A stretch of DNA of 64,000 bases from Lophium mytilinum (taxonomy: Eukaryota; Ascomycota; Dothideomycetes; Mytilinidiales; Mytilinidiaceae): positions 1,364,001 to 1,428,000 of the forward strand of contig MU004183.1 in assembly GCA_010093605.1 (NCBI GenBank), written 5' to 3'. A program made the translations under genes and the position numbers. Below are positions 1 to 64,000 of the stretch, in pieces. The notes under the pieces are model-generated. The model was not told where the DNA came from. It searched no databases and worked only from the letters and a program-made list of their open reading frames with translations. The first letter of the stretch is position 1. The number at the start of each line of letters is the position of its first letter.

Positions 1-1459
1 TGTTGCCAGTCAATAAGGCCCGCAATCTCGAGGGATTTTGATACTCGAATGTTGCTCATAGATAGATCTGGATGTCGGAGGACGGGTCGGTTAAGATAGT
101 TTTCCTCAGGGTAGCCCAACCACTTCGCCATTTCCAGATACTTATGAAGGGCTTCTATGTGCGGCTTATACGGTAATTTGTCGTATCCATGGACCTGTCG
201 ATAGAGAGGCTCATAATGGCGACGTGGTTTAGCGAACCGCTCAGTCCATGCAAGTTCTTTCTTGCCAACCGCATGGAAAGCTTGGGTAGAGGAGGTCCCT
301 ACAAAGGTCAGAAGAGATCATAATTTCGAAGATTGGACGCCTTGTATCAGCTCTGTACACTCTTGTCTGTTGCGGTTTCAAGTGTCTTGATGCGTGTCAC
401 AGACTTGAGCATTATCGCTTGGAACAGTCAGCAAACTTGCCGAGCCGCCACAGACAGTGGCTGGTAGGCGGCATTCGGAGATGCGGTCTGTCGCTCAGGA
501 TTTCTGTCAATGCGTTGAGGCACCTCAAGGAGTTGCAGAATGGCGTGCACGGGCCTACAGCGAGGTATTGTGAAACAGACTTACATGGACCTCGATCGAG
601 GAGAGCTAGAGAGCTTCGCTGGTCATCCCACCAGCTGTAATGAGCCATGGGGCCCATACAAAAGGCTTTATCGCCATGGCCAGGAAGCGCTACAGCCTTG
701 GCCTTTTCTTCCGAGCTCAAATCATCTGGAAAGTAGATGCTACCGCTCGCTGGGAGTTGGATAGAGAACAAGTTCTTCTCCAAGTGCACGACCTGCTTGA
801 TGATTTGACCCTGCTGCTTGAGATCCAAAGTAGGCCAGATCTCGGCAAGAGAGTCACCATCAATTTTCTCCATGACGATATATTCGGCGCCCACAGCGTT
901 GTCAGCAGTCGAAGACCACCCATACACCCGTGGGACGGGGATGTTGTGAAGGCGTAGAAACTCCATTGTAGCCACTTCGCTTGCGGTTCCGTAATGGTTG
1001 GGAACGGTGGATGGATATGGCAGCCGTGCTAGAACGCGATGGCCATCGCTGAGCGTAGCTTCGAACACCCTGTTGAAACCTCCTTCGGCAAGTTTGATGA
1101 ACGAAGTCACGTTGGAAGCGCTCTGGCCGATTGACGATGCCATGACAGATTTCAGTGCTGGGATATTGAACTTCAAATAACGTTCCTTCATCCTCAATGG
1201 CTCATTGTAGCTACTAACATCAGCAATTTGATTAACTACTATGTACGGAAGCGGAATATACTCACATCCATCTGCCAGAAGTGTACGCATACATAGACTC
1301 ATCTCCTGCTGCCAAGATAGGGGATCCGGCGACTGGCGTGGAAAAGCTTCCGAACCATCGCGGCTTGACGTTGAGGACTGTTTTGAAGTTAGTCGGATTG
1401 GGGAGGTGCTTGAGGGGGCCAAAAGATATGGCCATGGTAAGTAGCTTGAAGAGCTCCAT
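1..1459 (-). CDS. AIM9/APH-like kinase-fold protein, C-terminus cut by left window edge
   Basis: Member of the fungal phosphotransferase-enzyme family related to yeast Aim9 (mitochondrial, function poorly known) and to aminoglycoside phosphotransferases. Proposed exons on the minus strand are 1459-1266, 1210-585 and 298-1. The introns are 1211-1265 (GTGAGT..TAG) and 299-584 (GTAAGT..TAG). Splicing joins the family signature YTSGRW-IYNEPLRMKERYLKFN at the first junction and DRGPW-TSSTQAFHAVGKKEL at the second. Visible motifs are the nucleotide-binding-like segment LAEGGFNRVFEATLSDG, EYIVMEKIDGDSL, and near the window edge RHPDLSMSNI followed by GLIDWQ, which corresponds to the catalytic-loop and metal-binding regions. 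The start is the first in-frame ATG; the 60-residue leader is basic and hydrophobic, in keeping with mitochondrial import. It lies head to head with RRP3, 318 bp apart. A related gene lies at 10628-12504. Family assignment is firm; biochemical activity is not known. Confidence 0.82.
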
Positions 1460-1777
1460 GTTGAGGAAGAAAGTTAGCAGTGATGTTAGCGCATTGCCAG
1501 GTAGTGGCTGGAAGTTACTCTGGCATAGACCCAAATGCAACTCTACAAGGGCTGTTAAACTGCCACCAGACTTCAGATTGAGGCACAGCAGCTTGCATGC
1601 GGCGCACTGGTTGACGCTCAGGAGACGCACTGAAGCGGCGGGATATGGAGTAGTCAGTTAGCGCGTGACGGTTTAGGCCCCGCTTAAATAAATTATTCGG
1701 TATCAGCCTTACATTCAACACCACCTCTACTTTTTTTCAAAACAGAATCCTCACTCAGGCAAGACAACAACAGCATC

Positions 1778-3495
1778 ATGGACAATGGCATACCCAAGAA
1801 GAGGAAGCTCAACAACGGCTCTTCCTTCGCGGGAGTAGCACCTAAAAAATCGAGCTTCAAAAGCGGCCCGCCGAAATCTTCAAAGTTCTCGAACCCCTCC
1901 AAATTTTCCAAACCACATACGAAGGATAGCAAGGGCAAACGTATCAAACCATCAACTGCCACAGCTAAGCCTTCGTCCTCCACCCCGAAGCCGAAGCCTA
2001 CGAGAGCAGTCGAACTCGAAACTTCGGACTCCCCCGAGTCTGAAGCCGACGAGGATGACGCTACCGACGAAGACGAAGCAGCGGTTGCAGAGCCAACACC
2101 CGAAACCACACCTACTAGTGATAAAGAAGAGGTAGTGCGAAAGTCATTCGCGGAACTAGGCATAATAGAGAGTCTTTGTGAGGCTTGTGTGAACTTAGGC
2201 TACAAGTTCCCAACACCTGTACAGGCAGAAGCTATACCGCTCGCGATCGAAGGCCGAGACTTGATCGGTCTGGCAGAAACGGGCTCTGGTAAAACTGCTG
2301 CATTCGCATTGCCGATATTGCAGGCACTCATGGATAAGCCGCAGCCTTTGTTCGGCTTGGTGCTGGCCCCGACAAGAGAACTGGCGTATCAGATTTCACA
2401 GCAATTTGAGGCGTTGGGGTCTCTGATCAATGTGCGATGCGCGGTTCTTGTTGGTGGTATGGATATGGTGCCACAAGCTATTCAGCTGGGAAAGAAGCCT
2501 CACATCGTTGTTGCGACACCTGGAAGACTGTTGGATCACTTGGAGAATACGAAAGGCTTCTCTCTGCGTAACCTGAAGTATCTCGTAATGGACGAAGCAG
2601 ACCGACTCCTCGACCTCGACTTCGGACCCGTCCTGGACAAAATCCTCAAGGTTCTCCCGCGGGAAGGACGACACACCTATCTCTTCTCCGCTACCAGTAA
2701 GCCCTCCTACTATCTCTATCAATCCAGCCATTAACACAAACCACAGTGTCTTCCAAAATCGAATCCCTCCAACGCGCCTCCCTCCACAACCCCGCCCGCG
2801 TCAGCATCAGCAGCTCCTCGCACCAAACCGTCTCCACGCTCCTCCAATCCTTCAACTTCATCCCCCACAAGTACAAAGACCTCTACCTGATCCACCTACT
2901 CAACGACAACCTCGGCCACCCCGCCATCGTCTTCACCCGCACCGTCAACGAAACCCAGCGCCTTGCCATCGCACTGCGCACCCTCGGCTTCGGCGCCATC
3001 CCGCTGCACGGGCAGCTCTCGCAGTCCGCGCGGCTTGGATCGCTCGCCAAGTTCCGCTCCCGCAGCCGGGATATTCTCGTAGCGACGGACGTGGCGGCTC
3101 GTGGACTGGATATCCCAAGTGTGGATCTGGTGGTTAATTTTGATCTGCCGCCGGATTCGAAGACGTATGTGCACCGGGTGGGACGCACGGCAAGAGCGGG
3201 GAAGTCGGGGAAGGCGGTTAGCTTCGTTACGCAGTATGATTTGGAGCTCTGGTTGAGAATTGAGAACGCGTTGGGAAAGAAGTTGGACGAGGAGAAGGTC
3301 GAGAAAGACGAGGTGATGGTGTTGGCGGAGAGGGTAGGGGATGCGCAGAGGGAGGCTGTGAAGCAGATGAAGCTGCTGCATGAAGGTAGGGGAAAGAGGG
3401 GCGCGGTGCTCAAGGGGCGGAGAAGAGAGGGAGGTGGAGGTGGAGGTGGAGGTGGGAAGAGGGGTAGAGATGATATGGATAGGGAGGAGGGTTAG
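1778..3495 (+). CDS. RRP3: ATP-dependent DEAD-box rRNA helicase Rrp3
   Basis: DEAD-box RNA helicase of the Rrp3 type, needed in yeast for pre-18S rRNA processing in the nucleolus. Exons are 1778-2696 and 2747-3495, giving 555 aa; the intron (GTAAGC..CAG) splits the codon right after helicase motif III (SAT). Residues 1-120 are a Lys/Ser/Pro-rich then acidic tail with a KKRK nuclear-signal-like start. The core follows: Q-motif around 121-148 ([10 protein letters not shown]...PTPVQ), Walker A AETGSGKT near 165, [22 protein letters not shown] near 270, SAT near 304, [21 protein letters not shown] and [10 protein letters not shown] near 448. The C-terminus carries a run of glycines encoded by repeated GGAGGT. 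All catalytic motifs are intact. Divergent from the AIM9-like gene. Confidence 0.93.
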
Positions 3496-4004
3496 GTTAG
3501 GTATCAGGTAGGTGATGATTACTTGCGATTGGAGAGTACGATGTTTCTTGCATATGCTTCATCAAAAGTGTCGATTATTATCGAAGACGCATAATATCAT
3601 GAGCTACCTTGTTCGATTTCGCTACGTTGTCAGACTGTGATATAGCTGCCAACTTAGCGTATATGCGTGTACGAAAGCTGTACCTACGTAGAGAAAGCGT
3701 ACTCACCCGTGCCACCATGGATCAACCATCCGCAATCCCACGAACCGCATCCATGCAGCAGATCAGGAACCTTCGCAAACCCTTAGGGTGGGGTCTTCGA
3801 ATTCCATCACCGTGACGTCAAAACCCCACAACTCACGAGAAATGTGTCTTCGCCACGGTGCGAACGGTATTTAAATCAATGAATCCAAACAGCATCGAAG
3901 CAGCTTCACATACATACTACCTACTCAACCGCTTTCCAATCCCTCAAATCTCCAACATCAAAAACCAACTCTCCAAACCCTCAAACCGCTAACCGCCATT
4001 CAAC
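3496..4004. other. Intergenic, RRP3 to small gene
   Basis: About 510 bp with no supported gene. The last 110 bp are rich in CAAC/CCAAC/TCAAA and pyrimidines, as is usual for a fungal 5' leader before the ATG at 4005. A TATTTAAAT stretch lies near 3868-3876 and may be a TATA-like element for the gene at 4005. Confidence 0.5.
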
Positions 4005-4311
4005 ATGCCTCGCGACGGCACCGGCGCCTCCGACAACGCTGTCGAGAACACTAACAACATCATCCACGGTGCTAGCGGCGACGTGCGTTTACCCTTCCAT
4101 CATTCCCTTGTTCTCCCTTGAAGAAATTCAACTAACTCGTATCATACAGACATCACTCAACCGCGCCTCGAAAGTCGCACCTCTCCCCGAAGCGGAGAAG
4201 GGCGCGGCGTTGGAAGGCTTGAACGCGAGTGGAGGGGGAAGTGCGGGGACGAACCAGGGCAAGGGGAATGATTCGAATAAGGAGCCGCTGGTGGATCAGG
4301 TGACGAAGTAG
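4005..4311 (+). CDS. Small hydrophilic conserved-type protein, 79 aa
   Basis: Two exons, 4005-4082 and 4150-4311, with a 67-nt intron (GTGCGT..CAG, branch-like CTAACTC before the acceptor). The product of 79 aa is hydrophilic: an N-terminal half rich in Asp/Asn/Gly, a short helix-prone segment (SLNRASKVAPLPEAEKGAAL), then a Gly/Ser/Asn tail ending in a charged segment. There is no signal peptide or membrane segment. It resembles short hydrophilic proteins of unknown function that recur in filamentous fungi, but I cannot name a family. The frame is maintained exactly across the splice, and a pyrimidine/A-rich leader precedes the ATG, which supports a real gene. Confidence 0.68.
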
Positions 4312-5187
4312 GTGTTTTGAGAAAGAGAAATGATGATGTGAGAGGGAGAGGAATTGGTGAGAACAGCTAGGGATATTACTAGTCTTTTCACCGTTATTCT
4401 TGTGGAAAGGGGCTTAGCAGAGGAGAGATGAGATCAGAGAACTGTGACAAGATGGGACTCAGATTGAAGGATAAAGGGACCATTATTGTGTGTATTCAGA
4501 AAGCATGCATTACCATCACACATTGGAATCGAGCTTTGAGAGTGTGCCATTCGCTATTCGTCGGAACATTTTGCAGTAGTACCTGCGTGGCGTACCTCTC
4601 CTTCCACCGCACTTCGCATGACCGTGCATGACATGACATCGGACTTACATGTACATACATATGCAGACGCAGCACGAAAATGCCTCACCTGAGAGCTCGC
4701 TTAGGGAATTGTTATCTTCCATACCTTTTAGACGTTACAGGTCAATGAGCTGAGGTCGGCGCGGCTTGGAGGTGGAGCTTGGAGCGTGGCGGAAGAGCGG
4801 TCTGCAAAGCGGCCTACCATTCGGAGCGTCTCTCAAGTCGACGCTTTCTAGCCTCTACAGTCTCACAGCGTGGACGGATGCTCTAGAGGTGTCGGCGTTC
4901 CCGATACCTGACGAGTGCGGTTTTGTTTAGTGCAAGGTAGGTCTAGGAACCAATGCAAAGTAGTGAGTGGGAGAGAGACACAAGAACCAATCACAAATCA
5001 ACAAAGCAGTATACGAGTATGTTTGAGAGGGGCTTGATTCATTGCTTAATGTTTCAATCTCTCTGAGGCCATTGCGCTCCTGCTGTCCAGTCAGGAACGC
5101 AACGAGCGTGATGGCCAGAACGCTTCCCGCTATTCCGAACATCGTAAACCTTCATGACAGTCCCATTTTCTAAACGCCAAAACGCCC
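4312..5187. other. Intergenic between convergent genes
   Basis: The 3' ends of the 79-aa gene and of hacA face each other here. Short open frames exist but none has a family signature or splice structure. If hacA mRNA is left unspliced, its frame ends at 5188, at the border of this segment. Confidence 0.5.
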
Positions 5188-5395
5188 TCATACGCCTTTG
5201 CAACTCCGCCGCCGCCTTGCATGCCTAACCCGAGAGCCTCTACGCAGATCCGCACACGTCCCTTTAATGCCCTGCTCTGAATCTCTCGGACGAAAATTTC
5301 GAGTCCGTATAAGTCCTCCCACACGCTTCCCTACTCGGTCGCTGTCAAGCACCGGTCCACCAACCAATCCCCGGGAGGCGGCGGCACTTGAGACA

Positions 5396-6471
5396 CTAAA
5401 CGACTTCGGCTGCAAGGCAAGTCTCGTCGCTAACACGCGGGGATGCCGGTGCTGCGCCAGAGTCTGCTCGCAAATCAAAGTGTTTAGCATCAAAAGGGCT
5501 ATCGAATCCATAGGGGTCGGCCGACGAGTCCGGTGCGACGAATGAGGAGTTGAAAAAGCCTTGGGTGGACTCGGCCGAGTCATCGAATCTGTCCAGGTCG
5601 AGAAAATCCTCCATATTGTCGTTGAGGAAAGGGGAAGGCTCAAGAGGATGAGAAAGGAGGTCAAAAGCTGAAAGGCCGGCCGGGGTTTTGTCATAGTCGA
5701 GAGCGCCAGGGAGTCCGACTGACACTGCAGGTCGCACAATATCTCAGCAGGATATCGTGTCGTGTCGGACTCAAAGACGGTGATTTCGCTATATGAAGGC
5801 GTGGCGGGCTGGCTGTAGGTGTCGTGGGGCGTGTCCATGCTGTCCATAGACTCGGGGCTAGGGAAGGATGTCTGGCGAGGGCAGACGGTGTTTGAGAACA
5901 GCGACTCGATCGAGGAGTCGGTCGACTCGGGAATCTGGATGCCCGACTCGACTCTTGTCTTGAGTTCGGGAGCGGCTGTTCGGTAGCCGTTGAGAAGGGC
6001 GTCCTTGAGTTTGTTTTCCCGTGTGGCTCGGGCAAGCTCTTCCTCCATTTTGTCCATCCTGGACTGCATCAGGTCTTTCTCGCCTTGTAGCTGCTCGACC
6101 TCGGCCCGTTTCCGTTCGCGAGAGTTGTGGGCAGCTAGGCGGTTGCGCTTGACACGCTCGATGCGGCGCTGCTCCTTTTCATCTTCTGTCTTGGCGCGCT
6201 TTCGTGGCGGTAGCTGGGTCTTTGGTTCAGGGAGGACTTGGCCCCACGACTTCCGCTTTTTGGCAGGCTTAGCCGAGCCGTCCGGCATCGGCGAGGAGGT
6301 CTCGGGGGAGGGTGAACCCTGGTACTGTGTCTGAAGGTCCTCCATCTTGATGCCGGTGTTGTCGAAGGGGGAGGGCGAGGCTGACTGGAAAGAAAGGCTG
6401 TCGTGATTCATCATGTCGGTGTTGGATGTGATTGGTGTGTAATGCGGCGTAGTGATCTGGTCGGTGCCCAT
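5396..6471 (-). CDS. hacA: Unfolded-protein-response bZIP transcription factor HacA (Hac1)
   Basis: Master activator of the unfolded-protein response. The recognisable core is KKRKSWGQVLPEPKT followed by the basic region RIERVKRNRLAAHNSRERKR (N-x7-R bZIP signature) and a leucine-zipper-like segment (VEQLQGEKDLMQSRM and on). The first frame runs 6471-5725 and on. A 20-nt deletion at about 5705-5727 shifts it into a second frame that stays open to 5396, giving 351 aa with an acidic Phe/Asp-rich C-terminal region (NDNMEDFLDLDRFDD) as expected for the activating form. Without the deletion the frame ends at 5188 (427 aa), the probable inactive form. ATG 6471 is the first ATG; the open frame extends only through a TTG codon upstream. 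Identification is firm; the exact cut sites are inferred. Confidence 0.92.
5705..5727 (-). promoter_or_regulatory. hacA: Predicted IRE1-type unconventional 20-nt intron of hacA
   Basis: At 5730-5724 the mRNA reads CTGCAGT, which fits the CNGCNGN loop consensus of IRE1 substrates, flanked by GAC and GTC that can close a 3-bp stem. Removing exactly 20 nt (for example 5724-5705 or 5727-5708) moves translation into the downstream frame that is open for about 100 codons to 5396. There are no GT..AG ends. The 20-nt size matches the known introns of filamentous-fungal hacA/hac1. The second loop (CCTGGCG) is less perfect, so the exact boundary is uncertain by about 3 nt. Confidence 0.75.
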
Positions 6472-9400
6472 AAAAATGGTTGACTGCAACCTTGGATATG
6501 CTGCATTTGGATGGGCGATGGTGGACAGATATCAGCATCAGCTTGAGGACACGGTGGCCCTTTATGTGCCAGGCAGCGGCCAAGGGGGCGGCGGCGAGTC
6601 GAGCCTAGCCGAGCTGGGATGGTGCTCGGGGCTTGTGAGTCTACTTTTAGTGCCACAGTGCCGTGGAAGGCGCCCCCTGGCGACCCCCTGGTCCCACTGC
6701 TCCTTCCACACAGGTCCTGCGTCCCTCCACCCCGAACACCCACAACAGGCCCGTCGATGCATCTCGACGCTGATAGTTTCACCATCCGCCGCGGCTGCGT
6801 CCTCGAGATCCGCTTCTGCTGTCTATATCTGCATGGCCGCGGCCAGCGTGGGGAATATGGAGCTAGGAGGCGCGTCCGACGGACGATCCACTCAGGAATC
6901 GCTGACCTTCTCCTTGCTTCTGCAGCTGCCTGCCCATCCAACACACGGCCTGCTGTTTCACCGTCCGACGCAGCGTCACTGGCCTCAGGGGGGCGACTCG
7001 GGCGTCTCGGGTGCGCCAATTGCGTTGCCTAGCCCGCAGCTCCCTTCTCCAATTATGGATGCCTTCAAAGAATTCGTCAGCGCTGTCGTGATGCAGCCGC
7101 ACACATCAGCGTCGTCCTTTTTTCAGCCCATCATCGCCGCTGCTACATTATTAGCACGCCGTGTTGGCGTCAGACAAAGACCGTATCGCCGGCTCGTCTA
7201 TTAGGCCCACGTTCGTCTCACATCAGGCTTCTGCTTTGTGTGAGCAGATTAGGCATGTGCCTGCAATTAATTTAGGTGACAGCATTAACGAGCCATGGCT
7301 GCTGTTATCATCGCTGTCCGAATTGCACCACGTCCTTCCTGCTTTGTGTCCAGCAATAGACAATCAATCTGCAACATCGTCCAGACTGGCCTGCCTTCCA
7401 GCCTTCAGTGCATACGACGTCCTTTGTGGTGCGTAGCACTACTATACGCGTCTCCCGCCGTCCCGGCGTACCGCGGGCGGTCCCTGCAGAACCTTGAGTA
7501 ATTACGCATCCGTTCCTCGCGTGACTCCACGATGATAGCAATTTGGGGTTAATTGAACCCGGAGACTTTGTTCACAATAGGTACCGATGTCCATATCTGG
7601 TTGCAACGCTAGCATTTTGTGGAGTTGCAATCTGGGGACTGTTTCCAGAATATTCTTTGACTTCCGCACTCTATTCAGTACCTAATTCGTCTTAATCAAT
7701 TCCCTCACTTTATGTCACGTTTTTCCGTGATCCACGTCACGAGTTACCTGTGTGACACCTCTTCTTCCCTAGTCATTTGATTTTCTGCGAACATTTGCAA
7801 ATCCTTGATGCACAGGAACTGGTGGTATTCAGACTCCGTGTGATCCTGCTGTTGTTTCATCTTCCGCTGTCTCATTTGCCGACGCCCAACACCAACTGTG
7901 AACCCATCCTCCCGCGTCCCGCAGACCTCACGACCTCGCCGCATCCATCACTCCTCCCGCTGCAAACTCCTGCCGACATGCCATGCAACCCACGGTCCGG
8001 ACCGTTCTCCCCTTCGCGCCTGTTCCTGCGCCTGCGGTGCGGCACCTGAAACCACAGCTCCTGCAACCGCAGTTCAAGTGCCGAATGGTTGCCAAGGTGC
8101 ATGAGCCTTGCCGCACTCGCCCCTTACATGTAGGCCTAGACGGACTCTTACAACTCCCTCGACGACCAAGTCCAAGATATGCAACACCACTGTCGAATAG
8201 AACCCCAAGCCCCCCACTATACCAACGGTCGCTGCCCCTCATCCCACTTGACCCCTCTATCACTATCGCCAATGTGGGATCGAAGCGGCACATAAAACAC
8301 CAACTTCTCAGGATGTCTAGACCAGCTCTTACCATGCTTCCGACAACCGGCCACCATCGGGACAAAGGCATTGGTAACCAACAAGCGGCGTAGCGCAAGC
8401 TTCGGCCCAAAATCATTTGATAATCAGTGAGCGGCACAGAGTGACGAACAAGCAAGCTAGACCTCACCAGCCTCCTTTTCGGTCCCCCGACCGTAGGCCG
8501 CAGACCCAGACCTCGGCGTGAGAATATCACCATGACGACTATCCCACATATAGCCAACCTCCGCCCGCTGCGCCCTCAGAGTTTCATGGGACGAGGAGGA
8601 TGAGATGGCGATGCGATGAGGTGAAAATAGGTGGCTAAGGTAAGACATTTGAGCCTTGGTTGGAGATGAGTCAAACGTGGATGGATGGGCGAGGTGGCTA
8701 TGTATATGAGGTCAAGTGGGGGGTTTGGGTGGTGTTTTTGCGGGGTGGTTTGAAGTCGGGTTTGCTTCGGCTAGGCCTCGAGCTTGTTGGGGATTGTACC
8801 AGAGTTTGACGCGAAGAGTAATGTTTTTAAAAAGGGAAGTGGTGGTGGATGTGGGCTTTCTGGGTTGTGGAGAGGTGAGTCCATGGAGGTTATAGACGTG
8901 GGGAAGGTAAGTATTTCTGGAGCGTTCCTTTTAGAGTCGTTTGTTTTAGAGTCGTTCATATTAGAAGCGTCGCAGGTTCTTATTTCGTATCTCATTCTAC
9001 TCTCGTTATTCTGGAATAGGGCAGTGCATTGAGGTACCTCAAGAGGCTGTAGACCGTTCCAGCCTCAACGTCGATGCTCATCATACGAAAATCGGCGATT
9101 TTACATATCTTTTGTACCGCCAAAAAATGCAGTTGTTGGAACACCTCAAACACTGTAGCGGCTTTCAGATCCTCGTCGTCGACGATTTGATATCCGATGT
9201 CATTCCCTTTACATCACACACCCGAAATCCTCAGTGTATTAAGGCACCTCGAACGCCGTCAAAACTTCCAGCTCTTCAAATGTCAAGAGCCCGATTTGCG
9301 CCCTCGGTCAAAATAATTCGCCGATAGGACCTGATTGCATGGTAGCGAATTCGGTTCCCATCAAATCTAGCGAACAAAAGCGACCCTTCGAAGTCGCCAT

Positions 9401-9654
9401 AAGCACGCAATCTGTCCTCTGTGCTCTACGCTTTTCGAAGCGAGAGATTGCTGGTTTGGGTAAAGCATTTCTTGGCATCACTTTGAAGGACGTCATGATC
9501 ACATGGGGACAAGGAAAACTGAGCAAGGAGATAGTCTATTATCGGGTATCCTCTAGAGAGAGCTCTAGGGTCGCGCCTTAATAGAACTCACTTGGTATGT
9601 AAGTGTGGATGAAAGGAAAATCGGAGGGGTATCTTGTGATCTTTGGAGGGTTAG
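6472..9654. other. Long intergenic region upstream of hacA
   Basis: About 3.2 kb without a supported gene. The part next to hacA is GC-rich and open in many frames on both strands, typical of shadow frames in a promoter or long leader. Around 7708-7745 there is a cluster of CACG/CGTG words, including CCACGTCACG, possibly bZIP sites. At about 9030, 9137 and 9241, three diverged copies of a roughly 105-bp unit begin with ACCTC(A/G)A; see findings. Confidence 0.45.
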
Positions 9655-10080
9655 TTAGTGAGTTGGAGGCACCCCGACGTCGCCATCCCTGAGGTAAGTG
9701 CTGTAGGTAAGTTGGGTATAACAGAGCTTCTTCTCAGCCTGCTCTAGCATATCCTTGCAGACTCTCTCCACCTCCGCTTCGAGATCCTCCGCCTTCGTAT
9801 CGAACTTGCCAACGGCTAAGTCGCCATGAGTGCCGTACTTCTTGATGAACTTCAGGAGCACAGATGCCGTGGCTTGCCTGTTGGCTTGCAACTTAATTAT
9901 GAGATACCTGCCATCAATCTTCTCTCCCACATCGAGCCTCACTTGGCTGTTTTCATCGCTCACCTTGTTCTGTGGAGGGACGATGCGTCTTCCGGGGACA
10001 CTAGCTCCTAAGAACCTCTGGACCAGATTGTATGAGCTTGCTAAGCCATCCATCGCCTTCTTGACTGTCCAGCGGGCCAT
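9655..10080 (-). CDS. Hypothetical protein, 141 aa
   Basis: Single open frame from ATG at 10080 to TAA at 9655. The product is basic to neutral and soluble-looking, with an amphipathic C-terminal helix (AEDLEAEVERVCKDMLEQAE). There is no signal peptide, membrane segment or family motif that I recognise. Codon use is balanced and the frame is free of the low-complexity seen in shadow frames nearby, which favours a real gene. An additional upstream exon cannot be excluded, because the frame stays open 27 nt upstream through a GTG. Function unknown. Confidence 0.5.
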   Translation of the reverse strand: MARWTVKKAMDGLASSYNLVQRFLGASVPGRRIVPPQNKVSDENSQVRLDVGEKIDGRYLIIKLQANRQATASVLLKFIKKYGTHGDLAVGKFDTKAEDLEAEVERVCKDMLEQAEKKLCYTQLTYSTYLRDGDVGVPPTH

Positions 10081-10627
10081 GTTATCAGAGTAGCTTGATG
10101 ATGACACCCAATATCTTGTTGTTTTCGAAGTAGGTTCGTGTGCTGAGGCACCTCGGGCCGCTGTGAAGGATCGATGTAGCTACTTCTAGCCGCTCAGAAT
10201 CTGGCTGGGAAGTTGAAAAGACTGGAGAGCACCCTTCAGATCTGTTAGCAACAAAAGAGACCATGGAGGCATAACCCCTACCTCTGAAGGCCTTACGCAA
10301 GGCGGAAAGTGTGAACTATTGGCTGCTCGATGCTGTTTCGACACCGAAGACCAAGATTAGTGATGCTCCGAATGCCAGATCTTTGTATCTGTGTCAGTAT
10401 ATTTGAAAGACAACTATAGATATAGAAGCTCCTCAACTTGCACCGTGAAGTGTTCTGTGTTAGCTGCCGTTGCTGGCCGCTCAATGCCCTGGCCAATGAT
10501 ACGTCGCATGACCATCCACTGGACCGTGCGTCACTATTCCGGGCTCATCTACTTCTCTTCGAACATTCATCACCAACCATGACATTTCTTTCCTCAACTC
10601 TTTCACATAGTTTCCCTTGCCGCTGCG
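10081..10627. other. Intergenic before the second APH-like gene
   Basis: About 550 bp. A GAGGCACCTC word at 10145-10154 matches the start of the dispersed repeat units seen elsewhere in the window. An out-of-frame ATG at 10579 opens a 51-codon upstream frame that overlaps the ATG of the next gene and could lower its translation. Confidence 0.4.
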
Positions 10628-12504
10628 ATGTTGGGGTGGATTCGTCGGTGCTGGCAATCTGGGTCGAGGAGGAAGACACAGGCTACTCCTCCCGTCAGTG
10701 CGCGTGGTGGCATCAAGAGCAATGGAAGCATTAGCCGCAAGCTTACAATCGTTCAGAACTCGTCTTCGCTGGACAAAACCGATGATAATGCCAAACGTGA
10801 GCACCACGAAGACCCCTGGTGCGAAACAGAGCTCACAATGAAGCAGGTGATCCATACCAGTACACCGCTGGCCATTGGCTCAGCCGGGATGAAGTGCAAC
10901 ACCAGGCGCGTCTTATTAACTTCGACTTTCCGAAACTATGCGAGATGGCCGTAGCTTCATGTCCTGGTGCCAGCAAGGTAGTCCAGTGGGAAAAAGCGGA
11001 GGGCCTCTTCAACAGGGCCTTCATCATGCACCTCGACAACGACAAGAAAGTTGTCGCTCGTATACCTTTCCGCGTTGTCGGTCCAAAACGATTGACAACT
11101 AATTCAGAAGTTGCGACGATACGTTATAGTGAGTATCATGCTGCTGCTGTGTTAATCGTAGCTAACAACGCTTGTAGTTCAGGCTTCTACAAAGATCCCT
11201 ATCCCCAAGATCCTCGATTGGAGCGATGACGACAGCAATCCCACTGGCACTGAGTACATCATTATGGAACATGCCCCGGGCGTTCCATTGATCAAGAAAT
11301 GGCCATTCATGAGTCCTCACCAGCACGCGTCCTGCGTCAAAAACCTCGCACAGATGATAGTCGACATGGCGAGGCTGCAGTTCCCCTCATTCGGGAGCCT
11401 GTACTTCTCAGATGCTCCAATTGATCACCAGCATAGGATCAAGTTAAGAGATGGCTTCTGTATAGGCCCCCACTGCGGTCGGAGCTATTGGGATTGCAAT
11501 GTTGGAGAAGAGAGGTTCTATGAGGAGAGGCCTGCCAATCGAGGGCCATGTAAGTACCACGCAGCAACGCGCTTGGAAATACTGACGTTCTCGCAGGGGC
11601 TGATCTGGACGCTTTTTCCACTGGTCTGATCGATGCAGGGTTTTCCCGAATTCCAAAAGCTGATCCAAACGGAGCCGCCCTTCCGTATCGCGGCTCCGTG
11701 CAAGAGCATCTGCGCCTACTGGGCCTCAGTGAAGAGGTTCTAAAGGTACTGATTAAAACAACAACCATTCAAGATGTAGCGGCACCAACCCTGATCCATC
11801 CAGACTTCCACAGCAGGAACGTGTTTGTTTCAGATGAAGACCCGACCTCGATCACCGCCATCATCGACTGGCAATCCGCGAGCATCGAACCCAATTTCGT
11901 CTACGCCGACCAGAGACCGGATTTTGCTTATCGCCCAGCTGCTCTCTTGAAAAAAGACGATACATTTCAGGGCGTTGAAGAAGATATCCTCGAGAACACC
12001 GCAGACGAGGTCGCCCGAGAAATGGTCGAGAAGGACGTCTCGAGATGCATTAAGATCTTCGAGGTGATGTTGGTCAAAGTCCCGAAAGTCCATGCGTCGC
12101 GCGTGATGGATGAGGCCCTTCTCCGGGTCTTTCGATACTGCGACGGGGGATGGGTGTATAGCGCAGCGGCTTTGCGACAGGAACTCATCGAGCTCTCCAA
12201 GCGCTGGAAAGAGCTCGGGCTACCGAACGAGTGTCCGTATCAGCCTACTCCCGAGGAGCTCGCTGAGCATGAGAAGGAGTATGAGGATTTTGAATCGCGG
12301 CAAAGCCTCGTAACGGCGTGTGAGAGTTATTTGGCGGCGACCCATGATGGCTGGGTTTCTGCTCAGGATTGGGAGATGGCGGAAGGTAGGCACAAGGAGA
12401 TGTATGAGATGTGGATTGAGGGGAGTAAGGGGAATGCTGAGGACGAGGAGAAAGCCAGATTGCTGTGGCCGTTCCCTCCTGATGCTGAGCGGAACGGAAG
12501 TTAA
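10628..12504 (+). CDS. AIM9/APH-like kinase-fold protein, 576 aa
   Basis: Second member of the AIM9-like phosphotransferase family in this window. Four exons: 10628-10796, 10847-11128, 11178-11549 and 11597-12504. The three introns are 50, 49 and 47 nt, all GT..AG. Frames close exactly at every junction, and the joins recreate family blocks (YTAGHWLSRDEVQHQARLI, EGLFNRAFIMHLDNDKKVVA, EYIIMEHAPGVPLIKKW, NRGPW-ADLDAF). The catalytic-loop region reads HPDFHSRNVFV and is followed by AIIDWQS. The N-terminus MLGWIRRCWQSGSRRK is basic and lacks acidic residues, consistent with a mitochondrial presequence. The C-terminal 180 residues are charged and helical. Convergent with the MaoC gene, 166 bp between stop codons. 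Only moderately similar to the gene at 1-1459, so not a recent duplicate. Confidence 0.87.
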
Positions 12505-12670
12505 CAGTGTTGCACTAATACCTCTTATGATTGTTGGGAACAATCCTATATAACTTATCAGTAGGACGTAAGACAAAGCCCACTCAGCAAAACTAGACAC
12601 CTCTACTGTAAATGTTTCGCAGGCTAGGAAACTATACTTCTACACACAAGACTCATCAGGTTGTCCGTAT

Positions 12671-13944
12671 CTACAATTTACTCTGCGCCCCCTTCCCACT
12701 CACATTCCTCACAATCGCCCTCCCATTACTCAAACACACCTTCCCGCCCTCCACCCGCGTCACAAACCGAACCTCCTTCCACCCCCTCTCCCCCTCGCCC
12801 TCACCCACCACATTGCTCTCCCCAACCGCATCCCCAATCACCCACATCTCCACCACCAGCTTATCCCCCGGCTTAACAGGGCTCGCGAAGCGCGCCTGGA
12901 ACTCGCGGATATTCGCCGGGTCGCTGCCGCCGAAGGCCTGCAGCACGGCGTGGGCGGTGACGTTCCAGGAGAAGAGGCCGTGGATGATTGGGCCGCCGAA
13001 GCCCATTTTGCGGCCGGGTTCCGGGGTCGCGTGGAGCGGGTTGTAGTCGCCGTTGAGGCGGTAGAGGAGGGCGGTTTCTTGCGTGGTTTGCGTGATGGAG
13101 GTGGCGTCGGGTTTCTTGCCCGCGGGGGGAGGGTAGCTGACGGTTTTGGGGCCTGGAGGGGGATGATCGGGTTAGCAGGATGTTTCTTGATGGATATAGG
13201 AGAGGCGTTGAGCTTTCCCCAGTCTTCTTTCTGGCGTTTTCTCCGTCTTTGTCTCGTTCTCTTTGTCTTTTCTCGATTTGGAATGGAGGAGGATATATTC
13301 TAATGAATAGGAGATGCCAAAACTCACCCTTCGGCCCACCCCACCCCCCTGCGCCCACGTAAAACCCGCTCCCCACGGCTCTTGAATACACCTCCCCGCT
13401 GTTTTTCTCTACAAGCAGCTGCTCCGTCTCCACTACCGTCCCCGGCTTGCCCTTGTCATATACACCTAGCACTTTACTCCGGATCTCGAACGTCTTCCCC
13501 TCGGAGCTCGCCGGCAGCGGCTTCAGGAACTGCATCTTGCGCTCGCCGTCGAGCACGTTGCGCGTGTCCAGCTTCGGGACGCCGGCGATGGGGACGGCGT
13601 TAGAGCGGGCGTAGAAGTCGATGACGTCGGCGTCGGTGTGCTTAAAGGGGAGGAGGATGGGGTAGGTTGGGAAGGGGGCGAAGGAGGGGTGGAGTTCCTG
13701 GGATGGATGTCAGTTAAGGGGGTTTTTGATTGCTGGTGCAAGACTTTGGGGTTTGGAGTAGAGAATGGAAGTGTTGGGATAAGAAAGATTGGGGAGGCTG
13801 AAGTAATAGCATGGACAAACGTACATATAGGAAGTGTAGTTCGTCGGCTGTACACCCAATGCTCGCTGCGAAAAGCAGCACGTCGCGCTTCAGCCATGTC
13901 ACCTCGAAGGTTGGGTACTCGAAACCGACGCCTGGACCGCTCAT
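12671..13944 (-). CDS. Peroxisomal MaoC-like (R)-enoyl-CoA hydratase 2
   Basis: Double hot-dog hydratase of the MaoC type, which hydrates trans-2-enoyl-CoA to (R)-3-hydroxyacyl-CoA in fungal peroxisomal beta-oxidation. Exons are 13944-13825, 13697-13328 and 13152-12671, giving 323 aa; introns are 127 and 175 nt. The hydratase signature is clear in exon 3: LLYRLNGDYNPLHATPEPG, containing the catalytic Asp/His pair D-x4-H, then GFGGPIIHGLFSW. The first half is the non-catalytic hot-dog domain. The protein ends in SKL, a textbook type-1 peroxisomal targeting signal. Length is typical for stand-alone hydratase-2 enzymes; the reductase half found in Fox2-type multifunctional proteins is absent. 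Confidence 0.9.
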
Positions 13945-15376
13945 TTTTGCGACGAAGACACAATAAGACAAATCAAAGGGCTGAGCGTTGTAGATTTACA
14001 GTATACGAACTTCAAGAAGCGTGAGTAAAGGAGTAAATGTAGAGAGATTGAAGAAAGAAGCACGAATTGCGGGGAAACATGATCCGGGGGTGGGCTTGAA
14101 CGTAAGCTCTCAATCTTCGCCGAGGGATGCCTGTTGCCGAGGTCGCATCGTCGACGTCGTGATGGAGACCGCTGAGGACCGGCTGTTGTGTTAATGGGCC
14201 TAGGTAGAATATCAATTGCGTGCTTCGATTTCAGAGCTACTAAATGAGTATAGGGAGCAGCTGTAGTCGATCGAAAATGAGGAGCTGCCCAAGCTGTAGC
14301 TAGACACGTGCTGGAGTACAAGCTCAAGAGATCGGCTGTTCCGGATATGGAAATCCCGACTTCTTCTCCGCATCTTCGTATGATCTTGATGTCGAGACAT
14401 CACCCCATGGGTTGGATTTGAGAATACGATGGCATGAATCCGGTCACAGTCACAACTCTGACGCATATCAATCGTCATGATTGAATTCATTGTTGCACAA
14501 CTCCCCAAGTAATGGAGACGAACGTTCGTAAACTGGTGACCTGCAGCAACAAGCAAGACGCAGCAAAATATGGCGTTTCAAGACCGTATATACAGAGTCT
14601 CCTCCGCTAATTGAGGCCCCCACTATCCCCACCCCATTCGAAACTCCATTCAATTAAACGTAACGACATTCGTTCGGTTCGTTTCGTGATGTGTATATAG
14701 TAAATGCCAATGCAAGCCACCAGACCAAAAGAAAAGAGGGAAAAAGCAAGGCGCACCATGTTGGTTGGGAGCAAAAAGGAAATTGTCATGCATCCGACGA
14801 CCCGTCCACGCAATGCAAGTGCAAGCAAAGCAAGAAAGAGAGAAAGAAAGTGAAACCCAAGAACGCCATCACCACGGACCAGCGTACGATGACGTAGTCA
14901 ACCTTCACCGGAAACCCAAACTGGAAGTGTGCTGACTGATTCGTTTGTGCTCGCAGAAAACGATCTGAACAGCGAGTGGATGCTCGTGGATGCTCGTGGA
15001 TGCTCTCGTAATGCAACAGCGGAAGCCGTTCGACCACTTGGCAACAAACCGGGGGTCAAAATTTACACCCTTTTCGGTTCCGCAACATGGGGCTATCCGG
15101 TGTAGTAGCTTCGAAAGTAGATTGGAAGCTTTCCTATCATTATCGCCGCTCCCATTTCCTAGTTCCGAGAATGCTTCAATAGCTATGACCATGGGGTATC
15201 CAGGGAGAAAATTCAAACTTAATGAAAGCCCCTCGGTGTTGAGGAACGAATTTATTCGCGCCATCAAAACGAGTCAAATTCCCGGAAAACTTTTGTAGGC
15301 GTGATAACGCCGCTATTACGACGGAGGAAGCGAATGAAGCGCGTAAATAGCCACACAGAATACAAGTATGTACTCA
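13945..15376. other. Intergenic, MaoC gene to SCH9
   Basis: About 1.4 kb with no supported gene. It contains a purine-rich stretch near 14825-14850 (GAAAG repeats) and three perfect tandem copies of the 10-mer GTGGATGCTC at 14976-15005. Open frames here have no recognisable features. Confidence 0.45.
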
Positions 15377-18105
15377 TTAGACATCGAAATTTCCGTGATT
15401 GAAAATGGTTTCGTCATGATCGCTGCTTGGAATGATGCCGCTCATCCGGTCCCCTTTGCTGAACGACTTCTCCCAGTCAGCGTCCTCGTCATTTTCGTCT
15501 TCGTCCATGCGTTCGAGCTCGTGATCGCGGCTGCGGAACTGCTGATCCATAGTACTTTCATCGACAAATGTAAAGCCGGCAAAGTTGGCTTGCATTGTTG
15601 GCGAAAGAGGAGTGGAAGCGGGGTTGATTCCGGAGGCAAGTGCCGCAGCGCGGGCGTTTAGAGAGCCATTGCCGTTCAGAGCATTAGTAAACTCGGGGTC
15701 GAAGTTGGATACGTCAAGTTCCGATTTGAGTTTCGGCTTGAACGGGGGAACTACGTTCTTCTTGGTAAGCGCATCCCAGTCGATGTCGGCGAAAAACGGA
15801 TGCGCTTTGAGTTCCTCCGCATCACGAGTTGCGCCCAGCCGATGCTTCGGGTTGCGGTTGAGAAGACCCTTGACGAAGTTCCTGCCCTCGGTGCTGAGTG
15901 CGTCTCTTGGGAATCTAACTTTGCCAAAGGCGATGTTCTTGTACATCTGTTGCGTGTCTTCGGCGTAGAATGGGCTCCAGCCGCAGCACATCTCAAACAC
16001 CAACACGCCGAGAGACCAGAAATCGACCATTTTTGTGTATCCATGCTCATCGAGCAAGACCTCTGGGGCGAGGTATTCCGTAGTGCCACAGAAAGTGTTG
16101 GTAGTCGCATTTTCGCCGAGATTTGCTTTTGAGAGACCAAAGTCGCAGAGAGCGATATGGCCCTTGGCGTCTAATAGGATGTTCTCCGGTTTGAGATCGC
16201 GGTAAACGATGTTGTGATTGTGGAGATGCTGGAGAGCTAGAATGAGTTCTGCGATATAAAACTTGGCGCGCGCCTCGTGGAAACGTCCCTCTTTCTGGAG
16301 ATGCCAGAAGAGCTCGCCGCCTGACATGTAATCCGTCACAAGGTACAGATCCGTAGGTGTTTGGAAAGAGAACTTCAATCCTACGATGAACGGTGACTCG
16401 GTCATGGCGGTTCGGACCAGAATATTTCGTTCACCCAGAGTATGTGCGACCTCCTTCTTCTGCACGATGACCTTCTTGGAGAGAACCTTCATGGCATATA
16501 TGCGTCGTGTGTCCCGCTTTCGTACTTGGAAAACTTGGCCGAAAGTGCCCTTGCCGATCAGTTTGAGGATTTCGAAATCTTCTGGTCCGTAGTGCTTCTT
16601 GTCGGTCTTGTGGAAGTTGATTCGAAGGTGAATCTCGCCCGAGACATAGTCTTCTTCGCCTTCTCGTGGCTCAAGTGTGAACCATCCGTCGTACGGGTGC
16701 TCGTACTCCACTAGGTTTGGGCAGAACCTAATGTGACCAAGGAAAGCTTCTCCGTTACTGCGGTCGTAGACAGATATGTCAATCTCAGAGTGATCACCAA
16801 CAACATCGCTGTTATAATTAGTATCCGTTAGCTGAATGTTCCAAGGCGAACTTACAATATTGTGTCATGCTCCCACTTTGGATCAGTGGTCTCCTGAAGC
16901 CCGCCGTTTTCCTTTGGATCGGAGCTGGTTCCGCTATTGCTGCTCTGCCTGCTCCTCATAGGTATCGCCATGGGCCTACCCATGTCACTGTCGGTACGCT
17001 TAATGGCAACTCCACCTAGTGTATTATTCTTCTTGGATGGCCCATCTCTCCGCGGACCCTCCGATATATACTCGGCCCACTGGAACTGACACACGACATA
17101 AGGATCCACGCTAGGTCGCAAGCCTCGCCCTTCAGAAATCGAGACGGAAAGCTTTCCTTTTGGCGGCCCGACAGCTGCAGCGTTCCGTTCCTTCGGTTTG
17201 GCCTTGGCCTTGGCTGCCGATTGCGGAGGTTGGGACAGGCTTGAAGGAGTAGAGACCTTTCCTTCTTGCGAACGTGTTCTCGGGGTTTGTGGAGGGGTAG
17301 CCTGATTGCGCCGCGGCGAATCCTCGCCATCAGTTAGCTTCGTGACTCTTCCATTCGGCTTTGAAACCGACGAACGCCGTGAAGCGGGACGCGATGCAGA
17401 AAGTGAAGCAACGATGGGGCTGGAGGGGGTGGTCGAGGGCAAGCAGCAGGCAGGGTTCGAAATGTGTGCAGTAGGAAGAGGCAGTGTCGTGACGATGGTT
17501 GAGAGGGGGCTGGCAACTGCAAAGGTATGTCTGCGGGATCTGGGGAGGGGGGAGTCTGTGCCAGTCGAGCTCTGTGTCGAAGACACAACAGCAGGAGAGG
17601 CAGCGACAGAGGAGAGAGGGTGCTCGTCTTTGCTGCCTTTGCGCATTGAAGACGAAGAGGAGGTCGGAGGGGTCGGGTAGGAGAAGGAGATGTGGTGGCT
17701 GGAGGGCTGCTGCGGGAGGGCGTTGTCCAAGCGCTCGTGAGGAAGCAGTGGCGGAGATTCGTCATCGCCGCTCAGAGCTCCCGACGGCGAACATGGCGCC
17801 GTCGGCAGGGCATTACTCCCTCCAGTACGGTCCTCCTGATGCTCCTGCCGGGTGGCACCAGCTTGTGCTCCCTCTGGACGGGGGGTGGGCAGTGCGGGGG
17901 AGGGGCTGTCGACAGATTGCACACGGGGACGTAGAGAATCACGAACCTGACCAAAGTAACTGTGAAGTATGCCTGGCAGTCGTTTGTCGGTCAAGTCCGG
18001 GCGCGGTGTAGCTGCACCAGGGGGTGTTGAGCCGTTGGAGCCGATCTGGTCGTTCGGTTCATCGTCGTTCGCTCTACGCGGGGCCAGGAAGTTAGCAAAA
18101 ACCAT
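15377..18105 (-). CDS. SCH9: AGC protein kinase Sch9 (C2 domain plus kinase), TORC1 effector
   Basis: Sch9-type serine/threonine kinase linking TORC1 and nutrients to growth and longevity. Exons are 18105-16856 and 16808-15377 (893 aa); the 47-nt intron is GTAAGT..CAG with a TACTAAT branch. Residues 1-310 are Ser/Pro-rich and disordered. A C2 domain starts near 318 (GKLSVSISEGRGLRP...DPYVVCQFQW) and is completed across the intron (EIDISVYDRSNGEAFLGHI). The kinase domain starts near 490: IGKGTFGQV, AMKVLSKK, YRDLKPENILLD, DFG, activation loop TFCGTTEYLAPE near 654, then turn-motif region and hydrophobic motif FAGFTF near 826. All catalytic and regulatory sites are present. The start is uncertain. 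The frame is open to 18252, and an upstream exon ATG 18408-18353 with donor GTAAGC could splice in frame to about 18276. Confidence 0.92.
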
Positions 18106-19948
18106 GTCGAGGAAGAGCGCGAGAGGAGAGGCGCATGAGGCTGCGGGCGAGGGAGAGGCGGCCAGGGCATCTATTTCAAGCCGTGTGTAACGGTAGAATC
18201 GGATGACCCTCGTAAGTGCAGACTGCGATTGAGATTTCGGCGAGTCGGCCACAAGCGAACATGGTGGGCAGTCTCTGCAGCTGGATCCCCTCTCACCTCT
18301 CTCCGCGCCTTGCAGCCGGAAGGGAGCATAGGAAAAGAAGACGCAGGCTTACCGGGAGGACAGGTGCTGGCGCAGCAGGTCGCTGGGAGGCCCGCCGTGA
18401 GCCGTCATGGCGAAGGAGGCACCAAGCCAGTACGTGGGCAGCAGGCGAGGAGCTGCAGCGGCGGCAAAGTGCGCGGAATTGGTCGACGAGACGCAGGTGT
18501 TGGTGGTCGTGGTGCTGCGCAGGCGGATGAGCGAGGGCCGTCCGTCGCGCGCAAGAGTGAAGCTGGGGCGCGCGCGGTGGGTGGAGTCGAGGGTCGAGGT
18601 CGAGGTGTTGGTGGAGGAAATGGCGGGCATAGAGCCTGGTGGTATCGTCATGCTCGCTCAGGGCTCGGCTTGCCAGGCTTGCCTCCCCAAGGGCCGATTA
18701 TGCTGCCGACTATGCTCAACGCTGGCCGCTCGATTGGCTGCGGGCTGCGCGCAGTTAGTGCAGAGTTTGATGCGCCCGCAGAGGATTCAGTCCGGGCTCC
18801 TGGGCGACACAATCGGCTACCGCGATGCTTGAAACTGCCCGTTCTTCGGCGCCAGGGTGAGGTTGCAGGCAAACACCGGGGCGGAGGGCGCGTTCCCAGC
18901 TGGAGACAGCACCGTCGTGAGTCGTGAAATCAGGTAGGGCTGGGAGAGTGAGGCAGCAGACGTGCAGCAGGCGAGGCAAACTGACTGACAAGACGCAACT
19001 GAGGTCCGCCGGGTCTACGAAGGTATCATCTGCTCGCCGGCTTCACCGCTTCGCAACCGCTCGCTGCCTGACCATGATCTCCCGCTCAATTCCCGTCGAT
19101 GCCCTCCCTCTCACCCGTGGTCCAGCCTTGCTGCTGCGCTCTACGCGGCTGTCACGAGTGAGGCCCAGCCGTCTGCCCCAGGCTGTTCCCTTGGGCCGCC
19201 GCGGAGGTGTTTTAAGGGTCCTAGGCTGTTTCCCGCCGCCCTTATACCTTGATATTGGTGTGATCCCAACTCCATCACCATGCCGCCATTTAGAGAGCCG
19301 GTTCGGCAGCCGTCATGCTGCGAGTGCTCCGGCCGTCATCGGCCAACTCGCTCTGCTGATCCGTGATGCAGAGCTGAGTGAGCCTTGGTCGCACAGAGCG
19401 GTATATAGGGCGCTCTGGGTGAATGCTCTGGCCAACGGGGCACTCGCGACCGTCACGGCGGTGCATCGAGATCGATCCAGGCTGCTGGGAGGGCATGAAG
19501 ACGACATGGCTAGGCCCCAAACGAGGCAGAGCATCGCCAGACCAATCTGCATTCCGCCGCTTCGAGGCTGACAGCTGACAAGCAGTGCAACATCAAGAGT
19601 GCCGTCGATTCTATTCCTGCTCCGTGCCAATAGTGAATACACATCGGAGTCGTGTGCTCAACACTTGCCTGCCTGGGTAAGCCGTACTCTGCTGACATGT
19701 GACAGATGCACAGTACTGTGTATAGTGCGCCACGTGACAGCGACTGCTCCGTATCGACTCATTCCTTCTGCATTCGGCCTAGCTATCTACGAAGCTGCCT
19801 TTTTAGCCAGGCCCGGATGACTAAGCAAGGCGCCGCCTAAACCGCGGCTACATCGCTCCAACTTCACCTCTGTGCCCTGCGCGTTCTTGAGCTCAACCGC
19901 GTGTGTCAAAAGATCAAACGAAACCCTCCATCATCCCCACCACGCACC
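18106..19948. other. Divergent promoter region, SCH9 and RSC7
   Basis: About 1.8 kb, GC-rich, between two divergently transcribed genes. On the SCH9 side there are several upstream ATGs, including a 28-residue frame at 18262-18176 that ends 70 nt before the ATG at 18105, and a possible first coding exon at 18408-18353. No independent gene is supported; open frames on both strands lack conserved motifs. Confidence 0.45.
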
Positions 19949-21591
19949 ATGGCACCCCGCGGCCGCCCTCGCATCCGCCGCAGCACCCCCGTGCGCACCC
20001 CGACCCCCGCGCAACAGACCGACGATGAGGAGATGGCCGACGCCGCCGAATCGCGCGCCGAAACTCCTGCGCAACCAGACGAGGGCGACAACTCCGCACA
20101 GGACTCCGATGCAGCTCCCGCCGCGTCAGAACCCTCTTCACCTCCAGTTGTGCAACAATTCCCGCGCAAACGCCGCCTAGGCCGTCCGCCCAAGAACAAG
20201 CCCCCCGGATGGGATCTTGGCCTGGAAGATGCCAATGACCAAGGCTCCGAGGGCGGCACACCCCAGAAGCGGCGGCGTGGTCGCCCCTCCACCGGTGGAT
20301 TCAGAGGCAGGCCCAGAGGAGGCCCGTCGCACACTACGCGCGTGCCAATTGACAAGGAGGGAAATATGATGGACGTTGTCGACGATGAGGTTTCGCTACC
20401 TGAAGATGCTGAGGGAGAGGCCAAGGTCGACAAGATGGGAAACCTGCAAGGAGGCCGTGACTACCGCGTCCGAGTATTCACCATCACCGGCCGAGGGGAT
20501 CGTCTGTACATGCTGTCAACCGAACCAGCGCGATGTACCGGTTTCCGGGACAGCTATCTCTTCTTCACCAAACACATGCAGCTCTACAAGATTATAATAG
20601 ACGAGGCGGAGAAGCACGATCTGATAGCCCGCGAGATTATTCCACATTCTTACAAAGGTCGCGCCATTGGTGTTGTCACGGCTCGCTCCGTCTTTAGAGA
20701 GTTTGGCGCGCGCATCATCATTGGCGGCAAGAGAATCACAGACGACTACTATGTCACCGCTGCTCGGACCAGAGGGGATGTTGAGGGAGAGCTCGCAGAC
20801 CCAAACGATGTGCTGCCAGCCCCTGGTGAGCCTTACAACAAGAACCAATATGTTGCATGGCATGGCGCAAGTAGCGTTTACCACACCGGAGTCCCTAGTG
20901 TGCCCACAGCAATGGGGAAAGTCGTCCCTGGAAAGCGCAAGGTTAACATAACGTCGGCTAATTGGCAGTTCGAACATGCACGCTCTTCTAGGTAGGTAGT
21001 ATGCGATCGTTTGGCACCCTTGCATGCTAACATAACAACAGTCGCTTCAACTCTACACTCGCCGCCGCCAGACGCACAAACGTAGACGGTGTGTACGATG
21101 CTCACACGAATGCCATGTTCTATCCCGGCATCACACAACCAACTCATGCGAAATGGGAGGAGATCACAGCAACGCCATCAGCAGCATCTGAGCAGCATCT
21201 GAATGGCCATCTCACCAACGGAGTGGCAGAGCTCACAAACGGCGTTCACGAAGTCAGCCTGGAGAAGTCCCTCGAGACGAAGAGCGGTACCATTTTCACT
21301 TCTGTGCCACCTATTGTATCACGCAACTACCTAGTTGTAGATACATATCTTACTTCGGCTCCTGTGACCGGCTTGGGTATTCCTGGACCAGATGGCGCCT
21401 ACTACGACACCGGCGTCAATGGCTTGCCCGACGTCAGCGAAGATATGCTGGCCGAATTGCCCCCGGAATGCCGACAGGCCCTTGCGGTGGCGCATCGAAG
21501 CGAGAAGGAGTGGAAGAGCCAGTTCAATACTGAGGTACTCGATGGCCACAGGGCAAAGTTGAAGATTGGCTTTACTGGAGTTCCAGTTTGA
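19949..21591 (+). CDS. RSC7: RSC chromatin-remodelling complex subunit Rsc7 (Npl6/Swp82 family)
   Basis: Exons are 19949-20991 and 21042-21591 (530 aa), with a 50-nt intron (GTAGGT..CAG). The N-terminal 130 residues hold three AT-hook-like motifs (RGRPRIRR, RLGRPPKNK, RRGRPSTGG) amid acidic stretches, as expected for minor-groove DNA binding. The central block is the conserved Rsc7/Swp82 domain: GGRDYRVRVFTITGRGDRLY, EPARCTGFRDSYLFFTKHM, DLIAREIIPHSYKGRAIGVV, then the ARSVFREFGARIIIGGKRI segment. After the intron it continues FNSTLAAARR and GVYDAHTNAMFYPG. In yeast the protein is a subunit of RSC (and its paralogue of SWI/SNF), which slides nucleosomes at promoters. Divergent from SCH9. Confidence 0.87.
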
Positions 21592-22390
21592 ACAGCATTT
21601 TCAAACATTCTTAATCACTATCAAATGCTTGCTACCCAAAGGAGTTTTCGGAAGCTTATCCCCCTTGGCGTTTATGGCTATGGATCAACGATTGCCGACC
21701 TCTTTAGATAGGTACCCGGACGGTGGCGATGCTTCAAAGATCGACATGTAACATCATGGAGGCAAGGTTTTGGCATCGAAATTACGCGCGATTCGAATTA
21801 TTCAGCTCATTCGGCAGCATTTCGATGATCAAGTCGGCTTCGAGTCTCAAATGAGATAATCAAAATTCGACACTGACCTCAAAGTTTGCAAGCGTGATCA
21901 TTCATTACTAGATAAGATAACAGCACAGTTAGAAGACATCTTGCTACCTTTGATATTGCCGAGACCGCTAGCTTCTTTGTTCCTTATTGGCGGGTAGCTT
22001 TGTAAAGGTACAGCCTACAAAGGGATTTTCTTTCTTTTATCCGATTCGCGAAGCCGTAAATTTCTGATGACATGCTTTGTGGCGTCTTCCACTACCCTTC
22101 TAGAAGTTTGCATGATGCCTCGTGGCTGGATTCCTCAAGTGCGGCTCATGGAGCACAAAGGAAACGTGCGGGTGGCTGGCGGCGCATCACGTTGTGTTGG
22201 CCACCAATCTTAGTTGATCGCTCACAGCTATGAACAAAGGAAAATATCCACTACGAGATTTGGCAATTGTCCAGGTCAGTTGTGAAGCAACCAGTAAAAC
22301 TACCCGGTATTCTGGGAAGGTTTCGCAACCGCTCCGACTCCTCCAATACGGTTGAAACTTCAAGTTACCGAAAACGACAACATCGTCAAC
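21592..22390. other. Intergenic, RSC7 to receptor-like gene
   Basis: About 800 bp, more AT-rich than flanking genes. I see no gene, RNA or repeat in it. Confidence 0.45.
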
Positions 22391-24614
22391 ATGTCCTTGA
22401 CGGGTAATGGCACTGACATATTTGCTCCTCCAAAGTGCCCTACTCCATTGCTAGAGGAATCTAAGTATTCAAACTCTTCGGGATGTGAGTTAAACCTCCT
22501 GAACGTTCACTCGGGAAGCAAAGTTAATACTGCATCAGATATTCCTGGTCGATACTGTGGAGTTGGGGCGAACGAAGATGGCACAGTGTGCTGCTTTCCC
22601 TGTCCTATTCAAGAATGGGTATACCCTGCAGGTAGGGTCTGTCCTGGCTATGGAATTTGACAGTGACTGACCGTGTTTACAGACTGGAAGACCCAGCTGA
22701 AGGTTCCAAATTACCTTAGCATTCTCTCTCTCCTTTTATGCCTCTTCCTGCTCCTGTCTTTCGCACTGTTACCACCAGAAAAGACCCAAAGACATTATCT
22801 CAGCGTCGGACTTCTGTTTCCGGTACTGTTCATATCTGTACGATGAATCATACCCCATGTAGGAAGTGAGCTATATTAACGTGTTGAACTAGCTATCCTT
22901 TGTGATTCCAGCTGGACACGATCCGCCTTTATGTTACGACGACATTACCCCCAACGACATGCACTCAAGTCTTTCTTGTGCCTGGACTGGAGCCTTTGTA
23001 GCCATTGGAGGTCTTGGATCGGTGGTATGGGGTGAATGCTATTCTAATACTTCGCAATCATCTGCACGATACTGACTTTCGGTCTAGTCTTCCTCCGCAG
23101 TCTCTGGCTGCACATCCGTATATTTTGGGACCGAGACCCCGGCCAGAAATTCAAATGGGGCTCTATTGCAGCCGGCACCGTCCTTCCCGCCATCTTCTTA
23201 ACTGCTCTCTTGGCCGCAACAGGCGTAAGCTATCGCATGGGTTTAACCTGCCTCCCCAACCACCCAAATGCTATCGCTAGCTTCTGGATCTGGCTCGTAG
23301 GCTTCGCTATAGCAGGCTTCATCCTGCAGGCCCTCACTACGGGCTATTGCATCTGGGTCTTCGTTCGAGCTAGGAAGCGTGAGCGCGAGAGAATCTCCCA
23401 AGGCTCTCTGGGCCGCAACAGCGCGAACGAGAAGGTGGAGACATGGCGACATGTTAAGAGACTGTTCTTGCTGCAGTGGCGCAACATCCTCGTCAGCGTC
23501 TTCGTCATCATCGGCTCTATCTCTTTCTTCATCGTTTTCTGGAGCCAGGACAGGAAGCTTGGGGCAGTGTTCAACGACCCGAAAAACATCATGCCTGTCA
23601 GGATCTGGATCACCTGCCTGATACTGAGCGAAGGAGACAAAGAGCAATGTCTTGAATATGTGCATGGCTTTACAGTCAATCGACAAACGGTGCTTGCGTC
23701 TTTGATCTTAGCTTCCGTAAGTACAAAAAAGCCTTCCGCCTCCTCCCTACTCATCTCTACACGTCTCGCAAAAGAAACCCAAAGTAACCCTAACCTAGCT
23801 CGTCGGCATCGAAATCTTCATCCTCCTCGCCCGCGTCTCCATGTTCAGCGCCTGGCGCGACCTCCTCGCGCGCCCCTTCCCCTCCCTCCGCCGCCGCCCC
23901 GGCTCCCCCCTCCTCACCTCCCTCGAAGGCCAACCGCACACGTCCCAGCCCCTGAAAGCCTCCCCCCTGGCCTCCACCTTCCTGGACTCCGACTCCTCCC
24001 CAGCTCGCGCCTCCACACCCATCAACCGCACCGACTCCAATAAATCCCGCTTCCACCTCGGAATCCTCAGACCCAACCGCCACCGCAAGACGCCGGATGT
24101 TCGAGCCCACGCGCCGCCAGAGATCCTACCAAGCCCCCCCACGACTCCCTCCGCGCCTCCCACGAGCCCCAGCTATATCCCCACGCGCCCGCCGAACCCC
24201 CCGCCGCCTCCAGGGTCAGCGTACACGACGCACAACCGCGTAGCTACGCCTGTCGACCGCGCCATCACCGCTTCGCCGTCGTCGGCGTACTCGAACCTTC
24301 CGAACCAACCGGTGGCGGCAAGAGATGGGGGGTTGCAGATCTCGGCGCCGGTGCCGGGGAGTTTCGCGCATGTAGCGACGGGGTTCCCGCCGCAGAGAAT
24401 TGAGGCGGTGGAGTGCGTGACGCCGCCGAGTCCGACGCGGTTGGGGAGGGGGAGGAGTGTGAGGAATGCGGGGGATTTGCCGGGGTGGGCGAGGGAGAGG
24501 GAGGAGAGGAGGGTTAGGGAGGGGAGGGAGAGTAGGGTGGAGGTAGATGGGGAGGGGGAAGGAGGAGGGAGGATTGTGGGGAGGGGTGGGTTGGGGATGA
24601 ATCCGCTGTGGTAG
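22391..24614 (+). CDS. Seven-transmembrane receptor-like membrane protein, 659 aa
   Basis: Five exons: 22391-22631, 22683-22837, 22893-23031, 23088-23716 and 23799-24614. All introns are GT..AG and the frame closes at every junction. The spliced product has an extracellular-type N-terminus of about 100 residues with NxT/S glycosylation sites and eight or so cysteines (GRYCGVGANEDGTVCCFPCP). Seven hydrophobic helices follow: NYLSILSLLLCLFLLLSFA, YLSVGLLFPVLFISLSFV, the AWTGAFVAIGGLGSVVW segment, SIAAGTVLPAIFLTALLA, FWIWLVGFAIAGFILQAL, NILVSVFVIIGSISFFIV and LASLILASLVGIEIFIL. A long Pro/Ser/Arg-rich cytosolic tail ends the protein. This topology is that of a fungal G-protein-coupled receptor, probably one of the secretin/Frizzled-like classes. 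No ligand or G-protein can be inferred from sequence alone. Confidence 0.78.
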
Positions 24615-25545
24615 ATGAGTAGGGTAGGGATGCTTTTCTTGTATGCTGGTGGTTTCCTAGGCGGAAGACCCGTTGGACTCTTACTTGCACGCGGAGGTCT
24701 GTTTTATTGCAAGGTCTTACAAATCTAACCGTGTTGAAAGATTTTTGATAGACGCAGCGTGGCGCTTCGTGTAGTCTTTTATTACTTACCTCTTTATCTA
24801 ATCTTTTTACAAGTTTATACACATCTAACCGCGTATTATCAATTTTGTTAGATGTGATGTGGACACTTCGTGGCACGTGTTGTAATTAAATTCAGGTACC
24901 TCTTTGCCTCCTTTAGCTGCAAGTATCTTCTAACCTAACTGCGTGGAAAGTTTTTCGATGGACATGTCATAGACGTTGCCTCTTTGGTCTCTCTAGCTGC
25001 ATTGTTTCTCCAGTCGAACCGCGTGGAAACATTTGGATAGACACGTCGTAAACGATGCGTAGCACATATCGCAATCTACTTAGGGGGACCTCTTTGCCTC
25101 GGTTAGTTGCAAACTATCTCCAATCTAACCGCGGAGATGATGTTTTCACAGATAGGTCGTGGACGTAGCGTGGCACATATCGCAATCGACTTAGGGGGAC
25201 CTCTTTGGCCTCTTTAGTTGCAAGTTTTCTTCAGCCCGACCGCGTGGAAAACGATTCAACGGACAGGTCCCGGACGGCCTATACCACTTGTCATAACAGA
25301 ATTGCGTACCTCTTCGCCCTCTTTAGTTGCAACTTCTCTCCAATCTAACCGTGTGGAAAGTGTTTTGATGGTGGCGTCGCAGACGCTACGTGGCACTTGT
25401 CGTAGTGAACTTTCATTACACAAACAACATACCTATATTCACTTTTCACACCAAAATAAATCACAAAGACCAACAATCGTATTCGTTTTGAACGATGTCT
25501 AAGTTGCAAATCCTGAAGCAAGATCTCCTACTCATGACAGATAAG
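24615..25545. other. Intergenic, mostly filled by tandem repeat array A
   Basis: Convergent 3' ends of the receptor-like gene and the sugar transporter. About 700 of 930 bp are the diverged tandem repeat listed separately. No gene is seen. Confidence 0.5.
24713..25415 (+). repeat. Repeat array A: about seven diverged units of about 110 bp
   Basis: A core (T/C)(A/C)TAACCG(C/T)GTGGAAAG recurs at about 24728, 24826, 24936, 25014, 25126, 25239 and 25345, so the spacing is mostly 98-113 bp. Each core is followed by a GATAGACACGTCGTAGACG-like block and a CGTGGCAC(A/T)T(A/G)TCG block. It is then followed by GACCTCTTTGCCTCTTTAG and TTGCAA. Units differ by many substitutions, so the array is old. The same core occurs in arrays B and C in this window, in both orientations. 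No coding capacity is seen. Confidence 0.85.
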
Positions 25546-27393
25546 CTATTCCACGGTTTCCACCTCAGTCCTTTCCACCGTTGGCTTTGAGTCGTCGAGC
25601 ATATCATCAAGCTGGATATCGCGCAACGTCATTTCCACGCTATCACCAAACTTGACGTTCACCTCTGTCATTGCAATATTAGCAGATGATTTGCCGTGGA
25701 AATTGAGGGGGGTTATCTTACCTTCGAGGGACAACCCTTTAGTCTCGGGGAACGTAAATAGTATAAGGGTTGCAGTGACGAACGTGACGCAGATGAACAC
25801 CAGATAGTACTTCCACCCGATACTCTTGAACGCCTGCGCAGCCGGACCGCTGTACGCAATGCCAAAGAGAAAGTAGGAACCGACTCCAAAAGTAACACCT
25901 TTACTCCGCAGATGCGTTGGCCAGATCTCTGCGTTGTAGACGTAGACTACGCAATCGCAGCAAGTGCTGTAGAAGAGAATAAAAATGAAGAAGAAAGCTA
26001 CACTGGCGTTGATTCCTGGCTTGTATGTTGAGTGGAGATACGTTTTCTGCAAGGCACATTGGATGGCCATGTTAATAGTTAGAAGGTATCCACCAGTAAC
26101 CAGAAGCTTCACTCGTCCGACGCGGTCCGCAAGGAATGCATTTGTAGCTGCTCCGATTGCTCCAATCGTGACCCAAACAGTAGAAAGACCAAGTTGTTGA
26201 ACGTTGTTGAAGCCGAGGTTACCAAAAAGGATTGGCGTGACTAGATGTGGTAGTACATATGTTAGCGGGGTTTCAGGAAGAAGGGGGAGCGGATCAGGTC
26301 AATGAATCCAGAGGACTACGGCGCCTATGTTTACTAGGATCTTACGTACGGTTGAAAATGACCACCAAACCAGTAGACTGCACCATGGCGAACGTTATGA
26401 TCGAGCAGTAAGCTCGTTTCCGGAGATGTGCATTACTTAGAATGTACCAATAACTGTGGGGTAGATCCCTTTCAAAATCAACTTGTGCTTGAATCTGTAC
26501 AATCTCTACGCGAGCTAGGATCGCCGTTGGATCGGCCTTGGTTCGATGTAGCTTTTCCATGATGTTCCTAGCTTCATCGACCCTATCTTGCTCCACGAGC
26601 CATCTTGGAGATTCAGGGATGAAGAGGACGGAGACCGCAAAGATCAGAGAGAAGATTGTCAGCATTATGAACTGAAGACGCCACTGAATATCGGAGGTAA
26701 CGAAGTTAAAGGCAACCGCAAGAACAGCCGAGAGGACATATCCAGAGAGTACGGTAGTCGCGTGCATTCCAACCAGGAGGCCTCGTATATGCGCTGGCGC
26801 AATCTCACTCATATACACCGGTGTGTTGGCTAGGATAATGCCTCCAGATATGCCTCCAATGCCACGGGCGACGATGAACATAGCCGGATTAACGCTCGCA
26901 GCGCTGAGGACGCCAGATATCACCATAAGAATGGCTGCCATTTCTGTACAGAAGCGACGCCCGAGTTTATCAGAGACGAAGCTCTGCAAGATGGTTCCTA
27001 TGAATCCGCCGGCAAGAAAGCTGGGATGTGTCAGTGATCCATTGTTGTACAAGCTCTACAAGATTGGCTCAACATACATGGCATTCATCGCGTCGATGAG
27101 TGCATCGGCGTTAGATCCACTTAGGAATTTCCTAACGAATGTTTCCTGTGCATAGCATCCTCCGCCGGCATTGTTGCCATAGCCGAAACAGAAGCTGGAT
27201 ATCGCCGACACAAGGATAATCTAGCCAACCAGAACAGTCAGAGATGAAGGAATGGGGATAGGCTGCAGCTTACCATGAAGTTGCGACGACTTGGCCTCTT
27301 GGAGTGGAGGAGAGCGTCCCCTGCTTCGGAAACCTCACTGCGCGCATCGTGATTTGCCGCTTGACCTCGAGGACTTTCCTCAGAGTGTCCCAT
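25546..27393 (-). CDS. MFS sugar transporter, 542 aa
   Basis: Major-facilitator sugar porter in the plasma membrane. Exons are 27393-27274, 27220-27078, 27020-26350 and 26240-25546; introns are 53, 57 and 109 nt, all GT..AG. After a 40-residue cytosolic N-terminus, helix 1 (IILVSAISSFCFGYG) begins. Family motifs follow in order: SDKLGRRF (loop 2-3), GRGIGG-type segment, PESPRWL after helix 6, FGNLGFNNVQQLG in helix 7, DRVGR in loop 8-9, and PETKGLSLE after helix 12. The length and 12-helix pattern are normal, and nothing is missing. The substrate cannot be told, although the closest style is hexose/disaccharide or quinate-type permeases of filamentous fungi. The stop codon lies 130 bp from repeat array A. 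Confidence 0.92.
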
Positions 27394-28329
27394 CGTGAGA
27401 AATGTCCCAAGGGGAACGGAGAATTACGCTCTAAATGCGTTGATGCAACAGGAAGAACAATCGAATCTCAAATCTTCAGCCTATACTCGCGGTAAGATAT
27501 GGTATGGTGTGGTGTTTCGTGTGTGTATTCATGATGTGGTCTGTCCCCAATCTATAACCTCGTTCGGTGTAACCTAGTGCTGTGCGAAGAGAAAGCTGGG
27601 GGAGGGAGACACGCGGGGAAATAGGAACGAGGGGGGGCCGAGAAGAAGAGATGAGCACCAATTATATTGAGACAAAAAGAGGCAAAAGTACGCCAAAGAA
27701 AGATACGAGCCCCACACCAGGGACTTGGGACTGGGGAAGTTGCTTGTCTATCGCACATGAATCGCTAGCTTTTTCGTGCAGGCCAATAGGGGATGTGAAG
27801 AATCCGCGGACGGACAAACTTCGTGTGGATTCCTAAGACTACAAGGGTAAGTCAACGAGTAAGAAGATATAATCCCCCTCACTTCAGCTGGAGGGTTGAT
27901 TTTTGCATTCGCCAACCATTACCAAAGGTATTCGGAGATAACGGCGAGGGGGGAGAGCGGGCATTCGATTGCACGCCGCAGAAAGCGGGCGCAAAACGCT
28001 GGAGCTAGGTATAAAAAGCACGCTACGTACGCTCGAAAGCTGCCTCATCGTGCGGAATGTGAGGAAGTACTGTCCAGATCATCTGCCGATTTTGACGGTT
28101 ATCAGAGTAGAGAGGTGAGCGCTGAGGGACAACTGTAGGTTGAGATTGAAGTTGCGGCTAATTAAGGGGAGTAATGTGCTTTAGCATGCTCGGCAATGTT
28201 GCGAAAATCCTATAGACGTTCCCTCCTTTCTATACATCCCAACTATCCTAAAAGCATCGACCAGATTCAAGGCCCTCGGAGAGTAGCTAAATAGCACCAC
28301 ACCACTAACTCTTTGTGTAGGCCTCTGTC

Positions 28330-28700
28330 TTTATGAGAATTTCGATCTCTACGGTTCATTCTGTGAAATCTTGCAACTAGCTTATCCTATTTTAGCACCC
28401 CGCCCTAAAAGCAAATTTTGGGAACCCGACTGGTTGCTTTAGTGAAAAGAAGCAACTACGCTGTGTAACCTACCGCATCTATTAGTTTTCATTTACGTGG
28501 TTGATTTAGTAGGAACTTGCAACTAGTTCCACTGGTCTTGTTATAAGGTACTTCAGTACCTTTTCTTATAGTAGATTTTAGGGACCTAATCTGGGATCTC
28601 TTACTTTAGTGTCAACTAGGGACTACGCGGTGTACCCCACCGCGTCTATCAGATGTTGTTTATGCGGTCGATTTGGTAAGAACTTGTAACCGGTTTTGCA
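28330..28700 (-). repeat. Repeat patch B1: about three diverged units
   Basis: The core CGGTTGATTTnGTAnGAACTTGCAAC recurs at about 28352, 28495 and 28665 (written here on the plus strand; it is the reverse complement of the array A core). A second conserved block, GGTTGCTTTAG...AAGCAACTACGC, can fold into a hairpin and precedes CCGCGTCTATCAG. Spacing is about 145-170 bp. The same two blocks make up array C at 48 kb. Confidence 0.75.
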
Positions 28701-28869
28701 GTCGGTGAGTGGAAATGTTTGATATGGGAGTGGATGGGCATGCTTTAAGGCTAAGGAATTTCCTTTTAAAAGCGATCGTTGTCGACTAGATAGCGATTTA
28801 GACCTTGGCTTTCAACTCATAAACCCAATACTGCAACTCAAGTTTCAAAACAGTAACCCAAATCCTACT

Positions 28870-29340
28870 GAAAGATGGGCTCCTGAGATGCCTCGGGCAC
28901 TGAATGAGTAAACATGTTACAAGAACTTACAAAGCTAACCGCAGAAGACGTTTCTTCTCAGACGCGACGTGCACAATATAGCTCGCACCGATGTAGTCAC
29001 TTCTTGCCCTACAACTAACCAGTTTAATGGGTTCGACAATGAACAACTTAAGCAAAATTCGTCAAGTACCCTCCATAACCAAATGGTTGAACATGTTATG
29101 AAGTCTTACAGAATCGACCCCGTGGAGATCTTTCGTGAGGCGTGGCGTCCACGCAGAGGGTAATGTAAAGACTTCATATTCAAGCTTCTGTTGATCCCGC
29201 ATCGAGGGAATCTGCTCTCGAATCGCGATCAAAAGGATCGGAGGAGGATGCTAAGGCACCTCTAGGAAGTGATTGGTAAGAAATGGTAGAAGATTTCACA
29301 GATTCAACCGTGTGAAGTTCGGTTTTCCCAGACATAGCAT
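28870..29340 (+). repeat. Repeat patch B2: three diverged units in opposite orientation to B1
   Basis: Units at about 28913, 29087 and 29277 share the pattern ACATGTTA(C)AAG(A/T)(A/C)TTACA(A/G)A(G/A)(T)C(T/A)(A/G)AACCG(C/T)G(T)G followed by GACGTTTC-like sequence, spaced 174 and 190 bp. GGCACCTC or TGCCTCGG words precede two of them. The orientation is that of array A, so B1 and B2 face each other across about 200 bp of unrelated sequence. Confidence 0.65.
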
Positions 29341-29662
29341 GCGCTCCGCGTTTCTTCATTATAATCGGAGGGTAATCCGGAGACAACGTGGCGTAGATAT
29401 TGAGCTTTTCTAAAGACACCGCTTCGAGGTCAGGCGCAGGGCGCGAGGAGGGCGAAGATGAACACCCAATGTGGTACCCCCCCATGTCCACTCTGGGGAC
29501 AATTTGTTGCAAATTTGGACCAGATTGGCCGGGTGGACTTGATTTGTTGAACACGCCATATGCACTGTGGAGGCGGCGTGCTGATAAATCCGAAACCTTG
29601 AGCTGCCAGCAGATAACTAGCATCGAATCCTCGTTTGGGTGCTCTGGAATGCCCTCCGATAC

Positions 29663-30589
29663 TTATTCAAGGTGATGTTTCCCGTCTCGTATATTCCCAT
29701 GCTGCTTTAGATGCTCGTTGAACGAGGCTGCACTGAATTTCCGTCTCCAATTCAGCGGCCCATCTGTACCGTTATTCTTGCATCCAATGCAATGAAAGCC
29801 CCAGTGCAGCTCCTGGGAGGCCCTGTCTAACCATGGCGTGTGAATGATTGCTACGAAACGCAGCGCGTTCAGACTACTATGATGAGGTTGGCGTGGGTGA
29901 CGTGACGTGTACTGTTCCATAGCGCTGGCAGACCCGTGAAGGGCGATCCCTGCGTTATATGCAGATTCTGGATCTACCAAGGCGAGTATCTTGGGGCTCT
30001 TCGTGTGGTGTGGCGAGTATGTGCCTGGTAGACTCCTCATATAAGGCAAAGTGTCGAGGATCTGATCATTAATTCCGAATTTTTGAATCGCATGGCTACG
30101 CAGCAGTGGCCGAAAGCGGTCGTCCAACGAAAGGCAGCGAAAGCAAACACGTTTGCAAGTAAAAATATAGAGGTAGCTTCCGAAATCACCACACTGCTCA
30201 CATTCAGCGGTGCAAAGTTTCTCATAGAGAGCTTCACAGGTAATCCAGGGGCCACTTTCGATTGCTAAGATACCACGGAGTAGACTAGGGGCGTTTGTTG
30301 CTGCCGCTTTGTACTGAGGAATGGATCCTACAACCTCCGTGGCCCTTCGATTAACGTATCCAAAGTCCGTAAGTGTGCGTAGGTCGAGTTGGCAGAGCAA
30401 TGCTTGAAGGAGTTCAAGAGGAAGTACATCCAAGACGCCTAGGTCTACGGCGCGTTGTTTTCGAGCCTGACCATCATTGGGCATAGCCATTAGGACTGGG
30501 AGGTTGTCGTCCAGGGTGTAGTCCTTGATCGTGGGACACGCGTAGGTGATTTCTCCAAGCTGAGACGCGCGGACTGGCTGTTCTTCCAT
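29663..30589 (-). CDS. F-box-like hypothetical protein, 308 aa
   Basis: Single-exon open frame with ATG at 30589. Residues 48-85 (LGVLDVLPLELLQALLCQLDLRTL...FGYVNRRATEVV) have the Leu-Pro start and hydrophobic spacing of a fungal F-box, which would connect a substrate to an SCF ubiquitin ligase through Skp1. Further on, two CxxC pairs (CEQCGDF and CFRCLSL) separated by about 20 residues look like a zinc-binding knuckle, a feature common in fungal F-box proteins. The C-terminal part repeats the theme (CIGCKNN). The substrate is unknown. The length fits the many lineage-specific F-box proteins of this group. I would accept it as a gene but the family call is by pattern only. Confidence 0.65.
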   Translation of the reverse strand: MEEQPVRASQLGEITYACPTIKDYTLDDNLPVLMAMPNDGQARKQRAVDLGVLDVLPLELLQALLCQLDLRTLTDFGYVNRRATEVVGSIPQYKAAATNAPSLLRGILAIESGPWITCEALYEKLCTAECEQCGDFGSYLYIFTCKRVCFRCLSLDDRFRPLLRSHAIQKFGINDQILDTLPYMRSLPGTYSPHHTKSPKILALVDPESAYNAGIALHGSASAMEQYTSRHPRQPHHSSLNALRFVAIIHTPWLDRASQELHWGFHCIGCKNNGTDGPLNWRRKFSAASFNEHLKQHGNIRDGKHHLE

Positions 30590-31567
30590 GTTGACGATAA
30601 GGGTGGGTTTGCGAAAATTTGGTGAACGTCTGTGTTGAAGACGGGCTTCTCGGGCGGCTGTTGGTACTAGGTACGGTTATGGGAGGGCGTGGGGTTATTT
30701 ACGTGAGCACGCGTTGCCCGAAATTGTTGCAACTTCTTGTAGTTCTCACCGAGTTGGCTAATGGAATGAAAAATCAGCGGTAAGAGTTTGCAGATCTGTC
30801 CTATTCACGAGAGCAAGTTGCAGTGCGATGAGGAGTTGTTGATATGCCAAAGTGGCGGTAAGCCTGTCTCGGTAGAGTGATCTTATTTTACCTACGGCCA
30901 AGAACACCGGCGCGGGCCACTTGCAAGGGGGGCCTAACAGCGCATAAATCTATGCAGAGTTATTTCATGCATCACAACCTGCGCGTTGTTTCCAACAAGG
31001 ACGCGTCTCTATAGTAAGAGCTAAGGTTTAGAGTGTTATCTACCGCCTTAAAATATTACCACCACCACTACCACCGCGGTAGAGGTTCTTCACGGCGTTA
31101 TCTGCCCCCTAGATTAAAACAACTGCAAGCTTGCCGTTAAATCTATCTAGTTAGCATATTCTATACTAAGGTGCCTGCCATATTCCTATAGCCGCATCTT
31201 ATCTACGGCAGTATACTATATTCTAAAGCTATAATAGATCTTAGCACGCTCCCTACTCTTAAGAGAGTATAAAGGCCTACTTAAAGCTGACTCTCTACTA
31301 CCTAGCTATATGTTAGAGTGCTTAGAAGATAATAGCCACCTGTCTTGGAGCGCCCTCCAATTGTTTTCCTAAGAAATTTGTGCAAGTCGGAGCAACATCG
31401 GACGCTGAGATGCCGCATGGGGGGCCCGGCTTAGCGTGTCTTGGCCGTAGGTAAAATAAGATCACTCGTCTCGGTATCGCGTATAATTGCTACGTAGCTT
31501 CATCTCGAATTCCCACCGCTAACTTCAAGCAACAGCTCCACCACCCAGACTTCCACCTCGATCCACC
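30590..31567. other. Intergenic carrying a transposon-like insertion
   Basis: Divergent upstream regions of the F-box-like gene and glucosidase II beta. The central 593 bp are the inverted-repeat element listed separately. Only about 90 bp separate the element's right target duplication from the ATG of the glucosidase subunit, so the insertion sits in its promoter. Confidence 0.55.
30866..31476. mobile_element. Non-autonomous DNA transposon (MITE-like) with 29-bp TIRs and 9-bp target duplication
   Basis: The element spans 30875-31467 (593 bp). Its first 29 bp, beginning GAGTGATCTTATTTTACC and ending GGCCAAGA, are perfectly repeated in inverted orientation at 31439-31467. Directly outside both ends stands the same 9-mer GTCTCGGTA (30866-30874 and 31468-31476), a clear target-site duplication. 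Similarity continues weakly inside the repeats (GGGCC and CCCCCC tracts). The interior is rich in TA dinucleotides and has no open frame long enough for a transposase. Nine-base duplications are typical of Mutator-like (MULE) elements, so I infer a MULE-derived non-autonomous copy; the superfamily is an inference. Confidence 0.88.
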
Positions 31568-33445
31568 ATGGGGAAGCACCAGCTCGAGGCAATTGCACTC
31601 CTCTGCTCCCTCCTCGCCGTCCCCGCCCTTGCCGCCTCCGAGCCAGCTCGACCTCGCGGCGTAGGTCCCGAATGCAAGTCCCCCCAAAATCTCACTCCCA
31701 TTGCCAATCCCCATTCCCAATGCCCATTTCCCAATTCCTAACCGCCCCTTTCAAATACCACAAGCTCCAAACTAACCCCCTCCCCCCCACAGTCGCCAAA
31801 TTCTACAAATCCCCCTCAACCTTCACCTGCATCTCCAACCCCTCCCTCACCCTCCCCCTCACCCACCTCAACGACGACTACTGCGACTGCCCCGACGGCT
31901 CCGACGAGCCCGGCACCGCCGCCTGCGCCCACCTCTCCCCACTCTCCCCCCCCTCCCCGGCCCAGCACCAAAACCCCGCCGCGCGCTTCAACGAAACCCT
32001 CGCGCTGCCCGGCTTCTACTGCAAGAACAAGGGCCACATCCCGCTGTACATCCCCTTCAGCAACGTCAATGACGGCATCTGCGATTACGAGGTGTGCTGC
32101 GATGGCAGCGACGAGTGGGCGGGCGTCGGCGGCGTGAAATGCGAAGACCGCTGTGCGAAGATCGGGAAGGAGTGGCGGAAGCAGGATGAGGAGCGGAAGA
32201 AGAGTCTGGGGGCGGCGAATAAGCGGCGGCGGGAGCTGATGGAGGTGGCGGGGCGGTTGAGGAGGGAGGTGGAGGATCGGATTAAGACGCTCGGGGCGCA
32301 GATTCAGGGGCAGGAGGTTAAGGTGGCGAGTCTAGAGACGGAGCTTGCGGGGGTGGAGAGGAGCGAGCGGGGGAGGGTGGTGAAGGGGCCTGGGAAGGGG
32401 GGCAAAGTGGCAGTGTTGGCGAGTTTGGCGAAGGGGAGGGTTGGGGAGTTGGCCGAGAGTCTCGGGAGGGTCAGGGGGGAGAGGGAGGCGGCGAGGGAGA
32501 GGGTGAGGGAGTTGGAGCAGATTTTGGCAACGTTCAAGGAGGAGCGGAATCCGAACTTCAATGATGAGGGAGTTAAGAGGGCGGTGAAGGCGTGGGAGGA
32601 TTATGCGGCGAGGGATAAAGGGCCGGACTCGGATCCGGCTCTGGATAGAGATTTGGATGAGATCTTAAAGTCGGATGCGGAGAATGGGCTCAACTGGGAA
32701 GATTTTGAGACTACTGAGGAGAGCGATGTTGAAGTTTGTAAGTCATATCATTGTCACTTGAATTCAATTGCAACTGAACTAACTCTCTATAGTATACAAG
32801 TTCGAAGAGTATCTCCCCAAGCCAGTGAGAGACTGGGTTGACCAGAAGCTCCGCGACCTCCGCGTCACCTTGATTGAGAACGGCGTCCTCGCAGCACCTC
32901 ACTCCGACGCAGGAGAATCAAAAGCAGTACAAGATGCTCGTCAACAGCTAGAATCTGCCAAAAAGGACCTCGAAAATGACCGCAAGGAACTCACTTCACA
33001 CCAAGAAGACTTGCAGAAGGAGTACGGACCCGACAACATCTTCAGAGCACTGAAGGACCAGTGCATCGATAAGGACTCGGGCGAGTACACGTACTCGTTC
33101 TGCTGGCTAGGCCAGACGACGCAGAAGTCCAAGAAGGGTGGAGGACACACCAACATGGGCAACTTTGTGCGCATCGAGAAGGTCACAGTCGATGAGGATG
33201 TTCCTCCCGATGGCAAAGGTCTCGGATCAGGCGAGCGTTACTCACTGGTGTACGAGAACGGGCAGCACTGCTGGAATGGGCCGAACCGGAGCACCCGACT
33301 CATCCTGGCGTGTGCAGAGAAGGACGAGATCTGGAAGATTGTCGAGCAAGAGAAGTGCGTGTACAGAATGGAGGTGGGCACGCCGGCTGTGTGCGAGTCG
33401 GCAGCAGCTAGCAGTAAGGCTCCAGCCGCGAAGGATGAATTGTAA
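31568..33445 (+). CDS. GTB1: Glucosidase II beta subunit (PRKCSH/Gtb1), ER N-glycan processing
   Basis: Regulatory, mannose-binding subunit of ER glucosidase II, which trims glucose from N-glycans in the calnexin cycle. Exons are 31568-31673, 31793-32737 and 32793-33445 (567 aa). Signal peptide: residues 1-22 (LLCSLLAVPALAA). The family start block RGVGPE-FAKFYK is created only if intron 1 begins with GCAAGT at 31674, a GC..AG intron. Two LDL-receptor class A-like Cys modules follow (DDYCDCPDGSDEPGTAAC and NDGICDYEVCCDGSDEW). Next come a long Arg/Glu coiled coil, a second coiled coil after intron 2, and a C-terminal MRH lectin domain (YSFCWLGQTTQ, GQHCWNGPNRSTR, EQEKCVYRM). The protein ends in KDEL for ER retention. 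The promoter carries the MITE-like insertion. Confidence 0.94.
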
Positions 33446-36400
33446 AAATAGAAGATAGACTTAGTAAGGGTGGGCAACGTGGGAGGGTGAGGCGATCGCG
33501 ATCCTCGATGGCAGCTGGCTTGCCGTTTGAATGAAATCGAACCTAGCGTTTCCCACGCTGTGGTTCACGGTTCACAGCACGGTTCAGGAGGTTGGACACG
33601 CGGCACGGGGGCGTCTGTGATGCGTGACGTGTGGGGTAACTGACGACACTGGCAGTCAGCAGAAGTCCTTCATTTTACGCGCTTAGCAGAAGTCTGAAAG
33701 AGCCGGGTGAACGGCAGCCAAAAGAAGAATCCTACATACCTTTTAGGTCGAGGGGCGCGCTCTATGTAAGCTGAGAACACCCGTCACTTATACTAGTCCT
33801 TACCACCTTCTTGTATATCTGCCGAACCCGGAAAATGGGTGTACATAAGTATAGTCAGCCTGGTACCGGGACAAAATCATAGTAAGCGTATTGTCGTCTT
33901 CTTCGACCTGAAACCACCGAATGCTTTCGACCACGAGCATCCCGTATCCCACAGAAGCACATCGCGTCGAACCCAAGTACCAGACTCCGTCAAACTTGCA
34001 CAGCATCGACCGGAAGGGCCCGTTCGCGATGGTGGTCAAACAAAAACACGATGCCGACGCGTCGATGGCACGGTGGGACGGCTGTGGCGCCAGGCCTCAG
34101 AGAGGCAGGTTGAGACGGCGATCCTGAAGCAATCTTATATTTCGCCCGATTGAAGATCGTCGCCGGCCCAAAGTGACGGGCCTAGGGCGTCCGCCCTGTC
34201 TCTTACGGAAGCGCTCCCTATCCCGCCGGCCAGACTATCGAAAGACAGGCGCAACGGCGCGCACTTTGGCGTCAAATTCCGGTGTCGCGTTGTGAGAATC
34301 CCATGACTTTTCCCTCTCGACGTTCCATCCATGATAGGCAGGAGGAATCTGCGGATAGCAGTAGACGATGAGTTCAAGGTTCTCGGATTCATGCCGTCGT
34401 GCCAGGGCCATGCTGTCGCGATGGCTCCTGGATCCATGCAGTCGACAGGGCTTTAAAAGGCGGTACCTGATGGAGGTGACCGGATGTGCGAAGAGCCTTC
34501 CTCTGCAGCATCGAAGTAAGCCCAGGCCAGGCACAGGAGATCGGTCCTCTCTTCAGCGCAGCGTCTTGTTTCATTTTCCGCAGTTCGGGTTTCCGCTGCA
34601 GTGTGCAAGTGCATCACAGCGAGGTTTGTTTGGCTGGGCCGCACATCTGGAGCAGCAGCTGCGATCTCCCGCGCCTCACCCATGCTCGCCATGCTCCACG
34701 ACGGCTGTGCTGTGATCGGCGTGCAGACTCGCCCGGGATTAGCGTGGCGGTGTCTTGCGGTGCAGGCAGATTGATGATGCGTGTGCACGGCGGCTTGACG
34801 ACATGCTGCACCATCCCATCGTTCTCTGTCTTGAAGGCACATGGAAGCCCCAGGCTGGTCAGGCCGTCGCGGTTGCGGACGCGATCAGAGCTTGGGTCGA
34901 CAGCGTGGCGGCGACGTGGGGTCCCAGTTTCAGAGGGCCACAGGGCGTGACAAGGGCTTGGCGGTGGTGAAGAAGTCGGCCAGGGGCTCCCATCACAGCG
35001 GGCGTGGCGGGACGGGCGTGATTGGCTTCGTTTGGGGAAGATGCTGGCGCTCCCGCTGCAGGCTGTTGGGTTTCAGCAAGCCGTTTGGAGCCACTGCATG
35101 CGCCAAAGTCCCAGAGGCCCCCTATCCGTCAACGGCCGGCACACCACTCCGCCCATCTCTAATCGCTGCTGCTGCTGCTGCTGCTGGCCGCCGTTGTGGT
35201 CGCTGTAGTGTCGTCGAGGCTGCGGTCCGAGTGCTGGATATTGCTTGGATATTGCAGACTCGCGCCATGACGATGACTTCAGCCGTGAGGTCGCACTGCA
35301 GACGGGCCGAGACGAGAGGAGGCAAGCTGCAAGGCGATCTCTGGGCCGACCGGCTGAGGCGCCCAGGTGCCGAAGCCTCCACGATTTCTCCCCTCCCCTA
35401 TATTGGCCACGTTGGGCAACAGGCCCCTGGGCGCTTGTGTGGCGCGAGGCCCACGAACAGGAGAAGCAGTTGCCGTGATCCGTCGCATCTTCGTGTAGGT
35501 AGGTCGGTATGAAGATGCGTCTCAGGGGGAAACGGGTGAGTCGTGGCAACGGGCGACTCGAAGCGCAGCAGCCCTGCAGTAGTTTTGCCGTTCGCTGTCA
35601 CTGTGAGGGCGGGACCTTGCATGCATAAAAGCTCGCTAGAGTCTAAAAAAGTCCGGCGCACCAGTGGCCAGGCACTCCCGCAGCGTCGCCGATGCGCATT
35701 CGCCTTCACCAACAGACGCGCCAGGAGGTGGATAGGTTGGTTCCAGACGCGGTTAGAAGTAGCAAAATGTAGACGGGAAACAGGCTGTGAAGCCGGCCCG
35801 TTGGCTCAGCTGGCCGCGCTTCAGGTCTCGCAGCAGCCATGAGCTCTAATTTCCGGCTCGTGGAGATTGCTGGCCATGCTGCCCTGACCCTGTCGCTGCT
35901 CTCTGGCCGCCTTGGGCTGGAGCGCTTTCACTCGTCCAGTGGTCCAGCATCAGGAGCATCGACCCCCTCGGCGCCTCAGTCCGGCCTGCGAGTGGCATCC
36001 CTCACGTGTGGCTCTCCCGCTCCCAGGCTTCCGGCCAATCTTCCTGCCAGCCCAGCGTCTTCGTTCTTCCATTCACTGCTCATCGCGCGCGGGCGTCACA
36101 TCTGCTCTCCACACGCTTCCCCAGCTCCCCACGCTCCTTCCCATTCGTCTCCCTTTCCTCCAGTAGAGAACCACCGTCTCTCCAGCACTTCTCGACAGGA
36201 TCGCCCGCGCTGGGACTCGCCTTGGCCCGATTTCCTTCAACCCTCTATTCATCGCTGCACGCCAGCGTCCACTCATTCAATCCCCATTCCTCACCCGCGA
36301 CCACCACAAACACCGCGCCACTCCTTCAACCGCCCCTCTATTCCCTCCGTCCCAACTGCGATTGCATGTAGACTGCATCCTCCGCCCACAATCCCGCGTC

Positions 36401-36869
36401 GCAGCTTTTGCTCCCACCTTCACTGTCTCGGACTACCTCCGCCAAGCTGCCGCCAAACGTCGTGTCAGTTGCGTAGGTCCCTCCTTACCTTGTCCTCCTG
36501 GAGGCTGGCAACGCTGGTGTGGAGAGTAACGCAGCTAGCCGCACATTGACCATGGCACTAACACACTGTCTCTTTCTAGTGGACCACCGTTACGCACATA
36601 TCCTTCCTACATTGCTTCGACAACGCACACAGAGCTGGCTATTAATTCCCAGAGTACGAATTCCACAAAGAGGCGGTGGAGGCTCTGTGGGACGAGCGTT
36701 TGCTCTCACGACCGCTGCCCTGACATATTTCCCTCTCGTCCGAATCACAACCTGTAAGCTCTTTTACTTTCAGCACAGCATGGGCGACGCTTCTCCAGCA
36801 TTGCGCCGGCAATCTCTGCGCATGCGGCTTTTCGACTATGTAATTGTCGCTAACTCGGCCAAGGCCAAA
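33446..36869. other. Long intergenic region, 3.4 kb
   Basis: No supported gene. The middle part is GC-rich and contains seven perfect GCT triplets at 35165-35185. From about 35900 to 36500 the plus strand is strongly CT-rich, as in long fungal promoters and leaders. A probable leader intron of the next gene runs from GTAAGCTC at about 36752 to AAG at about 36862, with a perfect GCTAAC branch near 36849. Frames that stay open here read as Pro/Ser/His low complexity. Confidence 0.45.
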
Positions 36870-39800
36870 ATGAATCGATTTTTCGGGCGTAAGAAAGAGG
36901 AAACTGTCGAGGATGCGTCTGTTAGTAATGTTGCCCCGTCTGGCACAAAGAAGGCGAAGAAATGGAAGAAGGGACAGCCTGAGCCGAAACCCGAACTCGA
37001 CTTGTCCATTGCCCTACCATCAAATGACAACTTCCGCACGAGCTTGCTGATGCCGAATTTATCGGCCCGATTCAGCATGTTGAGAGAACAAGACGATCCA
37101 AACTCGAAACTCGGCAAAGCAAGTGACGACAGTGTGTTACATCCGAAGCGTCAGTCTCGTCTCCACGACTTTGGTTTTGTTCCAGGTGGTCTCTCCGATA
37201 TAGCTGAAACATCATCAATCAACAGTTCCATCCGACCTCCATTTGCCTACGGAAGGCAGGACTCCATCGACGGATATGGCACTGATGACGACTCGCAATC
37301 TGGAAGTGTGATGACGAGGTCGCGCCCGGGCGAAGGTAATGTTCTATTCGGTGGCCGCCAGAAGGTCTACAAGATTGCCAATTCAGGCAATGGATCATCG
37401 AAGAGCCTGGGCAGAGCACTCTACGAAGATGATGTCAGCATGTCTACATTCCAGAAGATCCGTCAACAAGAGCGCGCCGACAAGGAACGGGAAGCTACCG
37501 AGCTAGAGAATGAAGAGAGGCTGTTCGACAGCAGGCAGTCTGAGCCTGAACCAGAACCATCAAGTCCACTCAAAGAGTTCTATTCGCCATCACTTTCTGG
37601 ATACAGTGGCCGACGAGGGACGAACTCATCCGCTGGATCTGGACAGGCACGATCATCTACTGCTGCTACCTCCATCGCTTCGCAAGGTGCCAATTCCGTT
37701 CCCGCTTCATCACCTGCAGTTCCAAATGCACCGTCACTACCCCTAGCGAGTGATCTGAACCGCACTATGACTAAGGGACGGAATCGTTTGTATGATCAAG
37801 GTTTGGATCAGCATATTCACGACCAACAATCATCTGCTATGAGTCGATTGAATTCAATCCAAAAGGAACGTGGACTCGCTACTGGACGCTCAACCCCACC
37901 ATTCCTTTCGCAGGCCAGAAGTGCGAATAATCTGAGCGATCGGTTTGCTCGTCCGGGAGCTCGCGCTGGTAGCCCTACCCAAGCTGGTGCTCTACCTACC
38001 ATCGCATCAGGCGAGCCTGTCCACCCTCCATCGTCCAACTCAAGCCCCGTAATATCCCAACCTCAGTCACCACCAATGAGCCCTTTGGGAAGCGACGAAG
38101 AATTGAATGCGCTGCACTCTGCACTCCAACCGAATGATCGCGGCAAGGCAACTGCTATGGGCGCCTTCAACAAGCCCAAGCAACAGTTTGATGAGCAGCA
38201 ATATGCCCAGCGCCTGAAACAGATGCAGCAGGGCAAGGAAACACCAGCGCCAACGCCAAGGAACGACAGGCCAGGGAAACCATCTCTGCGAGAGCGCGCC
38301 GAGATAGAAGCGCGTAAGAGAGCCGAGGCTGGTGTTTCGGATCGCTCGCGATCAGATTCAGCTGTAAAGAGAGAAGCACCCTCGCCATTAAATGACGACG
38401 TTTCGGAGCGCCTGGGGTCAGATTCGAACGTTAAAAAAGAGGCACCATCGCCCTTCTCAGTGTTCCAGAAAGCTGCCAACCAGATGAGGGTTGCACCTTC
38501 ACCAGCCTCTCCACAGCGGCCGGCGCCACAGCCGCCAGCTTCGGAGCCACACACCACTTTCTTCGCCTCTCCTGGTGACAGTAGCGACGAAGACCTTCCT
38601 AAAGCTCGTCCTGTGAAGTCGTCAGATCTCGATCGACGGCTCGAAGGCCTTCAGCGACCTTCACCAGTTGCCAGCCGAACCGCTCCACCCATTCTTGAAC
38701 ATCCTGCTCTCCGATCACGCAACAACTCGAGACCAGAGAAGCCACAACTCGAGCAACGCCCCGATGAGCGACGCATTAACGATTCGAGTCGTCAAGTCGA
38801 CAACGCTGCAAAACGCACATCTGCCGGTACCATTGTCAAAGGTGACAACGAAATTGACTCCCCGACTCTCGGTGACGATAACACAGGCCTGAGCGGACTT
38901 GTCAGGCAGCATCTCCGAAAGCCTAGCTCAGTCTCCTCAGTATATGGAGATGATAAGCCACCAGCACCAGAGCCTCTGTCTCTGCGCACTCAAGACGGAG
39001 CTATCCGGCGTGGACACCCTCCGTCCGAATCTGATACCCCTGCGCATTCCAGCTACAGCCACTCCAACCCTTGGGATTTGGAAGACCTAGACCGGAGCTC
39101 GCACTACGGTGAGGGTGATAGTATCAGCTCCACTAGTCCAGTCGATCCTTATCGGCCAAAGGTTCAGCCAGCGTACGGTGGATCTCAGCCGGCCAATGGC
39201 AACTTGCGTGACCGAAGTGGCTCCCAGGATACCGATACTCCTCAGTGGGAACAAGAACTAAGGAAGACGCATGCACGTGGAGGCAGTACCGAGACTCAGC
39301 ATGAACGGGAAGCATTCCAGAACGAACTGGCGCAGCGTCAGCGGGCGATCCAAGAGAGGCTTCGTAACGGAGTAAGCTCGAATGACAGAAGCCGATCCCA
39401 GAGCCCTGCTGCAAGTGGTCTGAAGAACGCTCTGGGGATGCTTCGTTCCAAGACCAGCCGCGACTCCATGGCAGTCAACAACAACAATCCGCCGAAGCCT
39501 GAGCCTACGCAGACAAAGGCCATGAGGATGCTGGGAATCGGTGCCTCGTCAGCCAGCGCCAGCAGTACATCTTTAGCCGGATCCGAGAACAAGTTCTATG
39601 GAAGCGACCATTGGAGATCTGAAGACAGTCAAGTCGGTCACCAGGGAGCGCGGCCGAAGCCATCACGGATTCCACAGCAGAGCGAGCAGGACGCTCGGCG
39701 AGAATTGGAACAACGACTCCAACGTGGCGCCAGTGAGGACAATAGTCGTGATCCCAGATCCACCAAGGGTCGCTCACCGCCAGCATCGAGCAGGAGCTCT

Positions 39801-40757
39801 ACGCGGAACCGGTCAAGCTCGGAGCTTTCGCAAGGCCGATCAAGGAGTCGAACTGGACGGTACCGGGATGACCTCGACAAGGCCATGGCTGAAGGCACTG
39901 GTAATGCCAATGGCTATCCTGGCGTGTCCCCATCCATTCCCCAGCACGTTCAGGGGAGCTCGTCACGTCAGCACTCACCTGAGACTCCACCAGAGGTTGT
40001 TGCACAAGGAAGGATGCGAAGCAACAGCAGAACCGCAGCTGCTGCTTACTTTGACCAGAAGTCTCTGCATCCCATTCACACCGCTCACAGTCCAATGATG
40101 GGATCGTCCCCTCGCCTTTCTCCGGCAGCCAATAGCCCGGCCATGGGAGTGTCCCCTGGATTGCCGTTGTCTCCTCGCCCCTCTCCAGGAATCAGCCCGG
40201 GGATTGCTTCGATTCGTCCTAACCCTTTACCGGTTGCCCCGTTCTCGGCCAATTCAACACCTCCAATCTCGGCGGCGACGACCCCTGTGGCTTCGTCTTT
40301 TAGCTCAAATATCGCCACTAGCAGAGGTACGATGCGTAAGAAGTCAATCAACAAGTCGGACATCTCGGAGCCAGTGTTCATTTCTGCTACGTCGGTCATG
40401 GATACAGTCGATCTTCCTGCTGGAGCTTCCCTCAGGAATGGCGTTGAGTCTCCCCCACCTGTTCCTCCAATCAATCCTCGACGCCGATTCGGTTTTGGCC
40501 GTACCGGTACCAGCGAGAGCAGCGATGGGGCGGTGCAGCCTCCACGTGCTCCTTTCGCAGAGCCGATGCGGACCAACTCTGCCGACGAGCTTGACCAGCA
40601 GGCGCGACCCAAGGGCCACAGGCTGCGCAAGTCATCAAGCGAAGGCCGCAGTCTCTACACGAAGACCCAAGCACCTCCAGTTGCCAGCCCGGCATTCCCG
40701 CCAGCTGGACTCAACGGATCGCCACCACGTCCTATCGCAGATGGTTCGATGTTCTAA
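36870..40757 (+). CDS. Large intrinsically disordered protein, about 1295 aa
   Basis: One uninterrupted frame. ATG 36870 (MNRFFGRKKEE) is chosen because a well-formed intron (GTAAGC..GCTAAC..AAG) appears to end at 36862, just upstream; the frame is open further 5' and ATG 36781 is an alternative. The product is dominated by Ser, Pro, Gln, Arg and Glu. Short conserved-looking islands are NDNFRTSLLMPNLSARFSML, GGRQKVYKIA and SMSTFQKIRQQERADKEREA (coiled coil). A second island with charged helices (HEREAFQNELAQRQRAIQER) lies near residue 820. A motif SDSxVKREAPSP is repeated twice around residues 500-525. There is no enzyme domain, membrane span or signal peptide. Such proteins in filamentous fungi are often polarity or cytoskeletal scaffolds, but no function is assigned. 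Confidence 0.78.
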   Translation: MNRFFGRKKEETVEDASVSNVAPSGTKKAKKWKKGQPEPKPELDLSIALPSNDNFRTSLLMPNLSARFSMLREQDDPNSKLGKASDDSVLHPKRQSRLHDFGFVPGGLSDIAETSSINSSIRPPFAYGRQDSIDGYGTDDDSQSGSVMTRSRPGEGNVLFGGRQKVYKIANSGNGSSKSLGRALYEDDVSMSTFQKIRQQERADKEREATELENEERLFDSRQSEPEPEPSSPLKEFYSPSLSGYSGRRGTNSSAGSGQARSSTAATSIASQGANSVPASSPAVPNAPSLPLASDLNRTMTKGRNRLYDQGLDQHIHDQQSSAMSRLNSIQKERGLATGRSTPPFLSQARSANNLSDRFARPGARAGSPTQAGALPTIASGEPVHPPSSNSSPVISQPQSPPMSPLGSDEELNALHSALQPNDRGKATAMGAFNKPKQQFDEQQYAQRLKQMQQGKETPAPTPRNDRPGKPSLRERAEIEARKRAEAGVSDRSRSDSAVKREAPSPLNDDVSERLGSDSNVKKEAPSPFSVFQKAANQMRVAPSPASPQRPAPQPPASEPHTTFFASPGDSSDEDLPKARPVKSSDLDRRLEGLQRPSPVASRTAPPILEHPALRSRNNSRPEKPQLEQRPDERRINDSSRQVDNAAKRTSAGTIVKGDNEIDSPTLGDDNTGLSGLVRQHLRKPSSVSSVYGDDKPPAPEPLSLRTQDGAIRRGHPPSESDTPAHSSYSHSNPWDLEDLDRSSHYGEGDSISSTSPVDPYRPKVQPAYGGSQPANGNLRDRSGSQDTDTPQWEQELRKTHARGGSTETQHEREAFQNELAQRQRAIQERLRNGVSSNDRSRSQSPAASGLKNALGMLRSKTSRDSMAVNNNNPPKPEPTQTKAMRMLGIGASSASASSTSLAGSENKFYGSDHWRSEDSQVGHQGARPKPSRIPQQSEQDARRELEQRLQRGASEDNSRDPRSTKGRSPPASSRSSTRNRSSSELSQGRSRSRTGRYRDDLDKAMAEGTGNANGYPGVSPSIPQHVQGSSSRQHSPETPPEVVAQGRMRSNSRTAAAAYFDQKSLHPIHTAHSPMMGSSPRLSPAANSPAMGVSPGLPLSPRPSPGISPGIASIRPNPLPVAPFSANSTPPISAATTPVASSFSSNIATSRGTMRKKSINKSDISEPVFISATSVMDTVDLPAGASLRNGVESPPPVPPINPRRRFGFGRTGTSESSDGAVQPPRAPFAEPMRTNSADELDQQARPKGHRLRKSSSEGRSLYTKTQAPPVASPAFPPAGLNGSPPRPIADGSMF

Positions 40758-43067
40758 GATCAGCAACAAGCAGTTTTCTTTTAACATTCTCTTCCTGTTA
40801 CATATGTTAAGAGATTAAATCTTCCGTTTCTCCCCCAACAGACAGAGGACGGCACAAACACATACGTGTCACTTTCTTAGTGGGACCGGGAATTTTAGTT
40901 TCAGTTTTTCGGAATCCGGATTTGTCTGGCGCAGTGTGCGGGCAAAAAAGCGACTTATACAAGCTCTGCACGATTTCAGTTCTTCTTCTTCTCTTTCTTC
41001 ACGGCTTGTGTGATTCAGCAATTTTCTTTCTTCTCTCGGCCTCTGCATACTGCACGATACCTAGTCAGATTCGAGTATTGCGTTATGTGTTTCTCTTTCT
41101 TTCTTTTTTCTTTCTCAACGGCAGCATACCCGGTAGCTGGGACGTATACTCGACAGCAGAATTGCAGTCTACGTAACACTACCCTTTTCTTCTTTTCGAC
41201 AATTACAACTAGGGCAAACGGGCAACTTTTTTCACCAAGAAACGGAGCAAGGCGGGCGGGTAAGGGACTCCCTTTTTTTCCACACTTTTTCTTTCCTCTT
41301 GGGCAACGGGCCGACAAAATGGCTGGGCGATTTTGGGGCGGCTGGCTACGGGAATGGCGGTTGGTAGACACACAATTGGCGCACGCACCTGGCATATAGC
41401 GGGTTCTGTATGTTAAACGCAGATGCTGGAATATTTTGGGAACGCCGGCCCGGGGTTATGGAGGAGAGAGATGGGGTCTGGCTAGAGAGAATGATGGATG
41501 GCTGTACTATGGTAAAGCTAGTCTGTAAATCGTAACTTGTAAAACGAGCATGAGATTGTCTTTCTCTTTTGCCGAAACCATGTGAATTGATGAGCGTGAA
41601 TTAGACGTTTACGGTGAGATTTCATTTTCATGCGTCTTGTCTCTGAAGCTGGGGTGAAATATCGATAAATAGGCTTCGGTGGTGAGACGGCTGCGCAGTG
41701 ACGAGTCGGTTTTGGTGGGAAGGTGATACATTTTCTTTTCTGCCCTCGACTCCACTGGGATGGATAATGCAGGTGATAAGTCACATGTCTCTCCCCCGTC
41801 TCTTCAGCTCCGCAGCCCATCTTGCACTCCCAGCTTGACCCCTGCGGGCTCTCTCACGCTTTCTTCCACCACGAATACCACCACGCTTCCCACCGCACGC
41901 GCGCGTCACGCGCCGTGCTACCACCACGACCCTCCGAAGCGTCCCCCTCACAGCCGTAGGCTAGGCAGAGCTCAACACCCAACATGCACTTTCCTCACCA
42001 GCACAGACCACCCGCCGCAACGCCCTCGGTACCGCCTTCTCGTGCGCTCGTAAAGCGCAAGCCATCGGAGGAAAAGCGTGCATGCAGCCCCTGATCGACG
42101 GCCGCATCGCAGCGAATCGAGGCCCCGGGGCGCGGGGCCCGCCTTTTCCGCTTTCGGGGGGTGGGGGCCGTGCGCTATGCCTGGGCTGAGCCGGGGGATG
42201 TGCACCCACCCCATTTGAGATCGTGATTGGTGGGTGCGCGGTGAATTGACGACCGGGCTTGTGGAGGCGTCGTCGAGTAGGAGGAGGGAGTGGAGGAGGT
42301 TTGTGATTTCATTTTCTTTGTTACGGGTCGTGGTTTTTGGTGGGAAGGCCCCTGGGATCGGGAGTATATACTTGGGATGGCCCTGCTGGAGGGTTGGAAT
42401 CTATTTCCGAAACTACCTATATTTACGACGTTTGTATCTACAGTACCCTCTTTTTGATATCTGTTGCGATTGTTGCGAGAAGTGCTGCTTTATGTATGTG
42501 TTTATTTACTACTTTACTCTTCTCTGGTTCTTGGGGTGAAGGATGGAGGGTTCGTTTGGATCGTAACTTTGTCTTCCTCGTTCCGCTTCATGCATCTCAG
42601 CCAACCGCTCTGTGCACCTCCATATGCACGTCGGCACGCCTTTTCTCTTCCCATGCACCCCATACCCACCTGCCACGGCTTCCCAAGACGCGCTGCTGTC
42701 CACTCTCAGCCGGCAGCACCCCAGCTCCGCATCCCAATTGAACCAAATCAATTGCCGGTGATCGCGTCTGGGTTCAGCTGGAGCTGGCTATGCATTTCCC
42801 GCGTTCTTCTTTTTCTCTTCAGATCACATTTCAAAAAGCCGGTGGATCCTTCCTCCCTGCCGTGTCTTCTCGTTTTCGTCTCATCCTGCTTCTGTTTCTT
42901 TCCAGCTGCTCGGATACGTCGCGACACTGCATATAACAGAGAATCATCCCTTACATTTTGCGGAACACTTACTCTTTGATAGCTGTCTCTGCCATCTACC
43001 TCGACCTCGAATCTACGTCTCAATCTCTCTTTCTTGGATAAAAAGGATATATTTCAAACCCGCAAAA
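40758..43067. other. Intergenic, 2.3 kb
   Basis: Downstream of the disordered-protein gene and upstream of the CFEM gene. Several T/C-rich tracts (41090-41120, 42800-42900) mark it as promoter and leader sequence. I see no gene, RNA or repeat that can be supported. Confidence 0.45.
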
Positions 43068-43799
43068 ATGAAGTTCACCACCATCCTCGCGCTCCTCGCT
43101 GCCACTACCTCTGTCGTTGCGGTCGACTACAGCGCCATCCCGAATTGCGCTGTGAGTAGTTCATCCCTCAAGTTTCAGGAATCAGAAATCGCTTCTACTC
43201 CTTGCTCCAATCAGCATCTTGCAGCTCTAATCCCTCAACTCATCCACTCCTCGAAACAAGACTAACGCCCAAACCAGCTCACCTGCATCGTCTCCGCCAT
43301 CTCAAAGGCCGGCTGCAGCACCACCGACTTCCAGTGCCAATGCGTCACCAAAACCAACGAGATCACGACCAACGCTTCCCCGTGTATTGCGGGGGCATGC
43401 AGCAAGGACGACCAGGCTAGTACGTGAACCTCTTTCCCCATCCTCATATACACTTGTTAAGCGAGCATTATTCCAAACGCTACACTAAACGTCCTCGCTA
43501 TCGCCGACGTCGCTGCCGAAGCAAAAGTTGCAAAATACACACTAACTTTTTCCACAGAGGTCCAACCTGCGGTTGCTGGTATCTGCGCCGCCGCGCTAAG
43601 CTCCTCTGTCTCCCTCCCCACTGCGTCCAGCTCCGCTGCGTCTGGGTCCGCGAAATCGGCTACCGTCACTTCTTCTCCTACGGGGTCCGCTTCGAAGAGC
43701 GCGTCTGCGGCTGCTGCGACGAGTACTGGCGCGGCTGCTGATGTGCGTGGGTATGGCGCGGCTGTGTTGGGGTTCGCTGCGTTTGCTATGGCGATTTAG
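43068..43799 (+). CDS. CFEM-domain GPI-anchored cell-surface protein, 155 aa
   Basis: Three exons: 43068-43151, 43278-43419 and 43558-43799; introns of 126 and 138 nt with clear ACTAAC-type branch sites. The signal peptide is residues 1-18 (MKFTTILALLAATTSVVA). The mature N-terminus holds eight cysteines in CFEM order (NCA, LTC, GC, FQCQC, SPC, GAC, GIC). The Asp in STTDFQCQC is at the position that coordinates haem iron in characterised CFEM proteins. A Ser/Ala/Thr-rich linker and a C-terminal hydrophobic tail (GAAVLGFAAFAMAI) then follow, as for GPI attachment. CFEM proteins act in haem-iron uptake, in surface adhesion or as effectors; which applies here cannot be told. Confidence 0.9.
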
Positions 43800-44126
43800 A
43801 GGGGTATTCGGTGAGGCGGTCTTGACGTCGCCTTCAAGTTGGACTGGCTATGAACGCAGCTTTTGGCGAGAAAAAAATTGACGTTTGGATAGAGCAGTTT
43901 CGTATAATTTTTGTAATCCAGCGTTTGAGGCGTTGATATTCCGTTCGAGTTGGAGTGTGGTGTTGGAAGGGATGTACGAACTTTGGTTTGGCGGGCCTTG
44001 GGCCGACTAGGTTGGATTCAAATGGATTCATTTGTCGTCCAGTTTACCAGAACGATTTGTGTAGCTGCTCTGGGCTCTTTCTGGTATTTCTTTCGCTCGC
44101 GACGGAGGGAGTTATTCGTTCATCCG
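43800..44126. other. Short convergent intergenic region
   Basis: About 330 bp between the 3' ends of the CFEM gene and the GCIP-like gene. Nothing further is seen. Confidence 0.5.
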
Positions 44127-45299
44127 TCACTCCACCCCCTCAAAATTTCCCCTCCACTTCCCTGCCCACGCGCTGAATTCGTCTTCCTTTCCGTCCCAAC
44201 TTTTCTCCACGATCTGTATCGCCTTGACGGCATCCCCGCACACCTTCTCCAGTAACTTCCCCGCCTCTTCAGCATCGAGATCGTAGAACGCAGAGGCAAG
44301 CTCATCCACAGTCTCCGGTATCCCCTTCAACAGCGCCATGAGCTGGTCCAGAGTTTGCATATTGCTCTTCTCCACCACCTCCACCTCCCCCTCTTTCGAT
44401 GCTTTTGAAGCCGACGTAGGCGCTGTCACCGGAAACGTCCTCAACCTCCTCTTAACAAGCGCCTGATACACCACCCCCACCATCCTCAACTTCTTCACAC
44501 TCCTCTCCAACAGCCTCCTCATCTCACTATCCCCCTTCCCAAGCTTATTTCCCGCACCGAAGAGATCGTCCTCGTCCCCATCGCTCCCTACCCCCTCCTC
44601 CTCCTCATCATCATCTTCTTCTTCACCCCACTCTTTCAGCTCATTCACAGCATCCACCAACACCCCCCTCCACTCCTGCGCCTTCCGCACCACCGTCCCC
44701 ACAACCCCATCCGCAACAACCACCTCAACCGCCTCGCAGCACTCCCACACCACCCCTGTCGCCGCGAGCACGGCCGCGCGATCCGCTTCCGCAACCCCCT
44801 TGTCTACTTTCCCGCTCTTCCGGTCGGTGGCGTCGGTGGTGCCGTGCTGCACGCGCTCCGCGACCCGTCCCACGAGCGCGAGCAGTTCGGACCATGCGTT
44901 TAGCACGCGCCGCACGGCGAGGCGGGCGGCGCTGTGGACGGTGTCGCCCAGTTCCTCGGTAGAGGTAGGTGTCGGGGTCAGGCAGGCGACCATGGTGAGG
45001 AGGATGTCGGTTGTGGTTGTGATTTTGGGGTAGAGGGCGGAGGGGGTGAGCGGGGGGGTGAGGAGGAGGAGGGATAGGGTTGTTGTGTTGGCGCGGAGGA
45101 GGGCGGTTGTGGATTTCAGGGTTTCTAGTATCGGTGGAGGGGTGGTTTCGGAGGTGGTGGCATCTTGGGACGGGGTGGTGGAGGTTGAGGTGGCGTTTGG
45201 GGTTGTGAGGGAGGATTGGAGATGCGTGAGGAGGGTGCGGGTTGTGTGGGTGAGGTCGATGAGGGAGGCGGCTGTTGTTGGGGTGGTTTTTGGTGGCAT
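44127..45299 (-). CDS. GCIP/CCNDBP1-like (cyclin-D1-binding protein family), 390 aa
   Basis: Intronless frame with ATG at 45299. The protein is helical and acidic, with a Thr-rich N-terminus (HTTRTLLTHLQSSLTTPN), a central helical block (AARLAVRRVLNAWSELLALV), an acidic linker (EEEDDDEEEEG), and a second block (EMRRLLERSVKKLRMVGVVY, then LDQLMALLKGIPETVDELAS). This arrangement matches fungal members of the GCIP family, named for human cyclin-D1-binding protein 1 (Grap2 and cyclin-D interacting). The biochemical role in fungi is unknown. Convergent with the CFEM gene and divergent from ARP6, 375 bp away. Confidence 0.72.
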   Translation of the reverse strand: MPPKTTPTTAASLIDLTHTTRTLLTHLQSSLTTPNATSTSTTPSQDATTSETTPPPILETLKSTTALLRANTTTLSLLLLTPPLTPSALYPKITTTTDILLTMVACLTPTPTSTEELGDTVHSAARLAVRRVLNAWSELLALVGRVAERVQHGTTDATDRKSGKVDKGVAEADRAAVLAATGVVWECCEAVEVVVADGVVGTVVRKAQEWRGVLVDAVNELKEWGEEEDDDEEEEGVGSDGDEDDLFGAGNKLGKGDSEMRRLLERSVKKLRMVGVVYQALVKRRLRTFPVTAPTSASKASKEGEVEVVEKSNMQTLDQLMALLKGIPETVDELASAFYDLDAEEAGKLLEKVCGDAVKAIQIVEKSWDGKEDEFSAWAGKWRGNFEGVE

Positions 45300-45674
45300 T
45301 GTTGCGGTTTTTGGAGGGTTTTATGAGGTGGGTTTTGGGTTGGGAGGTTAGACAGGTTTATAGAAGATGATGCCTTGTGTCGAGTCAGGACGAAAATATA
45401 TATTTTGTAACCCCGCGGTGGGGTTAAGCTATGCTGCTCTTGGACACTTGCGCCGGTTCCTACGTATATGTAGATTAATCAAGCATATAAAGATCTAGTA
45501 GAGCGTTCAGACGACGAGACAACTCCTATTCATCAAAGATTAGAAAGTATACTTTGAGTCCACTTCTATAAAGGCATTGACAGATCTAGGTCACGTGGAT
45601 CTCGTCTGCAATATTCTAACATCACTGTCTCAATCAATCTCTCCAACATCAAACACCTCCCCGACGCACAACTA
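45300..45674. other. Divergent promoter, GCIP-like gene and ARP6
   Basis: About 375 bp; contains a TATATATTTTG stretch near 45399 and AT-rich sequence at 45470-45560. No gene. Confidence 0.5.
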
Positions 45675-47224
45675 ATGCCCCCAAAAGGCTGGCGCAAAGC
45701 CGCCCACGACCCCGTCGCTACCCAAACCCTCGTCCTCGACAACGGCGCCTGCACTCTCAAAGCCGGCTTCGCATCCGCCGCCGCTGCCCCTTCCTACGAC
45801 GACTGCAGGATAATCCCGAATTGCATCGCGAAAGGCCGCGACAAGCGCGTCTACATCGCGTCCGATCTCGAAAAATGCACAAACTTTGGCGAGATGGCGT
45901 TTCGGCGGCCAGTGGAGCGCGGATTCATTGTGAATTGGGAGGCGGAGAAAGCGATCTGGGAACATGAGTTTTTAGAGGGAAAGGGAGGCTTGGGGGTATG
46001 ATGATTCTACTCGGAATGGAAAGAATACGGGCTGATGGTCTGGCGTAGTGCGATCCGAAAGAAACGAATCTGGTGCTTGCAGAGGCGCCGAACTGCCCGG
46101 TGCAGCTACAGAAGAACTGCGATGAGATGGTTTTTGAGGAGTTTGAGTTTGCGACGTATTATAGGAGTATAGGTAGGGTACCCCCATCTGCAGAGGTATT
46201 CCGTCTTTGGGGTATTAGGAGACTAATAAGACTACAGGTCCAGCTTTAAACGCATACAACGACCTCCCCTTCTCCGCCTCGGATTCTCCAGAGACCTCCC
46301 TCCTACCCCCAGAATGTCTCCTCCTAATCGACACCTCCTACTCCCACACTACTATCACGCCCCTCTATAATGGCCGTCCCATCCACTCGGCCATCCGCCG
46401 CATGTCCGTCGGCGGGAAGCTTCTCACAAACTACCTCAAAGAACTCTCCTCTACCCGCCACATCAACATGCTCGATGAGACCTACCTCCTCAACGAGATC
46501 AAAGAAGCCGTCTCCTTCGTCTCGCCCTCTTTCAAGACGGACCTCGAGCGCACATGGAAAGGCGGGCTCTCAGACCGCCGCGAAGTTGATCCTTCAATCG
46601 TACTCGACTACGTCTTGCCGAACTATGAGCATAGCGCCCATGGCTTCGCAAGACCGCACGATCCGATCAAAGCGCGCCGCAAACTACTTCAGCCACTCGA
46701 TGGGCCCCGTGAGGATATCCTTCCCGTAGGCAACGAGCGCTTTGCGGTTCCGGAGCTGCTATTTACACCGACGGATATCGGCCTGCAGGAGGCTGGGTTG
46801 CCAGAAGCTATAATGCAGAGCTTATCAGTTCTCCCAGCTGCGCTACAGGCGGGGATGTTAGCGAATATGGTAGTTGTGGGGGGCAATTCGCTGATCAAAG
46901 GGTTTATGGAGAGGCTGTAAGTGCCCATTTCGGTTAACTTCAACTCCCTCTATGCTCCTGTTGCGCGGCGTTGGTGATTCTTCAGATGTTGAAAGGACTG
47001 ACGGGATGTTACTTAGTGAAACCGACCTCCGCCAACTCACCCCCTCCAACATCCCCCTCCGCATCGCCCGCGCCCCAGATCCTATCAAACACACCTGGCT
47101 CGGTGGCGCGCGGCTGGCCCACGACCGTGACATTCTCCGCAGTGTCGTCGTTACACGGGCGCAGTACCAGGAGCGTGGCTCGACATGGTTGGGGAAGTGG
47201 TTCGCCGGGGGCGACGCCAAGTGA
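45675..47224 (+). CDS. ARP6: Actin-related protein Arp6 (SWR1/H2A.Z complex)
   Basis: Arp6 is a stable subunit of the SWR1 complex that deposits histone H2A.Z. Four exons: 45675-45995, 46049-46172, 46238-46916 and 47017-47224, giving 443 aa, the usual Arp6 length. Introns are 53, 65 and 100 nt. The actin fold is recognisable from TLVLDNGACTLKAGF (phosphate loop 1), RPVERGFIVNWEAEKAIWEH, LLLIDTSYSHTTITPLYNG (phosphate loop 2) and VGGKLLTNYLKE. Later blocks are ERFAVPELLFTPTDIGLQE, NMVVVGGNSLIKGFMERL and WLGGARLAHD. The GGNSLIKGF motif closes the nucleotide site. All blocks are intact. Stop codon 156 bp before a tandem duplication. Confidence 0.94.
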
Positions 47225-47380
47225 TTCCCACATTGGTAGGTTTGAATAGTTATATACCCCTTTCTGTCTCGAGGTCGATCATTGGCACGTTGTGATTTTC
47301 AATGTTATCAAGATTATGATGGCGTGGGCGTCTGAATTGGACAAGGGGCAAAAGGTGAGATTTTGAGGTTGTGAGATAGA

Positions 47381-47646
47381 GGTAATGACAGTGTGTTGAG
47401 AAGCATAAACGGGAGGCAGTCCGTGCGATTTGAACTCGTTTTTGGTGTATTATTGCGCAACACCGTGAATCGGACCATGGGACGGACAATCTAAGTTAAG
47501 ATGGAGGAAAAAGGTAAATTACAGGGTGTTGAGAAGCATAAACGGGAGCCAGTCCGTGCGATCTGAAGTCGTTTTTGGTGTGCTATTGCGCAACACCGTG
47601 AAGCAGACCGTGTGGGACGGACACTGTAAATTGAGTTAGAGGAAAA
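47381..47646 (+). repeat. Two tandem copies of a 133-bp unit
   Basis: Copy 1 (47381-47513) and copy 2 (47514-47646) both read GGTAA..ACAG..GTGTTGAGAAGCATAAACGGGAG, then AGTCCGTGCGAT and TGCGCAACACCGTGAA, and end GAGGAAAA. They differ at roughly one position in ten. Each copy holds an inverted repeat GGTGT..ACACC around TATTGCGCA. Non-coding. Confidence 0.88.
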
Positions 47647-47979
47647 TGCATATCAATTGTCCCGCCCGGTGCGACGACAAAAAGGCTTTAGATCAGGAGT
47701 ATCAAGAGCTGGAGAAAGAGCTGTGGGACGCTTTGGGGAGAGGTGCAAATGGTGATGCCATGAGCTTCTTTGTAGTCGTTTTGGTAGAGGCTTCTGACAA
47801 AACACCCTACTCTCTCGGCGGAAGTGTCTCAGCAACATATTCCCATCCTCTTGACGGCGACGCCAATATCCACCCTCGTGTTTTTACTTGCAAGTTTAAC
47901 TACACTACATACACTCTATACATACCTTCATACTCCTCCACCCCCTCTGCACCCTGCGTCTACTGAGTCTACTGAGTTC

Positions 47980-48680
47980 TCTTCTACACGGTTGATTTTG
48001 TAAGAGCTTGTAACTGACAACTCCTATTTCATTACTAGGGCGCTTCCGCAGGTGTAAAGCTTCGTAAACTCTCTCTTATGTTTGACCTAATTTAGCCTAG
48101 TTAGTTCTATATTGATAAGTAACTACGCCACGTCTAGCAAGTTTTAGTTAACACGGTTGATCCTGTAAAGACTTGTAACCAGCAACCCTAATCAGCTCGT
48201 TGGAGCACTTTCTGCGGATGTAGAGCTTCGTAGCCTTCCTCTTGCCATCGACTTGATTTAGGCTGGATGGTTCTGTGGTGAGAAGTAACTACGTCGCCTA
48301 TCCTATGCGTGCACGCCGCGTCTTACGTTTTTCCTATCACGCGGTCAATTCTGTAAAAACCTATAACTGATAGTTTCTCTTTCTTTACCAGGGCGCTTCT
48401 ACGGTTTTGGAGCTTCGTAATCTTCCTTCTCCCGTTGGCTCAGTTTCGGCTGGTTGCTTCTGTAATAAAAAGTAACCACGCCGCCTACTCTCTGGGTGAA
48501 CGCCACGTCTAACATTTTCTTTTAGACGGTTGATTTTGTGATAACTTGTAACATATCTGCCTAGCATGTGCACGGAGTTGCCTCAGCTTGTAGCTTAAGA
48601 ATTTTAGAAGCAGAGGGCAGATATAGGACCTGTTGCTTTCGTGACAAGAAGTGACTACGAGACGTGCATGTGATGTCGGT
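47980..48680 (-). repeat. Repeat array C: four diverged units of about 180 bp
   Basis: On the plus strand the core (A)CGGTTGATTTTGTAAGA.CTTGTAAC starts at about 47989, 48164, 48341 and 48527 (spacing 175, 177 and 186 bp). A second block, GGGCGCTTC(C/T)GC(A/G)G.TGTAGAGCTTCGTA, follows about 35-45 bp later. A third, GGTT(G)CTTCTGT...AAGTAACTACGCC, can form a hairpin and precedes CGTCTAACA. Cores and third block are shared with patch B1, and cores in reverse orientation with arrays A and B2. Units are diverged and non-coding. Confidence 0.82.
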
Positions 48681-48892
48681 CCATGTCTAACAAGAATAGT
48701 TGCACGTAATTGGACCTATCAGACTTTATTGCAAAGGGGCCTCGTCTTCACCGTTTCATTACTCATAGAGGTACACGAGTACACCAGCATTATTACCTAC
48801 ATAATTGACCAACCGCTAGCCGTATTCATGATCATTCAATCCATAACCTCTACCGGCGGCCACTTCCCTCGTGCTGCTAGGACTCCCAAGTC

Positions 48893-51708
48893 CTAATACC
48901 GCTCGATAAGCCACACCCTCCTCTCCTTCTCCGGCATGTCCGCCAGCATCTTCTGCTCCACCTTCTTCATGGCCATGAAATCCCATACTAGGCCATTCGC
49001 CATGATCTCCTTTAGATCAGAGTCCTTGTCTAGCGCCTCGAGTGCTTCGTCGATAGTAGTAGGCATACGGCGATGGATGCCGTAATCAGTCTTCAGCTGT
49101 TCCGCCGACATACGGCTTGGATTATCTAGAAAGACAAATGGGGGTCAGCAAAGGCACTCTCCAGACCAAGAGCATACTCGAAAACAACTCACACGGACAA
49201 TCCTTCTCCATGAAAATCTCCGCTCCGCCCTCTTTCAGTCCTAGTAGTCCCGCACCTATCACGGCCGCCATGGCGAGATATATATTCGCCATCCCATCCA
49301 AACATCTGACCTCCCACCGCCCATCACTGACCTTCCGCAACGGCGTCTCACGGTTCTGCGTCCCCCACGCTACCCATGTTCCGCCCGTCCAATGGTCGTC
49401 AACCACGCGGCCGTAGCTCACAGCCTCGGGCATCGTGAAGGCGCAGACGGCTTCCAGGTGCTTGAGCACACCGCCAACGAAGAACGCGAGCTCCTTCTCT
49501 GGTGGGCTAACGGAGATATGAGCGTGAGCCGCAGTGCCGATGCCAGGGTAGGGCTGCGGGTGGAGTGTTGCGCGGAGGCCGTGCGTCGCTGCTATCTGAT
49601 AGATGACTTGACGGGCTTGGATTAGGGTGTCGATGGCAGCGAGGGCGGGAAGAGGTGGAAGCACGAATTCGTATTGCCCGGCCCCAGCCTCGGCGTGGAA
49701 TTGCTGGATAGAGATCCCGATTTCAGCCAGGCTGGTGGCGACTTCGGCGAGGAGGGGGAGTTGCTGCCATTGCTGGGGCGTTAAGGTGCCCCAGGCGTGA
49801 GCGGTTGTGAGAGGAGCGTAAGGGTCGTCTGCATTCTCCGGGTGGCGGGTGAGGAGAGTGACTTCGATTTCGAAGCCGACGAGAGTGGTGATGGAGTGCG
49901 TGGAGGAGAGGTCATCGAGGAGGGTATTAAGGCCTCCGCGGGGGCACTCTTTGATAGGACTTCCGTCTTCGTCTCGCCAAAAGCATAGCACGGTTGCGGA
50001 TGGTAGTGGGTCTTTCTTGTGGGTTCGTCGCAGGGTAGTCAAATCAGGCTCAAGATTTATCTGGCCTGTGGTGTTGACAGCAGGTGTTGAGACATCATTC
50101 TGTAGAGTGCCAGTATTGCCACGGGAGATACCAATTCGCCCGCCCGTCTTGACGAGGCGTTCAAATTCTGCGATTGGCACGATTCGGACTCGCATGGTGG
50201 CCATGTAATCGAGCCATTGAACGTATACAAATTGAATGGCCGAGTTGTCTTGCATGAAGTTTTCAAAAGCCTGGATGTCGTAAACTTTTGCCGGTAGAGG
50301 TGGCTTGGGATGCCACGCGATAGCTTTTTGGTTGGCCTCACCCGTTCCTTTCAAGTCCAAGACTGGAGATGGCTCCTTCAGCTCGTATAGGGCGTTCGCG
50401 TTGTTATAAAGTATATCTTTGGTCATTGAAATTGCTTGAGCAACGGTTAGGTCGTCTCTATTCACATACTCAGACAATACCTGTATATGATCGTCAGTAG
50501 AGTGGACAATGATTGCATATATTCACCATTGCGTTAGAAAGGGTTTTTAGACACGAGGGAATGGATACCTCGTATAGAGCTTCCCGGAACTGCTTATTTG
50601 CCAGCCAATACGTCTCTGGAAACCAGTGTCCGTCGGTTGAGTACAGTAGCTTGCCCCCGGGTACCAGCTCTAGGGATTGTCTTATTGCAGATATTTGGCC
50701 GTCTCTGCTCAACATTGGGAAGATCTCCCCAATATCAAGGAAGACATGACTGAAAACGGTAGCAAGATATCCTGCTTCTCTGGTATACGGATATGAAGAA
50801 TGGAGAAGAACGAAGGGCACAGCTGGGTAGTTTTCGATGAGCGGCTGAAGATAGGCGGGGTTGGACTGCAAGAGATTGATATCGTTGTCCCCAAGGCCAG
50901 TATGAAACTGCAAGGGCTTGGACAGATCCGCACCAGACGTGTGGTCGGAAAGAATCTCCAGAGTCTTCAACACAAGAAAATCATTCAACGCCTTTCTTTC
51001 AATCCTGTACTTCCGTTTTCTGACAGCTCGTTGAACATAGTGCTCGAACGGTTTCGACACTTGTAGCTCCAGGTTGTCATTGTAGTCGGGTTCGACATCC
51101 AGTCCGCTCCGGTAACAAACGACCGTTTTGAAGCCAGCAACGTCAGAATCTTTGATTGCGTCGACGATTGATCGCTCAAACTCTCCTGTAAAGAGGACCC
51201 ATATGTCGGTGAGATATCTTTCTTCTTCCAAATCTACTTCCGAGGCCTTCCGCAGAATGTTCTCCATGAGATACTCTGCAACTGTCTCGATCCTCACGAT
51301 GCGTTTCGTAACAGCTGGAGTGTATTGATCGTGCTCATCATAAGTAAGCACCTGCTCGGCTCCGCCCAATCCGTCATCCATGAGAATGCAGTGAGTTCCA
51401 TGCAAGCATTTTCGGATGAGAGCCTCCTGGTCGTTGTGGAGCCATTCAGCCCGTTTTTTAAGGATCTCATCCCAAGCAGCGTCCTTTGGGCATTCATATA
51501 GTTCTCTCAGCTGCCTCTCGGCTCGAAGGTGTGATAACGACTTGAATGTGTCTTGTAGGGCCCTTCCCTGTGCTTCCGAAGTGATGGATTCGAAGGGATG
51601 AGCTTCCACGTGAGCGGGTAATAGCAAGTTGTGCGCATGATTGTCGATGATAGGGCAACTCTCTACGGCAGCTTTGAGGGGCTCCAACGCCGTTCTGCCG
51701 TCAGCCAT
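48893..51708 (-). CDS. fluG: FluG: amidohydrolase fused to type-III-like glutamine synthetase domain
   Basis: Orthologue of Aspergillus fluG, which is required there for the extracellular signal that starts asexual sporulation. Exons are 51708-50569, 50480-49193 and 49125-48893 (886 aa); introns are 88 nt (GTATCC..CAG) and 67 nt (GTGAGT..TAG). Residues 1-390 form an amidohydrolase-2 domain (CPIIDNHAHNLLLP, FHTGLGDNDINLLQSNP, YPAVPFVLLHSSYP). Residues about 430-886 are glutamine-synthetase-like: HAEAGAGQYEFVLPP, GTAAHAHISVS, GTQNRETPLR, RWEVRCLDGMANIYLAMAAV. The joins REALYE-VLSEYVNRDD and EKDCP-YNPSRMSAEQ are exact. The glutamate and ammonium-site motifs are largely kept, but whether it makes glutamine is unknown even in well-studied homologues. 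Confidence 0.94.
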
Positions 51709-52185
51709 GGTGAGGGTGAGGTGATGTTGTATGATGGAAACACACGCAGGCTAGGAAAGAGGCGATGAGACCGTGGAGAGCGCAGCTGTTCACATGACTC
51801 AACACGACCTTCGGTAGCCCTTTCGTAACTCTAATTCAAGGCTGATGTTGTTGACCGGTGTGCTTAGTAGAGTTTAGTGATGATGTAGCCTTCAAGCCTC
51901 AGATACCGCGGGGACAGCTCATGTGATCGGAAACGAAACATCCCGAATTTAATTCATGGCACGACGAATCAAAATAGTAGGATAGCAGTTCACTAAAGCA
52001 TTGCTGTCTTGCTTTCAAATACAACTACTACAGCCTGCTCAACATCATACTCTGTAACAGAATACCACTGGTGCATTCGGGCAGGTCTTCAAGTTCAAAA
52101 AAATTGGAGTAGTCCAGGGTGGCTCTCCACCAACCATACCCCCGCTCTCCACACCGTTAAGGCGCAACAAAAAGCAAAAAGATAA
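51709..52185. other. Intergenic, fluG promoter side and downstream of tRNA-Ile
   Basis: About 480 bp. A run of A-rich sequence (AACAAAAAGCAAAAAG, 52164-52179) lies just past the tRNA 3' end; on the tRNA strand this is CTTTTTGCTTTTTGTT, a good RNA polymerase III terminator. Confidence 0.55.
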
Positions 52186-52321
52186 TGGTCAATACGGGGG
52201 TCGAACCCGCGGCCTTGGCGTTAACATACGATATTAGCACCACGCTCTAACCTATGATGAGTTAGGATATGATCGAGATCAAGGTGTGTTGTGATGAGCT
52301 TACCAACTGAGCTAATCGACC
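52186..52321 (-). tRNA. tRNA-Ile (anticodon AAT) with two introns, one spliceosomal-like in the D-loop
   Basis: The acceptor stem GGTCGAT (52321-52315) pairs with ATTGACC (52193-52187); discriminator A at 52186. Anticodon AAT is at 52235-52233. A 10-nt intron (52231-52222) sits after position 37, the canonical eukaryotic site. The T-arm reads GCGGG-TTCGACC-CCCGT. In the D-arm, GCTCAGTTG (to 52304) is interrupted by 52 nt (52303-52252) before GTTAGAGC, whose GAGC pairs with GCTC. The insert starts GTAAGC, holds CCTAACTC about ten bases from its end and finishes CATCATAG, the exact consensus of the protein-gene introns in this window (47-57 nt). Removing both inserts gives a normal 74-nt tRNA-Ile. 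T tracts follow the 3' end (52179-52164). Identity is firm; how the D-loop insert is removed, or whether the copy works, is unknown. Confidence 0.9.
52252..52303 (-). other. GT-AG intron-like insert inside the tRNA-Ile D-loop
   Basis: 52 nt with 5' GTAAGC, branch-like CTAAC (the A about ten bases before the end) and 3' TAG. It lies between the two conserved guanines of the D-loop (G|G in AGTTGGTT). tRNA splicing endonuclease normally cuts only at position 37/38, so removal would need another route. Confidence 0.72.
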
Positions 52322-52434
52322 TGTTGATCTGTTTGATGGAAGACCAAGTAAAAATAACTACTATATAGAATGGGACATCTTCTAGACTTTGGCTATGGTG
52401 AAAGCCCTTCAGTGCAAATTTGCGCTTACCCCCT

Positions 52435-52715
52435 GGTGGATATTTGACCCACTTCCCCTCCCGAAGCTCGGCCCGCAACTTCTTTGCAGGCGCCTTCGCC
52501 AAACCACCATCATGAAGTACAGCTATTCATCTAGCAGAGACATTGTGGGCTGTCCTGCTGGCTGACTTACAGGGGCGAGCCAGTCTGCGGAGTTGTGTCC
52601 ATCCCAAGTGGCAAAACTCGTGATCAAGAATGACTCTGCACACGACTGAGTCTGCAATACGAAGCTCGCTGGGTATAGATCTGCAGCCAAGCTGAGGGGC
52701 GCAGTAGCATTGCAT
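52435..52715 (-). CDS. Possible short two-exon gene or gene remnant upstream of tRNA-Ile
   Basis: An ATG at 52715 opens a frame (MQCYCAPQLGCRSIPSELRI, then ILDHEFCHLGWTQLRRLARP) ending at a GTAAGT donor at 52570. With a 48-nt intron (acceptor TAG, exon resumes 52522) it continues in frame as SVLHDGGLAKAPAKKLRAEL and REGKWVKYPPGG to a GTAAGC donor-like site at about 52434. Without further splicing the frame would run into the tRNA and stop at 52221. The basic Lys/Ala segment and matched splice phase look coding, but I recognise no family and no convincing third exon. Could be a degraded gene or chance. Confidence 0.25.
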
Positions 52716-52740
52716 CTTTCTCTTTGAATACAGCCACACT

Positions 52741-53263
52741 TCACATGATCTTTTCGTCTTGTGATTTGCCTGATCAAAACGAACTCTATGCCAAGCTCCA
52801 AAGGTAGATGTTCAAGATTCTAAGTCAAGCTCGTATCTCTATTATCAGTACGAAACACCATGGTCAATCTTCCGACAAGAGGTGTAAGCGTACAGATGAC
52901 GAAGTTTTGGTCATCCACCCCTTCCCCAATCTCTGGATCTCCTCTCCGCCATTCCCCCGGATCGTCCAGTAAGCTGCGGCACCGGGACGCGCCGGGGCGA
53001 CTCCGTGGCGCTCAGGAGACAATCCGTAGTCACGCTTTTGACAACGCAGCTCAGCAACTCCGTGCCAGGTATGCCAGCATGCAGCTGGAAAAACATCGTA
53101 CGATAATAATATGCAACTCTTGAAATGGTAGAGTAGTATGTTATATGTATCTGCCCCACAGATTATTTTACTATCTTCAATCTAAATCACATCCTTATAT
53201 TCTTGCAATAATTATTGATTATTCGAACTGTCAATCTCCAAATACCATCGATCACATACCATC
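52741..53263. other. Intergenic before the SDR gene
   Basis: About 520 bp. The 130 bp before the ATG at 53264 are AT-rich leader and promoter-like sequence. No gene or repeat is seen. Confidence 0.45.
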
Positions 53264-54121
53264 ATGAGAAACGTTCTTATTGTTGGCGCGACACGAGGCC
53301 TCGGGCACTCTCTGGCAGCCCAATATGCGAAGAAAGGCATGACAGTCTATGCAACTGCCCGTTACTCCATTCCTCAGACGCCAGCACATGGCATCCATTG
53401 GATTGCAAATGTCGATGTAGCCCACGAGGGAGCTGGTCGCAGAATAACTGCTCAATGGCAGGAAGAAACCAAGATCGATGTTCTCATCATTTGTGCTGGT
53501 TACTTTGCTATGGAAACTCTCGAAGAGCCTCATTGGGACAAGGAAGTCACCATGTACAAGACTTGTGCGATCGGGCCCGTGTTTCTCGTCCATCATCTTC
53601 TCCACGCAGGGCTCCTAAAGAGGAATAGTAGAGTGATCCTTGTTGGATCTGAAAGCGGAAGCGTGACGCTGCGCCATGAGAGTCAAGGCGGAGGTAACTA
53701 CGGAGGGCATGGAAGTAAAGCTGCTCTCAATATGGTTGGGAAGCTCTTGAGCATAGACTTAAAGCCGAAGGGTATCGCTGTTGCCATCGTCCATACAGGC
53801 TATCTGAGGAAAGAGAACAAGGAGGGCTATTTTGAGCCTGGTTCAAAAGGAGGTAAGTCCTGCTGCATTCCTACTACACATACGGTTCTTGACTATTTTC
53901 CTAGCTGTCAAGCCAGGTGAAGCTGCCACTGGACTAGTCGAGTGGATTGAATCCTTTGATATGTCTAAGACTGGGGAGCTTTGGGCGCCAAGGGGAGCTG
54001 GGTACGTTCTTCTTTACAGATTTATGGTTTGAAACTTACGAAACATAGCGACATCAATTCCGCTGAGGTTGTGCTTGGTCCACTAGATACGCTGCCAGTG
54101 CCGCTTCAGCTACCGTGGTAG
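53264..54121 (+). CDS. Short-chain dehydrogenase/reductase (SDR), 252 aa
   Basis: NAD(P)-dependent oxidoreductase with a Rossmann fold. Exons are 53264-53852, 53905-54001 and 54049-54121; introns are 52 and 47 nt. The cofactor motif is VGATRGLGHSLAAQYAKKG (a TGxxxGxG variant starting GATRGLG). It is followed by VDVAH, the IICAGYF segment (NNAG-like position with C-A-G), a Ser in LVGSESGSV, and the active-site pair Y-x3-K as YGGHGSK. After the tail motif IVHTGYLRKE the spliced C-terminus reads GDINSAEVVLGPLDT and ends LPW, as in many fungal SDRs of this subgroup. All catalytic residues are present, although the Asn of NNAG is replaced by Cys. The substrate is unknown. There is no biosynthetic cluster around it. 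Confidence 0.88.
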
Positions 54122-54822
54122 TCTAGCGGTCAAACTTTTCTCGCTAGTCTGTTCGTAGCATACTTTTCCTACGTTGGTCTCCAATATCGTGGTGACAAGA
54201 CTAAGGTCTTCTCGCCTCATAATAAGCGCCCTTATCATTATTATCATCTGGACAAGGAATAGTCGGGAGACATTCTCGGTAGTCTTCAATTCGGCATGCA
54301 TCGGCATGGAGGTTGCAAAGCGCTCGAAGGGCGTGAAATCAAGAGAATGACATGAGAATTATTTAGTATGTGGAGAGTCAAGTCAAAATTGAATTACCTA
54401 GATGAACATATCTATATATTGATATCCTTGAAAGTGAACGTAATATCAACTTATAGACGAGTTCTCATACTCTCCCTTGGAAGTGTCGCAAAGTCGAGAG
54501 TCACTAGCGCGCAAGGCTCCCCGCACTACTTTCGCCTTATCAACGCACTGCACTCCTCAGTACGTTGTACTCCTCAGAACGTTGTCAGTTTTCCATAAAG
54601 TAAGTCCACCGTTCAGCCTTGCCAGGTCCGTATTATGCGTGCCCGATGTCCACAGCACCGGTCACTCTTTCTGCAGTCATTAAGATGCAGTCTGCAACCG
54701 ACACTAGCTTTCACTGGCCCATTGGCTTTATCCATTGGCGATCCTCTCGACTTGCTGGACTGGCGACTTGATGCTAACAGCACTTCCTAGACATAGTCGC
54801 GCGAAGCGCACTGTAGCTTATC
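54122..54822. other. Intergenic, SDR gene to SPT10-like gene
   Basis: About 700 bp, no gene. A TAGTCTAGCGG word at 54119-54129 resembles a tRNA A-box, but no B-box or cloverleaf follows. Confidence 0.45.
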
Positions 54823-56337
54823 ATGCCTGCGATGCTGGATGATCCGACTGCTGCCATCATCTACCGTACTTCTGGCGAAATGCCATACCCTACCGCGGGG
54901 ACGCCGCTTCCTCTGGACATTATACCCCGCCAGGTCATCCTCAGAGACAGAGTCACAACGGCTACCTTGTTACCTTTCTCTTCGCCGGATCAGGTGCCTG
55001 TGTCGTTGGTAGCATACCTGTCGGACCAACTCAATCGCGAAATCGAAAAGGGCGACACTTATCCCATGATCACCCCGCTACCTCTCGAATCCTTCGGCCC
55101 ATACTGGTTTGGTGTATTCGGTGCTGTTATGCTTCTGGGGGATATACAAAGCCCTGCGCAGCTTCTCGATATGGAGAGACAGGGACGAGACTGGGATAAA
55201 GAATGTCTGGGGAGTTTCTACATCAAGCCAAATTACCCCGGCCGGTCTAGCCACGTCTGCAATGCTGGCTTCATAGTCACAGATGGTGCGCGAAATCGAG
55301 GTGTGGGTAGACTGATGGGAGAATGCTACCTAGATTGGGCTCCGAAACTTGTTGGTAGCCCTCGAAAGTCGTGCAGAACATGATCGCTGATTGATTAGGG
55401 CTACACTTATTCTGTGTTCAACCTTGTCTACGAGACCAACGTTGCATCCTGCCGTATTTGGGACGCTCTTGGCTTCAAGCGTATTGGAAGAGTCAAAGGA
55501 GCTGGAAACCTCAAATCATACCCCGACGAGCCCGTCGATGCGATAATCTACGGTCGAAGTCTTGGAGGTGACGATGATTTTGTTTCTGAGGAGCGATTCG
55601 ACAAAATAAGGTACTATCTCAAATACGACAAATACCCCGATGGCGCCGATCGAGCGGAAAAGAGCCGGCTAAGGAGCGCTTCACTACACTACAGCCTCAT
55701 CCCGGCCTCGGGCGACGAGCCGGAAAAACTGATGCTAAAGGGAAAAGAGGTGATTCCGGACCCTCAAAAGCAGTACGAAATTGCTCGAACCTTTCACTTA
55801 GACAGACACGGGGGAATCAACAAGACTACGGCTGCGATCGCCGAGAAATACCATTGGGTGAGGATCAAGGAGACTGTTAGCCAGGTCATTCGCCATTGTT
55901 CAGAATGCGGCGAACCAAGTAAAGCGGAACCTCCACGACCAGCTGCTTCGGCGCGACCCCAAACTTCGAGACAAGATTCAGCCCCTTCGAAAGCGCAATC
56001 ACCGTCTCCGAGTCAACAGCTTCAGCAGGAGGCTTCCGGGGCAAGCCTCCCAGAGATTGAGCAACAGCTTGAAGCTTACGGGAGTTCTACTTATCAAGTA
56101 CCAGAGCCGGTGTATTATCGAGACGGCGACATGCCGGTTGACCCTCAGCTTATGAACCCTCCTCTCGACCATCCGCCGTCACCCTTCCTTTCGGCGACTC
56201 TGTCAACGCCTGCTGATGGAAGCTCCGCGCAGGACACACCGATGACAGGAACTGGTGAATCTAAGCCTACAATGTCGCATTTGACACAGCAGATGGCCCA
56301 TACTACCACATATAACCCAACGGCAAGAAGGCAATGA
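54823..56337 (+). CDS. SPT10-like protein: GNAT acetyltransferase plus integrase-type H2C2 zinc domain
   Basis: Two exons, 54823-55350 and 55399-56337 (488 aa). The junction APKL-GYTYSVFNLVYETN is required for the GNAT fold but uses an unusual GTTGGT donor. Residues 100-240 carry the acetyl-CoA motif (RNRGVGRLMGECYLDWAPKL) and the following NVASCRIWDALGFKRIGRV strand-helix. Residues about 310-365 hold HLDRH, then ITxKYHW-like NKTTAAIAEKYHW and IRHCSECG. This is an H-x3-H...C-x2-C zinc domain like that of retroviral and retrotransposon integrases. Yeast Spt10, an activator of core histone genes, has the same pairing and uses the zinc domain in sequence-specific DNA binding. The last 120 residues are Gln/Pro/Ser-rich. 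A true one-to-one orthology to Spt10 is inferred, not shown. Confidence 0.76.
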
Positions 56338-57042
56338 GCATCACCAGGATGATATAGATCAATCTCACGTCTGCCACAACGTGGCTCTGGATTCTGACGT
56401 TGATAGAGGTGGTTGTAGTAGTGCTTTTATGTCCTTTTATACGTTGCTGTGGGCTTCGGCCTCAACACAAGAAGGTAAAGATGTCTTAGGTAGTAGAAAT
56501 AGACTACTTATGAATATAAAGACTGGCACCATATTAGCACCTTGATGCCAATGCCGTTATACCTCGTATCTGCGCACCACCTAATCAACAACAACGCAAA
56601 TTGCAGTAGAGAGCGAAATTCTTGTTCAATCGTCCGTTTCGTTTCTCGACGTATAGTCTGCATGTTGTTGGAGGTGAAGCATTTTAGCTCTAACGCTCTA
56701 CATAGTTTAGTCTAAAGTAATTCACATCTGCTATGGTGGAGTTCAAAACTTCGTGATCGCCGTTGACATCCCTGAGGCGATGACGCACGCCAGTCGCGGG
56801 CGATCCAAACAGCACCCCTCCATCAGCCACAGCCATATGCCAGAGATCGTCATAGGGCAGCCATGCCAACTTAATAGAGCGCAAACTCTCCTGATGCCTA
56901 CACTCACATATTGCCATTATTGAAACACCCTGGTGTCTAGCACAAAGACTCTACGACCTGCCACCCTCTCAACTCTATCTCGAACCCCGCTACAACTACG
57001 ACACTCGAACCCCTCCACCTAAAACAACCCCACCACGCCACC
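56338..57042. other. Intergenic, 700 bp
   Basis: A 75-codon minus-strand frame (56917-56690) from a proper ATG is present but has no family signature. Otherwise nothing beyond the CAAC-rich leader of the next gene. Confidence 0.45.
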
Positions 57043-58434
57043 ATGGTCCTCGAATACTTCACCAAGCACACCAACAAGCACCAGCATGCCGAAAACGGGG
57101 AGCACAACGCCCAAACACCCGTTCTGAATGACGAGGACGAGTTGTTCCTCCAGCGCATCACATCCGAGGGCACGCCACCACCGCTGCCTGAGAGACCCGT
57201 CGTCATACTCGATAATGGCACGAAGCTGCAGGGCAAGGATGCGCAGACTGCGCTGATGAATGGCGCAGAGAAGGTTCCACTTCCTACATCTCCGCCTGTG
57301 GATAGCGAAGGCAAAGAACTCATTGACGATGTGCAGAAGACGACGGGTGAAACAAGTGAGAAGAAGAGCAGGAAATTCTTGTCGTATTTGCCGGCGATTC
57401 CTGGGCGTGGAAAGGTATGATGACTTTCTTCACAACCGTACAACCTCGTACTAACGTTTTGTGTAGGGCAAAGCCAAAGAAGCCGCCGCCGCAGACCTCC
57501 ACGCCATCGCCGCGTCCTCCAAACCTGGCGCCCCGTCCTTAGCCACCGCCGAAGAAGAAAAGGAGCAGCAAGACCTTACTGCTATCCTCGACGATCTCAA
57601 CCTCTCCGCCGTCAACAACCGCGTCTTCAGCTTCTCAAAGGAATCCCAAGAACTCCTCGATAAATTCAAGCTCGTGCTCAAGGATATCATCAATGGCGTC
57701 CCCACCGCCTACGACGATCTCGAGAAACTGCTCACAGGCTCAGAAGCCCAGCTAAAGAAGCTATTCGGCGCTCTGCCGCCCTTCCTACAAACCCTCGTCA
57801 AGAGCCTCCCCGCAAAGATGACCGCAACACTAGGACCAGAATTCCTGGCTGCGGCATCCGAAAAGCCCGGCTTCGACGCGATGAGCGCGAGCGGCAGCAA
57901 ACCCTCAAGACGCCCCAAGATCCCCAGCCTGAAATCCCTAGTTGCATCTCAAGGCGCAGTGGCGACGATGTTGAAGAGCATCCTCAACTTCCTCAAACTC
58001 CGCTTCCCGGCTTTCGTCACCGGGACCAACGTTCTAATGTCCTTAGCCGTGTTCCGTAAGCTACACCCCGATCGATACTACCCTTATTAAATGCTAATGA
58101 TACTGTGATCGCAGTCCTCCTCTTCGTCTTCTGGTACTGCCACAAACGCGGCCGCGAAACCCGCCTCGAGCGCGAACGCGTTGACGCCGAGGGCAACCCC
58201 ATCGGCGGCGAGTCCGACGTCTCCGACCTCGAGGATAGCACCGTGCTCGAGAAGCCTAGAGACACGGATGTGCAGCCGCCTCTGATCATCCACCCTGACA
58301 GCGGCGCGCCGGATAAGCCTAGTGCAACGGTGTCTGATATGCCTTCCGTGCTTGACCTGCCGGAGCCGGCGACGGTCCCACTACCTGAGGGAACGACGCC
58401 GTTGAAGGAGGAGCCGATTGAGGTGAAGAGGTAG
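57043..58434 (+). CDS. Conserved-type fungal protein with one membrane anchor, 426 aa
   Basis: Exons are 57043-57414, 57467-58055 and 58115-58434; introns of 52 and 59 nt with CTAAC and CTAAT branch sites. The N-terminal third is charged and disordered. The middle is helical (AILDDLNLSAVNNRVFSFS, SQELLDKFKLVLKDIINGVP, LPPFLQTLVKSLPAKM). Near residue 300 is an amphipathic stretch (MLKSILNFLKLRFPAFVTG), then one hydrophobic span joined across intron 2 (NVLMSLAVF-LLLFVFWYC) and a basic stop-transfer HKRGRETRLERER. The tail is acidic and Pro-rich. I recognise this as a protein type widespread in filamentous fungi (often labelled ring-like), but no RING cysteines are present and no function is assigned. 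Confidence 0.77.
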
Positions 58435-58869
58435 AAGGGAAAAGGATGGGAGGACGGCAGGTGATGGGTTTTGGTGATTGGACTTAGAATGATATGATAT
58501 CCCTGATGCGCGGCTGTGGAGTTCTGGTTATGGTTGTTTTACTAGTACGGTACGATCTTTAATACACGAAATCACGATTCGATTGAGACCCGTTGGCATA
58601 TTGCAAGACTCCAAACAATGAGATATGATTAGCTATGAGTCTTAAGCTGCAAGACAAAACCGCAGTGAAAGAACACAGCAAGCGTCTATAAACTATATGA
58701 GATCGAAGGAAGCCGTCTGAAAGATAAGATAAGGAAGAGGACTAAACCCATTCGCTTTTGTCCCATGCCCTAAATAATGCAGCCAATAATGCACCATATC
58801 CTCTACCCAATGGACCAGCGCGTGTCCAAAACCCACATCAGCACACCTGATGAGTGAACAGCTTGGGTG
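58435..58869. other. Convergent intergenic region
   Basis: About 435 bp between the 3' ends of the membrane-anchored unknown and PSK1. No gene. Confidence 0.5.
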
Positions 58870-60687
58870 TCAATACACTCCCCAGTCCCCTCCATCCAAC
58901 AAGCTCTGACTCGCCACAAAGCTGAACCCTCCGAACGGATTCTGCTCCGCACTCGTAACATCGTACTCCGAGAACGTACTTTTGCGACTCGACACAGGAC
59001 TCAACGCCAAATCCGTAAATTCATTCGCGAAGTTCTCCGCGAGCTCGGGATCCGTAATCAGCGGCTGGATCGGGGGCGTCAACTCCCTCTTCTCCAAGAG
59101 ATTCCAGTCAAGCTTCTTAAAGAAGCGATGCTCTTTAAGGATTTTGAGGTCCTTGGGCATATTCCCGCCTAGCCGCTTCTTAGGCTCCTTGCGCAGTAAG
59201 CGGGTTAAGAGGTCCTTGGCGTCGGGTCCCAGGTAGTAGGGCAACACGAGCTTCTGCTTCAGGATCTTCTCCTGGATCTTCGCGTGATTGTTGCCGGCGA
59301 AAGGGGGTGCGCCGGTGAGGAGGTCGAAGCCGAGCGCGCCAAAGGACCACCAGTCGACCGCCATGCCGTACTTGACGCCTGCGATGACTTCGGGCGCCAT
59401 GTACTCGATCGTGCCGAGGAAGGAGTTGCAGTTGGTCTCGCCGTCGCACGCGACCTTGCTGAGGCCGAAGTCGGTCAGCAAGAGATGGCCTTCGGAATCT
59501 AGGAGGCAGTTTTCAGGCTTGAGATCGCGGTAGATGACTCCGACGGTGCGGTGGAGGTGGTCGAGGGCGAGGACCATCTCGGCCATGTAGAAGGCGACGG
59601 TTTCTTCTGGGAACATGCGCTCAGCGGCGAGGTGGTGGAAGAGCTCGCCGCCTTGGGCGTATTCGAGGATCAGGTAGAGCTTCTCGTGGTCTTGGAAGGC
59701 GTAGTACAGCTTTACGACGAAGGCGTGGCGGTTGACACTTTCGAGGATGGCGCGTTCGGTTTTGGTCTGCTCGATCAGCTTCTTGTGGACGGTCATGGAG
59801 GCCTTCCGGAATTGCTTCTGTGCGTAAAGACGGCCGGTCTCGCGTTGCTTGACTAGGAGCACGGTTCCGTAGCTACCCTTACCGAGGCAAGTGAGAGGTT
59901 CAAAGTCCCCTGCAGTCATTTTGCGCATGGTGGATGTGCCGCGTACTTCGCCGTCATCCTGCACCTCATCGGTCTTAGCTGGCGCACTGGAGCTAACAAA
60001 ATCGGTTTCGAAGTTGACTTCATAGCTCTCCATCTCAGTCCTGTCGCTATCGCTGTCTAGCCCAGAAACGCTGGCATTGCTGGAGATGCCGGACCTCAAC
60101 ATTCCTGTCAAGTTACTCCTCGTAGGCGTGGTTGTCCCGGAGTTGATGCTAAGAGCCTCGAGCTTCTGCTTCAAGGAACTAATACCTCCAGCGGCAGAGA
60201 TTGGCCTTAGAGAGGGACTGCTTGTGACGCTCCCGAAGTCGGGTATAGTGGGACCAAGTCTCGGAGTGTTGATAGCTGAGTAGTCCGATTCCTCTCCTCC
60301 AGATGTAACCGGGGTGTGAAAGCCGCGAATGGTCGTCATCGCTGGAGCGCCAGGCTTCATACTCTTCTTCTTTTTCTTGTTCTTCTTGGCCTTCTTTAGA
60401 ACAACATCGAAGTCCAGCTTCTCGGTGGGAGGAATAGATCTAAGCGCTTTGGTAGATTCGACTGGGCGCATTGCAGGGGAAGAAATATTAATGGGAGGAG
60501 TTCCAGTGTGAGGTCTAGCACTGATAGCGGGACGATCAATATCCATGGCTCCCGCGCCCACTGCAAAGACATCATCCTCATCAGGGTCCAAAGCGCGCAT
60601 GTGTCCGGGGAGCGTTCTGGAAACATTTTGCGGAAGTCCTGCCGGCGACAGGTGCCGGTCAACCTGGTCGAATGCGAACATGGTCAT
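58870..60687 (-). CDS. psk1: AGC protein kinase Psk1 (ribosomal S6 kinase-like)
   Basis: Intronless gene, 605 aa, ATG at 60687. Residues 1-260 are disordered with a lysine run (KKAKKNKKKKKSMKPG). The kinase domain starts near 264: LGKGSYGTVLLV, YAQKQFRK, LILEYAQGGELFHHL, YRDLKPENCLLD, DFGLSKV, activation loop SFLGTIEYMAPEV with the PDK1-site serine, and VDWWSFGALGFDLLTG. The C-terminal extension holds the turn-motif region (LALSPVSSRKSTFSEYD) and the hydrophobic motif FGGFSF, which is the TORC1 target in the S. pombe homologue Psk1. All catalytic residues are in place. With SCH9 this is the second TOR-effector AGC kinase in the window, but the two are clearly different subfamilies. Confidence 0.9.
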   Translation of the reverse strand: MTMFAFDQVDRHLSPAGLPQNVSRTLPGHMRALDPDEDDVFAVGAGAMDIDRPAISARPHTGTPPINISSPAMRPVESTKALRSIPPTEKLDFDVVLKKAKKNKKKKKSMKPGAPAMTTIRGFHTPVTSGGEESDYSAINTPRLGPTIPDFGSVTSSPSLRPISAAGGISSLKQKLEALSINSGTTTPTRSNLTGMLRSGISSNASVSGLDSDSDRTEMESYEVNFETDFVSSSAPAKTDEVQDDGEVRGTSTMRKMTAGDFEPLTCLGKGSYGTVLLVKQRETGRLYAQKQFRKASMTVHKKLIEQTKTERAILESVNRHAFVVKLYYAFQDHEKLYLILEYAQGGELFHHLAAERMFPEETVAFYMAEMVLALDHLHRTVGVIYRDLKPENCLLDSEGHLLLTDFGLSKVACDGETNCNSFLGTIEYMAPEVIAGVKYGMAVDWWSFGALGFDLLTGAPPFAGNNHAKIQEKILKQKLVLPYYLGPDAKDLLTRLLRKEPKKRLGGNMPKDLKILKEHRFFKKLDWNLLEKRELTPPIQPLITDPELAENFANEFTDLALSPVSSRKSTFSEYDVTSAEQNPFGGFSFVASQSLLDGGDWGVY

Positions 60688-63427
60688 TATGCCAGTCTAA
60701 ATAACTCGAGAATAATATCGCTATCCAATTTCGATCCACGCTCCCTTGCGGAAAGCTATCATACGTGCTGTTAGCACAACGACTCGGCGACAAAGAGCGC
60801 GCGCAGGCAACCAACTTTCAAACAATCTGAAGTATCCCAAAGTTTACCGTCCGCCCGATCAAGGCGGACCGCCCGCCAGTAGCCACAGCAGTGCGGCGAA
60901 GCTGGCGTCCGTCTTGCAGAGTCCGAAAATCAGGGTCGGATTTGGGATTGGGGTCGAAGCCGAAGCGCAGACGCGGTGGAGGGAAGGAGCGGTAGTTGTG
61001 GATGCGGAGATGGAGCCCATGAATGGTCGTATTGGTGTTTCTGGTGGTCGAATAGATGTCGCCAGGTTAGGTGACCCGGGCGAAGTGCTGCGATGGTGAA
61101 GGTGAGTTAATCCTGCCGGGAAGAGTGAAGTGCAGGAAGGCTCAAAGTTGCTGGAATAATCTCACCTGTCCCGGAGGCTTGGCGCCCATCGCCGAAGGCA
61201 CGTGAAACCTTGGAACCTTCTGCCAACACCAACTTTGGAACCACCATCATACGGCGTCATCACCCACTGCCACATCACAGCCTTTGTTGTTCCTGGTTAG
61301 CATCTATCATCTTCCTCGTTTCTGCCATGGGTCCGATTCTACGTTCGTGCCACGGGTTGTGCCCCAACGGCATCGTGCCGTGTTGCAGCTGCAACGCCGG
61401 TGGGCTTATTGTTGGCTGAGCATCAGCAAGAAATGGTTCTGGTCATGGTTCCATAGGAGCAGCTGTTATCTAGTCACAGTCTGGAGGTGTCTCTGTACAT
61501 ATATGGATATATTTAGAGCTAATTCGGGGCTTATCTTTCCATCGTCTATTTCTAACTCTTCAACTCACTCAAGCCCTCGCCCAACACCAACGGAGCCCCT
61601 GTGGCACGGCTCGGCCCTCACACTCGGCCACTGTTGTAACCTGTGGTAGAAGCCTAGTCGGTCGTCTGTCGATGCCCAGACCTTGCGCGGGTTTGCCTCC
61701 TTTTCATGAAACATAGGTCAACATGGGTTATCGCATGAAGCGGACGGCTTCTTTCCTCGCCGGGCCTCTCGACACGGGCTACCACGCTGAATGGACTCTG
61801 ATCTCGTATCCCTGTCTCGTCTCGTTCTAGCTTGTAAGTTGCTGAAACAGGAGCACAACAACGAAGAAGCGTTCTGTATTCGACCGGAGGCCTCGGATGG
61901 TCCACATTCACTACTACATAAGGTGCTTGTCCGGTTTCTACCCGCTTGAGCATGTTTCTCCAAAGTTGAGTATGAATCATGCCATATCCTGGCGACTTCA
62001 CTATAGCTGTGGGGCGATGGGTTCACCGGCTGCTCGACCCGAGGGCATAGGCACCATCTCGGGGTCTTTGTGAAGTTTATCGTGGAGGCAGGGATATGCT
62101 TCGTGGGCATGATGGCCGAATGTGTCTATATGCGAGTGAATATCAACAAGGTTTGTCACCGATTTGGGCCCCTTGGGCGGAGATGGTTCCTCATTCACTG
62201 CTCAAACGCGTGACACTCGCTTCACAGCACTGCCACCTCCTCGCGTTGCGAAACGAGCCCTGCCTTGCTGGTATAGATCCGGGGCTTGTCCTCGTCCAGC
62301 ACACCTACTTCATCAATGTGAAAAGCCCGAGCGGGCCTCAGGACGTCTGGCTAAAGCCGAATTCGAAGCGACCTGGCGGCTTGCTCAGGGGCGGTCGAGC
62401 GCCGGGAGAGCTGCGAACATGCAACCATCACCCGCGATCATGCAACCGTCACCCGCCGCATGCATGTTGAGTCGCCTCATGGGGCACAGGTCGATGCCGC
62501 AGGGTCGATTCGTGGAGAGGACACAGGCACGCTCTCCAGCGAGACCCACGCGAAGGACGAGAGACAACGAGAACGAGCCGACTGCACGATTGGTCCCCTA
62601 TCCAATTCTTTGACTAAACACTGCCAACGCTTGCTGGCAAAGGCCGCCGCCGTGCATCGTGTTCCCGTGGCCTCCTCCTTCCGAGTGGACTCCTGGCAGT
62701 GGGCTTGAAACACCAGCTTGCCTTGTCGCCGGTGGGCATTTTTAGATACGGCGCTGCTGGCGGTCTCAGACCCCTCGCTAGGATCCTGTCAGGTACCCGC
62801 GCACGGCTGATGCTCAGCCAAAGCGTCACATCCATGCGGCGGCATCGCTCAATGGGTAACATCAAGGCCCAAAGCGACGGCGTTGCGAGCAGAACAGGAG
62901 AGGTGCGAGGGTCACCCAGGGCGGCACCGACGCGCTGGCCCTGGCAGCGGCAAGCAAAGACCCACGCCGAATGGCCAGTCGTGGCGTCGCGCCAGGATGC
63001 GGCTCGGTGGTGAGACAGAGGGGGCCGCCGCACGTGCCCTCCACACCAAGCCGACTGCGTCTTTCACGCCCGACAGCTACTCGCCGTGCCTAACAATGGA
63101 ACCCCATCGCGCGCGACAACGGCATGGCCAGTCACGCCGTGGGACCTCCGTGCTGTGCGGCCAAGCGAGTGGGGACCTTCACCATGTTTCGCCGCCGCTC
63201 GTTTCAAGAGGGGACGTCTGTATGTATAAGTGTGGCCCTGCCGGTGCTGTAGAACCATCATCTCCTCCATCACCGAGTTGTTTTCCTATTAAAAGCTTTG
63301 CAAGAGTCAGGTTCATTCGCTTGTCTGCTCTTGTTTTCATATTGTTTCTTTTCCACAGTCGCTAAAGCACTGCGTCCTTCGCTCTCTTCCTACTATCGTT
63401 CATTGATACCATCTATTCTCCGCCGCC
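60688..63427. other. Long divergent intergenic region, 2.7 kb
   Basis: Between PSK1 (minus) and the secreted protein gene (plus). Open frames on both strands are low in conserved features. Three copies of CAACCGTCACCCGC/CAACCATCACCCGCGATCATG-like words at 62421-62459 form a short direct repeat. The last 120 bp are CT-rich leader. No gene or RNA is supported. Confidence 0.45.
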
Positions 63428-64000
63428 ATGAGGCTCTCTACTTCTACTCTTTTGATCTCTGGCCTGGCTGCCCAGCAGGTCACTGCTACCTGGGACCGCT
63501 ATGCTTCCGTCTTCAAGAACCCCACGAACTGCAACAACGAGTGCACGGACAAACAGAAGTCGGGCTATGGCTGGGGCGATCTCCCCACCGGCAAGTTCGA
63601 TTCTTATGACGACTTCAACTTCAGTGGAGGGTGGACTTGCGCCAACAGCTTCGGCAAGCGTGATGCCCTGACCAAGAGGACCTTCAACAGCAAGTGTGCT
63701 AAGACCTCGGTCTCCAAGACTGCTCCCGCGTCCTTCTCCTGCAGCAAGTCTTCCGGCTTCTCTGTGGACGAGCTGCAAGTGTCCGTCGAATTCAACTGCA
63801 ACCTCGAGTTCCACTACGGTATGGAGGATGGTTCCACCTGTAAGCAGGTGTCGCCCTGCCAAACGGAGGGCACCATCGTCAAGAACACCCAGTGTGGCGG
63901 CGCCAAAACCGTCCAAGTCTACCTCGGCGACCATGGCGAGCAGGGCAAGGACAGCTGCGAGATTGGTCTTCATCACATCGGCTTCAACTGCGACTCTCAC
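63428..64000 (+). CDS. Secreted cysteine-rich protein, C-terminus cut by right window edge
   Basis: Open frame of 191 codons that runs off the window without a stop or intron. Residues 1-20 form a signal peptide (MRLSTSTLLISGLAAQQVTA). The mature part is Cys-, Gly- and Thr-rich with about twelve cysteines in the visible 170 residues, including NCNNECTDKQKSGYGWGDLP, then FNFSGGWTCANSFGKRDALT and SKCAKTSVS. This pattern recurs in large secreted proteins of filamentous fungi whose function I do not know. KR sites (GKR, TKR) could be Kex2 targets but sit inside a conserved-looking segment. A strong CT-rich leader and Kozak-like CCGCCATGA support the start. Probably cell-wall associated or a secreted effector-like protein; not assigned. 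Confidence 0.78.
   Translation, partial: MRLSTSTLLISGLAAQQVTATWDRYASVFKNPTNCNNECTDKQKSGYGWGDLPTGKFDSYDDFNFSGGWTCANSFGKRDALTKRTFNSKCAKTSVSKTAPASFSCSKSSGFSVDELQVSVEFNCNLEFHYGMEDGSTCKQVSPCQTEGTIVKNTQCGGAKTVQVYLGDHGEQGKDSCEIGLHHIGFNCDSH

Follow-up and report, generated by a model that had tools for sequence, protein, structure and literature searches.

The 64,000-nt stretch of the Lophium mytilinum genome analysed here (the window) carries on its minus strand a tRNA-Ile(AAU) gene that is interrupted twice. We assigned its parts from the letters, the predicted fold, scans for splice signals and Pol III boxes, and comparison with a second Ile(AAU) gene elsewhere in the genome:

52186..52321, minus: tRNA-Ile(AAU) gene, 136 nt, with two inserts (letters read, fold)
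52304..52321, minus: exon 1, tRNA positions 1-18 (comparison with the second Ile(AAU) gene)
52252..52303, minus: 52-nt putative spliceosome-type intron in the D-loop, between G18 and G19 (letters, paralogue, splice-signal scan)
52298..52303, minus: 5' splice-site-like GTAAGC (signal scan)
52261..52265, minus: branch-site-like CTAAC, with its A at 52262 (signal scan)
52252..52254, minus: 3' splice-site-like TAG (signal scan)
52232..52251, minus: exon 2, G19 to position 37, with anticodon AAT (hand-counted positions)
52222..52231, minus: ordinary 10-nt anticodon-loop intron after position 37 (standard 37/38 rule)
52186..52221, minus: exon 3, positions 38 to 73 (letters read)
52303..52314, minus: Pol III A box TAGCTCAGTTGG (box scan)
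52197..52207, minus: Pol III B box GGTTCGACCCC (box scan)
52176..52180, minus: run of five T, a putative Pol III terminator, starting 6 nt past the gene (scan)

The coordinates, the 52-nt insert with its three splice-like motifs and the 10-nt anticodon intron agree with the original prediction, which had been made from the letters of this DNA. The smaller insert lies at 37/38, the usual place, and the larger one at 18/19. Excising the 52-nt insert joins GGTCGATTAGCTCAGTTG to GTTAGAGC..., and with both inserts out the 74-nt product has a full cloverleaf as its minimum-energy fold, which bears out the claim that exact removal restores the normal D-arm; the energy of this fold has a z-score of only -0.97 and is excluded from the evidence. 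The branch A of CTAAC lies 10 nt before the end of the insert. Because the insert starts with G, the A box TAGCTCAGTTGG remains unbroken.

Unspliced, the gene draws neither an ARAGORN call nor an Rfam match at gathering score, and the Rfam tRNA model covers it at model positions 8-63 only, with 13.8 bits. Once spliced, it is recognised as a tRNA by ARAGORN but named Asn(gtt), because the anticodon intron has more than one possible placement. We call it Ile(AAU) because this is the anticodon given by the standard 37/38 rule and because the gene resembles the second one, to which ARAGORN gives the name Ile(aat). For self-splicing introns, no Rfam group I or group II family matches the window at gathering score, or this locus up to an E-value of 10. 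Putative small group I introns of 56-81 nt have been reported in fungal rRNA (PMC3160393); for the window insert, inspection by hand gave no register with an exon-final T and an intron-final G. A group I or group II assignment thus finds no support.

Elsewhere in the window, adjoining amidohydrolase and glutamine-synthetase ORFs on the minus strand (49122-51708) probably form one gene, which we take to be FluG-like. An ORF with an H2C2 integrase zinc finger (55414-56337) is probably a retroelement remnant, and a kinase encoded in the window has its best named relative in Mytilinidion resinicola (Mytilinidiales, Dothideomycetes), at 95% identity over 92%.

Inserts in other tRNA genes

The original prediction viewed the insert as the property of one locus. 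Across the genome, however, 7 of 47 nuclear tRNA loci read by letter contain an insert of 50-56 nt outside 37/38. The tally of 47 derives from 50 hand-picked non-duplicate loci (of 106), holding 52 ARAGORN genes plus the window Ile gene and Arg(UCU), with two mitochondrial-type genes (L070), L039, L044 and three Glu-like genes of L093 left out. The locus lists behind it cover 63 of 1346 candidates scored for Rfam, 40 of 45 in the census and the 100 listed of 246 B-box sites (150 sites on the backward control), so that the genome has at least seven insert-bearing genes. Besides the window gene, these are:

Second Ile(AAU), C10:238629-238765: 52 nt after exon nucleotide 29, in the anticodon stem (standard positions 28/29); GTATGT...TACTAAT...CAG
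Ala(UGC): 53 nt between positions 9 and 10; GTAAGT..CTGAC..AAG
Arg(UCU): 55 nt in the T stem, directly before TTCGA; GTATGT..CTAAT..TAG
Asp(GUC): 56 nt, within the variable loop; GTAAGC..CTAAC..CAG
Ser(GCU): 51 nt, within the variable arm; GTACGG..CTAAC..CAG
Ser(AGA), L071, C5:1138891-1139021: 50 nt in the T stem; GAAAGC..CTAAC..TAG

Six of the seven inserts have GT-AG ends and one, that of Ser(AGA), has GA-AG; all seven contain a CTRAY motif whose A lies 10-13 nt before the end. Boundaries were placed by paralogue comparison and ARAGORN, as the cloverleaf scorer gave inserts in the D-loop and variable arm no unique site. Comparison of the Ile(AAU) genes, which the original prediction had proposed, brought out a second gene with a different insert; the intact copies elsewhere that would have spoken against that prediction did not turn up, as far as our searches of the assembly reached. 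The two genes are interrupted at different sites (after exon nucleotide 18 versus 29), and neither carries the other's insert; each thus serves as the empty site for the other. We found no relatives for comparison in the viral-contig and genome-contig collections (0 matches).

Two of the genes count against a spliceosomal reading. The Ser(AGA) insert begins with GA, yet this is the sole Ser(AGA) copy found; possible explanations are a rare but functional variant, an error in the sequence, and a gene on its way to being lost. GA-AG introns are described as rare elsewhere, with one reported in a nucleomorph (PMC4035089). The Ala insert has an AAG acceptor, and the A box of the Ala gene is imperfect, with a mismatch.

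Three genes represent Asp(GUC); over their full length they align with the insert-bearing Asp gene at 100, 92 and 87% (5 of 5 candidates scored). All three carry an insert with splice signals, and the pattern GGAGA followed by GTANG..YTRAY..AG and then NCAGGGTTCGA occurs at exactly these three places (control, 0). The inserts at C1:1641895-1641956 and C8:1631991-1632052 are identical over the 62 nt probed, 6 of which are exon, in genes that are 92% alike overall. This identity suggests recent copying between the C1 and C8 genes and means that the two provide no independent evidence. The same probe did not find the insert of the C13 gene.

Separately from these seven, L093 799-1522 (C2:531070-531793) holds three Glu-like tRNA genes in tandem, which share one body and differ in their anticodon arms. 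The last of them (C2:531642-531793) has 76 extra bases and a possible 78-nt GTAGGT..CTGAT..TAG insert.

Promoters, terminators and insert-free copies

The B box, with A or G allowed first, is continuous in all seven insert-bearing genes, and the A box in six. A run of 5-7 T begins 6-13 nt downstream of each (7/7). Where an insert abuts a box, its own ends fill in: AGTTCGAGCCC of Arg(UCU) is made whole by the AG that closes the intron. Kept boxes and T runs are what continued use by Pol III would require.

These features bear on an explanation in which the inserts are spliced by the spliceosome from Pol II read-through transcripts, with Pol III having no role. In its favour, the next same-strand ORF of the window (50494-51708) starts about 480 nt downstream of the tRNA. 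Retention of Pol III boxes (imperfect in the Ala A box) and of nearby T runs in all seven genes argues otherwise, as does U6 of S. pombe, which shows that a Pol III transcript can be spliced (PMC10484740), and we regard this explanation as extremely unlikely.

Standard tRNA finders handle the seven genes unevenly. With long introns allowed, ARAGORN misnamed the second Ile, Ala and Ser(GCU) genes and named Asp and Ser(AGA) correctly; the Rfam tRNA model did detect the insert-bearing Ala, Arg and both Ser genes. If our reading is true, tRNA finders can miss or mislabel essential tRNAs.

We also noted a repeated element at 65-520 kb of C1 (L035, L038, L040-L043, L045 and L048), in which a TATA-like stretch is combined with a hairpin (CCCTCACC...GGTGAGGG), the motif GCTAAC or one close to it, a B box and, in most cases, a T run. 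It has no Rfam match at gathering score and looks like another Pol III small-RNA family.

Exon-joined queries against the 43.18-Mb, 24-contig assembly, in a search that may overlook diverged copies, turned up no insert-free gene for Ile(AAU), Ala(UGC), Arg(UCU) or Asp(GUC), with all 7 of 7 candidates scored; the outcome for Ser(AGA) was the same (4 of 4 candidates scored). The Ser(GCU) query missed L032, which is a diverged Ser(GCU) gene (anticodon read by hand) lacking an insert of this sort, and diverged insert-free genes of other kinds could therefore escape as well. The Asp query recovered the 5' exon and not the 3' exon, which shows that the search overlooks short pieces. Under standard decoding rules, the Ile codons AUU and AUC, the Asp codons GAU and GAC, and the Arg codon AGA each have no alternative reader. 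The insert-bearing genes for these codons must therefore yield tRNA, if the assembly and the search are complete.

Two decayed tRNA-Arg(ACG) copies, at L076 and near position 2424 of L005 (C6:513292 and C6:2104869), give a picture of dead tRNA genes in this genome.

The original prediction had itself allowed for a dead copy, and the wider version of that idea is that all these genes are dead copies, hit by mRNA-like introns or by random DNA, while the working genes were missed. Decayed tRNA genes do occur here, one insert starts with GA, the search for insert-free copies overlooked L032, and short D- and T-arm insertions in eukaryotic tRNA genes are usually deemed to mark pseudogenes (PMC4090602). 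The insert-bearing genes nevertheless have intact bodies, B boxes and terminators, in contrast to the decayed Arg(ACG) copies. As far as the search reached, no working replacement was found for Ile(AAU), Asp(GUC) or Arg(UCU), whose codons must be read; since it turned up no alternative source for these tRNAs, we consider dead copies unlikely.

Likeness to mRNA introns and excision tests

Joined reading frames, in the window and at 30 further loci, pointed to 31 candidate mRNA introns, most numerous at 45-54 nt (11 of 31); the reversed sequence gave 2. Fourteen rows fall at 45-65 nt and represent 12 distinct candidates, all in the window; we dropped two with GTT donors (32799 and 55350) and kept ten. 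The ten measure 47-64 nt, a range that includes both the 52-nt window insert, as the original prediction had it, and the 50-56 nt of the whole set. Their donors are GTAAGT, GTAAGC, GTGAGT, GTATGA or GTAGGT and their ends CAG or TAG; the GTAAGC of the window Ile insert is the donor of two of the candidates, at 2696 and 58055. The tRNA inserts thus fall among candidate mRNA introns in size and in exact hexamers, the only features that are freely compared, since the scan demanded GTNNG, YTRAY and AG. Across the 14 rows, the distance from branch A to 3' end is 6-19 nt, and 9-12 nt in 7 of them. We discarded the idea that absence of TTTT from the tRNA inserts reflects Pol III selection, as TTTT occurs in only 1 of the 10 candidate mRNA introns. 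Plotting the sizes given by bare splice motifs across the window was too noisy to use.

At the window Ile site there are four equivalent registers, and GT...AG would appear in one of them by chance about 1 time in 64. For the six GT-AG inserts, which have 4, 4, 2, 2, 1 and 3 equivalent registers, the chance of GT-AG in all is 192/256^6, or about 7e-13, before branch motif and length are considered; this arithmetic is post hoc, assumes equal base use and excludes the GA-AG insert.

In a mechanical excision test over 252,945 letters at 70 loci, we removed GT-branch-AG candidates of 45-80 nt and ran ARAGORN across each junction. A junction-spanning tRNA resulted from 10 of 599 candidates, compared with 8 of 5990 random excisions. 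Five of the ten correspond to the boundaries given above at five genes, two to other acceptors at two of these genes, and three lie in L093; six of the eight random successes lie inside L003, L052 and L093. At the given boundaries, ARAGORN named the excision products of the Ser, Asp and Ala genes Ser(gct), Asp(gtc) and Ala(tgc), that of the second Ile gene Ile(aat) and that of the window gene Asn(gtt). Two genes fell outside this test, Arg(UCU) because it is too near the locus end and Ser(AGA) because its insert starts with GA.

The inserts could instead be non-canonical tRNA introns cut by the endonuclease at a bulge-helix-bulge, as in archaea, Cyanidioschyzon and cryptophyte nucleomorphs; introns of that kind occupy the D, anticodon and T arms, and some tRNAs have two or three of them (PMC4090602). 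We applied a simple rule of our own, in which two 3-nt bulges flank a 4-bp helix and the whole spans both junctions. In none of the registers of the seven inserts does a central helix of 4 bp coincide with a good outer helix. Pairing in the GT-AG register is partial, with up to 3 of 4 pairs, and the sole 4/4 central pairing, in the second Ile gene, is out of the GT-AG register and has 1 of 4 outer pairs. Moreover, a bulge-helix-bulge cut predicts neither GT-AG ends nor a branch motif nor mRNA-intron size. We judge this origin to be very unlikely.

Proposed processing and comparison with known systems

Given the anatomy of the inserts, their recurrence, the kept promoters and terminators, the likeness to mRNA introns and the failure to find insert-free copies, the 52-nt insert in the window is very probably a spliceosomal intron of the U2 type, one of a set, and the tRNA gene that it interrupts a working Pol III gene. 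The original prediction, an mRNA-type intron in a tRNA gene transcribed by Pol III, gains strength from the different insert in the second Ile(AAU) gene, from five more genes and from the absence of insert-free copies from our searches.

From these letters we infer the following order of steps. TFIIIC would bind the intact A and B boxes of the Ile gene, and Pol III would transcribe the entire gene and terminate at the T run. The 52-nt insert would prevent the pre-tRNA from folding until the spliceosome recognised GTAAGC, CTAAC and TAG and ligated the exons. The cloverleaf would then be restored and its ends trimmed, and the tRNA splicing endonuclease and ligase would take out the 10-nt anticodon intron. 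As a guess, the inserts may go back to reverse splicing into transcripts of Pol III, a route proposed for U6.

We lean, with some reserve, towards a broader model in which the spliceosome would be an obligatory tRNA-maturation machine in this Mytilinidion-like lineage, Pol III genes (those of several essential tRNAs and perhaps some of U6) would have gained spliceosomal introns repeatedly, possibly by reverse splicing, and decoding of Ile, Asp and Arg (AGA) would depend on splicing. Introns of tRNAs and mRNAs are treated as separate systems with separate machines, and tRNA genes that need both would break this division. If the model is true, translation is tied directly to the spliceosome, and even very small Pol III transcripts can be handled by spliceosomes, given that the Ala gene has a first tRNA exon of 9 nt, plus leader. 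The paralogous Ile genes, interrupted at different sites, and the three Asp genes, interrupted at the same site, would form a natural test bed for intron gain in noncoding RNA. Among the titles and opening lines of abstracts listed by our literature searches, largely outside subscription journals, there was no report of spliceosomal introns in tRNA genes.

One known source of new short spliceosomal introns is the introner-like elements of Dothideomycetes, the class to which this fungus belongs. Such elements are expected in many near-identical copies. The window Ile, Asp, Ser(GCU) and Ser(AGA) inserts, four of the seven, were used as queries in a loose first look and found no copies outside their own gene families; the Asp insert is identical in two Asp genes.

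Introns outside 37/38, at least two per tRNA, and in the D, anticodon and T arms are likewise described for archaea, Cyanidioschyzon merolae and the Guillardia nucleomorph (PMC4090602). They differ from the inserts described here in being cut by the endonuclease at a bulge-helix-bulge, where their processing is known; those of the Guillardia nucleomorph are 3-24 nt long, and neither GT-AG ends nor a branch motif is mentioned for these non-canonical introns (PMC4090602). The original prediction had named U6 as the sole parallel, which is too narrow: lichen-forming ascomycetes have spliceosomal introns in nuclear rDNA, for example of 57 bp, that are spliced from a non-Pol II transcript (PMC8527467). 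These too are ectopic spliceosomal introns in a noncoding RNA gene, but in rRNA made by Pol I and not in tRNA made by Pol III.

At least 21 U6 matches in the L. mytilinum genome exceed the cut-off (47 of 2177 candidates scored), of which 14 span 100-106 nt and 7 span 148-151 nt (C1:1758966, C23:222333, C23:87811, C23:111887, C4:297658, C4:181672 and C4:341535). Judging by these two size classes, some U6 genes probably carry an insert of about 50 nt. Fungi other than S. pombe are also known in which U6 snRNA genes carry an mRNA-type intron. In S. pombe, the mRNA-type intron of U6, a Pol III RNA, is spliced out, making it a close likeness to the present case as a spliceosome-type intron within a Pol III gene (PMC10484740). 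The two cases differ in that U6 is a part of the spliceosome, for which reverse splicing near the catalytic nucleotides has been proposed, whereas tRNAs are not spliceosome parts, and in that several unrelated tRNAs and sites are affected here.
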